The notes beneath the pieces were generated by a model, which was given only the letters and a program-made list of their open reading frames with translations, made no database searches and was not told where the DNA came from. A DNA stretch of 64,000 nucleotides. Origin: an uncultured Tateyamaria sp. GTDB taxonomy: Bacteria > Pseudomonadota > Alphaproteobacteria > Rhodobacterales > Rhodobacteraceae. A program made the translations under genes and the position numbers. Location: contig NZ_CANLVZ010000001.1 of NCBI RefSeq assembly GCF_947494755.1, forward strand, positions 434,001-498,000, written 5' to 3'. Below, piece after piece: positions 1-64,000 of the stretch; position 1 is the stretch's first letter, and every line of letters starts with the position of its first letter.

Positions 1-818
1 ACTTTGCGACCACCCGGACCCTGTTCCTGACCTATTCCAAGCCACAAGGCGGTGGGGCCGGTACGGCGCTGGCGGCGGCGGAGTTGAGCGCGGATGGCAG
101 CCGCCTCGAAAACCTGCGCGACCTGTTTGAAAGCGCGCCGGGCGGCAGCGGCGGGCGCCATTTCGGCAGCCGCGTGGTCGAAGGCACGGATGGCAAGCTC
201 TACGTCACCATCGGGGATCGCGGTGATCGTCCCTCTGCGCAGGATCGGACCTTGCACAACGGCTCGATTGTGCGCGTGAACCGCGACGGCACGGTGCCGG
301 CCGACAATCCGTTTGTCGGGCAGGCCGATGTGCTGCCCGAAATCTGGTCTTATGGCCACCGCAACCCCCAAGGCGCGGGACTGGACGCGCGCGGCACGCT
401 TTGGACGGCCGAACACGGGGCCCGCGGCGGGGACGAGGTGAACCGCGTGCAAAAGGGCGCGAATTTCGGCTGGCCGGTGATTTCCTATGGGGTGCACTAT
501 TCCGGTGCCCGTATCGGCGAAGGAGTGGCTGCCGAAGGCATGGAGCAGCCCGCCTTCTACTGGGATCCGTCCATGGCCCCGTCGGGGTTGATGGTCTATC
601 AGGGTGACATGTTCCCAGAATGGAAGGGCGACATGTTCGTCGGCTCGCTCAAGTTCAGCTATATCTCGCGGCTTGAGCTATCCGGCACGAATGCACGCGA
701 AGTCGAACAGATCGAAGGGGACGAAACGGCGCGCGTGCGTGACATCGTGGAAGCGCCAGACGGGAGCATCCTGTTCATCTCGGTCGGAAATGGCACGGTG
801 TATCGGATGACGCGGTGA
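1..818 (+). CDS. PQQ-dependent sugar dehydrogenase (glucose/sorbosone dehydrogenase family), 5' truncated by window edge
   Basis: The reading frame is open from base 3 to a TGA at 816-818, so the true start lies before the window. The visible part is about 271 residues of the six-bladed beta-propeller family of soluble PQQ aldose dehydrogenases (YliI/Asd-like), which oxidise sugars in the periplasm. Family signatures seen are GDRGDRPSAQD, the PEIWSYGHRNPQG segment, LWTAEHGARGGDEVN with the His-Gly near the PQQ/active-site region, and GANFGWPVISYG. The signal peptide and first blades cannot be checked. The next gene is separated by the border of the integrated element, so this belongs to the host chromosome and not to the island. 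Confidence 0.85.
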   Translation, partial: FATTRTLFLTYSKPQGGGAGTALAAAELSADGSRLENLRDLFESAPGGSGGRHFGSRVVEGTDGKLYVTIGDRGDRPSAQDRTLHNGSIVRVNRDGTVPADNPFVGQADVLPEIWSYGHRNPQGAGLDARGTLWTAEHGARGGDEVNRVQKGANFGWPVISYGVHYSGARIGEGVAAEGMEQPAFYWDPSMAPSGLMVYQGDMFPEWKGDMFVGSLKFSYISRLELSGTNAREVEQIEGDETARVRDIVEAPDGSILFISVGNGTVYRMTR

Positions 819-922
819 AGCTGAGGGGGTCTTGCCAAAGATAGCTGGCGCAGTCGTTCGGACCAAGTTTGAACCCAAGCCGTCGCGCTTAAGTCGCTAC
901 ATGCGGTCACGCAATGAGAAAG

Positions 923-936
923 TGGCGGAGAGACAG
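923..936. repeat. Left attachment core (copy of tRNA-Ser 3' end)
   Basis: TGGCGGAGAGACAG, identical to the last 14 bases (reverse strand) of the tRNA-Ser gene at 9291-9304. The flanks differ on both sides, so this is the short core duplicated on integration. It lies downstream of the truncated sugar dehydrogenase gene and marks the left edge of the island. Confidence 0.8.
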
Positions 937-1348
937 TCCGAAAGCTGTTGTTTAACAATGCCTTAAGTCTTTGAAGTTGCAAGACTCGATGGTTTTTTGC
1001 GTTGCACTTTGTGCAGCAAAATGTGCAGAAAAAATTTCGTTAGCCGTGACCAGACTGAGCGGGTCTTGTTGTGCCGGGCACGGCTTTCCCAGCGTCAACT
1101 CTTCGGTGATATGCCTGAGATGCGCCGATGTTGACCAATACCTCGCGCCCGATGTTTGCGCTCTGCGGGCCAATGCGGGTTCTCGAGGACGGCGTTGAGT
1201 GAGGCCAAGTGACGAACGCTCCACCCTCTTCACGAGCCAGAGCCTCCGGTAGTCTCGTCTCTGTACGTTCCACTGTGGACCATTGGGCTAAGCCTCAGCA
1301 CTATCGAAAAAAACTTCCACATGAGAAATGCGTTTCGGGGTGACAAAC
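937..1348. other. Non-coding left arm of the island
   Basis: These 412 bases hold no credible gene. They contain a TTAA-N7-TTAA motif at 952-966 that matches the CtrA full-site pattern and may be chance. They also contain two tandem 12-mers at 1010-1033 shared with the other end of the element. The promoter of the vWA gene should lie here, but I see no convincing -35/-10 pair. Confidence 0.6.
1010..1033. repeat. Two tandem 12-bp arm-type repeats, left end
   Basis: TGTGCAGCAAAA (1010-1021) is followed directly by TGTGCAGAAAAA (1022-1033). The same unit occurs three times, in the same orientation, at 9168-9203 near the right end. Shared short repeats at both ends of a tyrosine-recombinase element are best explained as arm-type binding sites for the integrase. 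Confidence 0.7.
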
Positions 1349-2026
1349 ATGGACGAATTTGAACAACAGCCATTTAGCGATGCAGAGTTTGCAGAAAACC
1401 CAGAACAGCGCTGCCCAGTAGTTCTTTTATTGGATACGTCGTATTCAATGAGCGGCGCGCCGATTGCGCAATTAAATGAAGGACTGGCAACGCTTCGCCA
1501 AGAGTTGATGAATGACCCAATGGCTGCAAAACGGGTCGAATTGGCGATGGTCACCTTTGGACCAGTCGAGATAAAATCCGACTTTGCCACAGTGGATCAT
1601 TTCTACCCTGAAACTCTTGAGGCGAACAACGCGACACCGATGGGCGAAGCAATCGTTACCAGCCTAGACATGTTGCGCCAGCGCAAAGATCGGTACCGTG
1701 AAAATGGGGTGAAATATTACCGCCCTTGGGTCTTCCTGATTACTGACGGTGGACCCACCGACAGTTGGAGTGAAGCGAAAACCCGCGTGCATGAAGGCGA
1801 AGAGAAAAAGGAGTTCATGTTCTATGCTGTTGGCGTTGACCAAGCTGACATGAACGTGTTGTCGCAAATTTCCACACGGCAACCGCTCAAACTCAAGGGA
1901 TTGGCCTTCAAGGAACTTTTTCAATGGCTGTCCAGCTCGCTTAGCGCGGTCTCACAGTCCAACCCCGGTGATGCTATCAACCTTGAGAACCCCACTGCCC
2001 CGGATGGTTGGGCCGTAGCAGGGTAA
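1349..2026 (+). CDS. TerY-like vWA domain protein (first gene of phosphorylation triad)
   Basis: A 225-residue von Willebrand A domain protein. The MIDAS metal site is complete: Asp29-x-Ser31-x-Ser33 (DTSYSMS), Thr96 in NNATPMGEA and Asp133 in [11 protein letters not shown]. This is the TerY type, a small cytosolic vWA protein found with a PP2C phosphatase and a kinase in TerY-P triads. I chose ATG 1349, which has a GGGGTG purine stretch about 7 bases upstream; an in-frame ATG at 1328 lacks a clear ribosome site. The PP2C gene starts 4 bases after its stop. Base composition is visibly more AT-rich than the host genes. Its role is probably a phospho-regulated adaptor or scaffold, which is inference. 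Confidence 0.85.
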
Positions 2027-2030
2027 CGGG

Positions 2031-2777
2031 GTGGCATGGCGTTGGGCGGCAGCGTCCGAAATTGGCACCTCGCACATTCAAAACGACGGCAGACTTGAAG
2101 ATGCCTACGCCGTTTCGTGCATGGCAAATGACTGCATTTTCGCAGTTGTGTCAGATGGTGCGGGCAGCGCGAAATTTGGAGTCCATGGTGCTTGGCTTGT
2201 TTGTCGCACTCTGACGGTGCGTTTCCGCGAGTGGTTGAGGGACAATTCGGAATTACCAAACGACGAATTGTTAGTTGATTGGATTGATGATTTGCGGGAT
2301 CGGATTGCAGCAATCGCAAATCAACGCGAAAGTACACCCCGACAATTTGCGGCGACTTTGGCGGCTGTATTAATAACGCCAGATGAAGTGCTGACTCTGC
2401 ATGTTGGCGATAGCGCCATTGTTGGAAGACGGGGCACCGATTGGGAGGTGCTTTGTTGGCCCGAAAATGGCGAATATGCGTCCACCACCTATTTTGTTAC
2501 TGACGACCCGGAACCGCGCTTGAACATCGCCCGCCAGCCAAGGGAACACGATGCATTTGCATTGTTTTCAGACGGCGTGGGCGATTTGGCGTTGTCACAC
2601 TCAGAACAGGCTGCACATCAAAGGTTCTTTGTGCCGATGATGCGCCCGGTTGACGCAGCGACGGAAGACGGACGCCTGCCCAACCTTTCGTCCAAGCTGA
2701 GGGGCTATCTTGCTGGCGCAGCCGTCTGTGAGCGCACTGACGACGACAAAACGCTTGTCCTCATTTCCGGGGGCTGA
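2031..2777 (+). CDS. PP2C-family serine/threonine phosphatase (second gene of triad)
   Basis: A 248-residue protein of the PP2C_2 type. Metal-binding and signature motifs are present: NDGRLEDAY near residue 18, SDGAGS at 41-46 (Asp42), HVGDSAIVGRRG near 124-135, ALFSDGVGD at 177-185 (Asp181) and a late DDDKTLVLI near 237-245. It should remove phosphate from Ser/Thr in an Mn/Mg-dependent way, and its natural partner is the kinase encoded 2 bases downstream. The start is GTG 2031, four bases after the vWA stop; a weak GGG stretch precedes it. It has no signal peptide or membrane segment. Genes this tightly packed are almost certainly co-transcribed. Confidence 0.87.
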   Translation: MAWRWAAASEIGTSHIQNDGRLEDAYAVSCMANDCIFAVVSDGAGSAKFGVHGAWLVCRTLTVRFREWLRDNSELPNDELLVDWIDDLRDRIAAIANQRESTPRQFAATLAAVLITPDEVLTLHVGDSAIVGRRGTDWEVLCWPENGEYASTTYFVTDDPEPRLNIARQPREHDAFALFSDGVGDLALSHSEQAAHQRFFVPMMRPVDAATEDGRLPNLSSKLRGYLAGAAVCERTDDDKTLVLISGG

Positions 2778-2779
2778 TC

Positions 2780-4987
2780 GTGCAGGAAATCGTTATCGGG
2801 AATAGTCGATTTTCAGTTGCTGAGTTGATTGGCAAGGGCGGCGAAGGTGAGGTCTACGCGATCAAGGGTCGGTCTGGGCAGGCCGTCAAAATCTACAACG
2901 CCGGTTTGCGTTCAAAGCGTGAAGACAAAGTGCGTGCGATGGTTGGCGAAGGCCTTGCCATAAAGACTGACCTTGTGGCCTATCCTGGTGAAATCGTCAC
3001 TGACAACCAGGGCAACTTCCTTGGATTTGTTATGCGACTTGTGTCGGGCTACCGCCCGCTGCACGAGCTTTACAGTCCTAAATCCCGCCAACGCTACTTC
3101 CCGAAAGCCGACTACCGGTTCATTGTCCATACTGCACTGAATGTGGCCCGCGCCGTGGGGAAGGTCCATCAAACAGGCTGTGTCATTGGCGACTTGAACC
3201 ATTCCGGTGTTCTGGTGGCGCAAGACGCGACTGTTGCCCTAATCGACGCTGATAGCTTTCAGTTTCGCTTGAATGGAAAGTCCTATCCCTGCGTCGTCGG
3301 CGTGCCGGATTTTACGCCGCCCGAACTTCACGGAAAAAACCTCGCATCTGTAGAGCGTACGATTGAGCACGACAACTTCGGGCTTGCCGTTGCGATCTTT
3401 CACCTGTTGTTCATGGGCCGTCACCCATATGCGGGGCGTTATAGCGGTCCAGATATTTCCATGGGCGATGCAATAGTACAAAACCGCTTCGCGTTTTCGC
3501 TGACACGCCAGTCCGCTACGCGGACAACACCACCCCCCGGCGCACTGACACTCGATCTATTTCCCGACGCCGCTGTGACTGCGTTTGAACAAGCTTTCGG
3601 ATTGAACGCTGGCGTGCGTCCTAGCGCGTTGGATTGGGTTGGTGCCCTGACGAAGTTGGAAGGCTCACTGAATCACTGTAGCAGGGTCAAGACGCACTAT
3701 TTCCCAAGCAATGCCAAGGGGTGCGTATGGTGCGCACTGACGGCCAATAGCGGCTTTGACATGTTCCCGGACCTGTCAGCCGTCACGCCGAATATTCCAA
3801 CTGATACACGCGGGACAGCACAAGCAATCCGCGAAATACTCGCCTTCCGGTTCCCAACGGTTGCTGACCTGTTGCCGCAGGCACCTGCCCCGCGTGGGGC
3901 AAGTGCCGCTCTCAGTGAGGCCAAGAGTGGCAAGCGCGGGCGTGCTTTCTTGGGTCTGCTCATGATGGGCGGCGCTGTTGCCGGGTTCATCGTCGCTATT
4001 CCCGCATGGTTTGTATGGGTCGGGCTGGCGATTTGGGGGTGGGTTACGTTCTCAGACCGTGAAGTTGAACCCGGCCCCTTCCAGAAAGCCTTCAAGGACG
4101 CAGATGAAAAGGTGCAGCGCGAGTTGGAATCATTCGTTCGCCGGAATGGTCTGACGGAGGTTGTGAAGGTGCGCGGCGATCTGGACGCCACAATCGCCGC
4201 CTACAAAGGGCATGACGAGGCGCTGACGCGCGAGTTGATGATATTGAAATCCAACCGGGAGTCGCGTCAGCGACAGGCCTACCTTGACGGTTTCTCAATC
4301 CGTCGCGCCAACATTTCCGGGATTGGGCCTTCCAAGACAGCGACGCTGATTTCGTTCGGGATCGAAACCGCTGCCGATGTGAGTCGATCATCCGTGCTGA
4401 GAGTACCGGGTTTTGGTGACGTCATGACTGGCAAGCTGGTGGAGTGGCGGCGTAGGCACGAATCCCGGTTCAAGTATGACCGAACAGCCAACGCTCAGGA
4501 CGTCACTGACGAAAGAGCATTGCGTGGGCGTTTCGCGGCTGAGAAACTCAAATTGGAATCCAATATCCGCAATGGGCTGGGAACACTTCGCAATGCTAAG
4601 GCGCGGCTTGATGCGTTGCCAGCAAAAGCACGTAGTGACAGTGCGCTTTTGGTGGCGCTGGGAACCCGTGCACAGGCCGAACAAGACTTGAAGATCCTGG
4701 GGGCTTCCGTTCCGACTTCAACAGTGGCGCTGACAGTGACGCCGCCACCCCAGCCCGTGCGACATTCACCAAGAGCGCCAACGCCCAATACTCCACCGAC
4801 GGCACCACGCGTAGCAAATGCCGGAGGCACACCTGATTGCCCCTACTGCGGAAGGTCCATGGTCCTGCGTAGGGCACGGAGGGGCAAAAACGCCGGGAAT
4901 CAGTTCTGGGGTTGTTCAGGCTATCCACATTGCAAAGGCACCCGAAACCTGGTCGGAAAATCGAGCTACAACCCATCGGCCACTTAG
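2780..4987 (+). CDS. Membrane-anchored Ser/Thr kinase-like protein with HhH and topoisomerase-type zinc ribbon (third gene of triad)
   Basis: 735 residues, GTG start at 2780 after a GGGGG stretch. Order of domains: kinase fold at about 8-290 (glycine loop GKGGEGEVY, Lys37 in AVKIY); about 36 hydrophobic residues at 388-423 that make one or two membrane passes; a charged, probably helical region; a helix-hairpin-helix at about 508-555 (ISGIGPSKTATLI and VPGFGDVM); and a C-terminal Cys4 ribbon at about 686-721 (CPYCGRSM then WGCSGYPHC) like those of topoisomerase I. The catalytic loop reads VIGDLNHSG instead of HRD and the metal loop reads IDADS instead of DFG, as I recall for this kinase subfamily. 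HhH and ribbon suggest nucleic-acid contact. Likely role: phosphorylates the vWA partner or a sensor. Confidence 0.85.
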   Translation: MQEIVIGNSRFSVAELIGKGGEGEVYAIKGRSGQAVKIYNAGLRSKREDKVRAMVGEGLAIKTDLVAYPGEIVTDNQGNFLGFVMRLVSGYRPLHELYSPKSRQRYFPKADYRFIVHTALNVARAVGKVHQTGCVIGDLNHSGVLVAQDATVALIDADSFQFRLNGKSYPCVVGVPDFTPPELHGKNLASVERTIEHDNFGLAVAIFHLLFMGRHPYAGRYSGPDISMGDAIVQNRFAFSLTRQSATRTTPPPGALTLDLFPDAAVTAFEQAFGLNAGVRPSALDWVGALTKLEGSLNHCSRVKTHYFPSNAKGCVWCALTANSGFDMFPDLSAVTPNIPTDTRGTAQAIREILAFRFPTVADLLPQAPAPRGASAALSEAKSGKRGRAFLGLLMMGGAVAGFIVAIPAWFVWVGLAIWGWVTFSDREVEPGPFQKAFKDADEKVQRELESFVRRNGLTEVVKVRGDLDATIAAYKGHDEALTRELMILKSNRESRQRQAYLDGFSIRRANISGIGPSKTATLISFGIETAADVSRSSVLRVPGFGDVMTGKLVEWRRRHESRFKYDRTANAQDVTDERALRGRFAAEKLKLESNIRNGLGTLRNAKARLDALPAKARSDSALLVALGTRAQAEQDLKILGASVPTSTVALTVTPPPQPVRHSPRAPTPNTPPTAPRVANAGGTPDCPYCGRSMVLRRARRGKNAGNQFWGCSGYPHCKGTRNLVGKSSYNPSAT

Positions 4988-5027
4988 GCGATCTTTGCGA
5001 CATAATGGCCGATGCCACGTGTATTGC

Positions 5028-7040
5028 CTACAACCCCAGCCCTCGCTGCCTTCCGAACGTCCAGTCTATCCCGCCGCCGGACATGCCAACCCCGGACACT
5101 TGCAGCCCGATGCGCCGCTCCAATGTGGTGTTCCACGGCACGAGGCTGAACCCTAAGCCGTCGTCGATCATCGCGAAGCGTCCGCTGGCCAGTTGCGTGC
5201 TGCCGGTGAGTTGGCCTGCAAACTGGCTGGCGGGTGTCACGGGCTTCCATTTTCTCCCTTGTTCCGCAGCCATCGCGCGCCCGACGCGTTCGACCTCACG
5301 CGCCTCGAGGCGCTGGATGAGGTCTCGCGGCGCGCGTATGCGACCATTGCCGAGATCGACTGCATCTCCGCGCGTCACCAGCACGCGCTTGCGTTGGTCC
5401 ATCGCCCGGCCTGCCTCTGCACCGAAGCCCGTTTCTCTGACCGCGCCCCGCCTCTGCGCGGTCAATTCCCTATCGAGCCAGGTCGCGCCATCGTGGGTTA
5501 CTTGCCGGTCCAGACTGATTGGCGAGAGCAGGGTCATACGCGGGCCATGGCCGTGGCGTTTGCGATCATGTGCAAGCCCCTGTCTGGGCAGGTCCGTCGG
5601 CACTTTCCAGTGATCGTCACTTCTCCGCTCGACGATCCCCGCTCGCCGCAGGGCTTCGAGCCGCCGCACATGGGCCGCGACAAATCGGGCCGGATCGGGG
5701 CTGATCTCTTGTTCCCGGGCCATCTCGATGTGCCGCGACGGTTTATAGGTGCCGTCGCTTTTTGTGGCCGCGAGTATGTTCCGGTCAGCCGCTCTTGGCT
5801 CCGTTGGCGGCGGTGTTGCCGACACGATCATGCCGCGTCCGATCCCCTCGCAATGATCGGCACGCAGCTCGATCTGGTGCACGCGGCCATCGGTCCCGTC
5901 GATGACCAGCTGCATCCGGTCGCCAGACCCGTCGCCCGCGAGTTCCTTGGCAAGAACGCGGCCAGCGATCTGCTGCTGCAGTCCGTCTCGATGCATCGTG
6001 AGCTGTGCCGCCCCGCGCTGCGCCGCCAGATCGTTGGAATCCAACGCGCGATACATCGATTTGATGATATCGCCGCGCTCCCCCATCGCACGCAGCGTAG
6101 GTTCCGTGCTGTCGTCCAGATGCCAGACACCCGGCGCGCTCTGTTCAGCAAGACCGAGTTTTTCCAGATACTGCGCCCTGCCGATCAACAGCGCGCGATT
6201 CCGCTTCTTCGTCTCCAGCATGTCCTTGTCCGGTCGCAGATCAGCAAATTCGTTGTTCGCCCTCTGCTCGGCCATCAGCATCCGGTCGAGCCGGGTAAAG
6301 CGCTCGGCGTGCACTTCGCGGCGCAGCTGGTCGGTCACCTCGAGATCGGTCTGGTGTCCAAGTTCCAGTGTCACGATGTCGGTCGCCCGTTCGCGGACCC
6401 CATGCGCGATGTAATCTCCTGCGATGTTCAGAATCTTGCCGTCATCGGTGATCCCCCGGACCAGAATGTGGGCGTGCGGATGCCCGGTGTTGTAGTGATC
6501 GACCGCGACCCAATCGAGCCGAGTTTGAAGATCGGCTTCCATCTGCGCCATGATATCTCGGGTCGTCTGGCGCATGTCGGCAAGCTCGACACCGCCTTCT
6601 GCGGAGACGATGAATCGGAACTGATGGCGGTCCTCACGGCCCCGGTCGAGGAAGTCCCGACCGTCGGCTGTGTCTTGATCCGCCGAATAGACCTGACCCT
6701 TTTCGCCGTCCAGCGTGACACCGTCACGCTCCAGATACCGCAGATGCGCATCGACCGCCTTTGCACTGACAAATGACCGCCCGCGCGACGCACCGCGCTG
6801 CGGATTCAGCTTCACGATCCGCGCTTTCACGGTCACCCGACGGGCGCGGGTTCGGGTCCCGTCAGCGCTTCGGGACCAAGGACTCCGGCCTTTCAACTGC
6901 GCCGCCACCTTGGCACCCCGGCCACGGGCGTTGAACCGTCCGCTTGCCTTCCTCTTCCCGGCCAGCCTGTTCGGGTCACCGCCCGCCCGGCGGATTGCTC
7001 GATGCACGTCGGCCAGGAAGCCTCGTGCCGGGCGCCGCAC
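5028..7040 (-). CDS. Relaxase/mobilization nuclease with DUF3363 C-terminal domain (5' end frameshifted)
   Basis: A 670-residue frame read from GTG 7040. It belongs to the alphaproteobacterial relaxase family with a basic N-terminus (SGRFNARGRGAKVAA), a segment LNPQRGASRG, the metal-binding HPHAH at 187-191 and the family-typical end GGGIDWTFGRQRGLGL. Relaxases nick oriT and lead DNA transfer. The usual beginning of this family (MTRDENDLRIRPG) is present upstream at 7111 but in another frame, so the intact gene would run 7111-5028 and has lost one base near 7053-7075. The catalytic part is intact; function from GTG 7040 is uncertain. It converges on the kinase gene with a 40-base gap. No other conjugation genes are nearby. 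Confidence 0.8.
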   Translation of the reverse strand: MRRPARGFLADVHRAIRRAGGDPNRLAGKRKASGRFNARGRGAKVAAQLKGRSPWSRSADGTRTRARRVTVKARIVKLNPQRGASRGRSFVSAKAVDAHLRYLERDGVTLDGEKGQVYSADQDTADGRDFLDRGREDRHQFRFIVSAEGGVELADMRQTTRDIMAQMEADLQTRLDWVAVDHYNTGHPHAHILVRGITDDGKILNIAGDYIAHGVRERATDIVTLELGHQTDLEVTDQLRREVHAERFTRLDRMLMAEQRANNEFADLRPDKDMLETKKRNRALLIGRAQYLEKLGLAEQSAPGVWHLDDSTEPTLRAMGERGDIIKSMYRALDSNDLAAQRGAAQLTMHRDGLQQQIAGRVLAKELAGDGSGDRMQLVIDGTDGRVHQIELRADHCEGIGRGMIVSATPPPTEPRAADRNILAATKSDGTYKPSRHIEMAREQEISPDPARFVAAHVRRLEALRRAGIVERRSDDHWKVPTDLPRQGLAHDRKRHGHGPRMTLLSPISLDRQVTHDGATWLDRELTAQRRGAVRETGFGAEAGRAMDQRKRVLVTRGDAVDLGNGRIRAPRDLIQRLEAREVERVGRAMAAEQGRKWKPVTPASQFAGQLTGSTQLASGRFAMIDDGLGFSLVPWNTTLERRIGLQVSGVGMSGGGIDWTFGRQRGLGL

Positions 7041-7111
7041 GCGTGGGCGCTCTGGGCGCGGTCCCGGACCTTACCGGGACGGATGCGGAGGTCGTTCTCA
7101 TCTCGGGTCAT
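7041..7111 (-). pseudogene. Detached N-terminal codons of the relaxase gene
   Basis: ATG at 7111-7109 opens MTRDENDLRIRPGKVRDRA, the characteristic start of DUF3363-type relaxases. It then runs out of the frame used by the rest of the gene. The downstream frame is open back to 7073 and reads a plausible continuation (RPRVRRPARGFLADVH). A single missing base between about 7053 and 7075 would rejoin the two parts. It could be a real mutation or a sequencing error in GC-rich DNA. Confidence 0.6.
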
Positions 7112-7646
7112 GGGACCACGATCGACGCCCATTCTGGGCCAATCAAGCAGCGTTTGAGGGGCGTCGAAGCCTGGCGTGCAAAGAGACGCCGTAGCGGGTT
7201 CCAGCGCGAACACACCGCGCGGCGTGCCACGTCTGACTATTGATATCATTGAGAAAAACGGAAAACCCTGCCGCACGGCACGGTGCGGCCCATCGGATAT
7301 CACGCCGAAAAACAATGTGCAGACAACAGCTTAGGGCCACAGGCCCGGGCAGCGAGGAACTCGCTTTATCTTGCCATCCCCTTCCGTAGCTCCCGTCGGC
7401 CCTCCCAAAAAGCCCAATGCGTGACGTTCATCATGCCGCCAACGTGCCTGCGCAGCCAACCGGACCGGGATGATTCGAAGCTCGGCAATATCGCTCTGAG
7501 GCATGGCGGTCGCCGGTCGAATTCATCGCGAGACGCCGATGCGCCGGACAATCCAACTGTCCGTTTTGTACGCTGTGGCAAGCCGTTTTGCGCGGGCGGT
7601 CTGCGTGATCTGCACAAGCCGAACGCATGGCTCCATGCTATCTTGC
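7112..7646. other. Region upstream of the relaxase gene without a recognisable gene
   Basis: 535 bases. Open frames here are short and resemble no family I know. In related elements this space often holds the transfer origin and small transfer genes, which I do not see as proteins here. The only clear structure is a perfect 7-bp inverted repeat at 7270-7289. Confidence 0.5.
7270..7289. repeat. Perfect 7-bp inverted repeat, candidate oriT hairpin or minus-strand terminator
   Basis: GCCGCAC (7270-7276), six-base loop, GTGCGGC (7283-7289). Read on the minus strand it is followed by a T-rich stretch (AGGGTTTTCCGTTTTT), so it could be an intrinsic terminator. Lying about 160 bases upstream of the relaxase start, it could equally be part of the transfer origin. 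Confidence 0.4.
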
Positions 7647-7946
7647 ATGACACCTTTGACTGGCCCTTCCCAGCAGCAGCCCCGTCCGTCCCGGACGGTC
7701 GATGCCGCGCGGATCGAGGCGGCGCTCATGAAGGTGTCGAAGCTCGTTGTCCAGGACGCAGCGTTTACACCGATCTTCGAGCGTCTTGAGGCGGAACTGG
7801 CCGCAGCCGTGAAGGAAGAGACGCGGCTCACACAAGTGCAGCGCCGGGCGCATGCCTTGCTGGGTCAGAAGGCGATCCGGGCGACAAGCTCGGCGACATG
7901 TTCCAGTGACGCGCCCTTGCCATACCGCTCACGATCAAGCCGGTGA
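7647..7946 (+). CDS. Small hypothetical protein next to the integrase
   Basis: A 99-residue frame starting MTPLTGPSQQQ. Residues 18-78 look like a genuine helical protein (AARIEAALMKVSKLVVQDAA, then FERLEAELAAAV), with a Pro/Gln-rich start. The last 20 or so residues overlap the integrase 3' end on the other strand and look random. No ribosome-binding site precedes the ATG. I recall similar short helical proteins beside integrases in this order but cannot name a family. It may be a short DNA-binding or accessory protein, or chance. Confidence 0.4.
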   Translation: MTPLTGPSQQQPRPSRTVDAARIEAALMKVSKLVVQDAAFTPIFERLEAELAAAVKEETRLTQVQRRAHALLGQKAIRATSSATCSSDAPLPYRSRSSR

Positions 7947-9148
7947 CCGAAAAGGTCGCGGCGAATGCGATCATCGATCCCGGCGGCGAGCATCCGGTCC
8001 TCGAAGGCATGGCGCAGGGAATACAGCGAGTGGCGCGGGGTCTCGAGCAGGCCGTTGGCCCGGAGGAACTTGTTCACGACCGCGCTCAACGTGGCTCGGT
8101 TGCGGTAGCGGGGAAAGCCCTCGGGGTACTGCTTAAGGGCTTCCAGCGAGACACCGGTCAGCGAGACACCAGTCAGCGGGATCACCCGGCGGGCGTAGTG
8201 GCTCTTCAGCTGCCGTCCCTCGGGTTCGATGGAGATATGCGGCACGTCGCCGTCCAACCGGATCGTCTCCGCCGTCAGCGCAGCACCTTGCGACGGTCGG
8301 TAGCCGGTGTTGATCATGCCCAGGAGTAAGGCGCGCGCCTGACCGTTCAACCCGTCGAGCGCGCCGAGGGCGAGCAGCCGCGTCCTGATCCAGTCTTCAC
8401 TGAACGGCGGGCGCGTCTTCTTCTCGCCCTCCTTGAAAGACAACTCGCCGAGCGGCAGTGCCAAGCCAAGACGCTTCATCGTGTTCACGGTCTTCAACAC
8501 GTCGCCCAGGTGGATCAGGTCCTTGTTAGCGGAGTTCGCAGTGACCTCGCCCGCTTCGATCCGGTCGAGCCAGTGCTGGCGGAAGTCCAGCATGTCATCG
8601 CGGGTGATGTTCGCGATCTCCTTGTCACCGACGACCGCAACGAAATTCTTGATGGCTTTGTTCCGGGGGGCTTCCCAACGGCGCAATTGGTCTTCGCTTT
8701 TGCCGAAGGTCTTCTCACGCGCAAGCGTCCAGTAGAGCTCGAGCGCCTTGGTGACCGTTATGCGGGGTTCGGGGATGGTGCCGAGAAGGGCTGCAGCCTC
8801 GACCCTATCCGGTTGGTTCGCAGGCGCAGGGATGGCCTCAACGCGCTCCAAAACGTCGCCGACCGGAAGTTCCGCCACAGAACTTGCGTCCAGATACCGA
8901 AAGCCGCGAACTCGGGCCAGGTCCCGCGCGGCCTCATAGCGGGCCTCCGCGTCGCGGCTATCCCCAGCCAACCGCGCCTCCCATGCCTCAATCATCTGGC
9001 TCCACGCGCGATCCGCCTTGCTCCTGGCAACCATCTCGGAGTCTGTATGCAGGCTGATCCAGACCGTTTCGCGTAGCTCAACCCCTCCATACCGGCGCGG
9101 AACGCGGCGGCGGAGATGGTAGAGACGGCCTCTCTTTGCAATGCTAAT
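7865..9148 (-). CDS. Tyrosine recombinase (site-specific integrase) of the island
   Basis: The protein is 427 residues if started at ATT 9148, or 389 from ATG 9034. The longer form is favoured. The 38 extra residues (including KRGRLYHLRRRVPRRYGGVE and ISLHTDSE) are the usual N-terminus of Rhodobacterales integrases, no ATG/GTG/TTG occurs in that stretch, and a GGAGG sits 9 bases before the ATT. Catalytic residues in long numbering: Arg284 (NTGYRPSQGAAL), Arg379 in YSLRHAFEDR, His402 in LFGHRLD and Tyr409 (ERYGKG). It should integrate and excise the element at tRNA-Ser. The segment PLTGVSLTGVSL reflects a 15-bp tandem duplication. Confidence 0.88.
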   Translation of the reverse strand: MSIAKRGRLYHLRRRVPRRYGGVELRETVWISLHTDSEMVARSKADRAWSQMIEAWEARLAGDSRDAEARYEAARDLARVRGFRYLDASSVAELPVGDVLERVEAIPAPANQPDRVEAAALLGTIPEPRITVTKALELYWTLAREKTFGKSEDQLRRWEAPRNKAIKNFVAVVGDKEIANITRDDMLDFRQHWLDRIEAGEVTANSANKDLIHLGDVLKTVNTMKRLGLALPLGELSFKEGEKKTRPPFSEDWIRTRLLALGALDGLNGQARALLLGMINTGYRPSQGAALTAETIRLDGDVPHISIEPEGRQLKSHYARRVIPLTGVSLTGVSLEALKQYPEGFPRYRNRATLSAVVNKFLRANGLLETPRHSLYSLRHAFEDRMLAAGIDDRIRRDLFGHRLDRERYGKGASLEHVAELVARIAF

Positions 9149-9157
9149 GACGGAAAA

Positions 9158-9162
9158 CCTCC
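9158..9162 (-). promoter_or_regulatory. Shine-Dalgarno GGAGG that decides the integrase start
   Basis: GGAGG on the minus strand with nine bases to the ATT at 9148-9146. It is the only good ribosome site near the conserved N-terminus. It therefore supports initiation at ATT, or a mutated former ATG. Confidence 0.5.
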
Positions 9163-9167
9163 GCGTT

Positions 9168-9203
9168 TGTGCAGCAAACTGTGTAGCAAAATGTGCAGCA
9201 AAT
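9168..9203. repeat. Three tandem 12-bp arm-type repeats, right end
   Basis: TGTGCAGCAAAC (9168-9179), TGTGTAGCAAAA (9180-9191) and TGTGCAGCAAAT (9192-9203) follow each other without gaps. Two copies of the unit are at 1010-1033. They lie between the integrase gene and the tRNA target, the usual place for integrase arm sites. They overlap the region upstream of the integrase ribosome site, so integrase binding could also control its own gene. Confidence 0.75.
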
Positions 9204-9290
9204 CAAGCGGACCGGGAATCGCCATAAGCGCGAAAACGCCGAAATTCGCACTACTATCAGCGCGTTACGAAACAGCGATCTTGGGGTAAA

Positions 9291-9304
9291 TGGCGGAGAG
9301 ACAG
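9291..9304. repeat. Right attachment core inside tRNA-Ser 3' end
   Basis: TGGCGGAGAGACAG, the CCA end, acceptor strand and first T-arm bases of the tRNA gene. It is identical to 923-936. Because the element carries the same bases, the tRNA stays whole after integration. Confidence 0.8.
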
Positions 9305-9380
9305 GGATTCGAACCCTGGGAACCCGTGAAGGCTCAACGGTTTTCGAGACCGCCCCGTTCGACCACTCCGGCACCTCTCC
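9291..9380 (-). tRNA. tRNA-Ser (anticodon CGA)
   Basis: 90 bases including an encoded CCA end. The 5' acceptor GGAGAGG pairs with the 3' strand before GCCA, and the D-arm is GCCGGAGTGGTCGAACGGGGC. The anticodon loop CTCGAAA gives anticodon CGA (codon UCG). A long variable arm (GAGCCTTCACGGGTTC region) is present, as in class II serine tRNAs, and the T-arm carries GGTTCGAATCC. The gene is read on the minus strand, so its 3' end faces the integrated element, whose insertion site it provides. Confidence 0.93.
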
Positions 9381-9574
9381 GCGGGGGTCTGGTGCGCCCA
9401 ACTAGAGCCTCTGTGAGCCAAGGGCAAGACGCTTTTTGCACTCACCCGCGCATCTGTGGCACGACAGGCAATGAACACGCGGCGCACAGGCGAAATTTCG
9501 GCTACTGGGGGTGACATTGCCGCCCCTCACCGCCACCTTAGTGACAACCCGCAACATCACGTAAGAGGATAGAT

Positions 9575-10402
9575 ATGCGCGCACTTCGTTATGGCCTGAC
9601 CGTTTTGACCCTTTGCCTGACCCTGCCGGGTGCTGTTCTGGCGGCGGACCGGGCCAAGTTGCAGGATTTTCTGGAGGTGACGGGCTTTGATGTGGCGCTC
9701 GAAAGTATCCGCCTTTCGGCCAGTTCCGCGCCCCAGATGCTGGGCCTTGAGGCCGAGGATTTCGGCACTGAGTGGACGCGGCTCACAACCGAAGTCTTTG
9801 CCACCGAGACCATGCACAACATGGCCCTCGATATTCTAGAACAGACCCTTGAAGACGATATGCTGACCCATGCGGCCGAGTTTTATGCCACCGATCTGGG
9901 CCAGCGTCTGGTGGAGGCGGAAAACGCCTCGCACATGAAAGAAGATGACGCGCTGAAGCAGGAAAGCGGTGAGGCGATTGTGGCGGGCCTTGAGGCGCTC
10001 GACAGCCCGCGCCTTGACTACATCAAGAGGATGAACGCGGCGTCCGACAGTGCGGGTACAGCCGTGCGCGCCATTCAGGAGGTGCAGGTGCGCTTTCTGC
10101 TCGCCGCCTCTGGTGCCGGTGTGATCGAATTGCAGATGGACGAACCTGACCTGCGTGAGCTGCTGTCAGCAGACGAAGAGGCGCTGAAAGAAAGCATCCA
10201 AGAGGGGGCCATCAGCGGCGGGGCCTATACCTATCAGGCGTTCTCCGATGACGAGGTGCTGGAATATGCCAAGGCGCTCGAACATCCCAAGATGCGCCGG
10301 GTCTATGACCTGATGAATGCGGTCCAATACGAGATCATGGCCAACCGGTTCGAGGCACTGGCCAGCGCGATGCAACGCCTCCAGCCGAGTCAGGAGCTAT
10401 GA
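9575..10402 (+). CDS. DUF2059 domain secreted protein (first of a tandem pair)
   Basis: 275 residues. Residues 1-23 form a signal peptide ending LPGAVLA, so the protein is exported. The rest is mostly helical and has the DUF2059 pattern, including AAEFYATDLGQRLVEAE, where a helix ends in a short F-Y-x-T-x-x-G motif. The start has a good AAGAGGA ribosome site. Function of this family is not known to me. The next gene overlaps by 4 bases and is a paralogue, so the two are translationally coupled and may form a periplasmic pair. Confidence 0.8.
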   Translation: MRALRYGLTVLTLCLTLPGAVLAADRAKLQDFLEVTGFDVALESIRLSASSAPQMLGLEAEDFGTEWTRLTTEVFATETMHNMALDILEQTLEDDMLTHAAEFYATDLGQRLVEAENASHMKEDDALKQESGEAIVAGLEALDSPRLDYIKRMNAASDSAGTAVRAIQEVQVRFLLAASGAGVIELQMDEPDLRELLSADEEALKESIQEGAISGGAYTYQAFSDDEVLEYAKALEHPKMRRVYDLMNAVQYEIMANRFEALASAMQRLQPSQEL

Positions 10403-11178
10403 TGCCGCTGCGCACAGCCATCGCCGCGCTGTGCCTGAGCGCCAGTGCGGCTCTTGCCAATCCGGACGTGGACCGCCTGATCGAGGCGATGGGCGTGCCT
10501 GCGCTGATCGCCGCGTTTTCGGAGGACGGGATCGAGGCGGGCGGCGCGATCAACGACACGATGTTGCAAGGGCAGGGTGGTACAGTCTGGGTCGAGACGG
10601 TGCGCAAACTGTATGATCCTGCGCGCCTGCTGGCTGAATTGCAGGACGCGATGGCTGCGACACTGGATGAAAGTACCACGGCCCAAGCTCTGCTGTTCTT
10701 TGAAAGCGATATCGGCACCAAGATCATCGACCTCGAAGTGCAGGCCCGTCAGGCGATGCAAAACCCGGATGTCGAGGCCGCTGCCCGCGCCGCAGGAGCC
10801 GAGGCAGGCCCCGTCGTCACGCAATTTCTCGACCTGCGCGATCTCGTGACCCGCAACACCGACGCTGCTGTCATGGCGCAGACCGCGTTCTTTGCTGGGA
10901 TCGCCGAAACGTCACTGAACAACACCGCCCCACCGGATGTGGAGGCCCAACGCCCCGCCATCATGGAAGACACAAGCGCGTGGTTGTACGGCTATTACGC
11001 GCTGATCCAATCCCCCATGACCGAGGACGAGATCGAGACCTATGCAGGGTTCTGGGCCACGGATGTCGGACAGGCGCTTGATAACGCCCTGTTTGACGCC
11101 TTTGCCCAAAGCTATGCGACGCTGTCTTACGGGCTTGGGCAGGCCGCGGGCGCGCTGATGCCTGAAAATGAGCTGTGA
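10399..11178 (+). CDS. DUF2059-like secreted protein (second of a tandem pair)
   Basis: 259 residues with a signal peptide (residues 1-21, ending ASAALA). It shows the same helical pattern as its upstream neighbour, with FFESDIGTKIIDLE and FWATDVGQALDNAL as the two repeat-like F-x-x-T/S-D-x-G elements. The start codon overlaps the previous stop in ATGATG at 10399-10404. It is probably periplasmic. No catalytic motif is visible and the function is unknown. Confidence 0.75.
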   Translation: MMPLRTAIAALCLSASAALANPDVDRLIEAMGVPALIAAFSEDGIEAGGAINDTMLQGQGGTVWVETVRKLYDPARLLAELQDAMAATLDESTTAQALLFFESDIGTKIIDLEVQARQAMQNPDVEAAARAAGAEAGPVVTQFLDLRDLVTRNTDAAVMAQTAFFAGIAETSLNNTAPPDVEAQRPAIMEDTSAWLYGYYALIQSPMTEDEIETYAGFWATDVGQALDNALFDAFAQSYATLSYGLGQAAGALMPENEL

Positions 11179-11190
11179 TCCCGATAGCTC

Positions 11191-11218
11191 TTGACTTGGC
11201 CGCGTGATCCAACAATAA
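11191..11218 (+). promoter_or_regulatory. Candidate sigma-70 promoter for rplU-rpmA
   Basis: TTGACT at 11191-11196 and CAATAA at 11213-11218, spacing 16. It lies about 150 bases before the L21 start. A hairpin CGCCCCA/TGGGGCG follows in the leader near 11268-11283 and could be a regulatory stem. Confidence 0.45.
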
Positions 11219-11368
11219 GCCGCCCATCGTGCCAGCGCCCTTGCTGGCCCGTTTCGTTTTAATGACGCCCCACATGGGGCGCGCTGTTCGAGGCGGCCTT
11301 TGAAGACAAAGGTCACAAACACCGGAACCCCGGGGCCACAGAACGCGGCAGACAAAGGAATACGACCC

Positions 11369-12094
11369 ATGTTCGCGGTTCTCAAAACCGGCGGCAAACA
11401 GTACAAAGTTCAATCGGGCGACACGCTCCGCGTTGAAAAACTGGCCGCAAACGCAGGTGACAAAGTTCAATTCAATGACGTTCTGATGATCGGTGGCGAC
11501 AGCCCCGTGGTCGGTTCGCCCACCGTGGCAGATGCCGGTGTGCAGGCCGAAGTCATCGAACAGATCAAAGGCCCCAAGACGATCAACTTCGTCAAGCGGC
11601 GCCGCAAGCACTCGTCCAAGCGCACCAAGGGCCACCGTCAGCAACTTACACTGTTGCGCATCACTGACATCCTGTCCTCGGGCGCGGACAAGTCCGGCGT
11701 GATGGCGGCTGTGAACGGTGCAGGCTTTGGGGCAGTGATCAGCGATGGTCAATACGCCAAGAACAAGACCAAGCAAGCCGAGATGGCGCGCCGCGTGGCC
11801 GAAGGTGAAGCGAAAGAAAAAGTCGCTGAAACCAAGCCTGCCAAAAAGGCAGCTCCGAAAAAAGCTGCCCCCGCAAAGGCTGATGCAGCCCCCGCAGGTG
11901 GCGCAGACGACCTCAAAGAGCTGTCCGGTGTCGGCCCGGCCCTCGAGAAGAAGCTGCACGCCGCCGGTGTGACCACGTTCGCGCAAATCGCGGCATGGAC
12001 CCCCGAGGACGTTGCTGCTATGGACGAGAAACTGTCTTTCAAAGGCCGGATCGAGCGTGAAGGCTGGATCGACCAGGCCAAAGCAAAAGCGTAA
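11369..12094 (+). CDS. rplU: 50S ribosomal protein L21 with C-terminal helix-hairpin-helix extension
   Basis: 241 residues. Residues 1-103 are canonical L21 ([14 protein letters not shown] start, [20 protein letters not shown] near the end), a 23S rRNA-binding protein of the large subunit. Beyond this come an extra folded stretch, a Lys/Ala/Pro-rich linker near residues 140-185, and a helix-hairpin-helix-like end ([20 protein letters not shown]). L21 is usually about 103 residues; long forms are common in Rhodobacterales. The start is ATG 11369 with AAAGGAA upstream; an in-frame ATG at 11300 lies in the leader. rpmA follows 12 bases after the stop, the standard order. Confidence 0.93.
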
Positions 12095-12106
12095 AGGAGA
12101 GCACAG

Positions 12107-12376
12107 ATGGCACATAAAAAAGCAGGCGGCTCATCCCGTAACGGTCGCGACTCCGCAGGGCGTCGCCTTGGCGTCAAGAAATATGGCGGCGAAGCGGTCA
12201 TTCCCGGCAACATCATCGTGCGTCAGCGCGGCACCAAGTTCTGGCCGGCCGAAGGCGTCGGCATGGGCAAGGATCACACGATCTTTGCAACCGTTGACGG
12301 TTCAGTCACCTTCCACAAGGGGCTGAAAAACCGCACGTTTATTTCGGTTCTGCCAGTGGCGGAGGCCGCAGAGTAA
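12107..12376 (+). CDS. rpmA: 50S ribosomal protein L27
   Basis: 89 residues with the typical start [16 protein letters not shown], a glycine-rich core and [20 protein letters not shown]27 reaches toward the peptidyl-transferase centre of the large subunit. A strong AAAGGAG precedes the ATG. The gene directly follows rplU and is closed by an intrinsic terminator at 12407-12441, so rplU-rpmA is a two-gene operon. The N-terminus starts MAHKK without a Firmicutes-type cleavable leader. Confidence 0.97.
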
Positions 12377-12406
12377 GCCGCACCCGATAAGGTTTTGACA
12401 AAATCA

Positions 12407-12441
12407 GGGATCGGCGGACACGCCGGTCCCTTTTTCTTTTT
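12407..12441 (+). terminator. Rho-independent terminator after rpmA
   Basis: Stem GGGATCGGCG (12407-12416), loop GACA, CGCCGGTCCC (12421-12430) with one G-U pair, followed by TTTTTCTTTTTC. This is a textbook intrinsic terminator for the ribosomal protein operon. Confidence 0.9.
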
Positions 12442-12464
12442 CAGCGTTCGAAAGGGCATGCATT

Positions 12465-13016
12465 ATGGCCCAACACGACAAACCCATTTTGAAAGGCCCG
12501 CAGGTCACCCTGCGCCCGGCGGTGCCAAGCGATTTGGATGCCCGCTTTGCACTCGGTAACACGCCTGAAATCCACGCCATGTTCGGCGCAGATCCGTCTC
12601 AGGTCCGCGACATCACGCCCGAAGCCGCCCAAGCCTGGGTGCAGTCCCAGATCGATACGCCGCACGCCTGGATCATCGAAGCGGGCGGGGCGTTGATTGG
12701 TGCCATGCGCCTGCATTCGATCAATCATGCGGATCGGCGCGCGCAACTCTCCATCGGTATTCTGGACCCGAACGCCTTGGGCAAGGGCTACGGGACCGAA
12801 GCGATGCGGCTCTTGGCCACCCACGCCTTTGACACGATGGGGCTGCACCGGCTTGGGTGCCGCGTGCTGGCCTTCAATGAACGCGCAGCAGCCGCCTACC
12901 TCAAGGTGGGGTTTGTGCAGGAGGGTCGCGAACGCGAATCCGCCTGCATCGGGTCGCAGTGGCATGACGATCTGATCATGGGTCTGCTCGACCGCGATCT
13001 GGAGCGGCTCGGATGA
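12465..13016 (+). CDS. GNAT N-acetyltransferase, RimJ/RimL-like
   Basis: 183 residues. Single GNAT domain of the Acetyltransf_3 type: N-terminal LRPAVPSDLDARFAL, acetyl-CoA-binding segment NALGKGYGTEAMRL (about residues 104-117) and the closing helix FNERAAAAYLKVGFVQEG. Such enzymes acetylate amino groups of proteins or small molecules; the substrate is unknown. It overlaps the next gene by 4 bases (ATGA), which overlaps the following one in the same way, forming a GNAT-LysE-GNAT operon. The exporter between two acetyltransferases hints at handling of an amino compound, which is inference. Confidence 0.85.
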   Translation: MAQHDKPILKGPQVTLRPAVPSDLDARFALGNTPEIHAMFGADPSQVRDITPEAAQAWVQSQIDTPHAWIIEAGGALIGAMRLHSINHADRRAQLSIGILDPNALGKGYGTEAMRLLATHAFDTMGLHRLGCRVLAFNERAAAAYLKVGFVQEGRERESACIGSQWHDDLIMGLLDRDLERLG

Positions 13017-13615
13017 GTGTCGCCGTCGCCTCATTCGTAGTTTTCGCAGCGAGCCAGGTCGGCACGCCAGGGCCTGCGAACATGGCACTGCTCGCGACCG
13101 GCGCACGCTACGGTTTTCGCGCCGCGCTGCCCTTCGTGGCTGGGGTCGCCTTGGGCAAGCAGTTGATCATCTGGCCGATTGGTTTTGGCTTGATGGAGCT
13201 TGCCGATCGCGCGCCATGGGTCTTTGAAACGCTCAAATGGGTCTCGGCAGCCTATATCATCTGGTTGGCCTGGAAGGTTGCGAACCTGCGGCTTGGCACT
13301 GGCGATGTCAATCCGAAAGCCCCTGGGTTTGCCGCCGGACTGATCGTGCATCCGCTCAACCCCAAAGCATGGGCAATGATCGTGGCTGGATTCACCAGCT
13401 TCGTTGCACCGGGAACAGACCCACTCATCGCGACAGTATGGATCGCGGCCATATTGCTCGGCACACAAGTCCTGTTGCACCCGCTCTGGACGCTGGCGGG
13501 TAACACAATTGCGCGCACCCTCGCAGGAACCATTTGGGAACCCTATCTAATGTATACACTCGCAGGGCTGACGGTCACGTCCGTCCTGTTTGTTCTGTTC
13601 GGAGGAGGAACATGA
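13013..13615 (+). CDS. LysE/RhtB family amino-acid exporter
   Basis: 200 residues and highly hydrophobic, with about six membrane segments. It shows the LysE-family signature TPGPANMALLATGARYG near residue 20 and HPLNPKAWAMIVAG near residue 113. This family pumps amino acids and their derivatives out of the cell. It is coupled by ATGA overlaps to acetyltransferase genes on both sides. The substrate cannot be read from the sequence. Confidence 0.87.
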   Translation: MSVAVASFVVFAASQVGTPGPANMALLATGARYGFRAALPFVAGVALGKQLIIWPIGFGLMELADRAPWVFETLKWVSAAYIIWLAWKVANLRLGTGDVNPKAPGFAAGLIVHPLNPKAWAMIVAGFTSFVAPGTDPLIATVWIAAILLGTQVLLHPLWTLAGNTIARTLAGTIWEPYLMYTLAGLTVTSVLFVLFGGGT

Positions 13616-14154
13616 CAGTGGAGATGAAGAAAATCGTAAGCCAGCCCACGATTGAGACCGAGCGCTTTGTGCTGCGGCCCTTGCGCAAGTCCGATATGGG
13701 CCTGATCGAGATGTATGCCAGTGACAAACGCGTGGCATGCATGACCACCTCGATCCCGCACCCGGTCCCACCCGGCATGACCGAAGGCTTTGTGGCCCGC
13801 GCCATGGCGGATGAACGCGACGAAGACGTCTGGGCCATGGATGGCCACAAAAGCGGCGGGGCCGAAGTCATGGGCCTGATCTCGCTCGAGCGGATGGACC
13901 GCAACCAGTCCGAAGTCGGATATTGGGTCGCGCCACCCTTCTGGAACACAGGGCTGGCTTCGGATGCGGTGCAAGCCCTGGTCGAGGCCAACCCGATGGA
14001 CAATGCCAACATGTTTGCGTCGGTCTTTCAGGACAACCCTGCCTCGGCGCGGGTACTGACCCATTGCGGGTTTGAATATCTGGGAGACGCTGAATCCTTC
14101 TCGGTGGCACGCGACGCCCCGGTGCCCACATGGACCTACAGCCGCAAACTTTGA
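13612..14154 (+). CDS. GNAT N-acetyltransferase (RimJ/RimL-like)
   Basis: 180 residues from ATG 13612, which overlaps the LysE stop and follows a strong GGAGGAGGA. GNAT fold: ETERFVLRPLRKSDMGLI at the start, an acetyl-CoA segment GYWVAPPFWNTGLASDAVQAL, and NPASARVLTHCGFEYLGD. It differs in sequence from the first acetyltransferase of this operon, so it is not a recent duplicate. An in-frame start at 13534 would lie inside the LysE gene and is unlikely. Substrate unknown; a short-chain amine or protein N-terminus is plausible. Confidence 0.83.
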   Translation: MTVEMKKIVSQPTIETERFVLRPLRKSDMGLIEMYASDKRVACMTTSIPHPVPPGMTEGFVARAMADERDEDVWAMDGHKSGGAEVMGLISLERMDRNQSEVGYWVAPPFWNTGLASDAVQALVEANPMDNANMFASVFQDNPASARVLTHCGFEYLGDAESFSVARDAPVPTWTYSRKL

Positions 14155-14167
14155 CGCCTGCCTTCTT

Positions 14168-14215
14168 TTGACCGGAAATACCGCGGGGGAGGCACAGCCG
14201 GGGGCAGGGCCCCCA
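14168..14215. repeat. Intergenic GC-rich repeat, copy 1 (terminator-like)
   Basis: Shares the plan (T)CGCC/ACCGG-AAATACCGCGGGGG...GGGGGCAGGGCCCCC with copies at 30074-30117, 34919-34973 and 40858-40902. The inner CGGGGGC/GCCCCC arms can pair. It lies between the acetyltransferase gene and obgE. This type of repeat is frequent in Roseobacter genomes, as I recall. Confidence 0.5.
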
Positions 14216-14275
14216 TAGCGGTGCCACTTCGCAAACCCTCACGTGCCCATTCCAATGACGCCCAAACTCCTCTAG

Positions 14276-16413
<2,138 letters not shown>

Positions 16414-16491
16414 CCTGCGTCTTCTGACTGGCAATACCGCCGCCAGAGGCATAAAATCCGACACAAAGCAGTGCGACAAAGGACATGTGGC

Positions 16492-17757
16492 ATGAAAGAC
16501 CTCGACGACATTCCCGCGCTGATGAGAGAGATCGGGGCCCGTGCCAAAACGGCTGCCGCAACGCTCGCCTTTGCCAGTGCCGAGCGCAAACACGCAGCCC
16601 TTATCGCGGCCTCCGAACATGTCTGGGCGCAACGCGCAGAGATCATCGCCACTAACGCGCGCGACATGGACTATGGCCGCGAAAAGGGGCTGTCGGATGC
16701 GATGATGGACCGCCTCCGGCTGGACGAAGATCGCGTACGCAGCATCGTGGACGGGTTGCGCGCGGTGGCTGAACAGGCCGACCCGGTGGGTGAAGTGCTC
16801 GCCGATTGGACCCAAGCCAGTGGCCTACATATCCAGCGGGTACGCACGCCCCTTGGCGTGGTCGGTGTCATCTACGAAAGCCGCCCCAATGTCACCGCCG
16901 ATGCGGGCGCGCTCTGCCTCAAGGCGGGCAACGCCGTCATCCTGCGCGGTGGGTCCGAGAGCTTTCATTCCTCCGCCGCGATCCACGCCGCCCTTGTGCA
17001 AGGCTTGTGCGATGCCAACCTGCCCGAGGACGCGATCCAGCTGGTGCCAACCCGCGACCGCGCGGCGGTCAGCGAGATGTTAACCATGACGGACACCATC
17101 GACGTCATCGTCCCGCGGGGTGGCAAGGGGTTGGTGGGCCTTGTGCAACGCGAAGCGCGCGTGCCGGTATTTGCTCACCTTGAAGGCATCGTGCACATCT
17201 ATGTGGACAAGGACGCAGACCCGCAAAAGGTGCTGAAGGTCGTGCTCAACGCCAAGACGCGGCGCACCGGGATTTGCGGTGCCGCGGAATGTCTGCTGAT
17301 CCATCAGGACGTTGCGCAGACCATCGGGCAGGGCGTCGTGCGCGCCTTGATCGACGCAGGTGTCATGGTCCACGCCGACATTGGCCTGCAATCCATCGAC
17401 GGCGTGGTAGCTGCGCAGGATCAGGACTGGGGCAAGGAATATCTCGATATGGAGATCGCAGCCCGCATTGTCCCTGATCTGGACGCGGCGATGCACCATA
17501 TCCGCACTTATGGATCAAACCACACCGACTGCATTCTGACCGAAGACACAGCGACAGCTACCCGGTTCCTGACGGAACTCGACAGCGCCATCCTGATGCA
17601 CAACGCCTCCACCCAATTTGCCGATGGAGGTGAATTCGGGATGGGGGCCGAGATTGGGATCGCCACGGGCAAGATGCATGCGCGCGGCCCCGTTGGGGCG
17701 GCGCAATTGACCAGCTTCAAATATCTGGTGCGTGGCGAAGGCACGGTGCGCGACTAA
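16492..17757 (+). CDS. proA: Glutamate-5-semialdehyde dehydrogenase
   Basis: 421 residues of the aldehyde dehydrogenase superfamily, second step of proline synthesis (glutamyl phosphate to semialdehyde with NADPH). Signatures: [17 protein letters not shown], the catalytic-cysteine region [15 protein letters not shown], and [13 protein letters not shown] chose ATG 16492 with AAAGGA eight bases upstream; a GTG at 16471 in frame lacks this spacing. It lies directly behind proB. Confidence 0.97.
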
Positions 17758-17774
17758 GCCGTCGCAGCGGGAAG

Positions 17775-18368
17775 CTAAAAGCGGATACGCAGCAAGTCCG
17801 GGGTGATTTCGGTCTCGACCGTGCGCCCCGCATCACCGGCCACCGCGCTCAGCAAGGCGAACTGTACATGGGCCGGTGCCAGATCCGTCACCTCCGCGCC
17901 CTTCAGCAAGTCCCACAACGCCGGATCGGCATTGGTTTTCTGCGAAAACCCAGTCACGGACCAGCCATGTGCGTCGCGATTGACCTCGACGCGGCCGCCA
18001 TAGGGCATGCTGCTTTCAAGGCACTGAATGGCCAGAAACGCCATGCGGATGGCCCATCTGGGCTGACCGTCAAGCGGGCCATAGGCCAGTTTCATCCGCC
18101 CGCCGCGCGAGGTGTCATTCAGGATCGACACGACCTCGGCCCGGCCCATTTCAGTGTTGCTGGCGGCCCCGTAGGCAATCCGGAAATAGCGGATCCGCGC
18201 ACTGGCATTGTCCACGCTTTCCGAAATCAGGTCGATTTCGGGCCCATCCCGCCCCTCGGACATGCCAAGCAGTTCCAGACCGTTGTTGATCGCCCCGATT
18301 GGGGATATGAGATCGTGACAGATGCGACTGCCGATCAGGGCGGCGAGGTTGACATTAGACTGGCCCAT
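17775..18368 (-). CDS. chpT: Histidine phosphotransferase ChpT
   Basis: 197 residues from MGQSNVNL; an in-frame ATG at 18392 would add 8 residues. It is the HPTransfase family: a helical hairpin carrying His18 in GSRICHDLISPIGAINNGLE and a degenerate HATPase-like second domain. ChpT passes phosphate from the CckA kinase to CtrA and CpdR, controlling cell cycle in Caulobacter and motility and gene transfer agents in Rhodobacterales. It is transcribed away from the small DUF3553 gene, with 38 bases between the starts. Confidence 0.9.
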   Translation of the reverse strand: MGQSNVNLAALIGSRICHDLISPIGAINNGLELLGMSEGRDGPEIDLISESVDNASARIRYFRIAYGAASNTEMGRAEVVSILNDTSRGGRMKLAYGPLDGQPRWAIRMAFLAIQCLESSMPYGGRVEVNRDAHGWSVTGFSQKTNADPALWDLLKGAEVTDLAPAHVQFALLSAVAGDAGRTVETEITPDLLRIRF

Positions 18369-18406
18369 GCTGGGCCCCCGAACGATGCCCACAGAAAAGG
18401 TGAGAC

Positions 18407-18589
18407 ATGGAAGATTTGAACGCCATTCTGGCTCCCGGCATGTTGGTCCGCCACCCCACTCAGGATGACTGGGGGATCGGTCAGGTTCAAAGCAATATCG
18501 ACGCCCGCGTCACCGTGAACTTTCCCGATGCGGGCAAGGTGGTGATTGATGGCACGCGTATTGCCCTCGTGCCCGTCTTTGATGCCTGA
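18407..18589 (+). CDS. DUF3553 domain small protein
   Basis: 60 residues: a compact all-beta domain (PGMLVRHPTQDDWGIGQVQS, then VTVNFPDAGKVVIDG), the DUF3553 pattern, which resembles the small beta domain found at the end of some UvrD helicases. The start follows AGGTGAGACATGG, with AGGTGAG as ribosome site. It is divergent from chpT across 38 bases, so they probably share a promoter region. Function is not known. Confidence 0.83.
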   Translation: MEDLNAILAPGMLVRHPTQDDWGIGQVQSNIDARVTVNFPDAGKVVIDGTRIALVPVFDA

Positions 18590-18693
18590 ACATTCTTTCT
18601 GAAACATTAACATCTCACCGCATGAATGCAACTATAAGGCGAGGTGGTGATGCCCTCTTTACGTGGCCGCCACAGGATTGGTAAACGGCGCGC

Positions 18694-19455
18694 ATGACAC
18701 TGACCCACGCGCCTGAATTTCGTGTGACCCTTGCGCGGGGGGATGCGGATCTGCGGGCGGCGCAAGCCTTGCGCTACGAGGTATTCGTGCGCGAATTGGG
18801 GGGTGGCGGCCCTCTTGTCGATCACGCTGCCGGTGTCGAGCAGGACAGGTTCGATCCGTTTTCAGACCATCTGATCCTGACGGATGAGGTGGCAAACCGG
18901 GTCGTGGGCGTCTACCGCATGTTGCCTGCCGAGCGTGCGGCGCAAGCGGGCCAGTTCTATTCGGACGATGAATATGACCTTGCGCCCTTGCGCGCGTCGG
19001 GGCGTCGGCTGCTGGAATTGGGTCGGTCGTGCCTGCATGCCGATTACCGGGGTGGAGAGGCGATGTTCCACCTGTGGAACGGGTTGGCGGCCTATGTCGC
19101 GCAGCATCGCATTGAGATCATGTTCGGCGTCGCTTCATTCCACGGCACGGATGTGGACGCGCTGGCGGCACCGCTGTCGCTGCTGCATCATCGCCACCTT
19201 GCACCCGCACCGCTGCGTGTGCGGGCCAAACCGCCCCATGCGGTCGCGATGGACCGGATGCCCGAGGCGCAGATCGACCGGCGCGCGGCCATGGTCCAGA
19301 TCCCTTCGCTTATAAAGGCCTACCTGCGCCTTGGCGGCGTTGTCGGGCAGGGGGCTTACGTGGATCATGCCTTTAACACCACCGATGTGTGTCTGATCAT
19401 GGACACAGCCGCCATGTCCGAACGGCAAAGACGGATCTACGGAGCGACCCCATGA
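18694..19455 (+). CDS. olsB: L-ornithine N(alpha)-acyltransferase OlsB
   Basis: 253 residues of the GNAT-like OlsB family, which transfers a 3-hydroxyacyl group from ACP to ornithine and forms lyso-ornithine lipid. Recognisable pieces are ALRYEVFVRELGG, VVGVYRMLP, LELGRSCLHADYRGG and IPSLIKAYLRLGG near the end. The next gene, olsA, starts in the ATGA overlap at 19452. Ornithine lipids are phosphorus-free membrane lipids that help marine bacteria under phosphate limitation. I see no Pho box that I could defend upstream. Confidence 0.92.
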   Translation: MTLTHAPEFRVTLARGDADLRAAQALRYEVFVRELGGGGPLVDHAAGVEQDRFDPFSDHLILTDEVANRVVGVYRMLPAERAAQAGQFYSDDEYDLAPLRASGRRLLELGRSCLHADYRGGEAMFHLWNGLAAYVAQHRIEIMFGVASFHGTDVDALAAPLSLLHHRHLAPAPLRVRAKPPHAVAMDRMPEAQIDRRAAMVQIPSLIKAYLRLGGVVGQGAYVDHAFNTTDVCLIMDTAAMSERQRRIYGATP

Positions 19456-20285
19456 ACGTGACATGGGAGGGCGGCCCACCGCCCAAGGCGTCGGACATCA
19501 CAGCGCTTGGATGGGTCCGGATGCTGCTGCGCGGGGCGACCATCATCACCGTGATCGTGGTTGGGCTGTGCCTGCTGTTGCCGCTGCGGTTGATCGAGCG
19601 GCCGTTGTTCGGTCTGGCGCGCCCTTGGACGCCGTGGATAACGCAGACAGTGTGTCGGCTCGCTTTGCTGCTGTTGGGCTTGCGGCTGGTGCGCCGCGGG
19701 GCACCCATGCGAGGGCAGGGGGCGGTCGTTGCCAACCACTCAAGCTGGCTGGACATCTTTGTACTGAACGCCAGCGACCGTGTGTTCTTTGTGTCGAAAT
19801 CCGAGGTGGCGCATTGGCCCGGCATCGGCGTGCTGGCGCGGGCCACAGGAACACTGTTCATCGCCCGCGATCGGGCCAAGGCGCGCGCACAAACGGACCA
19901 GTTTCGCGAACGATTGAGCGCGGGGCAGCGACTGCTGTTCTTCCCCGAAGGGACCAGCACCGACGGATTGCGGGTGTTGACGTTTAAATCCACGCTGTTT
20001 GCCGCCTTCTTCGCGCCGTCTTTGCGGGACCAGATGGCCGTGCAGCCGGTGTCGGTCACGTATCATGCGCCCAAAGGCGGTGACATCCGCACCTATGGCT
20101 GGTGGGGGGACATGGAGTTTGGCAACCACCTGCTGACGACGCTGGCGCTGGCCCGGCAGGGTTGGGTCGAGGTGGTCTATCACCGGGCCATTGCAGTGTC
20201 CGACATGCCCGATCGCAAAGCATTGGCAGCGGCAGCGGAAAAACAGGTCCGCGAAGGGCACGCACTTGCTTCAGACCGGGGCTGA
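19452..20285 (+). CDS. olsA: Lyso-ornithine lipid O-acyltransferase OlsA (1-acylglycerol-3-phosphate acyltransferase family)
   Basis: 277 residues from ATG 19452. One membrane segment near residues 20-50 is followed by the PlsC domain: NHSSWLDIF is the HX4D box and [10 protein letters not shown] the FPEGT box. It adds the second acyl chain to lyso-ornithine lipid made by OlsB, its translationally coupled partner. It could also act on lysophosphatidic acid, as some family members do. An in-frame start at 19389 lies inside olsB and was rejected. Confidence 0.9.
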
Positions 20286-20410
20286 GCCCTCCTGCCTCTT
20301 TCATTGTTCCCGAAATACTCAAATTCCACCGGAGCCGCGCCATTCCCCCTTGCCAAGGCGCGCGCAACCTCCTAAAGCGCACGCACTCAATCCGCAGTCC
20401 GGGGCGGGCC

Positions 20411-20431
20411 TATGGGGGAGACATCCCCATA
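20411..20431 (+). promoter_or_regulatory. Hairpin in the rpsB leader
   Basis: TATGGGG, seven-base loop, CCCCATA, about 70 bases before the rpsB start in a 215-base leader. Ribosomal protein S2 operons often carry a leader for autoregulation, so this may be part of one. No poly-T follows. Confidence 0.35.
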
Positions 20432-20500
20432 ACGTCCACCGGTTGGCGCATCCGCGCTGCACCCCCGGACAAGGCGAAAACCGGAAAAAGGAAATACGAC

Positions 20501-21379
20501 ATGGCTCTTCCCGAGTTCTCCATGCGCCAACTGCTCGAAGCAGGCGTGCACTTTGGTCACCAGACACAACGCTGGAATCCCCGTATGGGCCCGTTCATCT
20601 ACGGCGCGCGCAACGGCATCCACATCATGGATCTGACGCAAACCGTCCCCATGCTGGACCAGGCGTTGCAGGCAATCCGCGACACGGTTGCCAAGGGCGG
20701 GCGCGTCCTGTTCGTGGGCACCAAGCGTCAGGCGGCACAGCCTGTGGCCGAAGCGGCTGAAAAATGCGCGCAATATTACATGAACCACCGCTGGCTCGGC
20801 GGCACGCTGACCAACTGGCAGACCGTGTCCAAATCCATCCAGCGGCTGAAAAACATCGACGAGCAATCCGAGATCGGCTTTGAGGGGCTGACCAAGAAAG
20901 AGCGTCTCGGCATGGAGCGCGATCAGGGCAAATTGCAGGCCTCGCTTGGCGGCATCCGCGAAATGGGCGGACGTCCTGACCTGCTGTTCGTCATCGACGT
21001 CAAGAAAGAAGCACTGGCCGTCGCCGAAGCCAACAAGCTGGGCATCCCGGTTGTTGCCGTGGTCGACACCAACTGCTCGCCCGACGGTGTGGACTACATC
21101 ATTCCCGGCAATGACGACGCGGCCCGCGCCATCTCGCTGTACTGCGATCTGGCAAGCCGCGCCGCCCTTGACGGCATGACTGCACAGCTTGGTGCAGCAG
21201 GCGTCGATCTGGGTGCCATGGAAGAGGCCCCCGCCGAAGAGGCCGTGGCCGAACCTGCGAGCACCGGCGTCGAAGTAGGCGCGGCCTCCGAAGAGACCGT
21301 GTCCGATGACGTGATGTCCAAAGATGCGCCGCTCGACCTCGAGTCCAAGCAAGAGACCGTGGCCAAAGCCGAAGGCTAA
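20501..21379 (+). CDS. rpsB: 30S ribosomal protein S2
   Basis: 292 residues. Typical S2 start [20 protein letters not shown], with [19 protein letters not shown] and [19 protein letters not shown]. After about residue 235 there is an acidic tail rich in Glu/Ala/Val, absent from E. coli S2 but usual in Rhodobacterales. I chose ATG 20501, with AAAAAGGAAA before it; the frame is open further upstream but without family similarity. It is followed by tsf, the standard partner. Confidence 0.97.
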
Positions 21380-21406
21380 GCCGCGCCGTCACGTTTCCGA
21401 CCTTAC

Positions 21407-21429
21407 GCGGCGGTGTTACGCACCGCCGC
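21407..21429 (+). promoter_or_regulatory. Stem-loop between rpsB and tsf
   Basis: A perfect 9-bp stem GCGGCGGTG / CACCGCCGC with a TTACG loop, in the 82-base gap. No T-run follows, so it is more likely an RNA-stability or attenuation element than a full terminator. A comparable element sits between rpsB and tsf in other bacteria. Confidence 0.55.
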
Positions 21430-21461
21430 ATCTATTCCTATTTCAGTGAGGAGAGCCGATC

Positions 21462-22337
21462 ATGGCAATCACAGCAGCAATGGTCAAAGAACTGCGCGAC
21501 AGCACGGGCGCAGGCATGATGGATGCGAAAAAAGCGCTGACCGAAACCGATGGCGACATGGAAGCGGCAGTCGATTGGTTGCGCACCAAGGGTCTGGCCA
21601 AGGCCGCCAAGAAATCCGGGCGCACCGCTGCCGAGGGCCTCGTGGCCGTCGTCGTGGACGGTGGCACGGGTGTTGCGGTCGAAGTGAACTCGGAAACCGA
21701 TTTCGTCGGCAAAAACGCCGAGTTTCAGGACATGGTGTCGGGCATCGCCAAGGTCGCGCTTGGCGCGGATGATGTCGAGGGCCTCAAGGCTGCCGACATG
21801 GGTGGCAAGACTGTCGCCGACGTCGTGACCGACAAGATCGCCACCATCGGTGAGAACATGAGCGTGCGCCGCATGGCGAAGCTGACCGGCGAAACCGTGG
21901 TGTCCTATGTCCACAACGCTGCCGCGCCCGGCATGGGCAAGATCGGCGTTCTGGTTGCCATGACCGGCGGCGACGAAGCGTTCGGCAAACAGGTCGCGAT
22001 GCACATCGCGGCTGTGAACCCTGCGTCCCTGTCCGAAGATGATCTGGACGCCGCTGTCGTCGAGAAGGAAAAGCAGGTCCAGATGGACATCGCGCGCGAA
22101 AGCGGGAAGCCCGAAGCGGTGATCGAAAAGATGATCGTGGGCCGGATGAAGAAATACATGTCCGAAGTGACCCTGCTGAATCAGCAATTCGTGGTGAACC
22201 CCGATCTGACCGTGGCCAAGGCCGCCGAGGAAGCGGGCGCGACGATCACAGGGTTTGCCCGTCTGGAAGTGGGCGAAGGCATCGAAGTCGAGAAAGAGGA
22301 TTTCGCCGCTGAAGTCGCCAAAGTCGGCCAAAGCTAA
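21462..22337 (+). CDS. tsf: Elongation factor Ts
   Basis: 291 residues. N-terminal UBA-like part [20 protein letters not shown] with [17 protein letters not shown], then the EF-Ts core with [10 protein letters not shown], the signature that contacts EF-Tu. It exchanges GDP on EF-Tu during translation. It lies behind rpsB and ahead of a strong terminator at 22361-22390. The ribosome site GTGAGGAGA precedes the ATG. Confidence 0.97.
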
Positions 22338-22360
22338 GCGATCTTGTTGCAAAGTTTGTG

Positions 22361-22390
22361 AAACGGCGCGCCCATGAGGCGCGCCGTTTT
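22361..22390 (+). terminator. Rho-independent terminator after tsf
   Basis: AAACGGCGCGCC (22361-22372), loop CATGA, GGCGCGCCGTTT (22378-22389) and a short T-run. It is a 12-bp perfect stem. It ends about 20 bases before the next start codon, so the pip promoter must overlap it or pip depends on read-through. Confidence 0.85.
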
Positions 22391-22408
22391 GCGTTGGAGG
22401 GTCGCGCC

Positions 22409-23323
22409 ATGATGTTGGACGTTGGAAACGGGCACGAAATCTACATTCGTCAGGCCGGGCGGGGCACCGACGCGCTCGTGCTGCATGGCGGTCCCGGATC
22501 GGGCTGCACTGACGGGCATTACGACCTGTTCGACCTCACCCGCTATCGCGTGACCGTGATGGATCAGCGCGGGGCAGGGCGCAGCACTCCGTCTGCGGCC
22601 AGTGATCTCGCCGCCCTCGATCACAACACCACCGAGCATCTGATCGCAGATATCGAAGCGGTGCGCCGCCACTACGGCATCGAAAAATGGGTGCTGTTCG
22701 GCGGCTCGTGGGGCTCGACCCTTGCGATGGCCTACGCCCAGACACACCCGTCCCGTGTACTGGCCATGGTGCTGGCAGGGGTCGCGACGACAGCGACGCG
22801 CGATCTGCAATGGCTCTACGGGGACGTGGGCAACCTCTTTCCCGAGGCCTATGCCGCGTTCTGCGATCACGTGCCCGAGGTCGGGCGGCTGGCCGAACAC
22901 ACGCCCGCGCGGATCAGAGCCTATTACAACCGCCTGCGCGACCCGGTCCGCGCGCAAGCCGCCGCGGATGCGTGGTGCGCGTGGGAAACGGGGATTTTCG
23001 GTGGCGACATCCACGACCCCAACTCGCGCTACGCCGATCAGGCCTTCCGGCGCGGCTTTGCCCGGATCGTCACGCATTATTTTGCACATGGTGCCTGGTT
23101 CGAAGATGAGGAACTGCTGCGCAAGGCCGACCGGATGGCGCACATCCCCTGCACGATGATCCACAGCCAGTTTGATCCGTCCTGTCCCCTGCGCGGGCCA
23201 TGGGAATTGGCACAGGTCTGGCCTGCCGCGACCTTGCAGGTTCTGGATGGCATTACACATTCCGCGCTCGACAACGAAATGCGACGTGCGATCCGCGCGG
23301 CGACGGATGCATTTTCGATCTGA
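22409..23323 (+). CDS. pip: Proline iminopeptidase
   Basis: 304 residues of the alpha/beta-hydrolase S33 peptidase family, which removes N-terminal proline from peptides in the cytosol. Oxyanion segment HGGPGSGC, DQRGAGRS, nucleophile GGSWGST, and the closing His in DGITHSALDN. I chose ATG 22409 with GGAGG 8 bases upstream; an in-frame ATG at 22358 lies inside or before the tsf terminator hairpin and was rejected. A hairpin at 23341-23375 probably ends its transcript. Confidence 0.9.
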   Translation: MMLDVGNGHEIYIRQAGRGTDALVLHGGPGSGCTDGHYDLFDLTRYRVTVMDQRGAGRSTPSAASDLAALDHNTTEHLIADIEAVRRHYGIEKWVLFGGSWGSTLAMAYAQTHPSRVLAMVLAGVATTATRDLQWLYGDVGNLFPEAYAAFCDHVPEVGRLAEHTPARIRAYYNRLRDPVRAQAAADAWCAWETGIFGGDIHDPNSRYADQAFRRGFARIVTHYFAHGAWFEDEELLRKADRMAHIPCTMIHSQFDPSCPLRGPWELAQVWPAATLQVLDGITHSALDNEMRRAIRAATDAFSI

Positions 23324-23340
23324 TCCAGAGGGGCAAAGGC

Positions 23341-23375
23341 GGGCGGAACCGTTTATTTGGGACTGGGTTCCGCCC
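23341..23375. terminator. Long-loop hairpin downstream of pip
   Basis: GGGCGGAACC (23341-23350) pairs perfectly with GGTTCCGCCC (23366-23375) and is followed by CTTTGG. It has a GC-rich 10-bp stem but a weak T-run. It lies 18 bases after the pip stop between convergent genes, so a terminator is the simplest reading. Confidence 0.5.
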
Positions 23376-23793
23376 CTTTGGAAGCACCCAATGCCACGGG
23401 GAAGAGACGTGCAGGTGCGTTCAAAGTCCGACCCGCCTGTGGAAAAATACACAAACGAGCCGGGTCCGGTAAGACCGGTCAAAACAGAGGGCCCACGAAA
23501 TCGCGCGGGGTCTGTTCTGCTGCTCCCTGGCCAAAGCCACCACTCACGGAACATCCCTAGAATGCAAATTTACCTAGGGTTAAGAAAGTGGGGGATTCCT
23601 TACCCTTTGGTCAAAAAGCACAAATGACGTGAGGTTTTTCGCAAGATTATTTCCGGAATTCAGCAATTTAGGTTGGAACAGACACGAGGGCCGTATTTCT
23701 GCCCTGACAGAACGGGAATCCAGACCGCAAGCGCTTTGGGTGGGCACAGTGCCATCGAAAACAGCAAACCGATTCTGCAACCTATGCGAATAT
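23376..23793. other. Non-coding gap between convergent pip and luxR-type gene
   Basis: 418 bases without a credible gene. There is an imperfect dyad CCCTAG (23555-23560) and CTAGGG (23574-23579) around an AT-rich centre. A more AT-rich stretch of about 100 bases follows. A short RNA could be encoded here, but I see no promoter-terminator pair good enough to call one. Confidence 0.45.
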
Positions 23794-24543
23794 TCAGGCT
23801 TCGAGGATGAACATCTGGTTGGCAAATGCGGCCTTCAGCACGGCCTGCGCAGTGGTCTCAACCGCCAGTGCTTCGCGCGCCAGACGCAGGTGTTTTTCGA
23901 TCGTGGCCGAGGTCAGACCCATGATAACGGCAATATCCTGCATCGTCTTGCCATCGCCCACCCACTCCAACGCCTCGCGCTGACGTTTGGTCAGGGATCG
24001 GTTGGGTGCCGTGTAGGGCAGGGTGAGGATTTTGAGGTGGGCCACATTGTTCATCAGATGAATGTCACGCCCATGCTCAGCCCAGACCGCATCGATATCG
24101 TCCTGGCTCATGCCCGCTTTGGCCGTCAGCGCAATCGCGCCCTTGGACCGGGCCGACACGGACTTGAAACTGATCGTATAGCCAGCCGTCACACCCATGG
24201 AGTAGTTGAACTCGAGCACGCGCTGTTCAGCGGGGGTAAGGGTCTTGGTGCTTTGCATCTGGGCCAGGATGCCCCAACTGCAAGCGCCTTCATTGTTGAG
24301 CGCCCAGTTGACCATGGGGGCGTGCACATAATGCTGCTCGCCCATAAAGACGTTGGTGTAGGCGCTGTCATGGTTCGTCAGGATGATGAAATCCTCGGGG
24401 TCCCCAAGCGAATTGCCCGAGCGATAGCGCGTGAACCCATAGATCAGCCGGTCAAACCCATACTCTTCCATCTTGCGGCTGTGGGCCTCCCACAGCTCTT
24501 CGATGGTCTGGCAGTTGGACAGGCGGTGCAGATAGCTTTTCAC
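23794..24543 (-). CDS. LuxR-family regulator with autoinducer-binding domain (LuxR solo)
   Basis: 249 residues. An N-terminal autoinducer-binding-type domain (about 10-160) is followed by a LuxR helix-turn-helix (LTKRQREALEWVGDGKTMQDIA, then TSATIEKHLRLAREAL). In the ligand pocket the conserved Asp of the Y-x-x-x-D-P-V pattern is replaced: the sequence reads YVHAPMV with Ala75, while Trp90 in CSWGIL is kept. Classical acyl-homoserine-lactone binding is therefore doubtful. No luxI-type synthase gene is in this window. The gene starts inside the ATGA overlap with aroQ, so it is co-translated with a shikimate-pathway enzyme. Confidence 0.87.
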   Translation of the reverse strand: MKSYLHRLSNCQTIEELWEAHSRKMEEYGFDRLIYGFTRYRSGNSLGDPEDFIILTNHDSAYTNVFMGEQHYVHAPMVNWALNNEGACSWGILAQMQSTKTLTPAEQRVLEFNYSMGVTAGYTISFKSVSARSKGAIALTAKAGMSQDDIDAVWAEHGRDIHLMNNVAHLKILTLPYTAPNRSLTKRQREALEWVGDGKTMQDIAVIMGLTSATIEKHLRLAREALAVETTAQAVLKAAFANQMFILEA

Positions 24544-24983
24544 GATGTGTCCTCCAGATGTCCGAGTAGCGCATCAAGCGCCAGCGTGTATCCCGCCGCC
24601 CCAAAGCCGCAGATCATGCCAACGGCCACAGGGGCTATAAAGCTGTGATGGCGAAACGCCTCACGTGCATGAATGTTGCTGAGGTGCAATTCAACAACAG
24701 GTAGTTCGGTTCCTGCAATCGCGTCATGCAGCGCAATCGAGGTGTGGGTATAGGCACCCGCATTCAGCACGATTCCGTCATGGGTGCCCTTGGCGGCGTG
24801 AATTGCATCGACCAGCGCGCCTTCGTGGTTGGATTGGGCGCAGGTCACCTCAAATCCGTTGGCCTGTCCGTGTGCTGCGCACATCGCTTCGACATCGGCC
24901 AGCGTGGTCCGCCCATAGATCTGAGGTTGGCGTGTGCCAAGCAGGTTCAGGTTGGGCCCGTTGAGAATAAGAACGGATAGCAT
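24540..24983 (-). CDS. aroQ: 3-dehydroquinate dehydratase, type II
   Basis: 147 residues, the small type II enzyme of the shikimate pathway (dehydroquinate to dehydroshikimate; dodecameric, cytosolic). Start LNGPNLNLLGTRQPQIYG with the active-site loop Arg and Tyr, LNAGAYTHTSIALHDA, and VELHLSNIHAREAFRHHSF with the catalytic His. It is the first gene of a two-gene unit with the LuxR-type regulator. Confidence 0.96.
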   Translation of the reverse strand: MLSVLILNGPNLNLLGTRQPQIYGRTTLADVEAMCAAHGQANGFEVTCAQSNHEGALVDAIHAAKGTHDGIVLNAGAYTHTSIALHDAIAGTELPVVELHLSNIHAREAFRHHSFIAPVAVGMICGFGAAGYTLALDALLGHLEDTS

Positions 24984-25049
24984 TTCGAAAATTACCCTTG
25001 AGATACGGAGGTGTTAGCGAGTTTGTCAGGGTCCTGTCCAGTGTTGCGA

Positions 25050-25523
25050 TCAGGGCAGGGCGTCAAATACCGCCAGTCCAAGCCATTCTGCCACAAGTGC
25101 GGGCGTCTCATGCCCTTCGATTTCGATGCTGAGCCGGGTTTCGCGCAGCAACTCGGTCGCGGATCGCAAGGTCACGCCGGTCAGCGTGAACCGTCCGCGC
25201 AAGCGGCTCTGGGCCGGCACAGGGGTCAGAAATCGGATGCGGTTGAACCCGTAATTGATGCCCATGGTTTGTCCGGTCATCAGTGGGAAACAGTCATAGG
25301 CAAAGCGCGACGCAAGGCTGAGCGTGAGGAAACCGTGCGCGATGGTGCCGCCAAAGGGTGTCTCGCGCGCGGCGCGTTCCGGGTCGGTGTGGATCCATTG
25401 GGTGTCGTGGGTCAACTCTGCAAACTGGTCCATCATCGCCTGATCGACGGTGATCCAGTTGGACACGCCGACCTCTTCGCCGATCTGCTGTGTCAGCTGC
25501 GCGTGCGCGTCCGCGATACTCAT
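25050..25523 (-). CDS. MaoC-family (R)-enoyl-CoA hydratase-like protein
   Basis: 157 residues, single hot-dog domain of the MaoC/NodN type. The hydratase signature D-x-x-x-x-H is present in TQWIHTDPERAARETPFGGTIAHGF. It probably hydrates an enoyl-CoA. It overlaps the end of the upstream MDR reductase gene by 4 bases (25520-25523), forming a two-gene operon. Its neighbours on the plus strand are SDRs and a thiolase, consistent with beta-oxidation of an acyl-CoA. Confidence 0.85.
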   Translation of the reverse strand: MSIADAHAQLTQQIGEEVGVSNWITVDQAMMDQFAELTHDTQWIHTDPERAARETPFGGTIAHGFLTLSLASRFAYDCFPLMTGQTMGINYGFNRIRFLTPVPAQSRLRGRFTLTGVTLRSATELLRETRLSIEIEGHETPALVAEWLGLAVFDALP

Positions 25524-26524
25524 GCCGGGTCCGGTCCGACGCGCACCATGCGCTTGCCGGTGTTGTCGCCATTCAGCAGGCCGATCAACGCGGCGGGCGC
25601 GTTCTCAAGCCCGTCCACGATGTCTTCACTGACTTTGATCTTGCCCTCGGCCACCCATGTTTGCAGCGCGCGCGTGGCTTTGGCGTCGTTATGGGCGAAA
25701 TCCATGACAATGAACCCCTCCATCCGCAGCCGCTTGACCACCACAAGGCCGGGCAGGTTGCGTGGCCCAGTGGGTGTGTCGGTGTCATACTGGCTGATCG
25801 CGCCGCAACACACGATCCGGCCCCGTTCGTTCATCAATGCCAGAGTGATTTCGAGGACCTGGCCGCCCACATTGTCGAAATAGACATCCACACCGTCCGG
25901 GCATGCCGCCTTCAACGCCTTGAACAGCCCGCCCGCACGGTAATCAACACAACCGTCAAAGCCCAAGTGATCGGTGACATAGGCGCATTTGTCAGGCCCA
26001 CCCGCGATGCCCACAACACGGCACCCCAATGCCTTGCCGATCTGACCCACATAGCCGCCTACGGACCCCGCAGCAGCAGAGACAACGATGGTTTCCCCCG
26101 CGAGCGGCTGACCGACGCTCAGCAGGCCGTGAAAGGCGGTCTTGCCCGCGATGCCGTAAACGCTCAGCAAATGGGACAGGGGCGCGATCTTGGGCAGCTT
26201 TTGCAGCTTGTGGGCCGGTCGGGTGACATGATCCGCCCACACGGTCTCGGCAGCGACAATGTCGCCGGGGCTCAGGCGCGGTGACTTGCTCTCGACCACC
26301 TCGCAGATCGCATAGGTTGGCATCGCATCGCCCGGTTTGACCGCATCACGGTACGTCGCGCCCTGCATCCACGACCGGTTGGCCGCATCAATGCTCATCA
26401 GAATGGTGCGCAGCAGAACCTCGCCGTCCTGCGGGTCCGGCATAGCCCCATCGCCAAGCTGGAAATGCCCGGCCTCAAGCGCGCCGGTGGGCAGGCTGGC
26501 AACTGTGATCTGACGGTTGGTCAT
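25520..26524 (-). CDS. NADP-dependent MDR oxidoreductase (CurA / leukotriene-B4 12-hydroxydehydrogenase type)
   Basis: 334 residues from ATG 26524. Zinc-free medium-chain reductase: VSAAAGSVGGYVGQIGKALG is the nucleotide-binding loop, followed by GIAGGPDKC, and DVYFDNVGGQVLEITL is typical of the CurA/PTGR family. Such enzymes reduce the double bond of alpha,beta-unsaturated carbonyls with NADPH. The frame continues upstream without family similarity, so I used the internal start. It is coupled to the MaoC gene downstream and is divergent from the histidine phosphatase gene. Confidence 0.88.
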   Translation of the reverse strand: MTNRQITVASLPTGALEAGHFQLGDGAMPDPQDGEVLLRTILMSIDAANRSWMQGATYRDAVKPGDAMPTYAICEVVESKSPRLSPGDIVAAETVWADHVTRPAHKLQKLPKIAPLSHLLSVYGIAGKTAFHGLLSVGQPLAGETIVVSAAAGSVGGYVGQIGKALGCRVVGIAGGPDKCAYVTDHLGFDGCVDYRAGGLFKALKAACPDGVDVYFDNVGGQVLEITLALMNERGRIVCCGAISQYDTDTPTGPRNLPGLVVVKRLRMEGFIVMDFAHNDAKATRALQTWVAEGKIKVSEDIVDGLENAPAALIGLLNGDNTGKRMVRVGPDPA

Positions 26525-26550
26525 TGGCAGGCTCCGATGTATGAGGGGGC

Positions 26551-27213
26551 ATGACGCAAGAATATCGCCAGCCCGTATATACGCCGCCCAAAGGGGCGAC
26601 CGACTTGATCCTGATCCGGCACGGGGAAAGCGCGCCTGCGCGGGCGGATGTGAGCTTTCCGGTGAAGGACGGGCATGGCGATCCGCCGTTGCATCCACAA
26701 GGGGAACGGCAAGCGCGTGCCGTGGGCGAACGACTGCAAAATGACACGTTTGCAGCGATTTACGTAACGAAGCTGACGCGAACCCATCAGACGGCGGCCC
26801 CCTTGGCCGCGCATCTGGGAATGGTGCCGGTTGAAAACCCGGACCTGCATGAAGTTCATCTGGGGGAATGGGACGGCGGGCTGTATCGGATCAAGGCGGC
26901 CGAAGGCGATCCGATCTACCGCGAGGTGGTTGCATCGCAGGACTGGTCGGCAATTCCGGGGGCCGAAACGCGCGAGGCGTTTTTCAGTCGCGTTCGCAAA
27001 GGGGTGCGAGACATAGCTGATGCGCATGCCGATCAACGGGTCGCCGTGTTCGTGCATGGCGGCGTTATTGGTGCTGCACTCGCCATGGCGTCCGGGTCCG
27101 AGCCGTTCGCCTTTCTGGGCGCAGCCAACGGATCGGTCAGCCGCCTTGTGGTGCAGGGCGACCATATGTCGGTGCGCGGCTTCAACGATATTTCGCATTT
27201 GTGCCACCTTTAA
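26551..27213 (+). CDS. Histidine phosphatase family protein (phosphoglycerate-mutase-like)
   Basis: 220 residues. Catalytic motif LILIRHGESAPA near residue 20 with the phospho-accepting His, a second Arg in KLTRTHQTAAPLA, the proton-donor Glu in HEVHLGEWDGG, and the second His in VFVHGGVIGAAL. Substrate unknown; a broad small-molecule phosphatase is likely. It is divergent from the MDR gene by 26 bases. Its stop shares TTAA with the stop of the convergent quinone oxidoreductase gene. Confidence 0.85.
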   Translation: MTQEYRQPVYTPPKGATDLILIRHGESAPARADVSFPVKDGHGDPPLHPQGERQARAVGERLQNDTFAAIYVTKLTRTHQTAAPLAAHLGMVPVENPDLHEVHLGEWDGGLYRIKAAEGDPIYREVVASQDWSAIPGAETREAFFSRVRKGVRDIADAHADQRVAVFVHGGVIGAALAMASGSEPFAFLGAANGSVSRLVVQGDHMSVRGFNDISHLCHL

Positions 27214-28205
27214 GGGGCCAGCAGGACAACCTTGCCCAGCACTTTGCGATCCGAAATCATCTCGAGCGCTTGCGCGCCGTCCTGCATGGGAAAACGGGCC
27301 GAGATGCGTGGTTGGACCTGACCTTTGGCATACATCTCAAAGATTTCTGACATGTTCTGCATGTGGCCCGCCGGATCGCGATAGATCGAAGCGCCCCAGA
27401 ACACGCCTACGATCTGACAGGACTTGAGCAGCGTCAGGTTGAGCGGGATGGCTGGAATCCCTGCCGGAAATCCCACAACCAGAAACCGACCGCCCCAGGC
27501 CATCGACCGGATGACAGGTTCTGCATAATCGCCGCCGACCGCATCATAGGCCACGTGAACCCCCTCGGGTCCGGCTGCCGCCTTGATTTGTGCCGACAAC
27601 TCTTTTTGTGCGGCACGGTCCATATCGCGCGGATAGATGATTGCCTCGTCCGCGCCAAGTGACGTGCAAAACTCCGCCTTATCCTGACTGCTGACAGCGG
27701 CAATGACGCGCGCCCCTGCCGCCTTGCCCAACTCGATTGCAGCTGCCCCCACACCGCCCGCCGCGCCAAGGATCAGAAGCGTTTCACCAGACTTCAATTC
27801 TGCACGGTTTTTCAAGGCGTAATGGGAGGTTCCGTATGTGAATACAAAGCAGGCCGCATCCTCGAACGACATCCCCTCCGGCATCTTGAGGCAGGTGGCG
27901 GCCTGAGCGCAGATATGGGTGGTGAAGCCGCCGAAGCCGGTCATGGCGATCACCTTGTCACCGACGGCAAAGCCGCTGACACCGTCGCCGATGGCATCGA
28001 CAATGCCCGACACTTCACCACCTGGCGCAAAGGGCCGCGGCGGTTTGATCTGGTACAGATCGCGGATGATCAGCGTGTCAGGAAAGTTCACGCCGGCCGC
28101 CTTGACCGCGATGCGCACTTCGCCCTTTTTGGGGGCGGCGTCGTGCAGCTCCGTCCATTCAAGTGTCTCCGGACCTCCGGCGGCGGTGCTGAGCAAAGCG
28201 TGCAT
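27210..28205 (-). CDS. NADPH:quinone oxidoreductase family protein (zinc-free MDR)
   Basis: 331 residues from ATG 28205, preceded by AAAGGG. N-terminal GroES-like fold, then ILGAAGGVGAAAIELGKAAGARVIA for NADPH binding, and the QOR-type segment VAYDAVGGDYAEPVIRSM. It likely reduces quinones or enoyl compounds. A frame extending to 28499 overlaps the divergent SDR gene and was rejected. It stands alone on the minus strand between the phosphatase and the catabolic operon. Confidence 0.87.
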   Translation of the reverse strand: MHALLSTAAGGPETLEWTELHDAAPKKGEVRIAVKAAGVNFPDTLIIRDLYQIKPPRPFAPGGEVSGIVDAIGDGVSGFAVGDKVIAMTGFGGFTTHICAQAATCLKMPEGMSFEDAACFVFTYGTSHYALKNRAELKSGETLLILGAAGGVGAAAIELGKAAGARVIAAVSSQDKAEFCTSLGADEAIIYPRDMDRAAQKELSAQIKAAAGPEGVHVAYDAVGGDYAEPVIRSMAWGGRFLVVGFPAGIPAIPLNLTLLKSCQIVGVFWGASIYRDPAGHMQNMSEIFEMYAKGQVQPRISARFPMQDGAQALEMISDRKVLGKVVLLAP

Positions 28206-28342
28206 ATGGTGGCCCTTTCGGCGTGACGTTACGGCAGGGATGCAATGCATCTGCCTTTGCCCCATCCTGCAAGGGCGTGGGCCACGCTGTAAAGCGGCGC
28301 GCCGCGCGACGTTGCGACAGCCTGATGCAAAGGACGTAAAGA

Positions 28343-29167
28343 ATGGACCCCAACACATTGTTTTCATTGCACGGCAGGGTCGCCCTCGTGACAGGCGGCG
28401 CAACGGGCATCGGGCGGATGGCCGCCACAGGGCTGATGATGGCGGGTGCCCATGTGCTGATCGCCAGCCGCAAGGCGGACGCATGCGAGGCGATCGCACA
28501 TGATTTGAACGCGATGGACAGTCCCGGCTCGGTCGAGGGGTTTGCGGGCGATGTCAGCTCCGAAGACGGGATCGCCACGCTTGTCGAAGAGGTTGGCGGG
28601 CGCACTGATAACCTCCACATCCTGATGAACAATGCGGGCATTGCGTGGGGCGCGCCTTTGGGCCAGTTTCCGCACGCCGCATGGGAAAAGGTTATGAACG
28701 TGAACGTAGCCGGCCTGTTCCACCTGACCCAGGCCTTGCTGCCGACGCTGATCGCATCCGCCACCGCTGACGATCCGGCGCGGGTGGTCAATGTCGGCTC
28801 GGTTATGGGCGAGGTGGCGCTTGGCGACGGGGCCTATTCCTACGCGGCCTCCAAGGCGGCGGTGCTGCACATGACCAAGATCATGGCCAAGGAGCTGGCA
28901 GGTCACCATGTCACCGTCAACGCGCTGGCCCCCGGACCGTTCGTAAGCAAGATGACCGCCTTTGCGACCGCCGATGAGGGAATGCGCGAAAAGGTCGGCG
29001 CGGACGTCCCTCTGGGGCGCGTGGGCCGGGACGAGGATATCGCGGGCTGCATGCAGTTCCTGTGCGGGCGGGGCGGGTCGTATCTCACCGGCGCGGTGCT
29101 GCCGGTCTCGGGCGGGATACAGGTGATGAGCGGGCCGAACCTGTTTCGCGCCGCGCTTGAGGGCTGA
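28343..29167 (+). CDS. Short-chain dehydrogenase/reductase
   Basis: 274 residues. Classical SDR: cofactor loop VTGGATGIGRMAA, NNAGIAWG, catalytic Ser in VNVGSVMGE, then YSYAASKAA with Tyr and Lys, and VNALAPGPFVSKM. The NADP preference is plausible from IASRKADA after beta-2. It is the first gene of a plus-strand set with another SDR 3 bases downstream and a thiolase, which points to 3-hydroxyacyl-CoA or alcohol oxidation in a degradation pathway. Confidence 0.87.
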   Translation: MDPNTLFSLHGRVALVTGGATGIGRMAATGLMMAGAHVLIASRKADACEAIAHDLNAMDSPGSVEGFAGDVSSEDGIATLVEEVGGRTDNLHILMNNAGIAWGAPLGQFPHAAWEKVMNVNVAGLFHLTQALLPTLIASATADDPARVVNVGSVMGEVALGDGAYSYAASKAAVLHMTKIMAKELAGHHVTVNALAPGPFVSKMTAFATADEGMREKVGADVPLGRVGRDEDIAGCMQFLCGRGGSYLTGAVLPVSGGIQVMSGPNLFRAALEG

Positions 29168-29170
29168 AGA

Positions 29171-30058
29171 ATGATTGATTTCACGGACCGCGTCGCGATC
29201 GTCACAGGGGCCGGGGCGGGCCTTGGGCGCAGCCACGCGCTCGGGTTGGCCGCTCGCGGCGCGCGAGTGGTCGTGAATGACATGGGGGCTGGTGCCGACG
29301 ACGTCGCAGCCGAGATCGAAGCCGCAGGTGGGCGCGCATGGGCGCATCGCGCGGATGTCTCGGACACCGAAGCCGTCGCGGATATGATTGCCCAGGCCCA
29401 TGCCAAATGGGGACGTATCGATATCCTGATCAACAATGCAGGCATCTTGCGCGACAAGACCTTTGCAAAGATGGATATGGCCGATTTCCGCAAAGTGGTC
29501 GATGTGCATCTGATCGGCAGTGCCAATTGCTGCCACGCGGTCTGGCCGATCATGCGCAATCAGGGCTATGGGCGGATCGTGCTGACCGCATCGGGCTCGG
29601 GGCTCTACGGCAATTTCGGGCAGGCCAATTATGGGGCGGCCAAGGCCGCGATGGTCGGCCTCATGAACGTGCTGCATCTCGAAGGCGCGCGCGACGATAT
29701 AAGAATCAATACACTGGCCCCGACAGCGGCAACCGCCATGACCGAGGGGCTGTTGCCGCAAGCCGCCCTTGCGCTGCTGGCACCAGAGACGATCACGCCG
29801 GGCGTGCTGTACCTTGCAAGCGAAAACGGCCCAAGCCGGACCATTCTGTCCGCAGGCGGCGGCACCTTTGCCGTGACACAAATCCGCGAAACCCAAGGCA
29901 CCCTGATCAAAGGCGAGATCACCCCCGAGGCCGTCGAGGCCGCATGGAACGACATTACCGACAACACGGAGGCGCAAGACCTCGAAAACGCCTTTGCCCA
30001 GACCCGCAAATACGCCCTGCGCGCGGCACAGGCCGAGGGGATCACCCTTGACTGGTAG
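29171..30058 (+). CDS. SDR of the multifunctional-enzyme type 2 (3-hydroxyacyl-CoA dehydrogenase) class
   Basis: 295 residues. [53 protein letters not shown], then [15 protein letters not shown] with catalytic Tyr/Lys. The GILRDKTF and [10 protein letters not shown] pieces are typical of the dehydrogenase part of peroxisomal MFE-2, so the likely substrate is an (R)-3-hydroxyacyl-CoA. An extra C-terminal helix segment after residue 230 is present. Together with the MaoC hydratase at 25050 and the thiolase after it, a full hydratase/dehydrogenase/thiolase set exists. Confidence 0.85.
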
Positions 30059-30073
30059 GGCCTCTTCCCTCTT

Positions 30074-30117
30074 CATTTCGCCAGATAAACCGCGGGGTCC
30101 GGGGCAGCGCCCCGGTC
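30074..30117. repeat. Intergenic GC-rich repeat, copy 2 (terminator-like)
   Basis: TTTCGCCAGATAAACCGCGG then TCCGGGGCAGCGCCCCGG, where GGGGC/GCCCC pair. The first 20 bases differ from those of copy 4 (40858-40902) by one base. It is located between the SDR stop and the thiolase start. Confidence 0.55.
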
Positions 30118-30150
30118 CGATGCTCACCATCCATCAAAGGAATTGATCTT

Positions 30151-31347
30151 ATGCGCGACGCCGTCATCGTCTCAACCGCCCGCACCCCGATTGGCAAGGC
30201 CTATCGCGGTGGGTTCAACGCCACGCCGTCGCAAACGCTGGCCGGACACGCGATTGAACACGCCGTCAAACGCGCCGGGATTGAGGGTGGTGCTGTGCAG
30301 GACGTGGTTTTCGGGGCCGCGCTGCAACAAGGGCACCAGGCGGGCAACATCGCGCGTCAAGCGGCAATCCGGGCAGGGCTGCCCGTCACCGTGGCGGGGA
30401 TGAGCCTCGATCGCCAATGTGCCAGTGGGATGATGGCCATTGCGGCAGCCAGCAAACAGGTGGTGCAGGACGGCATGGACGTGGTTGTCGGCGGCGGCGT
30501 CGAAAGCGTGTCCATGGTGCAGACGCCCGAGATGCGCGTGCACAGCGATCCATGGCTCAAGGCGCACAAGCCCGAGATTTACATGTCCATGCTGGAAACC
30601 GCCGAGACGGTCGCGGCCCGCTACGGGATCAGCCGCGAGGCGCAGGATCGCTATGCCGTGCAATCTCAGGAACGCACCGCGGCCGCACAAGAGGCGGGCA
30701 AGTTTGACGACGAAATCGTCCCGCTCAGCACGGTGATGAAAGTGCAGGACCGCGAGACCAAAGAGATCTCGGATCACGAAATCACCGTCGCCAAGGATGA
30801 AGGCAACCGGCCCGGCACAGCTTATGAAAACGTGGCAGGCCTCAAACCGGTCTTTGCCGATGGAATCCACGTCAAAGAGGGTAAGTTTATCACCGCAGGC
30901 AACGCCTCACAGCTCAGCGATGGCGCGTCGGCTGCGGTGGTGATGGAGGCGTCTCTGGCCGAAAAGCGCGGCCTGTCCCCGCTTGGGCGCTGCGTTGGCG
31001 TGATGGCGGCGGGGTGTGAGCCCGACGAGATGGGCATTGGCCCGGTCTTTGCGGTGCCCAAACTGCTGGCCGCACATGGTCTCGGCATGGACGACATCGG
31101 GTTGTGGGAACTCAACGAGGCCTTTGCGGTGCAGGTGCTCTATTGCCGCGACACGCTTGGCATCCCGGACGAGATCCTGAACGTCAATGGCGGCGCGATT
31201 TCGATCGGGCACCCTTATGGCATGTCAGGTGCCCGCATGGTTGGTCACGCCCTGATCGAGGGCAAACGGCGCGGCGTGCGCCATGTCGTGTGCACCATGT
31301 GCGTCGGCGGCGGCATGGGGGCGGCTGGCCTGTTCGAGGTCTTGTGA
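30151..31347 (+). CDS. Acetyl-CoA C-acyltransferase (thiolase)
   Basis: 398 residues, thiolase fold in two halves. Nucleophile Cys in [12 protein letters not shown] near residue 90, [15 protein letters not shown] near 350 with the active His, and the second Cys in [13 protein letters not shown] near 385. It cleaves 3-ketoacyl-CoA with CoA; in this context a degradative thiolase is more likely than acetoacetyl-CoA formation. AAAGGAA lies before ATG 30151. It follows two SDR genes and precedes the nitronate monooxygenase-like gene on the same strand. Confidence 0.92.
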
Positions 31348-31422
31348 GCCTTTGCGATTGGCGCAAGCGTCGGAGCCTCCGGCGGCAGTAATTTTGGTCA
31401 AAAGAAACAGGGATATCTGTGC

Positions 31423-32421
31423 ATGATTGATCGAGCACCCTTGCCGCAGGCGTTGCAGGGTTTGCGCATTCCGATGATTGCGGCCCCCTTGTTCATCATT
31501 TCGGTGCCCGAACTGGTGATCGCGCAATGCAAGGCGGGGATCGTCGGGTCGTTTCCGGCGCTGAATGCGCGCGAGGCCGAGGGCGAGCCGCCTCTGCTTG
31601 AGACATGGCTGACCCAGATTTCCGAGGCCTTGGATGCGCACAATCAGGCCCATCCGGAGACGCCTGCGGCCCCCTTTGCGGTGAACCAGATCGTGCACCG
31701 CTCGAACGCGCGGCTGGACCGCGACCTCGAGATTTGCGCCCGCCACAAGGTCCCGATTTGGATCACCTCCCTCGGCGCGCGGGTCGATGTCAACGAGGCC
31801 GCCCATTCCTGTGGCGGCGTGGTGCTGCATGACGTGATCAACAACACCTTTGCGCGTAAGGCCATTGCCAAGGGCGCTGATGGGCTGGTCGCCGTCGCCG
31901 CAGGGGCGGGCGGGCATGCAGGCCAGCAATCACCCTTTGCACTGATCCGCGAAATTCGGGACTGGTTCGATGGACCAGTGGCCTTGTCAGGTGCCATCGC
32001 AACGGGTGAGGCTTTGTTGGCAGCGCGCGCCATGGGGGCGGATTTCGGCTATACCGGATCGCCCTTCATCGCCACGGACGAGGCCAATGCCCAAGCCGAC
32101 TATAAGCAGATGATTGTGGACAGCGGGGCCGAGGACATCGTCTATTCCTCTTTGTTCACCGGGGTTTGGGGGAACTACCTGCGCGGCTCGGTCGAGAATG
32201 CGGGCATGGACCCCGATAACTTGCCGCAAGCCGATGCCAGCACCATGAATTTCGCAAGCGGCTCGTCCAAACCCAAGGCATGGAAAACCATCTGGGGGGC
32301 CGGGCAGGGCATCGGGGCAATCACCTCCGTCGGCCCGGCGGGCGCAATCGTGGATCGGATGGCGCGCGAATATGCCCAAGCGGGTCGCGCCCTTGCCGCA
32401 GAGTTCGGAAGGCCAGCATGA
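31423..32421 (+). CDS. Nitronate monooxygenase-like FMN oxidoreductase
   Basis: 332 residues, TIM-barrel NMO/2-nitropropane dioxygenase family. Features: MIAAPLFIISVPELVIA at the N-terminus, the phosphate-binding glycines in VAVAAGAGGHAGQQSPFAL, and LSGAIATGEALLAARAMGADFGYTGS. True nitronate oxidation is uncertain; many members sit in acyl-CoA degradation clusters with unknown substrates. It overlaps the following phosphotransferase gene by 4 bases. Confidence 0.87.
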   Translation: MIDRAPLPQALQGLRIPMIAAPLFIISVPELVIAQCKAGIVGSFPALNAREAEGEPPLLETWLTQISEALDAHNQAHPETPAAPFAVNQIVHRSNARLDRDLEICARHKVPIWITSLGARVDVNEAAHSCGGVVLHDVINNTFARKAIAKGADGLVAVAAGAGGHAGQQSPFALIREIRDWFDGPVALSGAIATGEALLAARAMGADFGYTGSPFIATDEANAQADYKQMIVDSGAEDIVYSSLFTGVWGNYLRGSVENAGMDPDNLPQADASTMNFASGSSKPKAWKTIWGAGQGIGAITSVGPAGAIVDRMAREYAQAGRALAAEFGRPA

Positions 32422-33446
32422 GCGACGCGCAGACATTGGATTTGGGGGCCGTGGCGACCTATCTGGCCCCCCACTTGCCCGGCTTTGATCGCCCCATCGA
32501 GGCCAAGAAATTCGAAGGCGGCCAGTCCAACCCGACCTTTTTGTTGCAAACCAGCGCGGGCAACTACGTGCTGCGCCGCAAACCGCCGGGCCAGTTGCTG
32601 AAGTCGGCCCATGCGGTGGATCGGGAGTTTCGCGTGCAACGCGCCTTGCGCGACACGGATGTGCCGGTCGCAAAGGTCCACGTGCTCTGTGAGGATCCGA
32701 CCATCATTGGCTCTGATTTCTACGTGATGGATCATGTGGCAGGGCGCAACTTCAATGAGCCGACGATGGAGGGGCTCACCCCACCGGAACGCGCTGACGT
32801 GATCGATGACATGAACCGGGTTCTGGCCGCCTTGCACAGCGTTGATATTGAGGCTGTCGGCCTTGCCGATTACGGCCCCCCCGGCAACTACTTCGAGCGG
32901 CAGGTGGGGCGGTGGTCCAAACAATATCGCGCTTCTGAAACCCAGAACATTCCGGCGATGGACACCCTGATGGACCGTCTTGTGAGTGATATGCCAGCCA
33001 ATGACGGGCAACGCACGTTGGTGCACGGGGACTACCGCATCGACAACATGATCTTCGAGGCAACGGGCACCAAATGCCGCGCTGTTCTGGATTGGGAACT
33101 CAGTACGATTGGCCACCCCTATGCCGATCTCGCCAGTGTGATCATGCAGTGGCAACTTCCCGCCGGTGCGCAGGGACGCGGGCTGATGGGGGTGGACCGC
33201 GCCGCGCTTGGCTTACCCTCGGATGAGGCATTCATCGCGGCCTATTGCGCACGGCGTGGGCTGCGCGGCATTGATCAGTTCGGATATTATCTGGCGTTTT
33301 GCTTCTTTCGGATGGCGGCGATCATTCAGGGCGTTCTGAAACGGGCACTGGATGGAAACGCCTCAAACCCCGAGCGGGCGATGCAGGTGGGCGCTTTTGT
33401 GCCGGTCTTTGCGGAGAATGGGCTGAAATCGCTGAAAGACATTTGA
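32418..33446 (+). CDS. Phosphotransferase of the APH fold (ACAD10/LvaA-like)
   Basis: 342 residues from ATG 32418, coupled to the previous gene. APH/choline-kinase fold: EGGQSNPTFLL as nucleotide loop, YVLRRKPPGQLLKSAHAVDREF typical of the ACAD10 N-terminal family, catalytic VHGDYRIDNMIF and metal motif VLDWELSTIGHPYADLAS. Relatives such as LvaA and human ACAD10/11 phosphorylate 4-hydroxyacyl-CoA during breakdown of 4-hydroxy acids. That would suit the thiolase/SDR neighbours. The ACAD-type dehydrogenase partner is not in this window. Confidence 0.87.
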   Translation: MSDAQTLDLGAVATYLAPHLPGFDRPIEAKKFEGGQSNPTFLLQTSAGNYVLRRKPPGQLLKSAHAVDREFRVQRALRDTDVPVAKVHVLCEDPTIIGSDFYVMDHVAGRNFNEPTMEGLTPPERADVIDDMNRVLAALHSVDIEAVGLADYGPPGNYFERQVGRWSKQYRASETQNIPAMDTLMDRLVSDMPANDGQRTLVHGDYRIDNMIFEATGTKCRAVLDWELSTIGHPYADLASVIMQWQLPAGAQGRGLMGVDRAALGLPSDEAFIAAYCARRGLRGIDQFGYYLAFCFFRMAAIIQGVLKRALDGNASNPERAMQVGAFVPVFAENGLKSLKDI

Positions 33447-33532
33447 TACCAAGTGGATGTGGGCGGAACTTCATGTTTTTGCCCGCCGCCACATTGCACC
33501 CGCAGCAATTGAATGTGCCCCCATGTCAACGC

Positions 33533-33562
33533 TTGACATATCCCCGATCTGTGCAACGCTAA
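33533..33562 (+). promoter_or_regulatory. Candidate promoter of the livK gene
   Basis: A consensus -35 TTGACA at 33533-33538 is followed after 17 bases by ACGCTAA, a weak -10. It is about 70 bases before the livK start. The strong -35 with a poor -10 suggests help from an activator. Confidence 0.4.
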
Positions 33563-33630
33563 GCCTATCCCGATAGCCAATCAGGCCCACCAGAGGCAAT
33601 CGGTCGGGACCATGTTCTAGGGAGGAACAC

Positions 33631-34875
33631 ATGCGCACATCCACCACGCTCGGGCTGGCTGCGGCCCTGACACTGACGGTCAGCGCCTTCGCGGCAAGCG
33701 CCGACACCATCAAGATCGCCTTCATCGACCCACTTAGCGGCCCCTTTGCGGGCACCGGTGTCAACGGTCTGCACCAGTATGAATTCGCCGCCGAAGAGTT
33801 GGTGAACAAGCAGGGCGGCGTTCTGGACGGCGACATGTTCGAAATCGTCGCCTTCGACAACAAGATCAGCCCCAAGGAGTCGCTGATCCAGCTGCAAGTC
33901 GCCATCGATCAGGGCATCCGCTATATCGCCCAAGGCAACTCCTCGGGTGTGGCCAGTGCGCTGACCGAGGCAATTGAAAAGCACAACCGGCGTAACCCCG
34001 ATGATCGCGTGCTGTTTCTGAACTACTCCGCCGTTGACCCGGCGCTCACCAATGACAAGTGCAACTTCTGGCACTTTCGTTTCGACGCCAATGCCGACAT
34101 CAAGATGGATGCACTTACGGACGTGATCGCGGGCGATGACTCGATCCAGAAGGTCTACATCATCGGGCAGGACTATTCCTTCGGCAAGGCGGTGTCATCC
34201 GCCGCCGTCCGCTTCCTCGGCGAAAAACGCCCCGATATCGAGATCGTCGGGAATGAGTTGCACCCCATCGGCAAGGTCAAGGATTTCACGCCCTACAGTC
34301 GCAAGATCGTGGCCGCCGAGGCGGACGCGATCATCACCGGGAACTGGGGCGCGGACATGCTCGGCCTTGGCAAATCCGTGCTCGAAAACGGATATGAGGG
34401 GCCGATCTTTACCTACTATGCCGCCGCAGACGGGATCACGGCTGCCTTCGGGGAAACCGGCGAAGGGTCCCTGCGCCTTGTCGCCGAAGGGCAGATCAAC
34501 CCGCCCGCCAATGACCGCGCCGCCGCCTATTACGAGGCGTTCAAGGCCAAATATCCAGATGGCAACATCAGCCAGGCGCGCATCACAAACGTGATCGAAA
34601 TGCTGGCCAAAGCGATCAACGAGGCAGGCACCGCTACGGATGTGGTCCCGGTCGCCTACGCCCTTGCAGGGATGGAGCATGAAAACATGTGGGGCGGCAA
34701 AGTCATGATGCGCGAGATCGACCATCAGTTGATCCAGGACGTGCACATCCACGCCCATACCGGCAATGACGTGACCTTCGACTATGACAATTCCGGGTTC
34801 GGGATCAAAGTCGAGGAGACCGTGACGATGGCGGCCGCAGACTCCGCCACCACCTGCGAGATGGACCGGCCCTGA
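33631..34875 (+). CDS. livK: Branched-chain amino-acid-type ABC transporter, periplasmic binding protein
   Basis: 414 residues. Signal peptide 1-25 (ending AFAASADT region), then a periplasmic-binding fold type I: IKIAFIDPLSGPFAGTGVNG, IGQDYSFGKAVSSAAVRFL and TGNWGADMLGLGKSVLENG. This sub-type is longer than E. coli LivK and usually binds carboxylates or amides other than leucine. The ribosome site GGGAGGAAC is strong. The permease and ATPase genes follow from 35027. Given the upstream acyl-CoA genes, a carboxylic acid substrate is my inference. Confidence 0.9.
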   Translation: MRTSTTLGLAAALTLTVSAFAASADTIKIAFIDPLSGPFAGTGVNGLHQYEFAAEELVNKQGGVLDGDMFEIVAFDNKISPKESLIQLQVAIDQGIRYIAQGNSSGVASALTEAIEKHNRRNPDDRVLFLNYSAVDPALTNDKCNFWHFRFDANADIKMDALTDVIAGDDSIQKVYIIGQDYSFGKAVSSAAVRFLGEKRPDIEIVGNELHPIGKVKDFTPYSRKIVAAEADAIITGNWGADMLGLGKSVLENGYEGPIFTYYAAADGITAAFGETGEGSLRLVAEGQINPPANDRAAAYYEAFKAKYPDGNISQARITNVIEMLAKAINEAGTATDVVPVAYALAGMEHENMWGGKVMMREIDHQLIQDVHIHAHTGNDVTFDYDNSGFGIKVEETVTMAAADSATTCEMDRP

Positions 34876-34918
34876 ACACCCGCTGACGGGGCAGCGACAC
34901 GACCACCGCTGCCCCTTC

Positions 34919-34973
34919 CTTTCGCCAAAAATACCTTGGGGGAGTCGCGCCAGCGACGGGGGTGAAACCCCCT
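34919..34973. repeat. Intergenic GC-rich repeat, copy 3 (terminator-like)
   Basis: TTTCGCCAAAAATACCTTGG, then a GTCGCGCCAGCGAC stem and GGGGGTGAAACCCCC, two consecutive hairpins. It belongs to the same repeat family as 14168, 30074 and 40858. Sitting between livK and livH, it may lower downstream transcription so that the binding protein is made in excess. Confidence 0.5.
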
Positions 34974-35026
34974 GAAACATCGCGTGGCGCAGCCTCCTCT
35001 GGATCACGTCAGGACATGATAACCGC

Positions 35027-35983
35027 ATGGATCTCATCCTCGTCAACCTGATCGACGGCCTTGTCACGGGCCTGCTGCTCTTCATGCTGTCTGCCGGGCT
35101 CACGCTGATCTTTTCGATGATGGGCGTGCTGAATTTTGCGCATGCGAGTTTCTACATGCTCGGTGCCTATTTCGCCTTTCAGATCAGTCTCGCGCTCGGC
35201 TTCTGGATGGGGCTGCTGCTGGCCCCCTTGATCGTCGGCGTGCTCGGGGCAGGGGTCGAACGCTACGGCCTGCGGCGCGTCCACCAATACGGCCACGTGC
35301 CAGAACTCATCTTCACCTTCGGCCTTGCGCTGCTGATCGAGGAGCTGGTGCAATTCATCTGGGGCAAGAATCAGATGCCCTATGCCGCCCCCGAAATCCT
35401 GCAATTCACCGCCTTCTCCATCGCGGGCAATTCGATCCCGGCTTACAAGATCTTCATGATCTTCATCTCAGTTGCGATCTTTATCGGCCTTCTTTGGGTG
35501 CTGACGCGCACGCGGGTGGGCATGATCATCCAGGCCGCCCTCACATATCCCAAAACCGTCGAGGCACTGGGCCACAACGTGCCGCTGATCTTCATGGGAG
35601 TCTTCGGCGTCGGCACGGCGCTGGCCGGGGTCGCGGGCGTGATTGCGGGGCCGGTCCTCGGCACCTTCCCGGGCATGGCCTTCGTCCTTGGCTCCATCGT
35701 CTTTGTCACCATCGTGATCGGCGGTCTTGGCAGCCTTTGGGGCGCGCTCGTCGCCTCGCTGATGATCGGCTGGATCACCACGTTCTCCAAAGCCTACAAC
35801 CTGCGGATGGAGGATCTTTTGACCACCCTCGGCTTCACCAAACCCGAGGCCATTGCTGACAGCCCATGGCGTGACCTCTGGTCCATCACAAGCCCACAGA
35901 TCGCCGACATCCTGCCTTACATCCTCATGGTGCTGATCCTGATCTTCCGCCCCTACGGCCTGTTCGGAAAGCGGGGCGTATGA
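35027..35983 (+). CDS. livH: ABC transporter permease, LivH type
   Basis: 318 residues with about eight hydrophobic helices. LivH pattern: LILVNLIDGLVTGLLLFMLS at the start, LNFAHASFYMLGAYF near residue 40, and the cytoplasmic coupling segment TYPKTVEALGHNVPLIF near residue 178. It is an inner-membrane subunit that pairs with LivM. It overlaps livM by 4 bases. Confidence 0.93.
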   Translation: MDLILVNLIDGLVTGLLLFMLSAGLTLIFSMMGVLNFAHASFYMLGAYFAFQISLALGFWMGLLLAPLIVGVLGAGVERYGLRRVHQYGHVPELIFTFGLALLIEELVQFIWGKNQMPYAAPEILQFTAFSIAGNSIPAYKIFMIFISVAIFIGLLWVLTRTRVGMIIQAALTYPKTVEALGHNVPLIFMGVFGVGTALAGVAGVIAGPVLGTFPGMAFVLGSIVFVTIVIGGLGSLWGALVASLMIGWITTFSKAYNLRMEDLLTTLGFTKPEAIADSPWRDLWSITSPQIADILPYILMVLILIFRPYGLFGKRGV

Positions 35984-37278
35984 GCGATCAGATCACCACC
36001 GACCCGACCAAACCCGCACAACGGATGCGCGCGGGCAGCATGGTACTGCCGCTGACCCCATGGCTCATCGCGGCGGTGGCGCTGTTGATCCTGCCGTTCA
36101 TATTTACCAACAATTCCGCCATCACGATCATGAACCAGATGGCGATCACGATCATCTTCGCGCTCGCCTACAACATGCTTCTGGGCCAAGGCGGCATGCT
36201 GTCCTTTGGCCACGCAGTCTATGCCGGGGTGGGCGGGTTTGCCTGCATGCACATCATCAACGCCACGGATTTCTTTGCCAATCTGCCTCTCCCGCTGCTG
36301 CCGATCTTCGGCGGGCTGTTCGGCATGGGGCTCGCCACCATCGTCGGTTCGTTTTCCACGCGCAAGGCAGGCACGGTGTTCGCCATGATCAGCCTCGGCG
36401 TGGGTGAGTTGATCGCCGCCTGTTCCGTCATCATCGTCGCCTTTTTCGGTGGCGAGGAAGGCATTTCGGGCGACCGCACCTATGGTCTGCCCTTTTTCGG
36501 GGTCGAATTCCTGCAACAGATCGAGGTCTACTACCTCATCGCCGCATGGTTGATGATCTCGGCAGTCCTCATGTACCTCTATTCCCGCACGCCCATGGGT
36601 CGGATGGCCAACGCCGTGCGCGACAACCCTGAACGGGCCGAATTTCTGGGCTACTCCGCGCGGTGGGTGCGGTTCTATTCCTTCGTCGCCTCGGGCTTTT
36701 TTGCGGGCATCGCGGGCGCGCTCTTCGCAATCAACTACGAAATCCTGACCGAAGAAAACCTCAACACCACACAATCCGGCATCATCCTGCTGGTCACGTT
36801 CCTCGGTGGTGTTGGTTTCTTCTTCGGGCCGATCATCGGGGCCATCGTCTTTACCCTTGTGCAGACGGTGCTGAGCCTGCAAACCGAACTCTGGGCCTTC
36901 TATCTGGGCATGATTTTTGTCGCCACGGTCATGTTCTTTCCCGGCGGGCTGGCCGGGCTGATCATGATGCACGTGCCTGCGTGGCGCTTGGGCAAGCTGG
37001 GGCATCTGGCCTGGCCTTATCTCAAGACGCTCGGCGGTGGGCTGATCGGCTGCCTAGGCGCGGCGGCGCTGATCGAGATGATATTCCATCTGCGTCACGC
37101 CTCCATCGGCGATCACGAGATGACGCTGTTCTGGACCACCTTCGACAGCCACACCGTGCTGCCCTGGATCATCGCGGGCGCGGTCACTGTGATCGGTTTT
37201 GCGATCTGCCGCGCCACCGCGCCGGCGATGGTCGAGGCCTGGAACGAGGCCAACGCAGCGTCCAAGGTGACGACATGA
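35980..37278 (+). CDS. livM: ABC transporter permease, LivM type
   Basis: 432 residues, longer than the usual 320-420. It has many membrane helices with YNMLLGQGGMLSFGHAVYAG near residue 60 and the coupling region MGRMANAVRDNPERAEFLGY near 205. A C-terminal extension with two further hydrophobic segments (ALIEMIFHLRHAS to the end) is present. It is coupled on both sides by ATGA overlaps, to livH and to livG. It forms the second half of the membrane channel. Confidence 0.92.
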   Translation: MSDQITTDPTKPAQRMRAGSMVLPLTPWLIAAVALLILPFIFTNNSAITIMNQMAITIIFALAYNMLLGQGGMLSFGHAVYAGVGGFACMHIINATDFFANLPLPLLPIFGGLFGMGLATIVGSFSTRKAGTVFAMISLGVGELIAACSVIIVAFFGGEEGISGDRTYGLPFFGVEFLQQIEVYYLIAAWLMISAVLMYLYSRTPMGRMANAVRDNPERAEFLGYSARWVRFYSFVASGFFAGIAGALFAINYEILTEENLNTTQSGIILLVTFLGGVGFFFGPIIGAIVFTLVQTVLSLQTELWAFYLGMIFVATVMFFPGGLAGLIMMHVPAWRLGKLGHLAWPYLKTLGGGLIGCLGAAALIEMIFHLRHASIGDHEMTLFWTTFDSHTVLPWIIAGAVTVIGFAICRATAPAMVEAWNEANAASKVTT

Positions 37279-38030
37279 CTGCCGCCCTTGAACTCGCAGC
37301 GCTCAAGAAATCCTTTGGCAAGACGGAGATCATTCGTGGCGTCGGTCTGTCCATCGGGCAGGGGGAGCGTCACGCCATCATCGGCCCCAACGGCGCGGGC
37401 AAATCCACGCTGTTCAACCTGATCACGGGCCGCTTTCCCCAGACCGAGGGCACGATCCGGCTGCATGGGCAGGACCTTGCGGGCAAGGCCCCGTTCGAGA
37501 TCAATCGCATGGGGCTGTCGCGCAGTTTCCAGATCACCAACATCTTCCCCAAGATGACCGTGTTCGAAAACGTGCGCTGTTCGCTGCTCTGGTCGATGGG
37601 CTACCGCTATAACTTCTGGTCCATGGTCGGGCGCAGCCGGGCGCTGACCGAAGGGGCCGATGCGATCCTCGAACAGATCAACCTGACCGCACGACGCGAC
37701 CTGCCTGCCGGCGTGCTCAGCTACGCCGAGCAACGCGCGCTTGAAATCGGGATCACCATCGCGGGTGGGGCGGATGTGATTATGCTGGACGAACCCACCG
37801 CGGGGATGAGCCATTCCGAAACCGATTACATCGTCGACCTGATTCGCACCGTGACGGTGGGCAAGACGCTGGTGATGGTCGAACATGACATGGGCGTGGT
37901 CTTTGGTCTGGCCGATCAGATTTCGGTGCTGGTCTACGGCGAGATCATCGCCACCGGCACCCCCGAGGCCGTGCGCGCCAACCCGCGCGTGCAAGAGGCC
38001 TATCTCGGCACCGCGTTGGAGGATCACTGA
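37275..38030 (+). CDS. livG: ABC transporter ATP-binding protein, LivG type
   Basis: 251 residues from ATG 37275 in the ATGA overlap with livM. Walker A GPNGAGKST (Lys43), LivG-typical RSFQITNIFPKMTVFENV, signature LSYAEQRALEIGI (Ala where most have Gly), Walker B IMLDEPTAGM, and switch His in VEHDMGVVF. It powers uptake together with LivF. The frame upstream of 37275 is a shadow inside livM. Confidence 0.93.
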   Translation: MTAALELAALKKSFGKTEIIRGVGLSIGQGERHAIIGPNGAGKSTLFNLITGRFPQTEGTIRLHGQDLAGKAPFEINRMGLSRSFQITNIFPKMTVFENVRCSLLWSMGYRYNFWSMVGRSRALTEGADAILEQINLTARRDLPAGVLSYAEQRALEIGITIAGGADVIMLDEPTAGMSHSETDYIVDLIRTVTVGKTLVMVEHDMGVVFGLADQISVLVYGEIIATGTPEAVRANPRVQEAYLGTALEDH

Positions 38031-38731
38031 TGCTGGATGTGCGCGATCTGCATGCCTATTACGGCAAATCCCATATTCTGCAGGGGGTGAACCTGTCGAT
38101 TGCCGAGGGCGAGATCGTCGCGTTGTTGGGCCGCAACGGGGTGGGGCGCTCCACCACCTGCAAGGCGGTGATGGGCGAGGTGCCCCCGCATGGTTCCGTC
38201 ACGTTCAAGGGGCAGGAGATCGCGGGCAAGAAAGCGTTCGAGGTCGCCAACCTCGGCATCGGCTATGTCCCCGAAAACCGCGATATCTTTCCGGGCCTGA
38301 CGACGCGGCAAAACCTGATCCTGGGCCTCAAACCGGGGCAAAAGGACGGGGCAGGCCGCTGGTCCATGCAGGACATGTTCGAGATGTTCGAAAACCTCGA
38401 CCGCCGCGCCGATGTCGAGGCATCGGTGCTGTCGGGGGGCGAGCAACAGATGCTGACCATGTGCCGCACGCTCATGGGCGATCCGGACCTTGTGATGATC
38501 GACGAGCCGACCGAGGGCCTCAGCCCGCAGATGGTGCAGCGCGTCGCGCAACTGTTGCAGGAAATCGCGCGGCGCGGCATCGCAACCCTTCTTGTCGAAC
38601 AAAAACTCTCCATCGCGCTCGACATCGCGCACCGGGTCTATGTGATGGGCCACGGGCAGGTGGTGTTCGAGGGCACCCCGGCCGAGTTGAAAGCCCGCGA
38701 GGATGTGCGCAAGGAATGGCTTGAGGTTTAG
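38030..38731 (+). CDS. livF: ABC transporter ATP-binding protein, LivF type, with Arg in Walker A
   Basis: 233 residues; the start shares one base with the livG stop (TGATG). LivF pattern: DLHAYYGKSHILQGVNLS, GYVPENRDIFPGLT, signature LSGGEQQMLTMCRTLM, Walker B VMIDEPTEGLSP and VEQKLSIAL. The P-loop reads GRNGVGRST, with Arg40 (CGC) where Lys normally contacts ATP phosphates. LivG keeps its Lys, so the pair may have one weak site; I believe the change recurs in related LivF proteins. Confidence 0.92.
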   Translation: MLDVRDLHAYYGKSHILQGVNLSIAEGEIVALLGRNGVGRSTTCKAVMGEVPPHGSVTFKGQEIAGKKAFEVANLGIGYVPENRDIFPGLTTRQNLILGLKPGQKDGAGRWSMQDMFEMFENLDRRADVEASVLSGGEQQMLTMCRTLMGDPDLVMIDEPTEGLSPQMVQRVAQLLQEIARRGIATLLVEQKLSIALDIAHRVYVMGHGQVVFEGTPAELKAREDVRKEWLEV

Positions 38732-38736
38732 AGCCC

Positions 38737-39945
38737 GTGACGCTGACCCTCGATCCAAGCCGCCTTGAGCGGATTACACCATGGGCGGCGTCCTACGTCG
38801 ACCAGCGCAAGTTCGCAGGCCTGTCGGTGCTGATCCACCAGCACGGCGAAGAGACCTTCTTTGACAGTCACGGTGTGCGCGACATCGAAACCGGCGCGCC
38901 GTTCGCACGTGATACCATCGCGCGCATCTATTCGATGACCAAACCCATCACATCGCTGATCCTCATGATGCTGGTGGAAGAGGGTAAGGTGCATCTTGAT
39001 GCACCCGTGTCGAGGTTCCTCCCTGGCTTTGCAAGCTGCCGCGCCTTGGTCCCCGGCGCGACGACTATTGATCAGAGTGAGCCCCGCGCCACGCCCACTC
39101 TGCACCAGTTGCTCACGCACCGCTCGGGCCTCAGCTATCCGTTCAACCCCGGTGTGCTGCCGCAAGCGATGGCCGATCAGGACCTGCTGTTCAAATCCAA
39201 TGCGGGCACGCTGGCCGAACAGTGTGAGGCGCTGGCAGACCTGCCGCTGGCCTTTGCGCCGGGCGGACGGTGGGAATATTCGGTCGGCATCGACGTGATC
39301 GGGCGGGTCATCGAGGTCATGGCGGGCCAACCGCTCGATCAGGTCTTCGCCGAGCGTGTGCTGAACCCTCTCGGCATGACGGATACGGCTTTTTCGGTGC
39401 CCCAACAGGCGACCAACCGCCTTGCCGCCCTCTACACCCCGCTGGCGGGCGATGCGATGGATTTGAACGCGGCGGATACGGGCGGCAATCCCTTGCGCCT
39501 GGTGGATGCGCCCACAACCTCGCCCTTCCTCGCCGCCACCTGCTTCAGCGGCGGTGGCGGCCTCGTGGGCACCATCGACGACTACATGCGCTTTGCCGAG
39601 GCGTTGCGCATGGGCGGGCAAGGGCTGGTGTCGCCCTCGACCCTGAAATTCATGCTGTCCAACCACCTGCCCGGCGACATCGCGAGCCTCGGCCCCGCGA
39701 GCTTCGCCGAACAACCCATGGACGGCATGGGCTTTGGTATCGGCGGCGCGGTGGTACTCGACCCCGCGCGCAGCCGTGTGCCCGGCTCGGCCGGCGATTT
39801 CAGCTGGGGCGGAATGGCCTCGACCTTCTTCTGGATCGACCGGGTGCACGAGATCAGCGTGGTGCTCTTCACGCAACTCAGCCCGTCCTCCAGCTACCCT
39901 GCGCGCGCCGAACTCAAGGCTCTGGTACACGGCGCGCTGATGTGA
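38737..39945 (+). CDS. Serine hydrolase of the beta-lactamase family (class C/EstB-like esterase)
   Basis: 402 residues from GTG 38737, five bases after livF, so probably in the same transcript. S-x-x-K motif IYSMTKPIT (Ser66, Lys69), the Y-S motif WEYSVGIDVIGRVIE as general base region, and a late GGMASTFFWID in place of the KTG box. No signal peptide, so it is cytosolic. This family cleaves esters more than beta-lactams. Position beside a carboxylate transporter and thioesterase suggests ester or lactone hydrolysis of the imported compound, which is inference. Confidence 0.85.
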   Translation: MTLTLDPSRLERITPWAASYVDQRKFAGLSVLIHQHGEETFFDSHGVRDIETGAPFARDTIARIYSMTKPITSLILMMLVEEGKVHLDAPVSRFLPGFASCRALVPGATTIDQSEPRATPTLHQLLTHRSGLSYPFNPGVLPQAMADQDLLFKSNAGTLAEQCEALADLPLAFAPGGRWEYSVGIDVIGRVIEVMAGQPLDQVFAERVLNPLGMTDTAFSVPQQATNRLAALYTPLAGDAMDLNAADTGGNPLRLVDAPTTSPFLAATCFSGGGGLVGTIDDYMRFAEALRMGGQGLVSPSTLKFMLSNHLPGDIASLGPASFAEQPMDGMGFGIGGAVVLDPARSRVPGSAGDFSWGGMASTFFWIDRVHEISVVLFTQLSPSSSYPARAELKALVHGALM

Positions 39946-39979
39946 CAGGCATTGGGGCACGCCAAAAACGGAGCCTGAC

Positions 39980-40849
39980 ATGAGTGACGCACACCAGACC
40001 CTGTTGAACCTGCTGGCGGTCGAACGGCTTGAGGTGGACCTGTTTCGCGGCACCGGGCAGGGAGGCGAGACACCCACGCGCATCTTCGGCGGGCAGGTGA
40101 TCGGACAGGCGCTGGCGGCGGCCTACAAGACGGTCGAGGACCGGCTGTGTCACTCTCTGCACGCCTACTTCATCCGGCCCGGCGATCCCGAAATGCCGGT
40201 GGTCTATCAGGTGGATCGCGCGCGTGACGGGGGCAGTTTCACCACCCGCCGTGTGGTCGCGATCCAGAACGGGCGGCAGATCCTGAACATGTCGGCCTCG
40301 TTCCATGTCGCCGAAGAAGGCTGGGCGCACCAGCACCCCATGCCCGAGGTCGAAGGCCCCGAAGACCTCGCCGACCGCAACGCGCTGCGTAAGACCGTCA
40401 TCGACAAAATCCCCGAAAAGTACCACGAGGAATTTCTACGTCCGCGCCCCATCGACATCCGCGAAGTGGCCCCGCGGGATTTCTTCACGCCCGAACCAGC
40501 GGACGACAAAAGCCACCTTTGGTTCCGGATGGAGGCGGCCAAGGGGATCAGCCCACAGCTGCAACATTGTCTGCTGGCCTATGCCTCCGATCTGAACCTG
40601 CTCGGTACCGCGCTGCGCCCGCACGGGCAGACATGGTTCACCGGCCGGGTGATGGCAGCCAGCCTCGATCACGCGATGTGGTTCCACACGCCCGCCGCCT
40701 TTTGCGATTGGCACCTCTACACGATGGACAGCCCTTGGTCGGGCGGCGGGCGCGGCTTCAATCGCGGCATGATCTATGACCGGGCAGGCACACTCGTGGC
40801 CTCCGTCGCCCAGGAAGGGCTGATCCGCCCGATCACACCCAAACCCTGA
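39980..40849 (+). CDS. tesB: Acyl-CoA thioesterase II
   Basis: 289 residues, double hot-dog fold. N-terminal FRGTGQGGETPTRIFGGQVI with GQALAAAYKTV, DGGSFTTRRVVAIQNGR, and the C-terminal catalytic region with Asp in YASDLNLL and SLDHAMWFHTP. It hydrolyses medium and long acyl-CoA to free acid and CoA. It follows the serine hydrolase by 34 bases on the same strand and converges on an SDR gene across a repeat element. Confidence 0.92.
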   Translation: MSDAHQTLLNLLAVERLEVDLFRGTGQGGETPTRIFGGQVIGQALAAAYKTVEDRLCHSLHAYFIRPGDPEMPVVYQVDRARDGGSFTTRRVVAIQNGRQILNMSASFHVAEEGWAHQHPMPEVEGPEDLADRNALRKTVIDKIPEKYHEEFLRPRPIDIREVAPRDFFTPEPADDKSHLWFRMEAAKGISPQLQHCLLAYASDLNLLGTALRPHGQTWFTGRVMAASLDHAMWFHTPAAFCDWHLYTMDSPWSGGGRGFNRGMIYDRAGTLVASVAQEGLIRPITPKP

Positions 40850-40857
40850 TCCAACTT

Positions 40858-40902
40858 CATTTCGCCAAATAAACCGCGGGGGTCTGGGGGCCGGCCCCCA
40901 GT
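40858..40902. repeat. Intergenic GC-rich repeat, copy 4 (bidirectional terminator-like)
   Basis: TTTCGCCAAATAAACCGCGG then the palindrome CTGGGGGCCGGCCCCCAG (40885-40902). It lies between convergent tesB and SDR genes, where it can stop transcription from both sides. It is the best-preserved member of the family here. Confidence 0.6.
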
Positions 40903-40905
40903 CCA

Positions 40906-41673
40906 TCAGTCGCGACCATACGCCCGGTTCAGCTTCCGCATTCCCGCGATCCAGCGATCATAATCCGACGTCTTGCGCTGCATATAGGTCCGCACGCCAG
41001 GGTGTGGCAGCACCAGAAACGTCTCGTCCCGAATGGCGGTGATGCAGGCTGCAGCGGCCTCGTCTGCCTCGATCATGCCATCAATGGCAGCCACGTGATC
41101 CTCAAACCCTTCGGTCATCGCCGTGCGCACGGCCTGAGGGCACAGCACGGACACTTTGATGCCCGCATCGCCGTGGGTGATGGCCAGCCATTCGGCCAGG
41201 CCCACCGCGGCGTGTTTGGTCACACCGTAGGGGGCCGATCCGATCTGGTTGAGCAGGCCGGCGGCAGAGGCGGTGTTGAGGAGATAGCCACCACCCCGCG
41301 CCGCCATCAACGGCACCACATGGCGCGCCGCCCAGACATGGGACATCACGTTGATCTCCCACAGGCGCTGCCACTCGGCATCTGGAACCTCCGCGCCGCC
41401 TTCGATCAGCACACCTGCGTTCGAACAGAAGATGTCGATGGGGCCAACCTCAGTCTCGACATAGGCAATCAGGTCTTTGATCTGTTCGGGGTCAGACACA
41501 TCAACGTCACGCGCTAACCCCTTGATGTTATGCGCAATCGACTGCGCGCCTCTGATGTCTCGATCCGCGCAGACGACCCGCGCTGCCCCCGCCTTGTCAA
41601 AGGCCGTACACAGTGCGCGCCCAATCCCGCTCGCCGCGCCCGTCACCACGACGATCTTATCTGTGATATCCAC
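40906..41673 (-). CDS. Short-chain dehydrogenase/reductase
   Basis: 255 residues. VTGAASGIGRALCTAFDKAG, CADRDIRGAQ after beta-2 (Asp favours NAD), SNAGVLIEGG, catalytic Ser in LLNTASAAGLL and YGVTKHAAVGLAEWLA with Tyr/Lys. Substrate unknown. It is read toward tesB and separated from it by the repeat element. The start has GGAGGTGC upstream. Confidence 0.87.
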   Translation of the reverse strand: MDITDKIVVVTGAASGIGRALCTAFDKAGAARVVCADRDIRGAQSIAHNIKGLARDVDVSDPEQIKDLIAYVETEVGPIDIFCSNAGVLIEGGAEVPDAEWQRLWEINVMSHVWAARHVVPLMAARGGGYLLNTASAAGLLNQIGSAPYGVTKHAAVGLAEWLAITHGDAGIKVSVLCPQAVRTAMTEGFEDHVAAIDGMIEADEAAAACITAIRDETFLVLPHPGVRTYMQRKTSDYDRWIAGMRKLNRAYGRD

Positions 41674-41745
41674 CTTGCACCTCCGATCCGAGCAACTGCT
41701 CCACGCTAGGGGGATACGCGCGCTGGTCCAAGGGCCTTGATAGGA

Positions 41746-42378
41746 TCAAAGCCGCGCGAGCGCCGTTTCCAGATCGCCGTAGCCGGTCAGGCGCCGCTCG
41801 AAGGCGAGGCCGAGGGTCTCCGCCGCCGCCTTTGCCTTGGTGGTCAGGGCGGGATCATCAGTCTGTGCCTGATAGACCAGCTTTTCATAATTGCCGAAAT
41901 ACATGTCGCGCAGTTCGGGGTGCCGGTCGAGGCCCATGGGTTTCATGATGAAGGCATCGAACTGCCGCACCAGGAAATCCGTCAAGTAAAAGGTGGTAAT
42001 TTCACTTTCACTCTGTCGGGCAAAGCGCTCATTTCCCTCAAAAAAGCTATAGCAATGAGGCCCTGCGACCATCTCGACACCCATCTCGGCACAGGCCGCT
42101 TGCAACAACCCACCCGTGCCGCAATCCGCATAAACGACAAAGATGTCGGCATATGCGCCCCGATGCTTCGCGACGGATGCGCGCACGGCATCGGTAATCT
42201 GGTCGGGATAGAGATGCAGCTTGGCAGGCAGGCAGGTCAGATCCATGTGATCCCATCCGTTTGCGCGCTTGAGGTCGAGGATCTCGCGCGCCAAGGCCCC
42301 ACAGGCGATCAGCAGGATGCGGCCCGTGCCCGCCGGGGCCAGACCGTCTTGCGTCAATGTGGCGTCGTCGATCTGCAT
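41746..42378 (-). CDS. DUF1638 domain protein linked to corrinoid methyl transfer
   Basis: 210 residues. DUF1638: ILLIACGALAREILDL at the start, VVYADCGTGGLLQ near residue 100 and AGPHCYSFFEGN. Conserved Cys residues (in CGAL, DCGT and PHCY) suggest a metal or substrate site. The family often lies beside corrinoid proteins and methyltransferases, as here, where the corrinoid protein gene is directly upstream. An intrinsic terminator lies 14 bases before its start, so expression depends on read-through or an overlapping promoter. The exact function is unknown to me. Confidence 0.8.
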   Translation of the reverse strand: MQIDDATLTQDGLAPAGTGRILLIACGALAREILDLKRANGWDHMDLTCLPAKLHLYPDQITDAVRASVAKHRGAYADIFVVYADCGTGGLLQAACAEMGVEMVAGPHCYSFFEGNERFARQSESEITTFYLTDFLVRQFDAFIMKPMGLDRHPELRDMYFGNYEKLVYQAQTDDPALTTKAKAAAETLGLAFERRLTGYGDLETALARL

Positions 42379-42392
42379 GCCTTATCCCAATG

Positions 42393-42424
42393 AAAAAAGG
42401 CCCGCGCTGTGATCAGCGCAGGCC
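42393..42424 (-). terminator. Intrinsic terminator between corrinoid protein and DUF1638 genes
   Basis: On the minus strand GGCC-T-GCGCTG, loop ATCA, CAGCGC-G-GGCC, followed by TTTTTT. It is a strong stem with a single internal mismatch. The next start codon on this strand is 14 bases beyond the T-run. Confidence 0.85.
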
Positions 42425-42451
42425 CCGTCATAACATATGGTGCTGCGCCCG

Positions 42452-43150
42452 TCAGGCCGAGACCTGATTGTGCTTGCGCGCCATAAACTCCTTGGCCGTC
42501 TCGACCGCGACCGCGGCATCCCGACAATAGGCGTCGGCACCGATGGCCTTGCCGAACTCCTCGTTCAGGGGCGCACCGCCCACTAGCACGATGTAATCGT
42601 CGCGAATGCCCTGTTCGACCATCGTGTCGATCACGACCTTCATATAGGGCATGGTTGTCGTCAGCAGGGCGGACATGCCCAGAATGTCGGGGCCTTCGGA
42701 TTCGATGGCGCCCAGATAATTCTCGACCGGGTTGTTGATCCCAAGATCGACCACCTCGAACCCAGCGCCTTCCATCATCATGCCGACGAGGTTCTTGCCG
42801 ATGTCGTGGATGTCGCCCTTGACCGTGCCAATGACCATCTTGCCCACGCGGGGCGCGCCGGTTTCGGCGAGCAGCGGCTTTAGGATGGCCATGCCGCCCT
42901 TCATCGCGTTGGCGGCCAGCAGCACTTCGGGCACGAACAGGATCCCGTCGCGGAAATCCGCGCCCACGATCGTCATGCCGCCCACAAGCGCTTTGGTCAG
43001 GATGTCATAGGGCTGCCAATTGCGTTCGAGCAGGATGTTCACCCCTTCCTCGATCTCTTCCTTGAGACCGTCGTAAAGGTCGTCAAACATCTGCTGCACA
43101 AGTTCCTCGTCATCGAGGTCCGCGAGGATGATTTCGTCTTCGTCTGACAT
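42452..43150 (-). CDS. Corrinoid (cobalamin-binding) methyl-carrier protein
   Basis: 232 residues from ATG 43150 (AAGGAA upstream). An N-terminal helical B12-cap domain (about 10-95, with GMTIVGADFRDGILFVPEVL) is followed by a Rossmann B12-binding domain carrying the base-off signature D-x-H-x-x-G in TVKGDIHDIGKNLVGMM. It resembles the MtbC/MtgC carriers and the cobalamin half of MetH. With the homocysteine methyltransferase at 44432 it probably forms a split methionine synthase, as reported for Phaeobacter as I recall. The methyl-THF and reactivation parts are not in this window. Confidence 0.88.
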   Translation of the reverse strand: MSDEDEIILADLDDEELVQQMFDDLYDGLKEEIEEGVNILLERNWQPYDILTKALVGGMTIVGADFRDGILFVPEVLLAANAMKGGMAILKPLLAETGAPRVGKMVIGTVKGDIHDIGKNLVGMMMEGAGFEVVDLGINNPVENYLGAIESEGPDILGMSALLTTTMPYMKVVIDTMVEQGIRDDYIVLVGGAPLNEEFGKAIGADAYCRDAAVAVETAKEFMARKHNQVSA

Positions 43151-43331
43151 GGGCATTCCTTGATCGTCAGGTGCGCGCACCTGGGGCCTATGGGGGTGGT
43201 TATCGTCCAATATGTCGCAGGGGCACTGTCCGGATTGCGACATGGGCAACGTCGTGCGCGACGCGCAGGGTCACTTTTCTGTGCTGATCGTCGCGGTGCG
43301 CCCGCTGTTTTCGAACTCTTTTCTGGCGCAC

Positions 43332-43346
43332 GTTCTTGTTGTGTTC
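43332..43346 (+). promoter_or_regulatory. Alphaproteobacterial LexA (SOS) box
   Basis: GTTC-TTGTTGT-GTTC fits exactly the GTTC-N7-GTTC operator used by LexA in alphaproteobacteria. It ends 12 bases before the ATG of the radical SAM gene. About two such matches would be expected by chance in 64 kb, so only its position makes it meaningful. Confidence 0.5.
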
Positions 43347-43358
43347 TATTGTGACGGC

Positions 43359-44435
43359 ATGCGGACGGATTTGCAGACAACACAAGCCAAAGGGCGCGGC
43401 GCGGTGACCAACGCGGTCAGCCGCTATGATGCGCTGACCCGGCACAGCGAGCCGGATGGCTGGGACCGGGATGAGGACCTGCCCACCTTGCGCACCGAAG
43501 TCAGCATTGAGCGGCCCCGCAGCCTGATCAGCTACAATCGCTCGCCCGATTTGCCCTTTGATCGGTCGATCAACCCCTACAGGGGCTGCGAACATGGCTG
43601 TGTCTATTGCTTTGCCCGGCCCAGCCACGCCTATTTGGGTCTTTCGCCGGGCCTTGATTTCGAAACCCGACTGATCGCCCGCCCGGATGCCCCGGATGTG
43701 CTGCGGGCCGAGTTGGGACGCAAAGGTTACAAGGTCGCGCCATTGGCCATCGGGACCAACACCGACCCTTATCAACCTATCGAGAAAGAGCACGAAATCA
43801 TGCGCCGCTGCCTTGAGGTGCTCGAGGGGTGCGGCCACCCCGTTGCCATCGTAACCAAAGGTGCGTTGATTGAACGCGACATTGATATTCTCGCCCGTAT
43901 GGCTCGGCGGGGGCTGATACGTGTGGGTATTTCGGTGACCACGCTCGATCCGGCCCTGTCCCGCGCGATGGAGCCGCGCGCGCCTGCACCGGCCCGGCGC
44001 TTGGCGATGATCCGGTGCCTTGCGCAGGCGGGCATTCCGGTGCGCATCATGGCCTCGCCCATGGTGCCCGCGCTCAGCGACCCCGAGCTTGAGGCGATCC
44101 TTGCGGCGGGCAAGGACGCAGGCGCGCGCACAGCCAGTTGGATCATGCTGCGCCTGCCACGCGAGGTGTCGCCGCTTTGGCAGGAATGGCTGGCGGTCAC
44201 ATACCCCGACCGGGCCGCACGCATCATGGCGCGCCTGCGCGAGATGCACGGGGGCAAAGAATATGACGCGGCCTGGGGGCGGCGCATGCGCGGGGAGGGA
44301 CCATATGCCGAGATTATCGCGCATCGCTTTACCGTCGCCATCAAGCGTTTGGGATTAAAGGAAAAAGGCCAGCCAATGCGCTGTGACCTGTTCCGCCCAC
44401 CGCGCCCGGACCGTGACCAGTTGGAGCTGTTTTAG
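43359..44435 (+). CDS. PA0069-family radical SAM protein (SplB-like)
   Basis: 358 residues from ATG 43359. The cluster-binding motif is C-x3-C-x2-C in RGCEHGCVYCFARPSHAYLG, with NPYRGCEHGC typical of the PA0069/Rv2578c family. PLAIGTNTDPYQPIEKEHEI and VTKGALIERDIDIL are further family blocks. It is distantly related to spore photoproduct lyase, so a DNA-repair role has been suggested. A LexA-type box lies just before the start, which would fit. It is divergent from the corrinoid gene and its stop overlaps that of the homocysteine methyltransferase gene. Confidence 0.87.
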   Translation: MRTDLQTTQAKGRGAVTNAVSRYDALTRHSEPDGWDRDEDLPTLRTEVSIERPRSLISYNRSPDLPFDRSINPYRGCEHGCVYCFARPSHAYLGLSPGLDFETRLIARPDAPDVLRAELGRKGYKVAPLAIGTNTDPYQPIEKEHEIMRRCLEVLEGCGHPVAIVTKGALIERDIDILARMARRGLIRVGISVTTLDPALSRAMEPRAPAPARRLAMIRCLAQAGIPVRIMASPMVPALSDPELEAILAAGKDAGARTASWIMLRLPREVSPLWQEWLAVTYPDRAARIMARLREMHGGKEYDAAWGRRMRGEGPYAEIIAHRFTVAIKRLGLKEKGQPMRCDLFRPPRPDRDQLELF

Positions 44436-45445
44436 GCCGCACGCCGGCCGCGCCGTTTGCGGATCGGTGTTTCGCCGTCTCCCGTGCCGTCATTGGCCGA
44501 GGAAAACGCACCAAGCGCGGCGACGATTGCCTCCAAGGTAGGTGCGGATTGGCGTGGCCGGGTGTCGAGGGCAGCGCGCATGTGGCGCAAATGATCGGGC
44601 GTGGTGCCACAGCACCCGCCGATGATGCTGGCCCCGCAGTCGCGCGCCAGCACGGCATAGTCGGCCATCAACTCGGGCGTCCCATCATAGTGGATGTGCC
44701 CGTCGTGATATTTCGGGATGCCCGCGTTGCCCTTGGCGATCAGGGGCAATTCGGTGCCGGTCGCAGCAAAGCCGAGCAAGGTGCGCAACAGGTCAGACGC
44801 GCCGGTGCCGCAATTGGCCCCAAAGGCGGCTGGCGGATTGTCGAGGCCCGCCACAAGCGAGGCCATGTTCGTGCTTGTCACACCCATCATGGTGCGCCCG
44901 GCGGTGTCAAAGCTCATCGTGCCGACCCATGGCAGACCCGCCAGCGCAAAGCCTTCGGCGGCGGCGCTGTATTCCTCGGGGGCTGAAATCGTCTCGAGCC
45001 AGCCGATATCCGCGCCGCCTGCTTTCAGACCCGCAGCCGTTTCGTGAAACATCTCTACGGCGTTGGCGTGGGTGAGTTCGCCCACAGGTTCCATGATCTC
45101 GCCGGTCGGCCCGACGGACCCTGCGACGATCACCTTGCGCCCGGCGGCATCGGCCACATTGCGCGCCAGTTCGGCGGAGATTTTGCTCAGTTCGAAGGCG
45201 CGGTGGCCTGCATCGTGCAGTTTCAGACGCGATGCATTGGCCCCGAAAGAATTGGTCAGGAACACGTCGCTGCCGGCATCCACCGCCCCTTTGTAAAGCG
45301 CGGTGATCTTTTCGGGTTCGTCCTCATTCCACATCTCTGGCGCGTCGCCCGACATCAGGCCCATCGCAAACAGGTTCGTTCCCGTGGCACCATCGGCCAG
45401 CAAAGTCCCTTTTTCAGCGAGCAGTTCGGTCAGTGCGTTGCTCAT
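44432..45445 (-). CDS. bmt: Homocysteine S-methyltransferase (betaine/corrinoid-dependent type)
   Basis: 337 residues from ATG 45445. Zn-dependent homocysteine methyltransferase barrel: LADGATGTNLFAMGL, TNSFGANASRLKLHD, first Zn-ligand Cys in GANCGTGASD and the Cys pair in IIGGCCGTTPDHLRHM. Annotated in relatives as betaine-homocysteine methyltransferase. The nearby corrinoid protein makes a role as the homocysteine module of a split MetH at least as likely. A basic C-terminal tail (RKRRGRRAA) is present. It lies 35 bases downstream of the MprF-like gene on the same strand. Confidence 0.88.
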   Translation of the reverse strand: MSNALTELLAEKGTLLADGATGTNLFAMGLMSGDAPEMWNEDEPEKITALYKGAVDAGSDVFLTNSFGANASRLKLHDAGHRAFELSKISAELARNVADAAGRKVIVAGSVGPTGEIMEPVGELTHANAVEMFHETAAGLKAGGADIGWLETISAPEEYSAAAEGFALAGLPWVGTMSFDTAGRTMMGVTSTNMASLVAGLDNPPAAFGANCGTGASDLLRTLLGFAATGTELPLIAKGNAGIPKYHDGHIHYDGTPELMADYAVLARDCGASIIGGCCGTTPDHLRHMRAALDTRPRQSAPTLEAIVAALGAFSSANDGTGDGETPIRKRRGRRAA

Positions 45446-45480
45446 GGCGGTCTCCTCGCGCGCGTGTTCCATCTTCTGTC

Positions 45481-47358
45481 TCACGTGGCGGTTTTTGAGG
45501 CCAGTTCATAATTCTCATCATTAACATGAGGTCCACTTGAGGATGCGGGTGGCAAAGGCAGGGGGTTGTGCACGGCGCGGGTGAGGTCGGCCAACCCGAA
45601 GGCAAGCGCGCGCCAACTGCGTGCGGCACCGTAGCGCGGGACCCATTGCGGCGCAAAGCTGGACTTGAACTGACGCAATCCGGGCCCGCCCGCACGTGAA
45701 GAAATCTGTTGCGCCGCCCATCGCCAGAGGGCGCTTGCCGGATCGGGGCAGGCCGGGGTTGCGGCCAGACAGAATTGGGTCGCACCTGCGCGTTGCGCGT
45801 GGGTGATGGCGGCGTGCACAAGCGCGTGCATCGTGCCATCCGGTGCGGTTTGATCGTGGCGCATCAGGTCGAGACACCACTCCGTCTCTGACCGGTGGGC
45901 CGTTACGAACGCGATCAGGGTGCCCGCGACATAGGCGCAGCCAACCCATTGATCTTGAACATAACCCTCTGCGAACCGACCCATGCTGCCACCGCGCGCG
46001 GGCCCGTGGGCGCGCTGCCAAGCGGTATCGATCCGCGTCATGGCAGCAAGGGGCAGCGGCGCGCCACCGCGCACCAAAACCCCGGCCTTGTCCGCCGCGC
46101 GCAACTTGCGCCGCAGCGTTCGCCGTGTCGGCAGGGACGGGGTGTAGCTTGCTGTGTCGATCATCGCATCGTCGGCCATATGAAGCACGCGCCAACCGGA
46201 TGCCCGCGCTTTCTGTGCCAATCGTGGCCCGCATTTGTAGATCATGGGCAGGTGCCCCATCTGCCGCGCCGCTGTGCGCAGGTGGCAGAGTGCGGCGTCG
46301 CAGGGGCCGGCCACGGGATCGCCGAACAGCGTCAGCGTCTGCCCGGTGAGCCATAGCGCAAGCTCGCTGGACCCGGATCGCGCAATCTGTCCGCCGTTTT
46401 GCAGGACCACCCCGACTTCGCTGCGTGGAGCGTTGTGACATGTGACCGGCGGCGCAGGGGGACGATCAGAGCTTTGGCAAGGCCGCAGAAGCGCAAGTGC
46501 CGCAAGGCCCGCGGGCAGTGCAAAATAGATCAGACGGTAGCCTAGAATTGCAGCCAAGACGGGGCCGGGATCACCAAGGGGCAGGGCGGCGACCAGGACC
46601 AGTTCGAACGGCCCGACACCGCCCGGTGTATTCGAAATCAGCCCGCAGCCCAAGGCGATCAGGAACAACGGAAAGAAGGCGGTAAAGGGTAACGTCCCCG
46701 TTGGCAACAGCACAAACAGCGCGGCTGCCGCCAAAGCGGTATCAAGCAGCGACCATCCAAGAATAGCGCGCACTTTCAAAAGGTTGGGCAGGGGCAAGGT
46801 GCGCCCGAACACGCGAATATGCGGCCACCAGAACAGCAACGCAGCCACGACAGGCACCGCAGCAGTCACCATGACAGCGGGCCAGAATGCCCACGCCGGG
46901 GCGGGCAGGATCAGGCAGGCCAATGCGGTGATCACCATCCATGCGCTCACGAATGTCAGAGAGACAAAGGCCGACAGGCTGAGCGCGGTCGAGAATGACA
47001 GGTCTGGCAACATCCGCCAGCGCGCGATGGCCCCTGTCAGCAAGCCGAAGCCGAGCGTCTGGCCGAGTGCGATTCCCGCGGCCCCTGATCGTCGCGCATC
47101 ACGGGGCGCGATTCCGGTATTGAGCGCGGTATGAGCCACGGCGTCATATTGGGCGACGGCCCAGAAACTGCCGAGCGTCAGCAGCCCGGCCACCGCCCAT
47201 TGCAGTCCTGCAATGCCAGCCAATTGGTTCGGCAGGCCCAGCACGACGTCGGATGACACTTTCTGGGACAGCGCAAACAGACAGCCCGCCAGGATGAGGA
47301 CGGGCAGGCCCGCCCGCAGGGCGACCTTGAGTGACGATGACAGTAAAACAGCGCGCAT
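45481..47358 (-). CDS. mprF: MprF-like bifunctional phosphatidylglycerol aminoacyltransferase/flippase
   Basis: 625 residues from ATG 47358. The N-terminal half is a set of membrane helices of the flippase type (residues about 10-300, with NTPGGVGPFELVLVAALPLG near 250). The C-terminal half is the soluble DUF2156/LPG-synthase GNAT-like domain (RRTLRRKLRAADKAGVLVRG, GLRQFKSSFAPQWVPRY). It would attach lysine or alanine from aminoacyl-tRNA to phosphatidylglycerol and flip the lipid, lowering surface charge. The amino-acid specificity is not readable. The frame extends to 47418, but the chosen ATG matches the membrane start. Confidence 0.85.
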   Translation of the reverse strand: MRAVLLSSSLKVALRAGLPVLILAGCLFALSQKVSSDVVLGLPNQLAGIAGLQWAVAGLLTLGSFWAVAQYDAVAHTALNTGIAPRDARRSGAAGIALGQTLGFGLLTGAIARWRMLPDLSFSTALSLSAFVSLTFVSAWMVITALACLILPAPAWAFWPAVMVTAAVPVVAALLFWWPHIRVFGRTLPLPNLLKVRAILGWSLLDTALAAAALFVLLPTGTLPFTAFFPLFLIALGCGLISNTPGGVGPFELVLVAALPLGDPGPVLAAILGYRLIYFALPAGLAALALLRPCQSSDRPPAPPVTCHNAPRSEVGVVLQNGGQIARSGSSELALWLTGQTLTLFGDPVAGPCDAALCHLRTAARQMGHLPMIYKCGPRLAQKARASGWRVLHMADDAMIDTASYTPSLPTRRTLRRKLRAADKAGVLVRGGAPLPLAAMTRIDTAWQRAHGPARGGSMGRFAEGYVQDQWVGCAYVAGTLIAFVTAHRSETEWCLDLMRHDQTAPDGTMHALVHAAITHAQRAGATQFCLAATPACPDPASALWRWAAQQISSRAGGPGLRQFKSSFAPQWVPRYGAARSWRALAFGLADLTRAVHNPLPLPPASSSGPHVNDENYELASKTAT

Positions 47359-47527
47359 CGCACACCCTCCCGATCCCGAAAATCCCGGTATCAGGGGTAG
47401 GGGATGAAGGTGCCTCAAAGATTAAGGCGCACGACGCGAATGCAGACAATCCAAATAAAAACGCGCAGGCCAAGGGATGGTCTGCGCGTGCGAATTTACT
47501 TTAAGACTGGCTTAAAGATCCTTGAAA

Positions 47528-47845
47528 TCAGTCGATTTCACTTAGGATTTGCGCCTTGGCCTGACCCATCAGCTCGGCCATTTTGGCGCGGATCGTGGCC
47601 TCGTCCGCCTTGTCACCCAGATCGCCTGACACCTTGCGGTAGACGTCTTCATGGCCAGCCTCCTCGAAATCGGACTTCACGACGTCGCGGGCGTATTCTG
47701 CGGCCTCATCCCCGGTCTTGCCCAAAAGCTCCGCAGCCCACAGACCCAGCAACTTGTTGCGTCGTGCGTCCGCCTTGAACTGCATTTCGGCGTCATGTGC
47801 ATATTTCGATTCGAATGCGTTCTCGCGGTCGTCAAAGCTGCTCAT
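47528..47845 (-). CDS. ATP synthase zeta subunit (DUF1476 inhibitor)
   Basis: 105 residues. The alphaproteobacterial F1-ATPase inhibitor zeta: start MSSFDDRENAFESKYAHDAE, whose N-terminal segment enters F1, followed by a four-helix bundle (NKLLGLWAAELLGKTGDEAA, and IRAKMAELMGQAKAQI). It blocks wasteful ATP hydrolysis. It is divergent from purC and stands alone. The end is at TGA after EID. Confidence 0.93.
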   Translation of the reverse strand: MSSFDDRENAFESKYAHDAEMQFKADARRNKLLGLWAAELLGKTGDEAAEYARDVVKSDFEEAGHEDVYRKVSGDLGDKADEATIRAKMAELMGQAKAQILSEID

Positions 47846-48000
47846 CTGTCAAAGCCCTCGTGTTAATGTAGAGTTATAACAAGATATGCGAAGGCAGGGC
47901 TCTGTGCGCAACCCCTTTGCTTGCGGCAATTCACCCGATTGCTTAAGAGGGCGCAACGGCGGGCCGCATCCAGGCACACGCCAGAGCCGAGAGGACGCCC

Positions 48001-48762
48001 ATGGCGCGACGCAAGAAGATTTACGAAGGCAAAGCCAAAATCCTGTATGAAGGCCCCGAGCCAGGCACAATTGTGCAGTATTTCAAGGATGACGCGACCG
48101 CCTTCAACGCCCAGAAAAAGGACGTCATCGAAGGCAAAGGAGTGCTCAACAACCGCCTGAGCGAGTATTTCATGACCGGTTTGGCGCAGATTGGCGTGCC
48201 GACCCACTTTATGAAGCGGCTGAACATGCGCGAGCAGCTTGTGCGGTCCTGCGAGATCGTGCCGCTTGAGGTGATCGTGCGCAACTATGCGGCGGGCACC
48301 ATGAGCCAGCGTTTGGGCATCGAGGAGGGTACGCAACTGCCCCGGCCCATCGTTGAATATTGCTACAAGGACGATTCCCTTGGCGATCCGCTCGTAACCG
48401 AGGAACATATCGCCGCCTTTGGCTGGGCCAGCCAGCAGGACATGGACGATATCCTGAGCCTCGCGCTGCGTGTCAACGACTTCCTGTCGGGTGTGATGCT
48501 GGCGGTGGGTATCCGTCTGGTGGACTTCAAGATCGAGGTGGGCCGCGTCTATGATGGCGACTTTCAGCGCCTGATCATCGCCGATGAGATCAGCCCGGAC
48601 AGTTGCCGTTTGTGGGATATCGAGACGGGCCAGAAGCTCGACAAGGACGTGTTCCGCCGCGATCTGGGCAATCTGGCCGACGCCTACACCGAAGTGGCCC
48701 GCCGATTGGGCGTGTTGCCCAAGACATCGACCCCGATCACCAAACCGACGCTGATCAACTGA
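48001..48762 (+). CDS. purC: Phosphoribosylaminoimidazole-succinocarboxamide synthase
   Basis: 253 residues. SAICAR synthetase of purine synthesis (CAIR plus aspartate and ATP): [14 protein letters not shown] at the N-terminus, [19 protein letters not shown] and [16 protein letters not shown]. It has the Rhodobacterales-type length and a GAGAGGACGCCC ribosome region. purS and purQ follow on the same strand, so three purine enzymes are grouped. Confidence 0.97.
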
Positions 48763-48805
48763 GCCGGCGTTTTTTGCATATTTTTGGAACAATGAAAGGC
48801 AAGGC

Positions 48806-49036
48806 ATGAAAGCGACTGTGCATGTGATGCTGAAAACCGGTGTGCTGGATCCACAGGGCGAGGCGGTGCGCCATGCGCTTGGCGCGTTGGGTTTTGACGG
48901 TGTGAACGGCGTGCGTCAGGGCAAGGTGATCGAGCTGGATCTGGCCGAGGGGACGTCTGCGGCGGATGTGGAGGCGATGTGCGAGCGTCTGCTGGCCAAC
49001 ACGGTCATCGAAAGCTACCGGGTGGATATGCCATGA
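48806..49036 (+). CDS. purS: Phosphoribosylformylglycinamidine synthase subunit PurS
   Basis: 76 residues, the small structural subunit that joins PurL and PurQ in the three-part FGAM synthase. Family pieces: [20 protein letters not shown] and [11 protein letters not shown]. It overlaps purQ by 4 bases (ATGA). AAGGCAAGGC precedes the start. Confidence 0.95.
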
Positions 49037-49701
49037 AGGCGGCGGTCGTCGTTTTCCCCGGCTCGAACTGTGATCGCGACTTGGCGGTGGCCTTCAAGGC
49101 CGCAGGGGCCGAAGTCGAGATGGTCTGGCACAAGGACACCGACTTACCCGCAGGCATTGATATCGTGGGCGTGCCGGGCGGTTTTTCCTTTGGCGACTAT
49201 TTGCGCTGCGGGGCCATCGCGGCGAACTCGCCCATCTGCCGCGCGGTCAAGACCCATGCAGATCGTGGCGGCTATGTCCTTGGAGTATGCAACGGCTTTC
49301 AGGTGCTGACCGAAACCGGGGTTCTGCCCGGCGCACTGCTGCGCAATGCGGGCCTCAAATACATCTGCAAGACGGTGCGCCTGCGGGTCGAGACGGAGAT
49401 GTCGGATTACCTGAGCGGCTACGGCAAAGGGGACGAGATCGACATCCCCATCGCCCATCACGACGGCAATTACTTTGCCGATGAAGAGACCCTGATGCGA
49501 TTGCGCGGCGGGGACCGGATCGCGTTCACTTACGTGGACAACCCAAACGGGTCCTGCCACGACATCGCCGGTATCCTGTCGGAAAACAGACGCGTCCTTG
49601 GCATGATGCCGCACCCCGAGCGGGCGGCGGATTTGGGCCATGGGGGCACCGATGGGCAAGCGTTGTTTCGCGCACTGGCAGGGCAGTTAACGGCTGCGTG
49701 A
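49033..49701 (+). CDS. purQ: Phosphoribosylformylglycinamidine synthase subunit PurQ (glutaminase)
   Basis: 222 residues from ATG 49033. Class I glutamine amidotransferase: [21 protein letters not shown], the nucleophilic Cys in [13 protein letters not shown], and His/Glu in [12 protein letters not shown]. It supplies ammonia to PurL. purL itself is not in this window. Coupled to purS. Confidence 0.97.
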
Positions 49702-49738
49702 CTTGATGAGGGTGACGTATGGGCAGTAGGGTCGACGA

Positions 49739-51526
49739 ATGCCAGTGACCCGAGCAGCACCCACACCCAATCCTGACCCGCGCGCGCGCGCGACAAGCTG
49801 GCGGGTGCGCCTGGCACTTGGTCTGTTGACCGTAGCTGCTGTTGCCACGGTCTATTTCACCAACCGCCTTCTGACCGACCGCTTTACCGAGACGACGCGC
49901 AACCGCGCTGAATTGCGGCTGGCGCTCTATTCCGGCAACCTGCTGAGCGAGTTGCGCCAGAATGCGATTGTGCCGCAACTTCTGGCGCGCGACCCGACGC
50001 TTATCGGGGCGTTGAACTCGGAGGACTATCAGCAATCCACGCAGCGCCTGATTTCCTTTGTCGAGGAGATTGGGGCGGCCAACCTGATCCTGCTCGACAG
50101 CGATGGGCGCGCTGTGGCGGCGACCGACCGTAATCGCCTTGGCTCCAATCACCGGATGGAGGCCTATTTCATCGACGCCTTCCGCGCCACTGACACCATC
50201 TTTACCGCAGCTGAGCGCGAATCGGGCGGCTTTGCCTTTACCTATTCGCGGCGCATCACGGCGGGCAATGACGTGTTGGGGGTGATCGCGGTCGAGGTCG
50301 ATCTGCAAAAATTCGAGCGGGCCTGGTCGGGCATTTCAGCGGCTGTGCTGGTCACTGACAGCACGGGCCAGATCATCCTTGCCACCGAACCCCGCTGGCG
50401 GGGGCGTTCAGAAGAAGAGGCGCTGGCGCGGCAGACCCCGCAAAGCGCTATTGAGCGCGCCATTCGCGCCACCGCCGACTGGACCGCGCTGCCCCCCGAC
50501 GCCTATTTGCAAGGCGAAGGCGTGATGCGGCTGGAAAACCGTATTCCGTTTCGCGGCTGGCGCATGACGTCCTTCACCACCTACGCGTCAGTGCGGGAAC
50601 GGGTGAATGGGGTGCTCGCGCTCGAGATCATGGGATTCGCGATTTTGCTTGCGCTGTCTTTCTATGCGCTCAGCCGCCGCTCGGCTTTGCGCATGGCTTT
50701 GTTTGCGCGCGAGTCGGCAGAGCTTCGCCATCTGAACGTGCAGTTGCAGCGGGAAATTGCCGAACGCAAACGGGTGCAGGAAGACCTTGCCGTGGCCGAA
50801 CAAACCCTTGAACAATCATCCAAACTTGCGGCTTTGGGCGAGATGTCAGCGGCGGTCAGTCACGAGCTGAACCAGCCCCTTGCGGCGATGAAAACCTATC
50901 TGGCGGGCGCGCGTTTGTTGCTGCGCCGCAATCGCCCCGACGAGGCGCTGGTCAGCTTTGGACGCATCGACGATCTGATCGAGCGGATGGGGGCCATTAC
51001 CCGCCAGCTCAAGTCCTATGCGCGCAAAGGGCAGGACGTGTTCAGCCCTGTAAACATGGGTGATGCGCTCGCCTCGAGCCTGTCGATGATGGAACCACAA
51101 CTGCGTCAGCGCCGGGTGCTCATCAACCGCATGGTGCCGCCCGAACCCATCGAAGTGTTGGGCGACCGGATGCGCATCGAACAGGTGATGGTCAACCTCT
51201 TGCGCAACGCCATCGACGCCACCAAATCAGAGATGGAACCCAAGGTGGACATCATCCTTTCGGCGGGCGAAACCGCGACCCTCACGGTGCGTGACAACGG
51301 CCCAGGTATTGTTGATCTGGATGCGCTGTTCGAGCCGTTTTATACGACCAAGCAGCCCGGGGACGGGGTCGGCTTGGGCCTTGCCATCTCGTCCGGCATT
51401 GTAAACGATTTGGGCGGACGGTTGACCGCGCGCAATGGACAGGCTGGCGGGGCCGTCTTTGAGATGCAGTTGCCCATCCTTGATGAGGATGCGGATCGGG
51501 ACAATAAAATCGCAGCGGCGGAGTAG
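49739..51526 (+). CDS. dctB: C4-dicarboxylate sensor histidine kinase DctB
   Basis: 595 residues. First membrane segment about 25-42, a periplasmic Cache-type sensor domain to about 295, a second membrane segment (VLALEIMGFAILLALSFYAL), then a coiled region and the kinase: H-box EMSAAVSHELNQPLAAMK with His375, N-box NLLRNAIDATK, and DNGPGI plus GLGLAISSGI. It senses C4-dicarboxylates together with a DctPQM transporter and phosphorylates DctD, encoded 6 bases downstream. The transporter genes are not in this window. Confidence 0.9.
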   Translation: MPVTRAAPTPNPDPRARATSWRVRLALGLLTVAAVATVYFTNRLLTDRFTETTRNRAELRLALYSGNLLSELRQNAIVPQLLARDPTLIGALNSEDYQQSTQRLISFVEEIGAANLILLDSDGRAVAATDRNRLGSNHRMEAYFIDAFRATDTIFTAAERESGGFAFTYSRRITAGNDVLGVIAVEVDLQKFERAWSGISAAVLVTDSTGQIILATEPRWRGRSEEEALARQTPQSAIERAIRATADWTALPPDAYLQGEGVMRLENRIPFRGWRMTSFTTYASVRERVNGVLALEIMGFAILLALSFYALSRRSALRMALFARESAELRHLNVQLQREIAERKRVQEDLAVAEQTLEQSSKLAALGEMSAAVSHELNQPLAAMKTYLAGARLLLRRNRPDEALVSFGRIDDLIERMGAITRQLKSYARKGQDVFSPVNMGDALASSLSMMEPQLRQRRVLINRMVPPEPIEVLGDRMRIEQVMVNLLRNAIDATKSEMEPKVDIILSAGETATLTVRDNGPGIVDLDALFEPFYTTKQPGDGVGLGLAISSGIVNDLGGRLTARNGQAGGAVFEMQLPILDEDADRDNKIAAAE

Positions 51527-51532
51527 ATCACA

Positions 51533-52867
51533 ATGACCCAAGCCATGAAAATCGCCATCGTCGATGATGAGCAGGACATGCGCCAATCCATCAGCCAGTG
51601 GCTGGCGTTGTCTGGTTATGACACCGAAACCTTTGCCAGTGCCGAAGATGCGCTCAAGGTCCTTGGCCCTGAATATCCCGGTATCGTCATTTCCGACATC
51701 AAGATGCCCGGCATGGACGGGATGCAGTTCCTGAAAAAGCTGATGGGCAATGACAGTGCCCTGCCGGTCATCATGATCACCGGCCACGGTGATGTGCCCA
51801 TGGCGGTCGAGGCGATGCGGGTGGGGGCGTTCGATTTCCTTGAAAAGCCGTTCAACCCCGATCGGATGTCCGAGCTGGCCAAAAAGGCGACCAGCGCGCG
51901 CCGCCTGACCATGGACAACCGTGTGTTGCGCCGCGAGTTGTCCGATGGCGGGCAGTTGATGAAAAAGCTGATCGGGCAGTCCCCGGTGATGGAGCGGCTG
52001 CGCGAGGACATCCTTGATCTTGGCCAAGCCGACGGGCACGTGCTGATCGATGGGGAGACGGGTACAGGCAAAACGCTCGTGGCCCATGCGCTGCACGCCG
52101 TGGGCAGCCGCGCGGGCAAGAAATTCGTGCTGGTGAGTTGTTCGGCCTGGGAAGAGGACGCGCTCGCCAAGCGCCTGTTTGGCCCCATGTTGCCCGAGGA
52201 TGCCCAATTGCCCGCCATCGAAGAGGCGCGGGGGGGCACCTTGGTGCTTGAAGATATCGAAGCACTGAGCGAGGGCCTGCAGGCGCGCCTGCTGTCCGTC
52301 ATCAACGAACAGGGCACCCCCGCCGAAACCCGCATCGTGGGTATCTGCAACATGCAGGAGGCGGGCAAGACCTGCGAGGACGCGCTGCGCCCCGATCTGT
52401 TTTATCGTTTGGCCGCGCTCAAGATCACCGTACCGCCCTTGCGCCAGCGCGGCGAAGATATCCTGACGTTGTTCACGCGCCTTGGCGATCAGTTTGCCGA
52501 TGAATATGGCTGCGACGCGCCCAAGGTGTCGGCCCAAGAGGCGGCTCAACTGTTGCAGGCCCCGTGGCCGGGCAACGTGCGCCAGTTGATCAACATCGCG
52601 GAGCGGGCTGTGCTGCAATCGCGGCGCGGCACAGGGTCCATTGCATCCCTGCTGATGAACGATCACGAAGAAATGCAGCCGGTGATGACGACCGAGGGCA
52701 AGCCGCTGAAAGAGTACGTCGAGGCGTTCGAGCGGATGCTGATCGACAACACAATGCGGCGCCACAAGGGCTCTATCGCCTCGGTCATGGACGAGTTGTG
52801 CCTGCCGCGCCGGACGCTAAACGAGAAGATGGCGAAATACGGGTTGCAGCGGTCGGACTACCTCTGA
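51533..52867 (+). CDS. dctD: DctD-type response regulator without the GAFTGA loop
   Basis: 444 residues: receiver domain with Asp55 in VISDIKMPGMDG, AAA+ domain from about 145 with Walker A GETGTGKT (174-181), and a C-terminal Fis-type helix-turn-helix (HKGSIASVMDELCLPRRTL). It lacks the GAFTGA loop that contacts sigma-54: after LFG (215-217) only PMLPEDAQLPAIEEA leads into Walker B, which reads GGTLVLED instead of the usual LDE. So it probably does not remodel sigma-54 polymerase and may act as a conventional activator, as known for Rhodobacter NtrC. It is coupled to dctB. Confidence 0.87.
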   Translation: MTQAMKIAIVDDEQDMRQSISQWLALSGYDTETFASAEDALKVLGPEYPGIVISDIKMPGMDGMQFLKKLMGNDSALPVIMITGHGDVPMAVEAMRVGAFDFLEKPFNPDRMSELAKKATSARRLTMDNRVLRRELSDGGQLMKKLIGQSPVMERLREDILDLGQADGHVLIDGETGTGKTLVAHALHAVGSRAGKKFVLVSCSAWEEDALAKRLFGPMLPEDAQLPAIEEARGGTLVLEDIEALSEGLQARLLSVINEQGTPAETRIVGICNMQEAGKTCEDALRPDLFYRLAALKITVPPLRQRGEDILTLFTRLGDQFADEYGCDAPKVSAQEAAQLLQAPWPGNVRQLINIAERAVLQSRRGTGSIASLLMNDHEEMQPVMTTEGKPLKEYVEAFERMLIDNTMRRHKGSIASVMDELCLPRRTLNEKMAKYGLQRSDYL

Positions 52868-52971
52868 TCTCTGTTTGAATGCGTTAGATGATGTGATGGC
52901 AGTACAGCTTTCGCATGGACCTCGTTCGTGCAAAAACGCGCCCTGAGATCAACGAAAATCGGGGCGCGGGC

Positions 52972-53662
52972 ATGACCCCTCCAGACGCATTTCTGTTCGA
53001 TATGGACGGTCTGCTGCTCGACACTGAACGGGTGTACCTGCGCGAAGCCGTCGCCCTGCTGACACCAACGGGTCTGGATGAGCAGGAGGTGCAAGCGTTC
53101 TTTGAAACGATGTCTAGGCACCAGCGGGGCGCGGGCATTGGGCTTGCTGACCGACTTTCTCGGAGATGGCGATCTGGCGGCGGCTTTCAACGGCAAGTGG
53201 CACGCCAATGTCGCCGCAGCACTCACTGACGGCGTGGCCCTCAAACGGACTGTGCGTGCCACACTGGCAGCATTGGCGTCAGCCGGGCATCGCATGGCTG
53301 TCGTTACCTCAACCCACGAGGCACCGGCGCGTCGCCACTTGCAGCAGGCCGGTCTATTGGCCCATTTCGAGGTGGTGACGGGTGGGGATCAGGTGTCCGC
53401 AAACAAGCCAGACCCGGCACCGTATCGCGAAACCGCTGCTGCTCTGGGGCTTGATCCGGCGCGCTGCGCCGCCTTTGAAGACAGCGATCCGGGCATCACG
53501 GCGGCAACACAGGCAGGCTGGCGCGCAGTGCAGGTGCCCGATGTCCGCCCTGCACATGCACCCTTGCCCGACCTTGGCCAGCAGGTCGCCTCGACAGTGT
53601 GGGAGGCGGTTGCTCTTTTCGGCGTCCTGCCAAAAGATCAGACAAACGCAGTCGCCTCCTGA
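52972..53662 (+). pseudogene. HAD-family phosphatase gene with a +1 frameshift
   Basis: The first part (52972-53112) encodes the HAD motif I FLFDMDGLLLDTERVYLREA. The rest continues in the next frame from 53114 (LGTSGARALGLLTDFLGDGD) with motif II VVTSTHEAP, motif III NKPDPAPY and motif IV AFEDSDPGITAA. Skipping one base near 53113 restores a normal protein of about 229 residues, a CbbY/beta-phosphoglucomutase-like sugar phosphatase. Each half alone is incomplete, since the nucleophile is separated from the remaining motifs. It could also be a sequencing error. The neighbouring GFA gene is also broken. Confidence 0.75.
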
Positions 53663-53694
53663 CGATTGCGCGCAGCAGGTGAAGGCCCACCTGC

Positions 53695-54099
53695 TCACCG
53701 GCGTGGTGGCAACCCTTGATGCGTGGGCAGGCCTTCGGGGATCAGATGGAAGGGTTGGGTGTCGCAGGTGTAGATCGCCATGGAGGGCTGACCGAAATCT
53801 GCGGGCGTATCCAAGGTGCCCGCCTTCAGGATGATATAGGGCATGTCGGGGCGGCGCGTTTCGATATGCGTGCCGCAATCGGCGCAAAACCCGCGCGTGA
53901 CCGCACCTTCGAGGTTCGGGCGGGTGAAGTGTTTGAGGGTGCCGCGCGTGTAGGTCAGCCCGTCTGCGGGCAGCAGCATGTAATAGTTCGGACCCCCGCC
54001 ACTGAACTACTGGCAGGCGCGGCAATGGCACTGTGCTGACATCAACGGCGCGCCCGGCACCTCATAGCGCAGCGCGCCGCAATAGCATCCACCTAGCAT
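53695..54099 (-). pseudogene. GFA-family (glutathione-dependent formaldehyde-activating type) gene with an internal TAG
   Basis: From ATG 54099, with GGAGGG upstream, the frame reads MLGGCYCGALRYEVPG and then SAQCHCRACQ, followed by TAG at 54009-54007 (codon 31). It then continues in the same frame FSGGGPNYYMLLPADG to residue 134, including TRGFCADCGTHIETRRPDMP. The zinc-binding CxC and CxxC pairs of the GFA fold are all encoded, on both sides of the stop. A Tyr codon changed to TAG is the simplest cause. Without suppression only the piece after the stop could be made, which lacks half of the zinc ligands. Confidence 0.8.
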
Positions 54100-54590
54100 G
54101 ATCTGCCCTCCGTGTCTGGCGATAGGATTGCAGTGTCATTCGTCCCTCCTTGAGACGCAGGAGAGGCGGGTCGACGGGGTGCGTGCCTGTTCTCGCATTT
54201 GGTCATTGTATTTGTATCACCATTCCTCTTATCTAGGGGTATGGGGCACCGACGCGCATTCGCGTCGCTCCAGTGTTTGAGTTTCGCTGTATGGACCTGC
54301 AGGGCGGCATAACCCCCCGAAATGTTCGACAGACCGATTGGGTCTCGCAAGAGGCCACGAGATGCTGACGCAGGTGAAAGCCTGGCGCAGCTTATGAACG
54401 GATACGCCGCCCCAAGGGGCGAGTCGTGTCGGAGAAGAACCGCGATGACGCGCGTGAGGACATTAAAAACCCCAGCAGAAGGCCCCTTGGGTCAGGCCTG
54501 CCGCGTGTCGCAGATCGCTTTAACAAGACACCCCCAATCAACGCTGGCGCCCCCGGGCGACCGGCTAAGTTGCGGGTGCAATGGACTTTT
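54100..54590. other. Long gap between the GFA pseudogene and rne, probable rne leader
   Basis: 491 bases with no protein-coding gene I can support. It contains a candidate promoter (54206-54235) and a perfect hairpin CGACGCG-CATT-CGCGTCG (54250-54267). The frame of rne stays open from 54426, but those residues have no RNase E character. A long structured leader would fit autoregulation of rne through its 5' untranslated region, known in enterobacteria. Confidence 0.5.
54206..54235 (+). promoter_or_regulatory. Candidate promoter for rne
   Basis: TTGTAT at 54206-54211, 18-base spacer, TATCTA at 54230-54235, in a locally AT-rich stretch. It would give a leader of about 350 bases before the rne start. 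Confidence 0.3.
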
Positions 54591-57149
54591 ATGCCTAAGA
54601 AAATGCTTATCGATGCCACCCACGCGGAAGAGACCCGCGTCGTGGTGGTGGACGGAAACAAGGTCGAGGAGTTTGACTTTGAATCCGAAAACAAACGCCA
54701 GCTTGCCGGCAACATCTATCTCGCAAAAGTAACACGGGTCGAACCTTCGCTTCAGGCGGCCTTTGTGGACTATGGTGGCAACCGCCACGGCTTCCTCGCG
54801 TTTTCCGAAATTCACCCCGACTACTATCAGATCCCTGTCGCCGACCGCGAGGCGCTGATGGAAGAAGAGCGCGCCTATGTCGAAGCGCAGCGCGCCCGCG
54901 ACGAGGCCGAGGAAAAGCCCAAACCCAAACGCTCGCGCCGCTCCAAAGCGTCTAAGGCGAAGAACGACGATCCCACCACCTCGACGGACGTGGAGGGGAT
55001 GGAGACCATCGACCTTGAGGACGACGTGCCCGAGGACGAGGCTGCATCGCCCATGGAAACTGTTGCCGAGACGCCCGTGGAAACACCCGCAGCGGACGAG
55101 GCCGACGATGATGATCACGCCGCGGACGATGATGACGATCCCAAGGCGTCCGATGCCACATCAAAGGATGACAGCATCGAGTCGGTCGCCGACGAGGACG
55201 ACAGCGACGACATCCGCCCGGTGCGCAAACCGCGCCCCAAACGCTACAAGATCCAGGAGGTCGTCAAGGTCCGCCAGATCCTGCTCGTGCAGGTTGTGAA
55301 AGAAGAACGCGGCAACAAGGGTGCGGCCCTGACCACGTATCTGTCTCTGGCCGGGCGCTACTGCGTGCTGATGCCCAACACCGCACGCGGGGGCGGCATT
55401 TCTCGCAAGATCACCAATGCGGCGGATCGCAAAAAGCTCAAGGAAATCGCCAACGAGATTGACGTGCCCCAAGGCGCGGGCCTGATCGTGCGCACCGCCG
55501 GGGCCCAACGCACCAAGGCAGAAATCAAGCGCGACTACGAATACCTGCAACGCCTCTGGGAACAGATCCGCGAGCTGACGCTGAAATCCATTGCGCCCGC
55601 CAAGATCTACGAAGAGGGCGATCTGATCAAACGCTCGATCCGCGACCTTTATAACCGCGAGATCGACGAGGTGTTCGTCGAAGGCGAGCGGGGCTATCGC
55701 ACCGCCAAGGACTTCATGAAGATGATCATGCCGTCTCACGCCAAAAACGTGAAACGCTATGAGGAAACGCTGCCGCTTTTCGCGCGCTATCAGGTCGAAA
55801 CGTATTTGGGTGGTATGTTCAACCCGACCGTCCAGTTGAAATCGGGCGGCTATATCGTGATCGGCATCACCGAGGCCCTTGTGGCCATCGACGTGAACTC
55901 CGGCCGCTCCACCAAGGAAGGCTCGATTGAGGAAACCGCCCTCAAGACCAACCTCGAGGCTGCCGAAGAAGTCGCACGTCAGTTGCGGCTGCGCGACCTT
56001 GCAGGGTTGATCGTCATCGACTTCATCGACATGGACGAACGCCGCAACAACACCGCCGTTGAAAAGCGGATGAAGGACAAGCTGAAAACCGACCGCGCGC
56101 GTATTCAGGTGGGCCGCATCTCGGGCTTTGGTCTGATGGAGATGTCGCGCCAGCGCCTGCGCCCGGGCATGATCGAGGCGACAACGCAGCCTTGCGCAGC
56201 CTGTCACGGCACCGGTCTGATCCGCTCGGACGACAATCTGGCCCTGTCGATCCTGCGCCAGATCGAGGAAGAAGGGACGCGCCGCCGCTCGCGCGAGGTG
56301 CTGGTCAAATGCCCTGTCGGCATCGCCAACTTCCTGATGAATCAGAAACGCGAACATATCGCCCAGATCGAAGCGCGCTACGGTCTGTCGGTCCGGATCG
56401 AGGGGGAACCGCATCTGGTCAGCCCCGACTTCACGGTCGAAAAGTTCAAGACTGCAACGCGGGTTGTGAAACCTGCGGCGGCCCATGTGGTGTCTGTCGA
56501 CACTTCGCTGATGGATCAGATTGACGAGGATGAAGCGGACACAGATGTGGACGCCAGCGAAGCGCCCGAGGCGTCCTCGACCAAATCGGACTCGAACGGT
56601 GCCCATCACAATGGCGAAGACGGCGAAGGCAAGCCCAAGCGCCGTCGGCGTCGGCGGCGTCGTGGTCGTGGCAAGTCCTCCGGGGATGAGCAGAATGGTG
56701 AGGATCAGAACGCCGAAGGTGACGCCAATGAGGGCACCGAGCCAGAGTCCGCATCCGAAGTTGCCGCTGAGTCGGTCGAAGCAACCGACGGCGATGCAGA
56801 GGTAAGGAAGACGCCCAAGCGCACCCGTCGCAAATCTACGACAGCAGCGCCTGAGACCGCCAAAGAGGACCCGCCTGCCGCTGAACCTGAAGCGGCACCC
56901 GAGGCCGCGCCAGAAACGGCTGAGGAAGAGGCCCCCAAGCCGAAACCCCGCCGCTCGCGCAAGAAAGCGGCAGCCCCCGAGGCAGAGGCGGAGACCAAGG
57001 CCGAACCCGCACCAGAGCCGGAAGTGGCTGCGGCAGAGCCGGTTGCACAAGCACCGGCACCCACGCCCGAACCCGTGGCCGCCGAACCCGCGGCCCCCGA
57101 AGAGCCACCCAAGCCAAAGAAACGCGGCTGGTGGTCGCTTGGCAAATAA
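54591..57149 (+). CDS. rne: Ribonuclease E/G family protein (RNase E)
   Basis: 852 residues from MPKKMLIDATHAEETR. An S1 domain near residue 35 (LAGNIYLAKVTRVEPS, FVDYGGNRHGFLAFSEI) is interrupted by an acidic/basic insert at about 100-225, typical of Rhodobacterales. Then comes the catalytic core (IDVNSGRSTKEGSIEETA, VIDFIDMDERRNN, with the Mg-binding Asp residues) and the zinc link CAACHGTG near 535. After residue 670 there is a disordered Arg-rich and Ala/Pro/Glu-rich scaffold tail. It starts mRNA decay and rRNA processing and anchors the degradosome. Confidence 0.95.
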   Translation: MPKKMLIDATHAEETRVVVVDGNKVEEFDFESENKRQLAGNIYLAKVTRVEPSLQAAFVDYGGNRHGFLAFSEIHPDYYQIPVADREALMEEERAYVEAQRARDEAEEKPKPKRSRRSKASKAKNDDPTTSTDVEGMETIDLEDDVPEDEAASPMETVAETPVETPAADEADDDDHAADDDDDPKASDATSKDDSIESVADEDDSDDIRPVRKPRPKRYKIQEVVKVRQILLVQVVKEERGNKGAALTTYLSLAGRYCVLMPNTARGGGISRKITNAADRKKLKEIANEIDVPQGAGLIVRTAGAQRTKAEIKRDYEYLQRLWEQIRELTLKSIAPAKIYEEGDLIKRSIRDLYNREIDEVFVEGERGYRTAKDFMKMIMPSHAKNVKRYEETLPLFARYQVETYLGGMFNPTVQLKSGGYIVIGITEALVAIDVNSGRSTKEGSIEETALKTNLEAAEEVARQLRLRDLAGLIVIDFIDMDERRNNTAVEKRMKDKLKTDRARIQVGRISGFGLMEMSRQRLRPGMIEATTQPCAACHGTGLIRSDDNLALSILRQIEEEGTRRRSREVLVKCPVGIANFLMNQKREHIAQIEARYGLSVRIEGEPHLVSPDFTVEKFKTATRVVKPAAAHVVSVDTSLMDQIDEDEADTDVDASEAPEASSTKSDSNGAHHNGEDGEGKPKRRRRRRRRGRGKSSGDEQNGEDQNAEGDANEGTEPESASEVAAESVEATDGDAEVRKTPKRTRRKSTTAAPETAKEDPPAAEPEAAPEAAPETAEEEAPKPKPRRSRKKAAAPEAEAETKAEPAPEPEVAAAEPVAQAPAPTPEPVAAEPAAPEEPPKPKKRGWWSLGK

Positions 57150-57171
57150 GCCAACCGGATAAGCAGATAAG

Positions 57172-57206
57172 AGGGCGTGCCTGACCGGCGCGCCCTTACT
57201 TTTTTC
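57172..57206 (+). terminator. Rho-independent terminator after rne
   Basis: AGGGCGTGCC, loop TGACC, GGCGCGCCCT with one G-U pair, then TACTTTTTT. It overlaps the stop codon of the convergent tusA gene. Confidence 0.8.
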
Positions 57207-57423
57207 GGATCACGTAGGTCTGTACTGGGCCCTCAAGATCGCTGGACACCAATATGTGCCCCGCCTCTGCACAGAAATGCGGCACGTCCACCACAGCCGC
57301 CGGATCATCGGCCTGCATCGTCAATGCCTCACCCGAAGCCAGCGCCATCAGCCGCTTGCGCGCCTTGAGGACGGGCAGGGGGCACAGCAGCCCGGTTGCA
57401 TCAAGGGTGTGTGGATCATCCAT
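57196..57423 (-). CDS. tusA: TusA-family sulfur carrier protein
   Basis: 75 residues from ATG 57423. The sulfur-carrying Cys lies in the C-P-x-P motif of DATGLLCPLPVLKARKRL, with the second half AEAGHILVSSDLEGPVQ typical of the SirA/TusA fold. It hands persulfide sulfur to tRNA thiolation, molybdenum-cofactor or sulfur-oxidation routes; the route cannot be told here. It is divergent from ccdA and convergent with rne. Longer frames upstream overlap ccdA and are shadows. Confidence 0.88.
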   Translation of the reverse strand: MDDPHTLDATGLLCPLPVLKARKRLMALASGEALTMQADDPAAVVDVPHFCAEAGHILVSSDLEGPVQTYVIRKK

Positions 57424-57516
57424 GCTTCTCAGATAGGCGCGATGTTTCAGCCTGTCCACAGACATGTGACCGAATACCACGTGACCTGCGACCCTGCACA
57501 GGTTAGGTGCGAGATT

Positions 57517-58269
57517 ATGTTCGGAATTGATATCATCGACGCAAGTCTGATCCCCGCGATGAGCGTGGCGCTGCTTGCAGGCATACTGAGCTTTCTCAGC
57601 CCCTGTGTGCTGCCGATTGTGCCGCCCTACCTGGCCTATATGTCCGGCCTGAGCGTGGGTGAGATGTCTGATGACCGCACGCAGCGCAATCGCGTGACCA
57701 TTACGGCCCTGTTCTTTGTGCTCGGCCTGTCGACCGTTTTTCTGATCCTTGGGTTCACTGCGTCGGTCTTTGCGCAATATTTCCTGCAAAATCAGGTGCT
57801 TTTCGCCCAGATTTCGGGGGCCGTCATCATGATCTTTGGCCTGCACTTTCTGGGTGTCTTTCGCATCCCGTTTCTGGACCGCGAGGCGCGTATGGATGCA
57901 GGCGACCGGGGTGGATCGGCCTTTGGGGCCTACATCCTCGGGCTGGCCTTTGCCTTTGGCTGGACGCCCTGCATCGGCCCGCAATTGGGCGCGATCCTAA
58001 CGCTGGCCGCCTCTGAGGCATCCGTCACGCGCGGCACGGTTTTGCTGGGCATTTACGCGCTTGGGCTTGGCATTCCCTTCCTGCTGGCGGCCATGTTCAT
58101 GAGCCGGGCGATGGGCCTGATGAACCGCCTCAAGCGCCACATGGTGCTGATCGAGCGGGTCATGGGCGGGCTGTTGTTGCTGGTGGGGGCGGCGATGCTG
58201 TTCGGTCTGTTCACGCGCTTCTCCTTCTGGCTGCTCGAGCAATTCCCGGCATTGGCCACTCTGGGCTAG
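57517..58269 (+). CDS. ccdA: Cytochrome c biogenesis protein CcdA
   Basis: 250 residues with six hydrophobic helices. The two redox Cys are in SPCVLPIVPPY near residue 29 and TPCIGPQLGAILT near residue 150, the pattern of the short DsbD-like CcdA. It carries electrons from cytosolic thioredoxin across the inner membrane to reduce apocytochrome c and other periplasmic thiols. I chose ATG 57517; the frame is open from 57256, but that part is antisense to tusA. A sulfur carrier next door is a thematic match only. Confidence 0.93.
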   Translation: MFGIDIIDASLIPAMSVALLAGILSFLSPCVLPIVPPYLAYMSGLSVGEMSDDRTQRNRVTITALFFVLGLSTVFLILGFTASVFAQYFLQNQVLFAQISGAVIMIFGLHFLGVFRIPFLDREARMDAGDRGGSAFGAYILGLAFAFGWTPCIGPQLGAILTLAASEASVTRGTVLLGIYALGLGIPFLLAAMFMSRAMGLMNRLKRHMVLIERVMGGLLLLVGAAMLFGLFTRFSFWLLEQFPALATLG

Positions 58270-58329
58270 GTGCAACGCCTTACTTTGGCCCAAGAAACCC
58301 GCTAGAGTGCGCCAAAATCAGGTGCAGTC

Positions 58330-59550
58330 ATGAGCAGTTCGCATCCCCCCAAAGTGAGCCGTCGCCGGGTGTTCTACATCCCCGGTTATGACCCGATTCA
58401 TCCCCGCCGCTACCGTGAGTTGTACCGTCGCGAGGGGGCCGCGCAGGCCAAGGTTTCTGGCTACAAGCTTGCGCTGAAACCGGGGGCGGGCAGCGGTCAC
58501 TATGGCTGGCAGGTGGATACGTGCATCGACGGGACCGACACCCATGCCGATATCGAAGTGCTGGTCTGGTCAGACATCGTGCGCGACAGCATGGACGCCT
58601 CGATCCCCGGGACGTATCTGCAACTGCTGCGCACCGCATGGATTTACATCACCACCGGTGCGCTGTGGCGGCTAATGCGCCTGCGCAAGGGGCCGGTGTT
58701 GGCAGCCCTTTATCCGGTGGCGATGTTGCTGGGGCAATTGCTGTTGGCCGTCGTGATATGGTCGTTGGTGGCGCGACTTGGGGCCCTGACAGGGACCATG
58801 GGCGCATGGGTTGGTGTGGCTGGGGGAGCGGTCGTATTCGTGGCACTGCTGCGCTGGTTCAAGGCCAAGGACGGCAAGTTTTTCGCCTACTACCTGATGC
58901 ACGACTACGCCTATTCCGCCGCCTCGCGCGGGGCAAACCCGCCCGCGCTCGAGGCGCGGATGTCGGAGTTTCAGAACAGCATTGCCGCCGCCCTGAACAC
59001 GGACGCAGACGAGGTGCTGGTGGTTGGCCACTCCTCGGGCGCGCATCTGGCGGTGTCGATCCTCGCCGATCTGATCCGCGCCAGAAAGGTCGCGCCTGAC
59101 GGGCCCGCATTGGGGTTCCTGTCGCTTGGGCAGGTGGTGCCTATGGTGTCCTTCCTGCCCGCCGCGCACCGGCTGCGTGCCGACCTGCAATACCTGTCGC
59201 GCCGGGACGAGCTGACTTGGGTGGACGTGACAGCACCCGGCGATGGCTGCGCCTTCGCGCTATGCGATCCGGTGGCAGTCTCGGGCGTGGCCCCGGCAGA
59301 CAAACGCTGGCCGCTGGTCTTTTCCGCCGCCTTTACCCAGACCCTCAGCCCTGAACGGTGGAAGGCGCTGCGCTGGCGGTTCTTCCGGTTGCATTTCCAA
59401 TACATGTGCGCCTTCGATCGACCCAAAGACTATGACTATTTCCAGATCACGGCGGGTCCGCTGACGCTTGGTGCGCGCTATGCGGATCGCCCGGCGTCAA
59501 AGTCGCGGATCGACCACGCCGTGTCCAAATACACCTCCGTCGCCGCATGA
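58330..59550 (+). CDS. Membrane protein with an alpha/beta-hydrolase-like GHSSG motif, function unknown
   Basis: 406 residues. It starts RRRVFYIPGYDPIHPRRYRE, an oxyanion-type region. There is a hydrophobic stretch of two helices at about 125-180 (LAALYPVAMLLGQLLLAVVI and the following segment). A nucleophile elbow VVGHSSGAHLAVSILADLI follows near residue 233. A candidate acid and His are not certain. It overlaps the P450 gene by 4 bases, so they are made together. I recall related proteins only as conserved hypotheticals in Rhodobacterales. A lipid or ester hydrolase at the membrane is a reasonable guess. Confidence 0.75.
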   Translation: MSSSHPPKVSRRRVFYIPGYDPIHPRRYRELYRREGAAQAKVSGYKLALKPGAGSGHYGWQVDTCIDGTDTHADIEVLVWSDIVRDSMDASIPGTYLQLLRTAWIYITTGALWRLMRLRKGPVLAALYPVAMLLGQLLLAVVIWSLVARLGALTGTMGAWVGVAGGAVVFVALLRWFKAKDGKFFAYYLMHDYAYSAASRGANPPALEARMSEFQNSIAAALNTDADEVLVVGHSSGAHLAVSILADLIRARKVAPDGPALGFLSLGQVVPMVSFLPAAHRLRADLQYLSRRDELTWVDVTAPGDGCAFALCDPVAVSGVAPADKRWPLVFSAAFTQTLSPERWKALRWRFFRLHFQYMCAFDRPKDYDYFQITAGPLTLGARYADRPASKSRIDHAVSKYTSVAA

Positions 59551-60893
59551 TCCCGCCCAAGCCCGCCAGCCGCCCGGACCGCGTGTCGCTGTGGCGCTAT
59601 ATGCAGCTCTTTCGCCGCGACATCCTGTCGGCGCAGCCCGCGCGGCTCTATCGCGCGTGGATGGCCGAATTTCGCACACCGTTCTTTCGCAGCTATCTGA
59701 TGAACCAGCCCGATCTTGTGAAGACCGTGCTGAAGGATCGTCCCGACGATTTCCCGAAATCGGACCGGATCGGCGAGGGGTTGCGCCCGCTGCTCGGTAA
59801 CTCGGTGTTCCTGACCAATGGCGAAACATGGAAGCGGCAGCGGCGCATCATCGACCCGGCGTTCGAGGGCGGGCGGCTGCGCGAGACATTTCCGGCAATG
59901 TGGGCCGCCTCAGAAGCCGCCGCCGCGCGATTGCCCGATGGGGTCACGGAGATCGAGGAACAGACCAGCCATGCCGCCGCCGATGTGATCTTTCGCACGC
60001 TGTTTTCTATTCCGATCGAGAATGAGCTGGCCAGTGCGGTGTTTCACGAATTCCGGGCCTATCAGCGCAGCCAGCCGATCCTGAACCTTGCGGCCTTCGT
60101 GCCGCTGCCAAGATGGATGCCGCGCCTGTTTCGTCGTGACACGCGGGCCAGTGCGGCGCGGATCAGGGCGCTGATCACGCAACTGGTTGCGCAGCGGGCA
60201 GACGAGATCGCGCAAGGGACAGCACCGGATGACCTGGCGACCAAGATCATGACGACTGCGGACCCCGAAACCGGCGACACGTTCTCGGCCGAGGAAATGG
60301 TGGATCAGGTCGCGATCTTCTTCCTCGCGGGGCACGAGACGAGCGCGTCGGCCTTGGCCTGGGCGCTCTATCTGCTGGCGCTCTATCCCGATTGGCAGGC
60401 GAAGGTTGCAAGTGAGGCACAGGCGCTCCAGGACTGCGATTTCGGCGTCATGTCGAAACTGCCGGTCACCCGCGAGGTGTTCCGCGAGACTCTGCGCCTC
60501 TACCCGCCCGTGCCGATGATGGTGCGCGAGGCGACGTGCCCGGAACGGTTCCGCGACCGGGATGTGCGCAAAGGCAGTCAGTTGGTGCTCAGCCCCTGGC
60601 ACCTGCACCGACACACCCGACTTTGGGACAGGCCTGACGATTTCGACCCCGCCCGCTGGCATACCGAGAACGGTAAGACCTGTCAGCGCGACGCCTTCAT
60701 CCCGTTTTCCGCAGGGGCACGGGTGTGTACGGGCGCGGGCTTTGCCATGGTCGAGGGGCCGCTGATTCTCGCGAGATTGCTGCGTGATACCGAAGTTACG
60801 GTGGTGCCTGAGCGTGTTCCAGTGCCTGTGGCACACCTTACGGTGCGGGCGCAGGACGGCATATGGCTGAATTTGCGCAAACGGCAGCGCTAA
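59547..60893 (+). CDS. Cytochrome P450
   Basis: 448 residues. I-helix oxygen-binding segment FFLAGHETSASALAWALYLL near 258, K-helix E-x-x-R in VFRETLRLYPPVPMMV, and haem loop FIPFSAGARVCTGAGFAMVE with Cys394. The overall pattern (HETSASALAW, PMMVREA) resembles fatty-acid- or terpene-type bacterial P450s. No ferredoxin or reductase gene is nearby, so electrons must come from elsewhere. It is translationally coupled to the hydrolase-like gene, suggesting that one oxidises and the other releases or activates the same lipid-like substrate. Confidence 0.92.
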   Translation: MIPPKPASRPDRVSLWRYMQLFRRDILSAQPARLYRAWMAEFRTPFFRSYLMNQPDLVKTVLKDRPDDFPKSDRIGEGLRPLLGNSVFLTNGETWKRQRRIIDPAFEGGRLRETFPAMWAASEAAAARLPDGVTEIEEQTSHAAADVIFRTLFSIPIENELASAVFHEFRAYQRSQPILNLAAFVPLPRWMPRLFRRDTRASAARIRALITQLVAQRADEIAQGTAPDDLATKIMTTADPETGDTFSAEEMVDQVAIFFLAGHETSASALAWALYLLALYPDWQAKVASEAQALQDCDFGVMSKLPVTREVFRETLRLYPPVPMMVREATCPERFRDRDVRKGSQLVLSPWHLHRHTRLWDRPDDFDPARWHTENGKTCQRDAFIPFSAGARVCTGAGFAMVEGPLILARLLRDTEVTVVPERVPVPVAHLTVRAQDGIWLNLRKRQR

Positions 60894-60971
60894 CATGGGT
60901 TCGGCGGGATTACCCGCGCGGTCCGAATGGGTTAGTTCTGATATATCAGAAACTTGACGCCGGAGACGACC

Positions 60972-61865
60972 ATGCCCGATTTTGCGAAAATGCGCGACCA
61001 GATGGAAAACGGGGCTGGCTTTATCGCGGCTTTGGACCAGTCGGGTGGCTCGACGCCAAAGGCGCTGGCGCTCTACGGGGTGGACGCGGCCGAGTACGAC
61101 AGCGAAGAGGCGATGTTCGCTGAAATCCAGCGGATGCGGGCGCGGATCATGACGGCCCCAGACTTTACCAGCCAAAAGGTCATCGGCACGATCCTGTTTG
61201 AAAAGACTCTTGGAGAACAGATCGAGGGGCAGGCGGTGCCATCCTATCTGTGGGACAAGCGCGGCGTCGTGCCCTTCCTCAAGATCGACAAGGGACTGAT
61301 GGAAGAACGCGACGATGTTCAGGTGCTGAAACCTATTCCGGGGCTGGCGGACACACTGGCCGCTGCCAGGGAAATGGGGGTCTACGGGACCAAGGAACGC
61401 TCGGTCGTGCATGGTGCCAATGCGGCGGGCGTTGATGCCATCGTCGCCAACCAGTTCGAGGTGGCCCATGCGGTGATTGAGGCGGGCATGGTGCCGATCA
61501 TCGAGCCCGAGGTGAATATCAAGTCCGCCACCAAAGCCGAGGCCGAGGCGCTGCTGGCCGATGCCCTGATGCGCCACACGGAACAGCTTGGCGACGGGCA
61601 AAACATCATGCTGAAACTCACGCTGCCTGAACAACCGGGTCTATATGATGCGCTGGCGGATCATCCGCGTGTGATGCGCGTGGTCGCCCTGTCGGGCGGT
61701 TATTCCACGCAGGACGCCAGCGCACGGCTCGCGCAGAACCACAAGATGATCGCAAGTTTCAGCCGTGCCCTGACCGAAGGGTTGCAGCGGGATATGGACG
61801 AAGACGGATTCCGCGCCGCCCTTGGCAGCAATATCGACCAGATCTATCGGGCGTCAATCGCCTGA
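60972..61865 (+). CDS. Fructose-bisphosphate aldolase, class I
   Basis: 297 residues from ATG 60972 (GGAGA upstream; a TTG at 60954 in frame is less likely). Class I Schiff-base aldolase of the bacterial short type: AALDQSGGSTPKALALYG at the N-terminus, TILFEKTLGEQI, VVPFLKIDKGLMEERD, IIEPEVNIKSATKAEAE and MLKLTLPEQPGLY with a candidate Schiff-base Lys. It splits or forms fructose 1,6-bisphosphate. It converges on the ribbon-helix-helix gene, with stops overlapping by 12 bases. Confidence 0.93.
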   Translation: MPDFAKMRDQMENGAGFIAALDQSGGSTPKALALYGVDAAEYDSEEAMFAEIQRMRARIMTAPDFTSQKVIGTILFEKTLGEQIEGQAVPSYLWDKRGVVPFLKIDKGLMEERDDVQVLKPIPGLADTLAAAREMGVYGTKERSVVHGANAAGVDAIVANQFEVAHAVIEAGMVPIIEPEVNIKSATKAEAEALLADALMRHTEQLGDGQNIMLKLTLPEQPGLYDALADHPRVMRVVALSGGYSTQDASARLAQNHKMIASFSRALTEGLQRDMDEDGFRAALGSNIDQIYRASIA

Positions 61866-62081
61866 ACGGTCCTTGTACCACGCAAGCACATAGACCCGGA
61901 TCGCCGAGGCGAGGCCGACATCAGCTTCACGTGATGCATCAATGTCGCTGGCCAATACGTTGATTGGAATGGATTGTGCGGCGGCAATGTCGCGGAACGC
62001 TGTCCAGAATTCAGGTTCCAGTGATACGCTGGTGCGGTGCCCTTTGAGGGTCAATGAGTGCTTTTGGGGCCGTGTGCTCAA
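61854..62081 (-). CDS. Ribbon-helix-helix domain protein
   Basis: 75 residues from TTG 62081. RHH_4-type fold: KGHRTSVSLEPEFWTAFRDIAA forms the strand and first helix, then INVLASDIDA and the second helix SAIRVYVLAW. It is likely a small DNA-binding protein of unknown target. The TTG start overlaps the TGA of the 53-codon gene upstream (TTGA), so its translation is coupled. Its 3' end overlaps the aldolase gene. Confidence 0.78.
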   Translation of the reverse strand: MSTRPQKHSLTLKGHRTSVSLEPEFWTAFRDIAAAQSIPINVLASDIDASREADVGLASAIRVYVLAWYKDRSGD

Positions 62082-62239
62082 TGCTCAGCCCAGAAGCGAC
62101 GCGCCGGATCCAGCGCCCCAATCCGTTCATAGGTGTTCAACAGGCGCGCCAAAGCCCCTGTATTGGCATGAATGTAGCGCCGGGCGCGCCGCAATGCCCG
62201 GGCGCGACGTCGTGCGGCATAATCAATCTCGTGGTCCAT
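62078..62239 (-). CDS. Small arginine-rich hypothetical protein (53 residues)
   Basis: ATG 62239 with an AGGTG ribosome site. The protein begins MDHEIDYAARRRARALRRAR and continues RYIHANTGALARLLNTYERI, ending FWAEH. It is strongly basic at the front and helical. Its stop overlaps the TTG start of the RHH gene, and it fills the space between the DUF4169 and RHH genes on the same strand. This supports a real gene in a fumC-DUF4169-small gene-RHH series. Function unknown; nucleic-acid contact is possible from its charge. Confidence 0.6.
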   Translation of the reverse strand: MDHEIDYAARRRARALRRARRYIHANTGALARLLNTYERIGALDPARRFWAEH

Positions 62240-62289
62240 AAAGACACCTGCTCGTCGTAATCAGCGCCAAACATGGCCGCCTATTATGG

Positions 62290-62499
62290 CTATTCAATGC
62301 CATCATCTGATCCGTTCGGGGGCGTTTGCAGGGCTTTACCGTCGAAAATGCGCGTCACGCGGGAGTTTTCGCCTTTGGCGCGCATTTTCTGATCTTTGGT
62401 CAGCCCGAACCGCACCGCATTCGCGTCCGCCTGCGCCTTTGCGGTCGTGCGGGCGCGGGCCTTGCGGATTTTGTTCAGGTTGACGGGCTGATCGCTCAT
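62290..62499 (-). CDS. DUF4169 family small protein
   Basis: 69 residues from ATG 62499. The typical DUF4169 start MSDQPVNLNKIRKARARTTA with AQADANAVRFGLTKDQKMRA, a basic helical protein of unknown role. It begins 8 bases after the fumC stop, on the same strand, so it is probably co-transcribed with fumC. A longer start at 62520 overlaps fumC and is less likely. Confidence 0.82.
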   Translation of the reverse strand: MSDQPVNLNKIRKARARTTAKAQADANAVRFGLTKDQKMRAKGENSRVTRIFDGKALQTPPNGSDDGIE

Positions 62500-62506
62500 G
62501 GGCGGC

Positions 62507-63898
62507 TCACGTGGGTCCAATCATGTTTTCGGGGCGCACCACGCGGTTGAACGTTTCCTCATCCACAAAGCCGAGGGCAATCGCCTCTTCCAGCAGGGTG
62601 GTGCCGTTCTTGTGCGCGGTCTTGGCGACCTTGGTGGCGTTGTCATAGCCGATTTCGGGCGCAAGGGCCGTGACCAGCATCAGGGATTCACGCATCAGCT
62701 TGTCGATACGCACCTCGTCCGCTTGCAGCCCGTCCACCAGATTGTCGGTAAAGGCCGAGGCCGCATCGCCTAACAATTGCATGGATTGCAGCACGTTATA
62801 GGCCATCATGGGCTTGTAGACGTTCAACTCGAAATGCCCTTGTGAACCCGCAAAGCCGACAGCCGCGTCATTGCCCATCACGTGCGCGCAAACCTGGGTC
62901 AACGCCTCGCATTGGGTCGGGTTGACCTTGCCCGGCATGATGGACGAGCCGGGTTCGTTCTCGGGCAACACCAACTCGCCCAGACCACAGCGCGGGCCTG
63001 ATCCAAGCAGGCGGATGTCATTGGCGATCTTGAACAGCGACGCAGCAACCGTCTTCAGTGCGCCTGATATTTCGACCATAGCGTCGTGGGCGGCCAGCGC
63101 CTCGAACTTGTTGGGTGCCGTGACAAAGGGCAGGTCGGTGATGTCGGCCATATGGGCCGCAACCGCCTCGGCCCAGCCCACTTGGGTGTTGAGGCCCGTG
63201 CCCACAGCCGTGCCACCCTGGGCCAGCTCGTAAATGCGGCCAAGCGCGTCCTTCACGCGCTGGATGCCCATTGCGACCTGATGGGTGTAGCCGGAAAATT
63301 CCTGACTGAGCGTCAGGGGGGTGGCGTCCTGCGTGTGCGTGCGGCCGATCTTGATGATGCCGTCAAAGGCCTCGACCTTGGACTGCAGCGCGGCGTGCAG
63401 CTTTTCGAGCCCCGGCAACAGCACATCGCGTGCCGTCATCGCGGTCGATATGTGCATGGCCGTCGGGAAGGTGTCGTTGGAGGACTGGCCCATGTTGCAG
63501 TGATCGTTGGGGTGGACGGGGTCTTTCGATCCGATCACGCCGCCCAGAATTTCGATGGCACGGTTTGCGATGACTTCATTGGCGTTCATATTCGACTGGG
63601 TGCCGGACCCGGTCTGCCATACCACAAGCGGAAAGTTGTCGTCGAACTTGCCTGCGACCACTTCGCCCGCCGCTTCGATGATGGCGTCCGCAAGGCGCGC
63701 CTCCAGCGTGCCCTGAGCCTTGTTCTGCATCGCGCAGGCTTTCTTGATCACCCCAAGGGCGCGCACGATGGGCAGGGGCTGTTTTTCCCAGCCAATCGGA
63801 AAGTTCATGATCGAACGTTGGGTTTGGGCGCCCCAGTATTTGTCGGCCGGAACCTCAAGCGGTCCAAAGCTGTCGGATTCGGTGCGGGTCTCGGCCAT
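62507..63898 (-). CDS. fumC: Fumarate hydratase, class II
   Basis: 463 residues from ATG 63898 (AAGGAG upstream). The family signature [16 protein letters not shown] is intact, as are [19 protein letters not shown] and the catalytic [21 protein letters not shown] and [20 protein letters not shown]. It interconverts fumarate and malate in the TCA cycle without iron-sulfur cluster. It is the first gene of a minus-strand series of four. The start region at 63899-64000 should hold its promoter, which I could not define. Confidence 0.97.
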
Positions 63899-64000
63899 GG
63901 GCGGCTCCTTGCTGGTATATGTTGTCGCCTCTAGCATGTACCGAGGCTACGCGGCGTAAACAAGCGCAGCGCGGGGTTGCTGCAATGCGGGCACATGGAT

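Follow-up and report, generated by a model that had tools for sequence, protein, structure and literature searches.

The TerY-P system of Gao 2020 reportedly corresponds to the system that PADLOC detects as TerY. According to PMC11090510, the kinase of that system carries an OB-fold, and a CoCoNuT-associated TerY-P has a kinase followed by a zinc ribbon, the triad adjoining nucleic-acid defence. One TerY-P, whose lineage may differ from that of the triad analysed here, is reported in PMC10889362 to confer protection on P. aeruginosa, most of whose cells survive. In E. coli, YegI was reported to autophosphorylate and PphC to remove its phosphate (PMC13232886); these two proteins and YegL form a biochemically studied system that is not known to have a defined signal, target or purpose. 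In the literature collection searched, nothing connected YegI with TerY. The kinship of the present triad with YegL-PphC-YegI was absent from the first-pass annotation of this DNA.

The locus lies in a 64,000-nucleotide stretch from an uncultured Tateyamaria sp., the whole of which is called the window below. Genes for a vWA protein, a PP2C phosphatase and a kinase are packed there, 4 and 2 bases apart, in the gene order of TerY-P, as the first-pass annotation had described (Table 1). Each protein aligned over its full length with an E. coli counterpart, at 57% identity to YegL, 35% to PphC and 34% to YegI over 217, 249 and 636 alignment columns, respectively. The one-strand order vWA, PP2C, kinase was found in the window and in 81 of the 81 other testable loci, a count that covers loci where 1.5 kb or more precedes the kinase and includes near-copies; three more loci were too short. 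The triad is best explained as a phospho-switch complete in itself, belonging to the YegL-PphC-YegI lineage and carried as cargo by a small integrative mobilisable element. Its anatomy, family and mobility stand firm, and we regard it as very likely that it is both a full-length relative of the E. coli proteins and mobile.

Table 1. Positions in the window of the triad, its domains and the surrounding element.
Feature	Position	Strand	Evidence
Distal att repeat (core 923-936)	920..936	.	16/17 bases repeat 9288-9304
vWA protein, YegL type, MIDAS DxSxS..T..D	1349..2026	+	Pfam VWA; 57% to E. coli YegL, 217 aa
PP2C phosphatase, PphC (YegK) type	2031..2777	+	PP2C_2 4e-47; 35% to PphC
Membrane-anchored kinase, YegI type, 735 aa	2780..4987	+	34% to E. 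coli YegI
Zinc knuckle C300-H306-C315-C318, after kinase domain	3677..3733	+	each residue in 82/84 distinct relatives, other two gaps
Predicted transmembrane hairpin	3944..4042	+	two hydrophobic segments
Predicted (HhH)2 domain	4304..4468	+	
C-terminal topoisomerase-type C4 zinc ribbon	4835..4951	+	PF01396 7e-9
RlxS/DUF3363 relaxase, mobility, outside triad	5028..7040	-	DUF3363 1e-126, Relaxase 1e-5
Tyrosine integrase	7865..9034	-	PHROG integrase 2e-22
tRNA-Ser(CGA), attachment site, att core 9291-9304	9291..9380	-	ARAGORN, Rfam, direct repeat

The triad is the sole recognisable cargo of an element of about 8.37 kb seated in tRNA-Ser(CGA), in support of the proposal that it is the payload of a tRNA island. 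Integrase, relaxase, att repeats and an empty site are all present, the combination of an integrative mobilisable element at a tRNA. The relaxase scored 607.8 bits against NCBIfam RlxS, under the cut-off of 850, and the integrase 23.8 bits against Pfam Phage_integrase, where the cut-off of 27.1 was not reached. The element is established by its att repeats, by a relative whose site is empty and by a 97.8%-identical copy in a second genus. Among nine same-genus stretches, seven of which contained no tRNA, the empty site was complete in one (L093) and partial in another (L097, left flank then tRNA-Ser). In the L006 copy, similarity starts exactly at position 920, the distal att end. The element has moved recently.

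We asked whether the triad might control the excision, transfer or maintenance of its own element. It adjoins the relaxase and integrase genes, and in L073, a distant triad, an RlxS-like relaxase is likewise found 140 bases away. Among the 84 loci, however, many of them short-flanked, a match to the relaxase was obtained only in L006 and L073 and a match to the integrase only in L006 (a separate comparison gave a 24% match in L009), and the L022 unit contains neither gene. We consider this role very unlikely.

The metal sites of the first two proteins are intact across the family. All five MIDAS residues were found in 75 of 75 distinct vWA relatives, and each metal-site residue of the PP2C was kept in 78 or 79 of 79, the remainder being gaps. 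A search for solved-structure relatives of the vWA returned none at E 0.01; an in-frame ATG at 1328 is a possible alternative start of its gene. In the kinase, Lys37, Asp138 and Asp156 showed zero replacements wherever readable among distinct relatives, the conservation of Asp156 being partly due to the way relatives were selected. Breakage of catalytic residues in most homologues, which the first-pass annotation had named as a point that could count against it, was thus not seen, save for an unusual kinase catalytic loop: of the 83 distinct relatives that could be read there, 81 have Gly, Ser or Val where Asn is expected. This substitution, and the title of a paper cited in PMC13232886, which states that YegI lacks conserved motifs, would suit a pseudokinase scaffold, with the PP2C acting on the products of other kinases. 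Against it stand the three unreplaced residues and E. coli YegI itself, which has Ser at the same position and yet is reported to autophosphorylate (PMC13232886). A pseudokinase is improbable.

Beyond the kinase domain, a pair of hydrophobic segments separated by no more than 30 residues was present in 71 of 82 kinases scored, and in these 71 the mean net charge was +3.1 before the hairpin, 0.1 in its loop and +0.8 after it. The model of the C-terminal 236 residues consists of HhH, helices and a small zinc ribbon, with no OB-fold of the kind described for the Gao kinase. A Foldseek search with the model gave zero matches at E 0.001 or better; at Foldseek E 0.09 the ribbon superposed on the NEIL3 Zf-GRF (rmsd 1.8, 44 columns). 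The ribbon cysteines occur in 59-63 of 84 distinct kinase relatives. As modelled, the kinase C-terminus has nucleic-acid-type folds, in line with the nucleic-acid-binding-like modules noted earlier, here a predicted HhH2 and a topoisomerase/NEIL3-like ribbon.

The first-pass annotation had also identified the trio as TerY-P. The two share three enzyme classes, and the genuine PADLOC-TerY triads (L109, L110) have the window's order, vWA-PP2C-kinase; hhalign gave a weak vWA link to the PADLOC-TerY sets (E 4e-5, probability 70%). At the profile level this identity is contradicted. The window vWA matched no PADLOC family up to E 10, and its own genome gave zero matches to the TerY profile PDLC02224 at E 1e-10. 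PDC-M21C was the sole PADLOC match of the PP2C (0.004), and the kinase domain hit nothing but PD-T4-6 kinase models, the best of them at 1e-8. The best BLAST E between the window vWA and PADLOC-TerY vWAs was 0.02, and the hhalign probability was 5% for the PP2C and 17% for the kinase. Genuine TerY triads are thus similar only at the superfamily level, and membership by PADLOC profile was rejected; that the triad is the PADLOC/Gao system itself is scarcely credible. Since the TerY profile is unmatched and the closest known proteins are YegL-PphC-YegI, the name needs correcting.

The triad was searched for at E 1e-40, own genome included. Matches were found in 6 of 390 Rhodobacterales genomes, one covering the kinase domain only, and in 7 of 398 Pseudomonadota genomes, two covering the kinase domain only. 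Near relatives of 64-84% identity occur in Thermodesulfobacteriota, Chlorobiota, Verrucomicrobiota and enterobacteria; these relatives from four phyla form one clade of 25 with the window. L022 is a 4.1-kb unit at tRNA-Leu between 23-nt repeats with the triad as its only content, the one case of an exact tRNA-base repeat among seven tested relatives with a nearby tRNA. tRNAs were not significantly enriched near 71 triad loci, with 15 in 555 kb compared with 7 in 528 kb (p 0.08, or 0.11 without the window). The trio is therefore not confined to housekeeping loci, though it is core in E. coli.

Some triads adjoin genes with strong PADLOC matches: SngB and SngC of Shango (L074), the RT and PRTase of retron III-A (L080), a DISARM-type DrmD (L062) and PDC-S06 (L075). 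Many relatives have no such neighbours. The PADLOC counts (241 against 23) are of families, not proteins, and are inflated because single proteins match many families, L062 having 42. Neighbour clustering revealed no conserved linked effector, the best partner being common to at most 6 loci, in agreement with the earlier remark that no classical effector gene accompanies the triad. A Paenarthrobacter plasmid carries a triad of this kind whose kinase, a related one, is fused to an annotated PIN domain. A TssM gene adjoins the Pseudomonas triad L039, and similar genes occur in L041 and L042 (only that of L039 was scanned).

A switch for general envelope or DNA-damage stress, beneficial as cargo yet not anti-phage, would agree with the core chromosomal copy in E. 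coli, placed in K-12 between alkA/yegD and mdtA, and with the repair-like predicted HhH and ribbon folds. The very sporadic occurrence in Rhodobacterales and in the Pseudomonadota sample, the mobility across phyla and the defence-gene neighbours of some triads argue against it, and we find it possible but doubtful. We favour protection from phages or other foreign DNA as the likeliest benefit to the host, at about even chances. This reading is suggested by the sole-cargo status, the sporadic spread, the kept order and residues, the L022 unit and some defence-gene neighbours, and also by the reported autophosphorylation of YegI and its dephosphorylation by PphC, the reported protection by a TerY-P in P. 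aeruginosa and the nucleic-acid-type folds modelled in the kinase. A mobile element whose sole recognisable cargo is a switch akin to an E. coli system of unknown purpose makes a protective role plausible and testable.

In such a role, the hairpin would tether the protein to the inner side of the membrane, leaving kinase, HhH2 and ribbon all in the cytosol. HhH2 and ribbon may read a nucleic-acid signal, at a guess single-stranded or incoming DNA. The PP2C would keep the kinase dephosphorylated and quiet, while the vWA, via its metal site, might couple it to a partner or target. The signal would trigger autophosphorylation and then phosphorylation of host or invader proteins, leading to growth arrest or a blocked invader. 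Tentatively, we go further and propose a database-invisible TerY-P-like defence lineage, the mobile form of the orphan YegI, that travels between phyla, at times as a recombinase-less 4.1-kb unit; its kinase would guard the inner membrane, sense single-stranded or entering DNA through HhH2 and the NEIL3/topoisomerase-type ribbon, and work with an exchangeable output module such as the Paenarthrobacter PIN.

Near relatives that form the sole recognisable cargo of mobile units in several phyla, at times with known defence genes alongside, offer a concrete test of the purpose of YegI, PphC and YegL, and raise the question whether a YegI-type triad acts against phages or foreign DNA. They also indicate that TerY-P-like triads comprise separate protein families, of which PADLOC detects only part. 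Among known systems, PpkA/PppA of type VI secretion also combines a membrane kinase, a PP2C and a vWA domain. PpkA holds the vWA in the same chain as the kinase, whereas in the window it is a separate protein and the kinase bears an HhH. The kinase followed by a zinc ribbon that is described for the CoCoNuT TerY-P may have a counterpart in the window kinase, which carries a zinc knuckle; no CnuB/C/H/E-like genes were recognised inside the window element. PADLOC TerY-P shares with the window gene order, a MIDAS-type vWA and kinase motifs, but its proteins belong to different families, and its kinase ends differently and bears Asn at +5. Closest is E. coli YegL-PphC-YegI, which has the same order, zinc knuckle, predicted transmembrane hairpin and predicted HhH. 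The C-terminal ribbon is missing from YegI, and K-12 has yegJ between pphC and yegI, whereas the window genes are directly packed; the E. coli genes are core and chromosomal, the window copy mobile.

The first-pass annotation had described three packed genes, for a vWA, a PP2C and a kinase protein, as the cargo of a tRNA island. Both points held: the gaps between the genes are 4 bases (vWA/PP2C) and 2 bases (PP2C/kinase), and the island could be delimited by comparison with related genomes. At its left end a short repeat matches the 3' end of a tRNA-Ser gene at 16 of 17 bases. Aliiroseovarius sp. S1339 carries the same element at the same tRNA-Ser, 97.8% identical over 8,472 bases; the similarity begins exactly at 920, the left flanks show none, and to the right of the element later genes align in stretches of 68-74%. 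In a genome of the window's own genus (G398, locus L093) the left flank adjoins the tRNA and the right flank, and the island is absent. The repeat, the second copy and the empty site thus establish an integrative mobilisable element some 8.37 kb long, with the triad as its sole recognisable cargo; two further ORFs in the element differ from the Aliiroseovarius copy by changes that look unlike those of a conserved gene. G+C falls to 52-55% over the vWA and PP2C genes, compared with 58-65% in most 1-kb windows between 4.0 and 20 kb.

Features of the element and its insertion site in the window
Feature	Position	Strand	Remark
Repeat of tRNA-Ser 3' end	920-936		left end of element
TGTGCAGCAAA-type repeats	993-1032		just inside left end
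vWA gene	ends 2026	+	Pfam VWA
PP2C gene	2031-2777	+	Pfam PP2C_2
Kinase gene	2780-4987	+	Pfam Pkinase and Zn_ribbon_Top1
DUF3363/RlxS relaxase	5028-7040	-	downstream of triad, opposite orientation
Tyrosine integrase	7865-9034	-	downstream of triad, opposite orientation
Divergent block	about 7920-8670		inside integrase gene
TGTGCAGCAAA-type repeats	9154-9202		just inside right end
tRNA-Ser(CGA)	9291-9380	-	beyond integrase
tRNA-Ser 3' end, repeated copy	9288-9304		

The 250-base windows of the element are mostly 98.4-100% identical to the Aliiroseovarius copy, the last reaching 95%. The block inside the integrase gene is just 78-90% identical, which points to an allele exchange. The short TGTGCAGCAAA-type repeats at the two ends are perhaps arm sites of the integrase.

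Aligned over their full lengths, the three proteins are 57%, 35% and 34% identical to E. coli K-12 YegL, PphC and YegI, respectively. Relatives came from one scan of genome contigs with two kinase motifs, which confirmed 263 places; the best 80 of these and four named records, near-copies included, make up the 84 loci compared. In all 81 loci with 1.5 kb or more of sequence 5' of the kinase gene, the order vWA-PP2C-kinase is kept on one strand. The catalytic residues, the integrity of which in homologues bore on the earlier reading, are intact. The MIDAS residues are present in 75/75 distinct relatives and those of the PP2C metal site in 78 or 79 of 79; of 84 kinases, 82 retain K37 and 83 each retain D138 and D156. 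The remainder in the phosphatase and kinase are gaps. Because the scan used kinase motifs, conservation of the glycine loop and D156 is partly due to selection; K37, D138 and the knuckle lie outside both motifs. Canonical kinases have Asn at position +5 of the catalytic loop. Here this position is Gly in 72 of the 84 sequences (Ser in 7, Val in 2, Asn in 2, a gap in 1), so that the signature GDxNxxG is a trait of the family.

The kinase is sparsely distributed. At E 1e-40 it was found in 6/390 Rhodobacterales genomes (6/139 genera) and 7/398 Pseudomonadota genomes, the window's own included in both counts and one and two of the matches, respectively, covering the kinase domain only; in contrast, yegI is present in 5360 of 5426 E. 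coli genomes. Genome G051 is probably that of the Aliiroseovarius copy. Matches also occurred in 55 plasmid records (E 1e-10) and 3 phage records (E 1e-5). In a tree of 83 kinases (a quick method with SH-aLRT support alone, and long-branch warnings outside the window's clade), the window's sequence and 24 others form one clade with support 100. This clade mixes Rhodobacterales, Stappiaceae, Thermodesulfobacteriota, Chlorobiota, Verrucomicrobiota, Serratia and Symbiopectobacterium, at 64-84% identity among the best 80 of 263 scan places; several members are metagenome bins, and those from Desulforhopalus, Chlorobaculum and Serratia are not titled as such. Such a mixture at this identity implies transfer between phyla.

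Some relatives, too, lie in mobile contexts. On a metagenome contig (L022, 1904-6001) the triad is by itself between a pair of identical 23-base repeats, of which the second shares 17 bases with the 3' end of a tRNA-Leu; this 4,075-base unit contains no integrase and no further ORF of at least 80 aa clear of the triad genes. Repeats of 19 and 16 bases flank the triads of L025 and L026, the latter accompanied by a serine recombinase, and flanking repeats of at least 16 bases occur in 3/61 loci vs 0.17% of 600 mismatched pairs. Other triads lie near a tRNA-Arg and an integrase (Stappia, L009), a tRNA-Gly and an integrase (Serratia, L023), an integrase (L029), a phage capsid gene (L024) or plasmid RepC (L028). 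On the Sinorhizobium plasmid pRM41A (L166, 4395-10887), the His-Xaa-Ser radical-SAM genes hxsB, hxsC and hxsA directly precede the triad.

We scanned 124 of 220 neighbouring ORFs, from 61 loci. As controls we scanned 119 of 317 ORFs, drawn from 39 of 44 stretches that had been cut at a single fixed position in unrelated contigs. At least 8 neighbours, against one control (DpdE), matched at E <=1e-102: SngC and SngB (L074), DrmD (L062), PDC-S06 (L075), a retron III-A RT and PRTase (L080), an SbcB-type exonuclease that is perhaps housekeeping (L010), and an oligonucleotide cyclase. The difference gives a Fisher p of 0.02, or 0.04 minus L010, for matches that are not independent, since L074 and L080 supply two each. 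On two sphingomonad plasmids (L002, L003) AbiE, an SbcD-like protein, an SMC-like protein and HerA lie upstream of the triad, as judged by Pfam on L002 only, with the SMC match just below its cut-off; in L032 we read genes as McrB/McrC, the first matching PADLOC restriction models at 3e-16. Many other triads have ordinary genes around them. The association with defence therefore holds for part of the family and is no rule. As separate observations, three Pseudomonas triads (L039, L041, L042) follow a gene of TssM/IcmF type, which encodes roughly 1203-1207 aa and was scanned in L039 only, and a 440-aa gene. Upstream of the triads in L010 and L015, genes at 3927-5285 and 6863-8230, respectively, encode proteins of some 455 aa that begin with similar residues, that of L010 having no Pfam match at E 0.001.

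How might the triad work? In E. coli, the membrane-bound kinase YegI is reported to autophosphorylate on serine and to be dephosphorylated by PphC (PMC13232886). A TerY-P system is reported to guard P. aeruginosa from some phages, most cells surviving (PMC10889362). From these two reports and the anatomy of the proteins, we propose that the membrane-tethered kinase would read nucleic acid through its HhH2 and ribbon, the phosphatase would reset it and the vWA protein would serve as adaptor. A similar argument has been made for TerY-P kinases, in which an OB-fold or zinc ribbon at the same place is suggested as a possible binder of nucleic acid (PMC11090510); a TerY-P cluster is also described in an H. 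pylori island together with restriction genes (PMC4978471). On a Paenarthrobacter plasmid (L162, 6288-10206), an 813-aa protein annotated as PIN-domain, which also holds a related kinase along with numerous Cys pairs, is followed by vWA and PP2C genes. This may be an effector fused to the kinase, and it offers a clue that output modules are exchangeable. The triad turns an orphan E. coli kinase, YegI, into a defence candidate.

The first-pass annotation had also named the triad TerY-P, and this label stands for the layout and fails for the PADLOC family. Against the TerY model of the PADLOC library (PDLC02224), the window's vWA protein found no match even at E 10, and for E. coli YegL the match was only at E 0.032. 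At E 1e-10 the model matched in 2/299 Pseudomonadota genomes, both loci ordered vWA-PP2C-kinase. The best BLAST match of the window's triad proteins to these counterparts was E 0.02 (vWA), YegL reaching 0.003, and membership in the PADLOC TerY family was rejected. Profile comparison, with two sequences on the PADLOC side, gave probabilities of 70% (E 4e-5) for the vWA, 5% (E 0.008) for the PP2C and 17% (E 0.0015) for the kinase; kinship at the superfamily level is plain, and a close one is not. Directly upstream of one true PADLOC-TerY triad (L109) we read HerA-like and SIR2-like genes (7633-10648); HerA also precedes the YegI-type triad of Sphingomonas L002. The window's triad has the vWA-PP2C-kinase layout in common with TerY-P and does not belong to the PADLOC family.
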